Below, one piece after another: positions 1 through 16,607 of a stretch of 16,607 bases of DNA (positions are counted from its first letter, which is position 1; each line of letters starts with the position of its first letter). Source of the stretch: Candidatus Raymondbacteria bacterium RIFOXYA2_FULL_49_16. Its GTDB lineage: Bacteria > Fibrobacterota > OXYB2-FULL-49-7 > XYB2-FULL-49-35. A model generated the notes under the pieces. It had not been told where the DNA came from and did no database searches. It saw only the letters and a list, made by a program, of their open reading frames with translations. The stretch covers positions 1 through 16,607 of the forward strand of contig MFYT01000052.1 in the NCBI GenBank assembly GCA_001789205.1. Reading direction: 5' to 3'. Both the position numbers and the translations under genes were made by a program.

Positions 1-85
1 ACGGACCATAACTGATTGTCCTGCAATCAGCTACGGTCCGCTTACCAAACCAGAAATCACTTATTTATAGTAAACTCACGCTAGG
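1..85. repeat. Left edge copy of a shared repeat; probable end of an insertion sequence
   Basis: Positions 14-85 are the exact reverse complement of 16536-16607 at the other window edge (72 bp, no mismatch seen). Read outward, the shared sequence starts CCTAGCGTGAG. Matching stops at position 86, inside the last codons of the minus-strand membrane-protein gene, so the repeat supplies that gene's stop codon. An imperfect palindrome (2-17 with 25-40, 7-nt loop) lies near the edge. A boundary shared by two unrelated genes fits the end of a multicopy insertion sequence at which assembly stopped. The CCTAG start recalls IS1380-family ends such as ISEcp1, but that link is from memory and weak. No transposase is visible because the element continues outside the window. 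Confidence 0.7.
2..40 (-). repeat. Hairpin inside the edge repeat
   Basis: Arms 2-17 and 25-40 surround a 7-nt loop (18-24). Fourteen of sixteen positions are Watson-Crick pairs. The other two (8/34 and 11/31) are A-C on the plus strand but G-U in a minus-strand transcript, so the RNA hairpin is continuous only when transcription runs from the flanking gene into the repeat. There is no T-run after it, so it is not a standard intrinsic terminator. Subterminal hairpins that limit incoming transcription or translation are known from several insertion sequences; applying that here is inference. Confidence 0.5.
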
Positions 86-1377
86 GCGCGCGCCTGAAGC
101 AGCGCAACCGCATTGGTGTCAAGCGGCCGGTTCGCGGCCAGGGCCACTGTGGCAAGGCCGGGAAAAAACACCACATGCGAAAAATGGCGCTGCAGGGTGG
201 CTTTTATCATTGAAAACCGGGCCGCTGTTTCAGGACCCATGGATGCGGCGATTGGCGGAAGGGCAAGGGCGAAGACCCCCTTTTTAGCAAGGGTATGGTT
301 TACCGCGGCGAAAAATTCATCAGTGTAAAAACGGTTGTTCCCCAGGGTGAGCGGCGGTGGAAGTTGCACAATGATTGCGTCGTACAGATGGTTTGACGAT
401 TCAATCAGCTTTCGCGCGTCCCCGGCAATCGCGTGCATGCCGGGTCCTGGCAAGACCATTCCCTTTTGTTTGGCCAGGGACAGAAGCACTGGGTCTGGAT
501 CAATATAATCGACGCGCAATGGTGCGTATTTTTGCACCTCCGCAATGGTTCCGGAGAGCGCGCCCGACACAACCAGGATTGCGCGGGGCGCTGTGACCTG
601 GAGAAGACAAAGGTGCGCACATTCCTCAGACACGCCCGTATTGTTTTTGTACCCGGTAAATCCGGTGTTCTGCACAACATATTCTTCATTGTTTTTAGAA
701 AGGATCCTGACTGCGCCATAGGGGGAGTTTTCCTGGGCAATGACAGCGAACCCTTTGTACAGGTGCGCGAGCGTCCGCGTGTTCATATTTAACGCGGGAA
801 ACAGCAGGCAGAGTCCGCAGACAGCAATCTCCATTTTTTTTATTTTTCCCGGAACATGCATGGCCCAGACATGGAACATACCAGCTGCCGCGAGGGTAAT
901 AAAGACATCCGGGACCCGGAACAGGAGCAGGGAAAAGACAAGGCCCCCCAGAATATTGCCCACAGCGTCAATCGCATAGAGCGACTGCCGCCCGCTGGGT
1001 TGGAGGGTGCGCCAGGCTGCGGCCATGAATACGCCGTTGACAATGCAGACGGCCGCCAACAGCACACCGGCAAAGGCGAAAAACTGGAGAGGACCCGGCT
1101 GCACACCCGGGCCAAAGACCAGGGAACGCGTGCACCGGAGCGCGGCCGCAACGACCAGGGGAAGCAGGGCGGCAAGCGCATGAAGGCCCCTGAATCCGGG
1201 CCTGGCAAAAAAAGAGACACGACCTCCGATGAACGCGCCCAGGCCGGACAGGGAGAGCCACGCGCATAGGAGCAGCGAAATGGTCAATTCATTGGGGCTT
1301 ACAACAGAGAGGAATTCCCTGAACAGGGCGAGTTGGACAATAAGGGACGAGACGCCGAACGCGAGGATGGACCGCAT
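76..1377 (-). CDS. Membrane protein with spermidine-synthase-like domain, 3' end probably truncated
   Basis: The 433-residue product has about seven hydrophobic segments in residues 4-197, then a SpeE-like Rossmann domain. The landmarks are ENSPYG (216-221), ECAHLCLL (252-259), the acidic loop YIDPDP (291-296), GDARKL (319-324) and NRFYTDEFF (348-356). It resembles the fused membrane/spermidine synthase family, whose members are usually much longer. The aminopropyltransferase catalytic Asp after the YDxIIV strand is absent (YDAIIVQLPPP, 332-342), and the nucleotide-site glycine motif is degenerate (VSGALSGT). Polyamine synthesis is therefore doubtful. The last codons and the stop lie inside the edge repeat, so the natural C-terminus is probably missing. 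The ATG is 3 bp after the stop of the upstream lipoprotein gene, which suggests translational coupling. I see no clear Shine-Dalgarno. Confidence 0.75.
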   Translation of the reverse strand: MRSILAFGVSSLIVQLALFREFLSVVSPNELTISLLLCAWLSLSGLGAFIGGRVSFFARPGFRGLHALAALLPLVVAAALRCTRSLVFGPGVQPGPLQFFAFAGVLLAAVCIVNGVFMAAAWRTLQPSGRQSLYAIDAVGNILGGLVFSLLLFRVPDVFITLAAAGMFHVWAMHVPGKIKKMEIAVCGLCLLFPALNMNTRTLAHLYKGFAVIAQENSPYGAVRILSKNNEEYVVQNTGFTGYKNNTGVSEECAHLCLLQVTAPRAILVVSGALSGTIAEVQKYAPLRVDYIDPDPVLLSLAKQKGMVLPGPGMHAIAGDARKLIESSNHLYDAIIVQLPPPLTLGNNRFYTDEFFAAVNHTLAKKGVFALALPPIAASMGPETAARFSMIKATLQRHFSHVVFFPGLATVALAANRPLDTNAVALLQARALA

Positions 1378-1380
1378 GGA

Positions 1381-1743
1381 TCAGGGCACAAGGGCGTGGG
1401 CCACGGCCCCGTTGTCATTGACGCAGATGACCGTTATCCCGGTGTATCCCAGTTTTTTCTGCTTGAACTTGTTGAGTTCAAGGGCCGCGCGCCGCGCCAG
1501 TTCCTTGTAGAGCGAATCGGGCATTTCCTTGGTCACATTGATATACATTTTTGCGCCGTCGATTTTTACGCTGTCCACGGGATCGGCCGCGAGAAACTTC
1601 TTCATGTGGGCGTAGGCCAATGCGGTGTATTCAGGGCCTGCTTCATCGAGTTTGAACAGGCCCCCGGTTTCCTTGTTTTCAGTGCACGCGAAGAACATAG
1701 ACACGGTCCAGACAAGGACCAAAAGGCCAAACATGGGTTTCAT
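1381..1743 (-). CDS. Small putative lipoprotein, unknown function
   Basis: The 120-residue product starts with a hydrophobic stretch ending at a cysteine (VSMFFAC, Cys20). This resembles a type II signal peptide, but FFAC is a poor match to the usual lipobox, so lipidation is uncertain. The mature part is small and mixed-charge, with a likely helix-strand region (residues about 56-110). I recognise no family. The ATG at 1743 has a strong Shine-Dalgarno (AGGAGG at 1753-1748, minus strand) 4 nt upstream, which supports this start. The gene is co-oriented with the membrane protein that begins 3 bp after it, so they are probably co-transcribed. An exported factor working with that protein is possible but is inference only. 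Confidence 0.75.
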   Translation of the reverse strand: MKPMFGLLVLVWTVSMFFACTENKETGGLFKLDEAGPEYTALAYAHMKKFLAADPVDSVKIDGAKMYINVTKEMPDSLYKELARRAALELNKFKQKKLGYTGITVICVNDNGAVAHALVP

Positions 1744-1799
1744 GGCGCCTCCTCACTATGCCTAAAAGATAGGGTTTTACGGATTACGAATCAATGAAA

Positions 1800-1817
1800 A
1801 ATACGGCGGAAGGCCGC
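1800..1817 (-). terminator. Weak candidate intrinsic terminator
   Basis: On the minus strand, just after the stop of the small charged-protein gene, a 4-bp GC stem (GCGG / CCGC, 1817-1814 with 1809-1806, loop CCTT) is followed by CGTATTTTT. The stem is short, so this is tentative. It could separate that gene from the lipoprotein gene downstream. Confidence 0.25.
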
Positions 1818-1821
1818 ATGT

Positions 1822-2136
1822 TCAGACAACGACGTTTATGATATTGCCTGAATTGGGGTTGTCTTTTTCCGTGGTTTGCTGTTTTTGGGCTTGGGCCATC
1901 CTCTGTTTTTCCTCTACCGCGGCCCGGTTTTCCTTGGCAGCGTCAACCTCATTCTGCCTGATCTCCTGGCGGCGCTGGACTTTATTTTCTTGCGCTGTAT
2001 CGAGGTCTGACTGCGTGCGCTCTTCAATGCGTTGTTTTGAGGCGCGCACCATTTCCTCGCGCTGGTCGCGGGTCCTGATTTCAGAACGGTTGGTATTGAC
2101 CGGATTAGGGCCCTTGGGCATAATAGGTTCGGGCAT
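1822..2136 (-). CDS. Small charged helical protein, unknown function
   Basis: With the start at 2136 the product is 104 residues. The open frame extends to a TTG at 2172, but the ATG at 2136 is preceded by a purine-rich Shine-Dalgarno (GGGAAGGTGG, 2152-2143, spacing 6) and the TTG has none, so I prefer the ATG. The first 20 residues are proline-rich (MPEPIMPKGPNP). A long stretch rich in Arg, Glu, Gln and Lys follows, almost certainly helical and possibly coiled-coil (residues about 20-85). The tail ends in a hydrophobic GNIINVVV. There is no signal peptide, membrane segment or family I recognise. It sits alone between the regulator gene (about 200 bp upstream) and the lipoprotein gene, and no function is assigned. 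Confidence 0.7.
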   Translation of the reverse strand: MPEPIMPKGPNPVNTNRSEIRTRDQREEMVRASKQRIEERTQSDLDTAQENKVQRRQEIRQNEVDAAKENRAAVEEKQRMAQAQKQQTTEKDNPNSGNIINVVV

Positions 2137-2198
2137 AAGAAACCACCTTCCCTTGGTTGGGATTTTTGTCAAATGACACGCTTTTTCAACACAAGCAG

Positions 2199-2216
2199 TC
2201 CTGCTTCCCCGCAGGA
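2199..2216. repeat. Short perfect inverted repeat in an intergenic region
   Basis: TCCTGC (2199-2204) and GCAGGA (2211-2216) form a 6-bp stem with a TTCCCC loop, between the regulator gene and the small charged-protein gene. There is no T-run in the transcribed (minus) direction, so I do not call it a terminator. It might be a weak operator-like site or chance. Confidence 0.2.
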
Positions 2217-2336
2217 TTACTCTTCTTTAAAAAAGCATATTAATCCCTATTAAGGTATCGGCAGAAATCAGGAAAACTTTAGTCTTTTTTTAAACAGGTC
2301 TAAACGATTGATGTTTATGAAGTTGGGGAAATGATT

Positions 2337-2978
2337 TTAAATAATGACGCTGGCAGTGAGGGATTTTCTGAGTTTTTCGAGGTAATCTTCCATCTTAAAA
2401 ATGGCGTCTGTGCCAATCATCTCCCGTTTGAGGTTCACGATCCCCTTTTTTCCGAGATTTTCAAGGATTTCGCTCAGTTCTCCGATTGAGATGCTCAGGA
2501 GTTCCAGTATCCGTTGCTCAGCGTCCTGCACCTTGATGCCTTCGATGCTGTTCTCAGCGCCGTTCAACAGATAGATAAGAATGGCGCACACATTGGCCTC
2601 GTTTGCCGCGGGTACATTGAGGTTGAGCTTTTTATCAGTGGCGCGCAGCCGTTGGGCAAGCACCCGGGCAATGCCCATGAACCAGTCGGGAATGTTTTTG
2701 GTTGTCTCGCGGAAATCAGCAGCGGTTATCTGTATGGCCTTGGTCTCTTTTATTGCCACCGCGGTTGCGCTCCGCGGACCATTGTCGATGATCGACATCT
2801 CTCCGAACATGCCACCCGCGCCAACCTCGTAGAGAAGGATGTTTTTGCTGCCCACCTTCTTGTAGAGGTTGACCAGCCCTTTTTGGATAATGTAAATGTC
2901 CTTTGAGAAGTCGTTTTCCCTGAAAATGACCGTTCTTTCGGGAAAAGAAAGCGTCTTGTCCAGCTTTGTTTCATTCAT
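2337..2978 (-). CDS. Crp/Fnr-type cyclic-nucleotide-binding regulator
   Basis: The 213-residue product (ATG at 2978) has an N-terminal cyclic-nucleotide-binding fold and a C-terminal winged-helix-like domain (about 125-205). The phosphate-binding cassette GEMSIIDNGPRSATAVA (59-75) keeps the Glu (60) and Arg (69) that normally hold the cyclic nucleotide, so ligand binding is plausible. The probable DNA-contacting part is around ILELLSISIGELSEILENLGKKGI (157-180), where SIGELSEILENL resembles a recognition helix. The frame is open to a TTG at 2993, but the in-frame ATG is the more usual start. Neither has a good Shine-Dalgarno. The gene is divergent from the STAS-like/ybbR/tsaD/asd cluster and could regulate itself or that cluster; targets cannot be read from sequence. 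An Fnr-type Fe-S sensor is unlikely, since the only Cys is at 131. Confidence 0.85.
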   Translation of the reverse strand: MNETKLDKTLSFPERTVIFRENDFSKDIYIIQKGLVNLYKKVGSKNILLYEVGAGGMFGEMSIIDNGPRSATAVAIKETKAIQITAADFRETTKNIPDWFMGIARVLAQRLRATDKKLNLNVPAANEANVCAILIYLLNGAENSIEGIKVQDAEQRILELLSISIGELSEILENLGKKGIVNLKREMIGTDAIFKMEDYLEKLRKSLTASVII

Positions 2979-3088
2979 CACGATAAATATCAATATATTA
3001 CAAAGAAAATGTCAATTAATAATTCTTGCCTGCGGGAAATTTAGAATTTATATTGACACAAGATGGGGTTTTAAAAGAGGTTAGCCTT
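2979..3088. promoter_or_regulatory. Divergent intergenic region with opposed TTGACA boxes
   Basis: These 110 bp separate the minus-strand regulator gene from the plus-strand cluster. A perfect TTGACA lies on the minus strand (3015-3010) and another on the plus strand (3053-3058), each pointing at its gene. Neither has a convincing -10 hexamer at 16-18 bp: the minus one has TGATAT at spacing 17, which would leave almost no leader, and the plus one has none. AGAGG (3076-3080) precedes a GTG at 3089 by 8 nt and supports that start. This is a region likely to hold promoters, not a mapped one. Confidence 0.3.
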
Positions 3089-4189
3089 GTGATAGCTTCG
3101 TACGATACCATCATTTTGATTTCAGCCGCGGTGCTGGTGGTTGTCTCTTTTGTTGTAAACATTGTTTCAGCGTTCAAAATTTCCGGTTTTTCAGAGGAAT
3201 TGAACCGGCTCGAGGAGAACCTTGAGACCGCGGCAGCCGCGAACAGGAAAACTGATTCTTCGGTAAAATCCGGCAGCGATACCCGCACCCACATCTACGA
3301 TTCCAAAGTTTTTCCCTCTGCCGAGAAAAAACCCGGGGACAGCGGCAGCAGATACCGTCCGCCTGGTTCAACACCGGTTCCCACAGGCGAACCTGGCGGG
3401 GTAAAGCCCGAAACCACCACCATCAGATACCGGCCGCCGGGCAAGAGCGGCATGCGCATTCCCGATCAGCTTCCCGGCGAAAAGAGGGACGTGGAGAGCG
3501 CGTCCCAGCCGTATGAACAGCATCCGGCAATCATCTCATCCATGCATGCCACGGTCCCGTCCTCGTCCGAGCCTTTGCCTGACGACGCTTTTATCACCTC
3601 AGGGCCTGTGGTCAAGCCCAAGCCGCAGACGCTGGCCGGGCCCGAGCCGGAAGCCGCGGAAACGCCCGCGCCCGTTGCGCCGGCAGCCAAGGAACTTTCC
3701 CAGGACGAACTTGACCTTATTAAAAATTATCTGGGCGGTTCGTCAAAAAATGTTGTGGAAGAAAACGCCGAGGACGCGGCAAAAGACGATGGAAGCGACG
3801 AACTGATGAAGGCCGCGGGCGAGGTCGCGGCCGAGGAGGAGGCCGCTCTTCCGGGTTCTGAGGAGAGCGAGGTGCTTGATGTCATCGCTGATACCGCTTT
3901 TTTCAAAGTCGATGACATCAATCGCGCCAACGCGGTCAACCCCTTTGACTCGTCGCTCCAGAAGGTGGACTTTGAAACCGTGAGGAAACATGTCGCCACC
4001 TGCGCGCCCGGCGGACGGGTCACTATTGATTTTAAGGAAATATTGTTTCTCACGGACAACGAATTCACTTCCCTGTCGGCACTGATTTCCTCGGCGCGGG
4101 GGCACAACGTCGCCATTGGCGCGGTCAACGTGGCCGCCGACCTGAATGCCGAGCTTTTGTCCAAGTGTCCGGGGTTGCACACGGCATAG
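3089..4189 (+). CDS. Membrane-anchored protein with degenerate STAS-like C-terminal domain
   Basis: I start this gene at GTG 3089 (366 residues), 8 nt after AGAGG. The upstream in-frame TTG at 3026 lacks a ribosome site and would bury the membrane anchor. Order: membrane helix (6-29); short probable coiled coil (31-53); a long disordered Pro/Glu/Ala-rich linker (55-285) with two RYRPPG copies (88-93, 113-118) and LSQDELDLI (203-211); then about 75 residues (290-364) that look like a STAS domain, with a VTIDF strand, FLTDNEFTSLSALI and a final AADLNAELL helix. The phosphorylatable FLDSSGL motif of anti-sigma-factor antagonists reads FLTDNEF here, so Ser-phosphorylation switching is probably lost. 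With one helix the domain should face the cytoplasm. It lies 12 bp before the YbbR gene, so the two are probably co-transcribed. The STAS assignment is by pattern and moderate. Confidence 0.7.
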   Translation: MIASYDTIILISAAVLVVVSFVVNIVSAFKISGFSEELNRLEENLETAAAANRKTDSSVKSGSDTRTHIYDSKVFPSAEKKPGDSGSRYRPPGSTPVPTGEPGGVKPETTTIRYRPPGKSGMRIPDQLPGEKRDVESASQPYEQHPAIISSMHATVPSSSEPLPDDAFITSGPVVKPKPQTLAGPEPEAAETPAPVAPAAKELSQDELDLIKNYLGGSSKNVVEENAEDAAKDDGSDELMKAAGEVAAEEEAALPGSEESEVLDVIADTAFFKVDDINRANAVNPFDSSLQKVDFETVRKHVATCAPGGRVTIDFKEILFLTDNEFTSLSALISSARGHNVAIGAVNVAADLNAELLSKCPGLHTA

Positions 4190-4201
4190 AAACCACCACT
4201 C

Positions 4202-5116
4202 ATGAACAGCCTGCTCAAACCGTTCAGTCTCCGGATCATCGCCCTCCTGTGCGCGCTGCTTCTCTGGTTCTACGTGACCATGGAAAAGCGGTACGAGACC
4301 ACCCTTAATATTCCCATCAGGATGGCGAATGTCCCCCCGGCCCTTACGCCGGCCGGCGATTTTCCCGCAGTCGCCAAGGTGCTGGTCTCCGCCACCGGCA
4401 AGCGGCTTCTCATGCTCCGGTACTCCCATGTTGAGCTTTATGTCAATTGCAGCGAGGTCCGGCCGGGCCCCAACACCTTCACCCTGGCCCGAAAGAACGT
4501 CGCCATCAGCGGCGTGCCCGACGTCGATGTACAATTTGTCAAAGACCCCACGCAACTCACCGTGCCCTTTGACGCCATTGTACGAAAGGAAGTGCCGGTC
4601 ATCGCCGACAGCAAGCTGCGGTGCGCCGAGAACCGGGTCATGATCGGGGAACCGGTGCTCATTCCCGGCTCGGTGACGCTCCACGGTCCGCGCGGCAATG
4701 TGGCAAAGGTCGAGGCGTTGTACACGCGTCCCATTGAGGCGGCGCCGCTCCTGGGCGACACCTCCTTTTTTGTCTTTGTCCTTAAGCCGGAATATTACGG
4801 CATCCAGGTCATGCCCAACAAGGTGAAGGTCCGCGTTGAGGTCGAGACCATCAAGAAGCGGACCATTGCCAATATCCCGGTACGCCTGCTCGATGGGCCG
4901 GCTGGCGCCGAACTTTCCGCCCGTACCGTGTCCCTTGTCATAGCAGGGGCGGAAAAGGACGTTGACATGATAAAACCCGAACTGGTCAACGTGTTTGTCC
5001 CGTATACCCGTTTTTCGATCGAGCAGCTCGACGAAGTGGAGCCCACGGTCAGCATTATCGGCGACGTGCAATGGTCCAATCTCGATCCGCCGCGTGTCAC
5101 CTTGGTCCGGAAATAG
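4202..5116 (+). CDS. YbbR-domain membrane protein (CdaR-like)
   Basis: The 304-residue product has one N-terminal membrane helix (about residues 8-24, followed by LWFYVTMEKRYE) and then extracytoplasmic beta-rich repeats typical of YbbR domains: about 33-110, 113-200 and 205-295. Each has a 'P..V.V.v.g' start and a 'v.v.v' strand pattern. In Firmicutes the YbbR protein CdaR binds and modulates the diadenylate cyclase CdaA and is encoded next to it. No cdaA is visible here; the upstream partner is the STAS-like membrane protein. The gene starts 12 bp after that one and ends 4 bp before tsaD, so it is in the same operon. No good Shine-Dalgarno precedes the ATG, which fits translational coupling. 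The family call is fairly sure; a role in c-di-AMP control is inference. Confidence 0.85.
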   Translation: MNSLLKPFSLRIIALLCALLLWFYVTMEKRYETTLNIPIRMANVPPALTPAGDFPAVAKVLVSATGKRLLMLRYSHVELYVNCSEVRPGPNTFTLARKNVAISGVPDVDVQFVKDPTQLTVPFDAIVRKEVPVIADSKLRCAENRVMIGEPVLIPGSVTLHGPRGNVAKVEALYTRPIEAAPLLGDTSFFVFVLKPEYYGIQVMPNKVKVRVEVETIKKRTIANIPVRLLDGPAGAELSARTVSLVIAGAEKDVDMIKPELVNVFVPYTRFSIEQLDEVEPTVSIIGDVQWSNLDPPRVTLVRK

Positions 5117-5120
5117 TGCC

Positions 5121-6137
5121 ATGTTTGTCCTGGGCATTGAAACCTCCTGCGACGAGACCTCGGCCGCGGTGATCACCGGCCGTTTCCAGGTCCTTTCCAA
5201 CACTGTCCATCGGCAGGAGGGTCATGCCCGTTTTGGCGGGGTGGTCCCCGAGATCGCCTCGCGCGAGCACATCATGAAGATCGAGGAGGTAACCGGCCAG
5301 GCAATAGACGAAGCGCGCATACAACCCGCGGACATCAGCCTGGTGGCGGCCACCAGCGCCCCAGGCCTTATCGGCGCCCTGCTCGTGGGGCTCTCGTTCG
5401 CCAAGGGCTTTGCCGCGGCTCGCGACCTTCCCTTTGTGGGCGTCAACCATATGGACGCGCACATCAAAGCCAACTATTTGTCGCATCCCGATCTTTCACC
5501 CCCGTACGTCGCGCTGGTAGTGTCGGGCGGACACACCTTTCTCGCGTTGTGCGACGAATTCGGCGTGTATTCGCTGCTGGGCAATACGCTCGACGACGCC
5601 GCAGGCGAAGCTCTTGATAAGGCAGGAAAGGTCATGGGTATTCCCTATCCCGCGGGCCGGGCCATTGAGCAGTGCGCCCGCGCGGGCGACCCGGCTTTCC
5701 ACGCCTTTCCCCGCGCATTGCCGGCAAAGGACAATCTCAATTTCAGCTTCTCGGGCCTCAAGACAGCGCTGAAAAATTACCTGCGTACTCTTCCCGCTGA
5801 AGAAATCGAATCCCGAAAGAACGACATCCTTGCCTCGTACCAGGAAGCTGTGGTGGACGCGCTGGCGCAGAAATGCGCGGCCGCGCTGCGGGCCACCGGG
5901 TGCAGGCGGCTGCTCATTGCCGGCGGGGTCAGTTGCAATGGACGGCTGCGCGACAAGCTCTCTCTTTTATTGGGCCATGAAAATGAATTATATTTTCCGG
6001 CCCCTGAATTTTGCACCGACAACGGCGCCATGGTCGCTGTCGCGGGGTTGTTCAAGTACACAACCAGGGGTGCCGATCCTCTGAGTCTGGCGGCATCGGC
6101 GGTTTTCAACATTGCGGAGGTCAACTATGGGCTTTAA
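5121..6137 (+). CDS. tsaD: tRNA N6-threonylcarbamoyladenosine transferase TsaD
   Basis: TsaD moves the threonylcarbamoyl group from threonylcarbamoyl-AMP to A37 of tRNAs that read ANN codons, working in the cytoplasm with TsaB and TsaE. The 338-residue length is normal. Visible motifs are the N-terminal GIETSCDETS (5-14), metal ligands HMDAH (His110 and His114), SGGHTF (135-140), NTLDDAAGEALDKAGK (155-170), NFSFSGLKTAL (207-217), GGVSCNGRLR (268-277) and the last ligand in CTDNGAM (Asp300). I chose ATG 5121 because it starts at the conserved MFVLGIETSCDETS. The longer open frame from 4995 reads through the end of the YbbR gene and adds non-homologous residues. The start is 4 bp after the YbbR stop, and the end overlaps the asd start by 11 bp. 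Confidence 0.97.
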   Translation: MFVLGIETSCDETSAAVITGRFQVLSNTVHRQEGHARFGGVVPEIASREHIMKIEEVTGQAIDEARIQPADISLVAATSAPGLIGALLVGLSFAKGFAAARDLPFVGVNHMDAHIKANYLSHPDLSPPYVALVVSGGHTFLALCDEFGVYSLLGNTLDDAAGEALDKAGKVMGIPYPAGRAIEQCARAGDPAFHAFPRALPAKDNLNFSFSGLKTALKNYLRTLPAEEIESRKNDILASYQEAVVDALAQKCAAALRATGCRRLLIAGGVSCNGRLRDKLSLLLGHENELYFPAPEFCTDNGAMVAVAGLFKYTTRGADPLSLAASAVFNIAEVNYGL

Positions 6138-7119
6138 AGTCGCCATCATGGGCGCAACCGGGGCAGTGGGAGATGAATTTCTCAAAATACTCGAAGAGCG
6201 GAAATTCCCCATGACGTCCCTGAAGCTGCTCGCGTCAAAGCGGTCAGCTGGCAAGAAAATCAAATTCATGGGCGATACGCTTACGGTCGAGGAATTGACG
6301 CACGATTCGTTCAAGGGCATTGAACTGGTGCTTGCGTCGGCCGGGGGCTCTATTTCCAAGGAGTTTGCGCCCAGCGCGGTAAAGGCGGGTGCGGTAGTTG
6401 TTGATAATACGTCTTTTTTCCGCATGCACGAGGGTATTCCCCTGGTTATACCGGAGATAAATCCCGAGGACATCAAAAAGCATACGGGCATCATTGCCAA
6501 TCCCAACTGCTCCACCATTATCATGGCCTTGCCGCTCTTTCCCCTGCACAAGCGGTGGAAGGTAAAGCGCGCGGTCATTGCCACATACCAGGCAAGCAGC
6601 GGCGCGGGTGCGCGCGCCATGCAGGAGCTGCGGGAGGAGACTGCGGCGTTCCTCGAAGGCAAGCCTTATACGCGCACGGTGATACCCCATCCCTACGCCT
6701 TTAACCTCTTTCCGCACAACAGCAAGCTGCTCGACACGGGCTACTGCGAGGAAGAGGTGAAGATGCTCAACGAGACGCGGAAAATATTCCACGAGGCCGC
6801 GTTTTGCCTCACGGCCACCTGCGTGCGTGTGCCGGTCTTGCGCGCCCACAGCGAAGCGCTCAACATTGAATTCGAGAACGAACCTGACATTGCCGAGGCG
6901 TACGAAATACTCAGAAAAGCGCCGGGCGTGGAAATACTCGAGGACCGGGCGAAAAACCGCTGGCCCATGCCCCTCGACGCGTCCGGAAAAGACCCGGTAT
7001 ACGTGGGCCGTTTGCGCAAGGACCAGTCGCGCGCCAAGACCATGGATCTCTGGTGTGTTGGCGACCAGATCCGCAAGGGCGCTGCCCTCAATGCGGTCCA
7101 AATCGCTGAAATGCTGTAG
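6127..7119 (+). CDS. asd: Aspartate-semialdehyde dehydrogenase
   Basis: Asd reduces L-aspartyl-4-phosphate to aspartate 4-semialdehyde with NADPH, the branch-point step to lysine/diaminopimelate, threonine and methionine. The 330-residue product has the NADP-binding GATGAVG (9-15), the nucleophile in NPNCSTI (Cys128), the SSGAGARAM loop (158-165) and the active-site base in RVPVLRAHSE (His241). All key residues are present, so it should be active. I chose ATG 6127: GCGGAGG (6113-6119) sits 7 nt upstream, while an in-frame TTG at 6112 has no better site. The gene overlaps the end of tsaD by 11 bp, so the two are translationally coupled and this is the last gene of the cluster. Pairing with tsaD is probably just operon convenience. 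Confidence 0.97.
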   Translation: MGFKVAIMGATGAVGDEFLKILEERKFPMTSLKLLASKRSAGKKIKFMGDTLTVEELTHDSFKGIELVLASAGGSISKEFAPSAVKAGAVVVDNTSFFRMHEGIPLVIPEINPEDIKKHTGIIANPNCSTIIMALPLFPLHKRWKVKRAVIATYQASSGAGARAMQELREETAAFLEGKPYTRTVIPHPYAFNLFPHNSKLLDTGYCEEEVKMLNETRKIFHEAAFCLTATCVRVPVLRAHSEALNIEFENEPDIAEAYEILRKAPGVEILEDRAKNRWPMPLDASGKDPVYVGRLRKDQSRAKTMDLWCVGDQIRKGAALNAVQIAEML

Positions 7120-7186
7120 ATTTAAAAACAAGGCTTTTGTTTAACCAGGGGAACGGCCTGTGCTGTTTTCCTTTGTTTATTTCGAT

Positions 7187-7218
7187 ACCGTTGCCTTCGA
7201 CTACGCTCAGGCAACGGT
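7187..7218. repeat. Left bracketing hairpin of the tandem array
   Basis: ACCGTTGCCT (7187-7196) pairs perfectly with AGGCAACGGT (7209-7218) across a 12-nt loop, TCGACTACGCTC (7197-7208). The right arm is also the beginning of the first 23-bp repeat. The loop is the reverse complement, at 11 of 12 positions, of the loop of the right bracketing hairpin. Confidence 0.75.
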
Positions 7219-7413
7219 GAAGATCACCGTCAGGCAACGGTGAAGATCACCGTCAGGCAACGGTGAAGATCACCGTCAGGCAACGGTGAAGATCACCGTC
7301 AGGCACGGTGAAGATCACCGTCAGGCAACGGTGAAGACCACCGTTAGGCAACGGTGAAGACCACCGTTAGGCAACGGTGAAGACCACCGTTAGGCAACGG
7401 TGAAGACCGACGT
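7208..7413. repeat. Tandem array, nine copies of a 23-bp hairpin-forming unit
   Basis: Units begin at 7208, 7231, 7254, 7277, 7300, 7322, 7345, 7368 and 7391. Each holds ACGGTG, a 5-nt loop and CACCGT, a perfect 6-bp stem, joined by CAGGCA or TAGGCA. Units 1-5 have loop AAGAT and units 6-9 have AAGAC; the linker changes from CAG to TAG from unit 7. Unit 5 has lost one A (22 bp), and unit 9 is degenerate in its 3' arm (CGACGT). The ordered variants point to growth by local duplication. There are no unique spacers, so it is not a CRISPR array. Possible roles are reducing read-through from asd or binding a protein, both inference. Confidence 0.9.
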
Positions 7414-7438
7414 TTATTGAGCGAAGTCGAAATAAACG
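7411..7438. repeat. Right bracketing hairpin of the tandem array
   Basis: CGTTTATT (7411-7418) pairs perfectly with AATAAACG (7431-7438) across a 12-nt loop, GAGCGAAGTCGA (7419-7430). The arms differ from those of the left bracketing hairpin, but the loop is its inverted copy with one mismatch. Both loops therefore carry the same core in opposite orientation. Confidence 0.75.
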
Positions 7439-7543
7439 ACGTTGAACACCTCAAAACATTTAATAGCAACATATTACGCTTTTTACTTAATAATTAACTC
7501 CAATAGCTTTTTTTCTGAGAAAAGACTTTTTTTTAAAAATGTA

Positions 7544-7572
7544 TTGCTTTAGGGCATATTCAAATATATATA
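7544..7572 (+). promoter_or_regulatory. Candidate sigma-70-type promoter for the glycogen operon
   Basis: TTGCTT (7544-7549) and TATATA (7567-7572) are 17 bp apart in an AT-rich stretch about 55 bp before the ATG of the first glycogen gene. TATATT at 7569 is an alternative -10 at spacing 19. No operator with clear dyad symmetry is visible beside it. AT-rich sequence often gives such matches by chance, so this is only a candidate. Confidence 0.35.
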
Positions 7573-7628
7573 TTCAGTGCTCATGCCCAATTCATCTTTT
7601 TTTCCGATAAGGGCTTGCGGAGGATCGT

Positions 7629-9587
7629 ATGCGGATAGATATTGACAGAGAGCAAGTAGCAAATCTTCAATATTCCCTAAAAAAAGAGTATCTGCTCACT
7701 AATGGCAGGGGCGGCTATGCCTCGTCAACAATACTCGACTGCCATACCCGGAAATACCATGGACTGCTGGTGGTGCCGGTCGAACACCATGGAAAAACTT
7801 TCTGTCTTCTCTCCAAACTTGAAGCTTCCGTTATCATCGACAAAAAAGAGTTTAATCTTTCCACTAACAAGTTTCCAGGCGTCTATTCGCCCACGGGCCA
7901 CCAGTATGTTGAAAAGATCGTACTCGACGGTTTTCCCGAAACCACCTATAAAATCGGCGATACCATCATTGAAAAGTCCATCATCATGCCCCGGAACGAG
8001 GACACGGTCCTGGTGAAATACGCTGTGGTCTCATCCGAACACACTGTGGTGCTGAAACTCATTCCGCTTATCAATTACCGCGACTATCATACTGTCGCTG
8101 GCGAGAACATGTTTATCCGGCCGCGCACGTATTTTGAAAAAAACGGCTTCAAATTCTCTCCCTACGACGCCATGCCCTCGCTCTACATCCAGACCTCTGA
8201 AACATCGACCTTCTATCCATCGCCTACCTGGTGGAAGGCGTTTGAATACCTCAAGGAGCGCAACCGCGGCTATCCGTATCAGGAAGACCTGTTTTCGCCG
8301 GGTGTTTTTGAGCTGAAACTCGACAAGGGCGAGTCAGTGGTCATTCGCGCTTCCACATCCGCACTCGTGGGACGGATCAGCACCGAATGGAACACCGAGA
8401 CCAAGCGCATGGCCGCGCTCACAGCGCGGTTTGCCGCTGAAAAGGAGCCATTGAAGACCCTGAAAGCAAGCGGGGAGGACTATCTCATCACTGGCGCGGA
8501 CAAGACCGCGGGCGTTATAGCGGGCTATCACTGGTTTGGAGAATGGGGCCGCGACACCCTGATTTCGCTCGCCGGACTTACGCTTTGCCGGGGTGAAAAC
8601 GAAACAGCCCTCTCGATTCTCAGAAAATACGCGCGGTTTCAAAAAGACGGCCTGCTTCCCAATGTAGTGGATGGAAAAGGCAACCATGCGTACAATTCCA
8701 TTGATTCTGTTTTCTGGTTTTTCAGGGCGGTCCAGCAGTATCTCGAATTTTCCAACGATAGAAAGGGTGTTGAAAAACACCTTTTCGAACCCCTGTGCAA
8801 CATCCTCAGGGCTTATTTTGACGCAATCGTGCCTGGCGCGAGCATTGGCAAAGACGGCTTTATCTATGCGGGCGACTGCACCACACAACTCACCTGGATG
8901 GACGCCACTGTACACGGCACACCCGTTACCCCGCGGCACGGTGCGGCAATCGAGATCAACGCACTCTGGTTCAACGCGCTTTCGTTCATAATAGACACCT
9001 TTGAGAAAAAGCTCGACAATGGCCTGCTGAAAAAATGCGCGGCAGCGCGGGACGCTTTTGCCGCTGGTTTTGAGACCGCCTTTTGGAACCAGGACGAGAA
9101 CTACCTGATCGATGTTTACCGCGGCCCGCAGGATCGTGATTGCAGCATACGGCCCAATCAGCTTTTTGCCGTGGGTCTGCCCTTTACCTGCGTGGACCGC
9201 GGCACGGCGCTCAAGGTCATTCAGAAAGTGAAGGAACAACTGGTCACCCCCTTTGGCCTGCGCACGCTTTCACCCAGCGATGTGCGGTACAGTCCCGAGT
9301 ACCGGGGCGACCAAACCATGCGTGACCGCACCTACCATCAGGGCATGGTGTGGCCGTGGTTGCTCGGCATATTGTGCGATGCGCTGCTCAAAGTTCAGCC
9401 TAAGGCCGAGGTCAGGAAATATTTCATGGAGACCTTTGCCCCGCTGTGGACCACACATTTGTATGAATACGGCGCGTTTCATCTTTCGGAAATATTCACC
9501 CCCAATCCTCCCCATGTCGCCAAAGGCGCCATGGCCCAGGCTTGGAGCTGCGCTGAAACCATCAGGGCGCTCGAGTCGCTGAAGTAA
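7629..9587 (+). CDS. Glycogen debranching-type enzyme, GH133 amylo-alpha-1,6-glucosidase
   Basis: The 652-residue product has an N-terminal beta-rich domain (about 1-270, with LLTNGRGGYASST near 22-34 and RKYHGLLV near 41-48) and a C-terminal (alpha/alpha)6-type GDE_C domain (about 285-650). Family landmarks are WFGEWGRDT (302-310), NSIDSVFWFF, QLTWMDA (about 420-426, Asp425), AIEINALWFNAL, RPNQLFAVGLPF, YHQGMVWPWLLG and LSEIF near the end. The family removes alpha-1,6 branch stubs from glycogen, freeing glucose. This is the bacterial single-domain form without the GH13-like transferase half of eukaryotic debranching enzyme. No signal peptide is seen, so it is cytoplasmic. GGAGG (7619-7623) lies 5 nt before the ATG. 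It is the first gene of a four-gene operon with gaps of 32, 28 and 18 bp. Confidence 0.92.
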   Translation: MRIDIDREQVANLQYSLKKEYLLTNGRGGYASSTILDCHTRKYHGLLVVPVEHHGKTFCLLSKLEASVIIDKKEFNLSTNKFPGVYSPTGHQYVEKIVLDGFPETTYKIGDTIIEKSIIMPRNEDTVLVKYAVVSSEHTVVLKLIPLINYRDYHTVAGENMFIRPRTYFEKNGFKFSPYDAMPSLYIQTSETSTFYPSPTWWKAFEYLKERNRGYPYQEDLFSPGVFELKLDKGESVVIRASTSALVGRISTEWNTETKRMAALTARFAAEKEPLKTLKASGEDYLITGADKTAGVIAGYHWFGEWGRDTLISLAGLTLCRGENETALSILRKYARFQKDGLLPNVVDGKGNHAYNSIDSVFWFFRAVQQYLEFSNDRKGVEKHLFEPLCNILRAYFDAIVPGASIGKDGFIYAGDCTTQLTWMDATVHGTPVTPRHGAAIEINALWFNALSFIIDTFEKKLDNGLLKKCAAARDAFAAGFETAFWNQDENYLIDVYRGPQDRDCSIRPNQLFAVGLPFTCVDRGTALKVIQKVKEQLVTPFGLRTLSPSDVRYSPEYRGDQTMRDRTYHQGMVWPWLLGILCDALLKVQPKAEVRKYFMETFAPLWTTHLYEYGAFHLSEIFTPNPPHVAKGAMAQAWSCAETIRALESLK

Positions 9588-9619
9588 ATGGGTTTTTTGA
9601 AAAGGACAGGAGTATACAT

Positions 9620-10915
9620 ATGAACGTTTTAATGTTCGGCTGGGAGTTTCCTCCCTTTATCAGCGGGGGGCTGGGGACCGCCTGCCACGGGATCACCGTG
9701 GGGCTCAAGCACCACAATGTCCAGGTCACCTTCGTGCTCCCCACCAAACGGAAGCAGGCGCTCGATACCGATATCAGGGTCATTGCCGCGGACGAGGTGC
9801 TGCTTTCAGACAATTTCGAGCGTATGCTCGACAAGCTGTCCCGCAAGCTTTCGGTCCAGGAGAAGCGGTTTTTCACCCTTTCGCCCTATCATACGGCCGT
9901 GCACTACAGCAGGGAGGTGTTTCAAACTGTTGATAAAACGCGACAAATCCTTGTCGAGCAGCGGCAACGGTACAGCGTCCTCGATTTTTCCGGAAACTAC
10001 GGCAAGGACCTGCACGCGGAAGTGGCGCGCTTCGGCATCATCGGCGAATTCCTGGGGATCACCGAGGAGTTCGACGTCATCCACGCGCACGACTGGCTCA
10101 CCTACCTGGCGGGCATCAACGCCAAAAAGATGAGCGGCAAGCCCCTGGTGGTGCATGTCCACGCCACCGAGTACGACCGGAGCGGCGACTGGATGAACAT
10201 GGACGTCTACAATATCGAGAAGTACGGCATGGACATGGCCGACAAGATCATCGCGGTCAGCTACTATACCAAAAACATCATCGTGAACCGGTACGGCATC
10301 CATCCCGATAAGATCGAGGTGGTCCATAACGCTGTTGATAAACAGCGCGAAACCGAGCGGTGGGGTATCAAAAAGGCGCTCAACGAGAAAATCGTCCTCT
10401 TCCTGGGCCGGGTCACCATGCAGAAGGGTCCGGACTATTTTCTCGAGACCGCCTACCGCGTGCTCAAGCAGGTCAAAAACGTGCGCTTTGTCATGGCAGG
10501 CAGCGGCGACATGCTGACCAAGATGATCTCGCGCATGGCCAGCCTCAAGATCGCGGACAAATTCCACTTCACCGGGTTCCTCAAGGGCGTTGATGTCGAA
10601 AAGATGTATGCCATGAGCGACCTGTATGTCATGCCGTCAGTATCCGAACCCTTTGGCCTCACGGCCTTCGAGGCGCTGCTGTTCGATGTGCCCATCATCA
10701 TCTCCCGGCAATCGGGCGTGTCCGAGGTGCTCAAAGATGCGGTCATGGTCGACTTCTGGGACGTGGACAAACTTGCCGACCGTATTGTCCAGCTGCTCAC
10801 CAACGAGCCCCTTGCCCGGCAGGTGGTCGAACGCTGCAAAGCCCAAATCCAGTACATTGAGTGGGAAACGGCGGGCTACCGCATCAAACAGGTTTACGAA
10901 TCCCTGATCTCGTAA
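9620..10915 (+). CDS. GT-B glycosyltransferase (GT4/GT5-like), glycogen cluster
   Basis: The 431-residue product is a GT-B retaining glycosyltransferase. The N-terminal half opens MFGWEFPPFISGGLGTACHG (5-24), the glycine-rich acceptor/donor loop seen in starch synthases and GT4 enzymes, and has HAHDWLTYLAG further on. The C-terminal half has LFLGRVTMQKGPDYF and the EX7E motif SEPFGLTAFEALL (Glu343 and Glu351), which contacts the donor sugar nucleotide. In this setting it is expected to act on alpha-glucans, as initiator, synthase or modifier. Because a separate GT3 glycogen synthase is encoded in the same operon, its exact donor and product cannot be told, so I do not name it glgA. AGGAG (9608-9612) lies 7 nt before the ATG. 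Soluble, with no membrane segment. Confidence 0.88.
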   Translation: MNVLMFGWEFPPFISGGLGTACHGITVGLKHHNVQVTFVLPTKRKQALDTDIRVIAADEVLLSDNFERMLDKLSRKLSVQEKRFFTLSPYHTAVHYSREVFQTVDKTRQILVEQRQRYSVLDFSGNYGKDLHAEVARFGIIGEFLGITEEFDVIHAHDWLTYLAGINAKKMSGKPLVVHVHATEYDRSGDWMNMDVYNIEKYGMDMADKIIAVSYYTKNIIVNRYGIHPDKIEVVHNAVDKQRETERWGIKKALNEKIVLFLGRVTMQKGPDYFLETAYRVLKQVKNVRFVMAGSGDMLTKMISRMASLKIADKFHFTGFLKGVDVEKMYAMSDLYVMPSVSEPFGLTAFEALLFDVPIIISRQSGVSEVLKDAVMVDFWDVDKLADRIVQLLTNEPLARQVVERCKAQIQYIEWETAGYRIKQVYESLIS

Positions 10916-10943
10916 ACCAGCCTAAGGCCCAAAGGAGACGTGC

Positions 10944-12137
10944 ATGGTATCACTCTGCTTTTATTTCCAGGTCCACCAGCCTTTCAGGTTGCGGAAGAAC
11001 TACTCTTTTTTCGACATTGGGACCAACCACCTCTACGAGGACGACGCGGAAAACCGCGCCATTTGCAACAAGGTGGCGGAAAAGTGCTACATTCCCATGA
11101 ATACCCTGCTCCTCGAGCTCATCGAGCGCTACCAGGGAAAGTTCAAGGTCTCCTTCTCCATCAGCGGCTGCGCACTCGACCAGTTCGAGAAGTACAACCC
11201 CAAGGTCCTCGAACTTTTTCAGAAGCTCGCCAAGACCGGGTGCGTTGAATTTATCAACGAGACCTATTACCATTCGCTTTCCTTTATTTTTTCAAAGGAC
11301 GAATTCAAACAGCAGGCGCTCCTGCACCGCAACCGGGTGCGCGAGCTTTTCAACCAGACGCCCGCCACCTTCCGTAATACCGAGCTTATCTACAACAACG
11401 ACGTGGCCCGGTTGGTCGAGGAGTTGGGATATCGCACTATCCTCGCCGAGGGTGCGGACCAGGTGCTGGGCTGGCGCACGCCCAATTTTATGTACCAGCC
11501 TGTGGGCTGCTATAAGCTCAACCTCCTCATGAAGAACTACAAGCTTTCAGACGACATTGCCTTCCGTTTCTCAAACAGGGGCTGGGAGCAGTGGCCGCTT
11601 TCCGCTGAAAAATACGCTTCGTGGCTCCACTCTATCAGCGGCAACGGCGAACTCATCAACCTTTTCATGGACTATGAGACGTTCGGCGAACACCAGTGGG
11701 CCGACACCGGTATTTTCAACTTCATGCGCGCGCTGCCCGCCGCGGTCCTCAAGCACCCTGATTACCATTTCATTACGCCGCGCGAGGCGCACCTGCACTA
11801 CACGCCTGTGTCAAAGATCGACTGCCCCCATTTCATGTCGTGGGCCGACGTGGAGCGCGATCTCACGGCCTGGCTGGGCAACCCGCTCCAGAACTCGGCC
11901 ATTGAGATGGCCTATTCCCTCGAAAAGCGGGTGAAAAAGTCCAAAGACCCCGACCTTGTCAACGTCTGGCGCAAACTTCTCACTTCCGATCATTTCTATT
12001 ACATGTGCACCAAGTGGTTTTCTGACGGCGACGTACATAAATATTTCAATCCCTATGAGTCGCCCTACGACGCGTACGTGGTGTACATGAACATCCTGAA
12101 CGACCTTATGGAAACGCTCAAACAACGCGGCATCTAA
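10944..12137 (+). CDS. GH57 family glycoside hydrolase (alpha-amylase type)
   Basis: The 397-residue product carries the conserved GH57 regions in order: HQPF (11-14), CVEFINETYYHSL (100-112), the nucleophile in FRNTELIYNND (Glu147) and the acid/base in FMDYETFGEHQW (Asp243). All catalytic residues are present. GH57 includes alpha-amylases, 4-alpha-glucanotransferases, amylopullulanases and branching enzymes. This protein is shorter than typical GH57 branching enzymes or glucanotransferases (about 550-700 residues) and fits the short amylase-like group. No glgB is visible in the window, so a branching or transferase role cannot be excluded. No signal peptide, so intracellular. AAAGGAG (10931-10937) lies 6 nt before the ATG. 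It stands between the glycosyltransferase and the synthase-phosphorylase fusion. Confidence 0.92.
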   Translation: MVSLCFYFQVHQPFRLRKNYSFFDIGTNHLYEDDAENRAICNKVAEKCYIPMNTLLLELIERYQGKFKVSFSISGCALDQFEKYNPKVLELFQKLAKTGCVEFINETYYHSLSFIFSKDEFKQQALLHRNRVRELFNQTPATFRNTELIYNNDVARLVEELGYRTILAEGADQVLGWRTPNFMYQPVGCYKLNLLMKNYKLSDDIAFRFSNRGWEQWPLSAEKYASWLHSISGNGELINLFMDYETFGEHQWADTGIFNFMRALPAAVLKHPDYHFITPREAHLHYTPVSKIDCPHFMSWADVERDLTAWLGNPLQNSAIEMAYSLEKRVKKSKDPDLVNVWRKLLTSDHFYYMCTKWFSDGDVHKYFNPYESPYDAYVVYMNILNDLMETLKQRGI

Positions 12138-12155
12138 CGCACAAGGAGTCTGAAA

Positions 12156-15100
12156 ATGAAGAACAAAAATGTTTTCCTGTATGAAGTCTCATGGGAAGTC
12201 TGCAACAAAGTGGGCGGCATCTACACCGTCATCCGCAGCAAGCTGGCCGAGACAAAAAAAGAGTTCGGCGGCAACTATATCCTCATTGGGCCGTTGCTCG
12301 ACAACAACCCCGATTTTATCGAAGAAACGGGCATAGACCTTGCCCCCATGAAACGCAAGCTCCAGGGCGCGGGCATTACCGCCCTTATTGGCAGGTGGAA
12401 CATTGAGGCGCAGCCCCGGGTCATTCTCATCAAATACAAGGACACGTTCGACCTTAACAAGATCCTGTACCAATATTGGGAGGATTTCGGCATTGATTCA
12501 ACCTCGGGCGGCTGGGACTACCAGGAGCCGGTGCTTTTCTCCACCGTTGCCGCCAAGGTGATCGAAAGCCTGAGCGATCTGCACCACGACAGCCAGGCCA
12601 TTGCCCAGTTCCACGAATGGATCGCGGGCGGCGGCGTGCTCTATCTCAAAAAAAAGGCCCCGCATATCGCCACGGTGTTCACCACCCACGCCACGGTGCT
12701 GGGCAGGGCCATGTGCGGCAACGGCGTTGATATGTACAAGGTGCTTTCCCAGATAAACACTGATTCTGAGGCCACCCGCTACCACGTGGGGGCCAAGCAC
12801 CAGCTCGAGAGCGCGGCCGCGCGCGAGGCCGACTGTTTTACCGCGGTCTCCGAGATCACGGCTCTTGAGGCCAAGCACATCCTGCATGTTGAGCCAAAGG
12901 TCATCCTGACCAACGGGTTCAATGTGGCCCATGCGCCCGACATGCAGTCGAACCGGGACTTTTTCCAGGCAAACCGCCAGCGGCTCTTTGATTTCGCCGC
13001 CCGCTTCCTTAAAAAGGACCTGCAGGCCGACAAGACCATGCTGGTTTCCACATCAGGCAGGTACGAGTTCCACAACAAAGGCATTGACCTGCTCCTCGAC
13101 GCTTTGGGCGAACTGAAAAACGCCCATGAAACCATGAACAAGGAGATGGTTGTCTTTTTCTTTGTCATGGCTGGCGCTGTGCAGACCTCAAAGGACCAGC
13201 AAAACCCCGAACGCTATGGCACGGTGTGCACGCACCTTCTGTGGGACCCGGCCAACGACCCCATCATCAACTCCTGCTACCGGCTCAACCTTATGAACGC
13301 GGCCGCGGACAAGGTGCATGTCATCTTTATTCCCGCTTTTTTGAACGGCAAGGACGGCGTTTTTAACATGGAATACTACGAGGCCTTGTCTGGCTGCGAC
13401 CTGACGGTCTATCCCTCCTATTACGAACCGTGGGGATACACGCCCCTCGAGAGCATGTCGTATTCGGTGCCCACGGTCTCGTCAGATCTCGCGGGTTTTG
13501 GCAGATGGACGCTCTCCAAGGGTTTTGAGAACGAATGTCTCAAGGTCCTGCGGCGCGCGGGCAAAAGCTACGACGAGGCCAAGACCGACCTGAAGGACTA
13601 TCTGCTCGCGTATTCCCAAATAGACGCAACGCACTATGAAAAGGCGCGGGCCGGATTGCGGGCCCTGGCCATGAACGCGGAATGGGAAGTTTTTTTCCGA
13701 AACTACATCAAGGCGTTCGAGTCAGCGCGCGGTGAATGTGAAAGCAGGCTTTTTGGGAAAAACCAGAAAGGCGACGTACGCCTCGAAGGAACGACTTTCC
13801 GCGGGGCCGACAGCCCCCGGCCGCGGTTCAGGCAGTTTTCGGTAAAGTCCTCAATCCCGAAAAAGATCGAACGGCTGCGCGATCTTGCGTACAATATCTG
13901 GTACGCATGGAACGCCGACGCCCTTGAGCTTTTCAGCATGCTCGATCCCCTGTTGTTCGAGAAAATTGGCAACAACCCCGTGGCCCTGCTCGAATTGGTC
14001 GAGCCCAAGAAGCTTGAGGAGATCGCTGACAACGAGGGCTATTTTCAGCTATACGAGAACGTGATCAAGCGGTTTGACAAATATTGCAGCAGCGCAAAGT
14101 CGCTTCTCTCAAACGGATCCGCAATCACCCCGGACCGGCCCGTGGCCTACTTTTCCATGGAATTCGGGTTCCACGAATGCCTGCCCCTCTATTCCGGCGG
14201 CCTGGGCATCCTCTCCGGCGACCATATCAAATCAGCGTCCGATGTCAATATCCCGCTAGTGGGATTCGGCCTTCTCTACAAGCACGGATATTTCAGGCAG
14301 GGCATTTCCCTCGAAGGCGAACAGAAGGTTGAGTATTTCCACAACGACTTTTTTCGCATGCCGCTCACAGAGGTGCATAAAAACGGGGAACGGGTCTCCA
14401 TTTCCATCGAATATCCGGGCCGCACGGTGTACGCCCGCATATGGCAGGCGCGCGTGGGCAGGGTCACTGTTTATTTCTTTGACACAGATGTCCAGGAAAA
14501 CAGCCCGTCCGACCGGGAGATCACGGGCAAGCTCTATGGCGGCGACAAGCGCATGCGCATTGAGCAAGAGATTCTGCTGGGCATTGGCGGAATCCGGCTT
14601 ATCGAAGAGATGAATATCTATCCGTCGGTCTACCATATCAACGAAGGCCATTCGGGCTTCCTCATCATCGAGCGCATGATCAACCTGATGAAATACAGCA
14701 ACCTCGATGTGGCCGCGGCAAAAGAGGTCATCAAGGGGAGCACCGTGTTCACCACGCATACGCCCGTGCCCGCGGGCAACGAGACCTTCGACATGGGCCT
14801 GGTGGAAACGTATTTGCGCGGGTATGTGGAACGGAACGGTCTTTCGTGGCAAGACTTCTACGAGTTTGGCCACAAGGCCGTGTCCGACGTTGGCCCCTAT
14901 GAAATGACCGTTCTGGCGCTCAAAAATACCCACCGCCGCAATGGCGTGTCCCGGCTGCACAAGCTGGTGTCGCGCAAGATGTGGATGGACCTGTGGACCG
15001 GTGTGCTCATGGAGGAAATCCCCATTGATCACATCACCAATGGCGTACATGTCGGCACCTGGCAGACCTCGGAAATCAGGAACATGCTCCTTAAATACTG

Positions 15101-16403
15101 CGCTTTTGACATGGACGAAGACCAGCTCAAGAAGGGCGAATGGGAGAAAATCAACACCATTCCCGACGAAGTGGTCTGGCAGACGCACATTGCCCTCAAG
15201 AACAAGTTGTTCAGTTATGTGAAGGAAAAGATCGCCAACAACTGGACGCGCGAGGGCGTTGATCCGTCGCTGCTCGACGGTTTTTTCGCCAATTTCACGC
15301 CCGGCCCCCTTACTATCGGGTTTGCCCGGCGTTTTGCCACCTACAAGCGGCCCACGCTTTTCATGCGCGACCTGGCGCGGCTCAAGGCCATGGTGTTGAA
15401 CAAAAAGCATCCGGTGCAGTTCATTATGGCGGGAAAGGCCCATCCAGCCGACAAAGAAGGCGCTGACCTCATTCGCCATATTGTCGAGCTCTCGAAAAAG
15501 GAGGAATTTCTCGGGAAAATAATTTTTGTCGAGGACTATGACATGCGGCTGGCGCGGCGTCTTGTGTCGGGCGTTGATGTATGGCTCAACAATCCGCGGC
15601 GTCCGCTCGAGGCCTCGGGCACCAGCGGCCAGAAGGCGGGCATAAATGGCATTGTCAATTTCTCGGTGCTCGACGGCTGGTGGGACGAAGGGTACGATGG
15701 CACCAATGGTTGGGTGATAGGCGAGCGTAAGGAGTTCAAGAACCCCGAACGCCAGGACATTGTGGACTGCGAATCGCTTTACGAAACCCTTGAAAGCGAA
15801 ATCATACCCACTTACTACTCGCGTAATTCCAATGGCGTGCCCGAGAAATGGGTGAAAAAGATGAAACGCTCGCTTATCACGGTGACCTCCGAATTCAACA
15901 CGCATCGCATGCTGCGCGACTATATGGAGCGCATGTACATTCCCACGGCCAGGAAATACGCGGCCCGCGTGCAGAACAATTTCGCCAAGGCAAAGGAGAT
16001 CGCGGAATGGAAACGGGGCATAACGGCCCGGTTCTCGAGCATCCACATCAACGCCGTTACCATCGAGGGCATCCAGGGCGACAACGTGAGCGTTAACGAC
16101 GAGATACACATATCGCTCGAGGTGAACAAGGGCAGGGTGCGGAAGGACGAGATCACCGCGCATGTGGTCATTATCCACGACAACCGGCAGGGTTCCATTG
16201 GTTATAGCGGCGCGATCAGCTTATACGACGAGGAAATCACGTACGTGCCCATGGAGGCGGTGGAGGAGAACGACACCATTATCAAATACACGGGAAATTA
16301 TACCGCTGACAAGTCCGGGAAGTTCAACTACGGCGTGCGGATCATGCCCTTCAACAGAGACGTGGAAAACCTAGTCGACCTGAATCTGGTCTACTGGGGA
16401 TAA
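12156..16403 (+). CDS. GT3 glycogen synthase fused to GT35 alpha-glucan phosphorylase
   Basis: The 1415-residue chain joins two enzymes of opposite direction. Residues 1-530 are a GT3 (eukaryote/Bacteroides-type) glycogen synthase: [20 protein letters not shown] (10-29), FHEW (152-155), [11 protein letters not shown] (174-184) and the EX7E motif EPWGYTPLE (Glu424 and Glu432). This family uses UDP-glucose. After a linker (about 530-560) comes a DUF3417-like segment (565-645), then the phosphorylase: FSMEFGFHE (666-674), [12 protein letters not shown] (679-690), HINEGHSGF (827-835), [13 protein letters not shown] (866-878) and the pyridoxal-phosphate lysine in [14 protein letters not shown] (Lys1160). 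Residues about 1295-1415 are the beta-rich tail usual in short-type GT35 enzymes. Both catalytic sets look complete, and one unbroken frame spans the junction. I see no arginine cluster like the eukaryotic glucose-6-phosphate site. AAGGAG (12143-12148) lies 7 nt before the ATG. Last gene of the operon. Confidence 0.93.
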
Positions 16404-16535
16404 TCGGTATTAAAGAGTTTCAGGTATTCGCCATACCCCTCTTTTTCCAGGTCTTCCTTGGGTATAAACCGCAGCGACGCTGAATTTATACAGTAGCGCA
16501 TACCCGTGGGAGCGGGGCCGTCGCCAAACAGATGG
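16391..16535 (-). pseudogene. msrB: 3' fragment of peptide-methionine (R)-S-oxide reductase
   Basis: About 47 native C-terminal codons of MsrB remain: [17 protein letters not shown], then [16 protein letters not shown], ending ...FNTDYPQ at the TAG 16393-16391. The catalytic Cys (RYCIN), its Asn partner, one metal/active-site His and the Asp of FGDG are present. Upstream, at 16536, the sequence switches to the edge repeat. The frame stays open through the repeat to the window edge but reads SKLTLGH, without the first His of the conserved HLGH, and lacks the rest of the domain. The gene is therefore interrupted by the repeat, or its 5' part lies beyond the window. Its 3' end overlaps the convergent fusion gene by 13 bp. 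MsrB reduces methionine-R-sulfoxide in oxidised proteins. Confidence 0.8.
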
Positions 16536-16607
16536 CCTAGCGTGAGTTTACTATAAATAAGTGATTTCTGGTTTGGTAAGCGGACCGTAGCTGATTGCAG
16601 GACAATC
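16536..16607. repeat. Right edge copy of the shared repeat
   Basis: This is the exact reverse complement of 14-85. It begins CCTAGCGTGAG immediately after the last recognisable msrB codon and runs to the window end. Both copies point outward from their gene junctions, so they are the same end of the element, not the two ends of one element. Confidence 0.75.

Follow-up and report, generated by a model that had tools for sequence, protein, structure and literature searches.

Glycogen synthase and glycogen phosphorylase are the textbook opposing pair of glycogen metabolism, held apart by regulation. Fusions of glycogen enzymes are known, and the portion of a review of prokaryotic alpha-glucan enzymes consulted here (PMC11046441) describes GlgB-MalQ in Neisseria and TreS-Mak, which likewise place two alpha-glucan-pathway enzymes in one chain but, as described there, do not join a direct synthesis/breakdown pair. 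That portion covers both GT3 and GT35 and contains no mention of a GT3-GT35 fusion, and no description of one was found in the literature searched. Among separate proteins, the closest systems are the GT3 synthases human GYS1 and yeast Gsy2, the DUF3417-type alpha-glucan/maltodextrin phosphorylases (TIGR02094; PDB 9l6i; Thermococcales type) and the Bacteroidales synthase-phosphorylase gene pair (for example, Bacteroides finegoldii UHF62_RS08950/RS08945), which has the same families, order and strand as the locus described here and includes its nearest phosphorylase relatives. In the 16,607-nucleotide stretch of DNA analysed here (the window), by contrast with all of these, a GT3 synthase is followed in the same polypeptide by a GT35 phosphorylase, so that the halves of one chain run opposing reactions. 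The novelty lies in the joining of two known families; the architecture itself is already in deposited sequence because three public metagenome-assembled genome (MAG) contigs carry the GT3-GT35 fusion.

The fused gene is an uninterrupted, ATG-initiated ORF of 1415 amino acids (12156-16403, + strand), exactly where a sequence-only reading had placed a single polypeptide of GT3 and GT35. The Pfam models named in that reading (Glycogen_syn, DUF3417 and Phosphorylase) all match, Pfam and NCBIfam domains agree and the fusion is confirmed as real. A complete GT3 glycogen synthase (residues 1-524, 12156-13727, +), identified by PF05693, by alignment to GYS1 and Gsy2 and by conservation with stand-alone Bacteroidales GT3 proteins, is followed by a fast-evolving linker of ~30 residues (525-555, 13728-13820, +) and a complete DUF3417-type alpha-glucan phosphorylase (GT35/TIGR02094; residues 556-1300, 13821-16055, +), identified by TIGR02094 and PDB 9l6i. 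DUF3417 forms the N-terminal part of the phosphorylase (residues 567-676, 13854-14183, +; PF11897, 108.7 bits versus a cut-off of 25). The remaining C-terminal region (residues 1301-1415, 16056-16400, +) aligns with most of the stand-alone DUF3417 phosphorylases compared. The arrangement of the domains cannot be read from an AlphaFold2 model of residues 1-1200, built from a four-row alignment, because its mean pLDDT is 36 and its pTM 0.32.

The GT3 half matches Pfam Glycogen_syn (PF05693) at 361.5 bits against a cut-off of 27, over residues 10-340 and a second stretch, and aligns with human GYS1 and yeast Gsy2 in a PDB comparison, sharing with them EX7E, the GRYEF-NKG motif and the overall alignment. 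Its EX7E glutamates, E424 (13425-13427, +) and E432 (13449-13451, +), align to GYS1 E510 and E518 and are invariant in eight sequences. The Arg and Lys of the GRYEFxNKG motif (R302-K308, 13059-13079, +), which are expected to act at the donor site as in GT3 enzymes generally, are conserved in 8/8 GT3 sequences, and in the alignment the half retains a 16-residue conserved stretch together with EX7E. In GYS1, glucose-6-phosphate is bound by R579, R582 and R586 (PMC9287172); the window protein has A491, Y494 and R498 at these positions and thus lacks most of this site. Eukaryote-type glucose-6-phosphate activation is unlikely because only the R586 equivalent (1/3) is retained, and this counts only against placing the protein in the regulated eukaryotic subfamily.

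The phosphorylase half matches TIGR02094 over residues 663-1262 at 806.2 bits versus a cut-off of 191.7, Pfam Phosphorylase over residues 825-1174 and PDB 9l6i at E=1.6e-202. It matches the DUF3417-type phosphorylases over their full length, including the PLP and phosphate motifs, and differs from them in being fused behind a synthase. The PLP lysine, K1160 (15633-15635, +), lies in EASGTSGQK (E1152, K1160) and is common to all aligned phosphorylases that reach the site, and the alignment also shows the phosphate-site motif RR-x3-YKR (R1058, R1059, Y1063, K1064) to be kept; the roles given to both motifs are those usual in GT35 enzymes. The catalytic residues numbered in the sequence-only reading (E424/E432 and K1160) proved correct in these alignments. 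With families far over their cut-offs and catalytic residues kept, the prediction that both halves are active is well supported by sequence.

One alternative is that one half is non-catalytic and now serves the other as a glucan-binding or regulatory module. This would fit the faster evolution of GT3 than of the phosphorylase between distant fused homologues and the replacement by His of a conserved GT3 Arg (R184 in the window's genome, G000; GYS1 R211) in the homologue L036 (6502-9204), where HATVLGR reads HSTVVGH. However, the Glu pair, GRYEF-NKG, the PLP lysine and the phosphate-site Arg/Lys are all intact in the window protein. Furthermore, a comparison of the fused homologues L034 and L035 gives dN 0.070 and dS 0.629 for GT3 (dN/dS ~0.11) and dN 0.068 and dS 0.703 for the phosphorylase (dN/dS ~0.10), indicating strong purifying selection on both halves because dN is far below dS. 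We regard a non-catalytic half as improbable. In L036, GT3 is the more divergent of the two halves, and its EPWGYT is changed to ESWGYT.

Relatives were found by scanning genome contigs with exact short peptides, a search that reaches close relatives only. Three other assemblies carry the fusion (L034, L035 and L036), with 51-74% identity per half to the window protein, as the sequence-only reading had anticipated in allowing that similar long proteins might already exist in databases. L034 and L035 are fused over their full length, with 61-62% identity to the window protein, and L036 is fused and unbroken over residues 2-901, where its contig ends. The fusion is therefore conserved in at least four genomes, including that of the window. 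Whole-genome scans covered 167 genomes from the phylum to which the window belongs and 19 from the phylum of L034 and L035: GT3 was found only in the window's own genome in the former and only in the L034 and L035 genomes (2/19) in the latter. TIGR02094-type phosphorylases in other genomes of the two scanned phyla had no accompanying fused synthase, and a scan of viral contigs gave no match.

A missed stop or frameshift at around residues 530-565 had been named as the result that would overturn the single-chain reading, and none was found. Third-position GC (GC3) is 0.69-0.82 along the whole ORF, with codon bias even across the junction. From residue 516 to residue 594 the frame contains neither a stop nor an ATG, GTG or TTG codon that could serve as a start, and the phosphorylase is therefore not readily made alone. 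Between fused homologues the linker (525-555) has 15-58% identity versus 51-88% for the flanking domains, and its dN is the highest of four segments. We exclude an artefact, in which assembly or sequencing would have merged two distinct ORFs, on the grounds of continuous GC3, unbroken fused homologues, a junction free of stops and starts, and a variable linker between conserved flanks. The occurrence of Bacteroidales homologues as separate ORFs speaks for such an artefact, but set against the same fusion in three independent assemblies it leaves the artefact a negligible probability.

In the four Bacteroidales records examined (Phocaeicola, Parabacteroides, Bacteroides and Prevotella), GT3 and phosphorylase are encoded by separate, adjacent, co-oriented genes, 27-73 nt apart and in a relative reading frame that varies by case, rather than as one polypeptide. 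The Phocaeicola match appeared fused, as a single alignment piece, but consists of two ORFs 27 nt apart that are in frame by chance. In a small tree of phosphorylases, those from the four fusions form one clade with support of 1.0, making the GT3-GT35 fusion a monophyletic group of single-chain proteins at this small sampling, and the sister of this clade in the same small sample is the Bacteroidales phosphorylases (support 0.99). The fusion thus probably arose through the joining of neighbouring genes. The simplest history would be that two adjacent genes fused once and that the fusion was then passed on by either sporadic inheritance or transfer, the sampling being too sparse to decide between these two. 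The fusion also suggests that the side-by-side Bacteroidales synthase and phosphorylase are functionally linked. On a Cupriavidus oxalaticus plasmid (L059 3813-7973), the stop of a GT5 GlgA ORF is followed immediately by a TIGR02094-like phosphorylase ORF, an independent case of synthase-phosphorylase neighbours with an ADP-glucose-type synthase.

The fusion is the last gene of a tight, co-oriented cluster with successive gaps of 32, 28 and 18 nt. The cluster begins with an archaeal-type glycogen debranching enzyme (7629-9587, +; TIGR01561 at 420.6 bits, over cut-off; GDE_N and GDE_C), followed by a GT4 glycosyltransferase (9620-10915, +; Glycos_transf_1 and Glyco_transf_5) that is distant from the structures of GlgA and maltose-1-phosphate synthase, and a GH57 glycoside hydrolase (10944-12137, +; PF03065, 252.2 bits). 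A terminator-like site, identified by pattern match only, lies between this cluster and the upstream asd gene. Gene order is identical in L036 (labelled a Fibrobacteres MAG), where GH57 and the fusion overlap by 4 nt; in L034 and L035 the fusion occurs without the debranching-GT4-GH57 neighbours. These genes also do not adjoin the Bacteroidales pair in two annotated records. Elsewhere in the window, a SelR-domain (methionine sulfoxide reductase B) gene lies downstream of the fusion (16404-16607, -) and is represented by its C-terminal part, cut by the contig end. A cyclic-nucleotide-binding domain protein, possibly a CRP-type regulator, is encoded at 2337-2993 (-), and by eye a CRP-like gene (1889-2602, -) also lies near the fused gene in L035. 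A 387-amino-acid ORF (3026-4189, +) upstream of a YbbR-like gene has no Pfam or NCBIfam match.

The genome, estimated to be 100% complete, encodes a GalU-like protein (289.7 bits, below the curated cut-off of 326.8) and no recognisable GlgC (best match 37.6 bits versus a cut-off of 424.9), so UDP-glucose is the favoured predicted donor for the synthase. Also encoded are a classical GlgP (1199 bits), a GH13 branching enzyme-like protein and a divergent GT5 synthase-like protein, and the fusion is thus not obviously the sole glycogen enzyme. In Fibrobacter species, glycogen is reported to be synthesised and degraded at the same time (PMC4432691), so running both processes together would not have to be lethal and may not even be unusual. 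That joining the two enzymes calls for dedicated futile-cycle control, as the sequence-only reading suggested, may not hold: besides this reported cycling, the Bacteroidales enzymes are neighbours and presumably co-expressed, and the junction carries no added regulatory domain. The cycling in Fibrobacter (PMC4432691) would make the fusion especially relevant if the host belongs to Fibrobacterota, as L036 makes likely.

We favour, with some confidence, a bifunctional enzyme by which one and the same glucan is both lengthened and phosphorolysed, metabolites deciding the direction. In this scheme, head-to-tail joining of two neighbouring genes would have produced a bifunctional glycogen enzyme: the GT3 half, at the N-terminus, would transfer glucose from UDP-glucose onto glycogen chain ends, and the DUF3417-type GT35 half, at the C-terminus, would release glucose from such ends as glucose-1-phosphate, via PLP. 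Both halves would act on the surface of the same glycogen particle at a fixed 1:1 stoichiometry, and a putative scaffold on the glycogen granule is plausible. The operon partners (debranching enzyme, GH57 and GT4) may remodel branches and short chains, and net direction would follow UDP-glucose versus phosphate and glucose-1-phosphate levels rather than a eukaryote-type glucose-6-phosphate arginine switch. We infer that both activities occur, and likewise the donor, the coupling of the two activities, their co-localisation and the control of futile cycling. A stronger version, in which chain ends pass between the active sites of a built-in turnover device and cycling or a sensitive metabolite-ratio switch is intrinsic to the enzyme, is improbable.

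The main rival to the bifunctional enzyme is a neutral or co-expression fusion, in which the halves act independently and joining provides only equal expression of former neighbours. A short, poorly conserved linker without an added domain is what this would predict, and in Bacteroidales adjacent separate genes suffice. Yet the fusion has been retained across divergent genomes (51-74% per half relative to the window protein) in at least two groups, and no split descendant was seen in the sampled genomes, so we consider neutrality unlikely, though it is the likeliest of the alternatives. As a conserved natural fusion, the protein offers a defined system in which to test the tolerance or use of simultaneous synthesis and breakdown. 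The cellular ratio of phosphate to glucose-1-phosphate normally lies on the breakdown side, which argues against a mainly biosynthetic phosphorylase half that elongates or trims maltodextrin primers for the GT3 half in place of glycogenin, as does the occurrence of the same genes unfused in Bacteroidales. Such a primer role would accord with the primer requirement of eukaryotic GT3, as given in the review (PMC11046441), and with the operon GH57, GT4 and debranching enzyme, families able to act on short chains, but we judge it very improbable.

An orphan piece of ~101 bp in the window's genome (G000:C23:13946-14050, -; L066 ~4947-5075) matches ~34 codons at the 3' end of the fused gene with ~80% DNA and 89% protein identity. 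The differences fall mainly at third codon positions, and the piece looks like a relic of a second, diverged copy.
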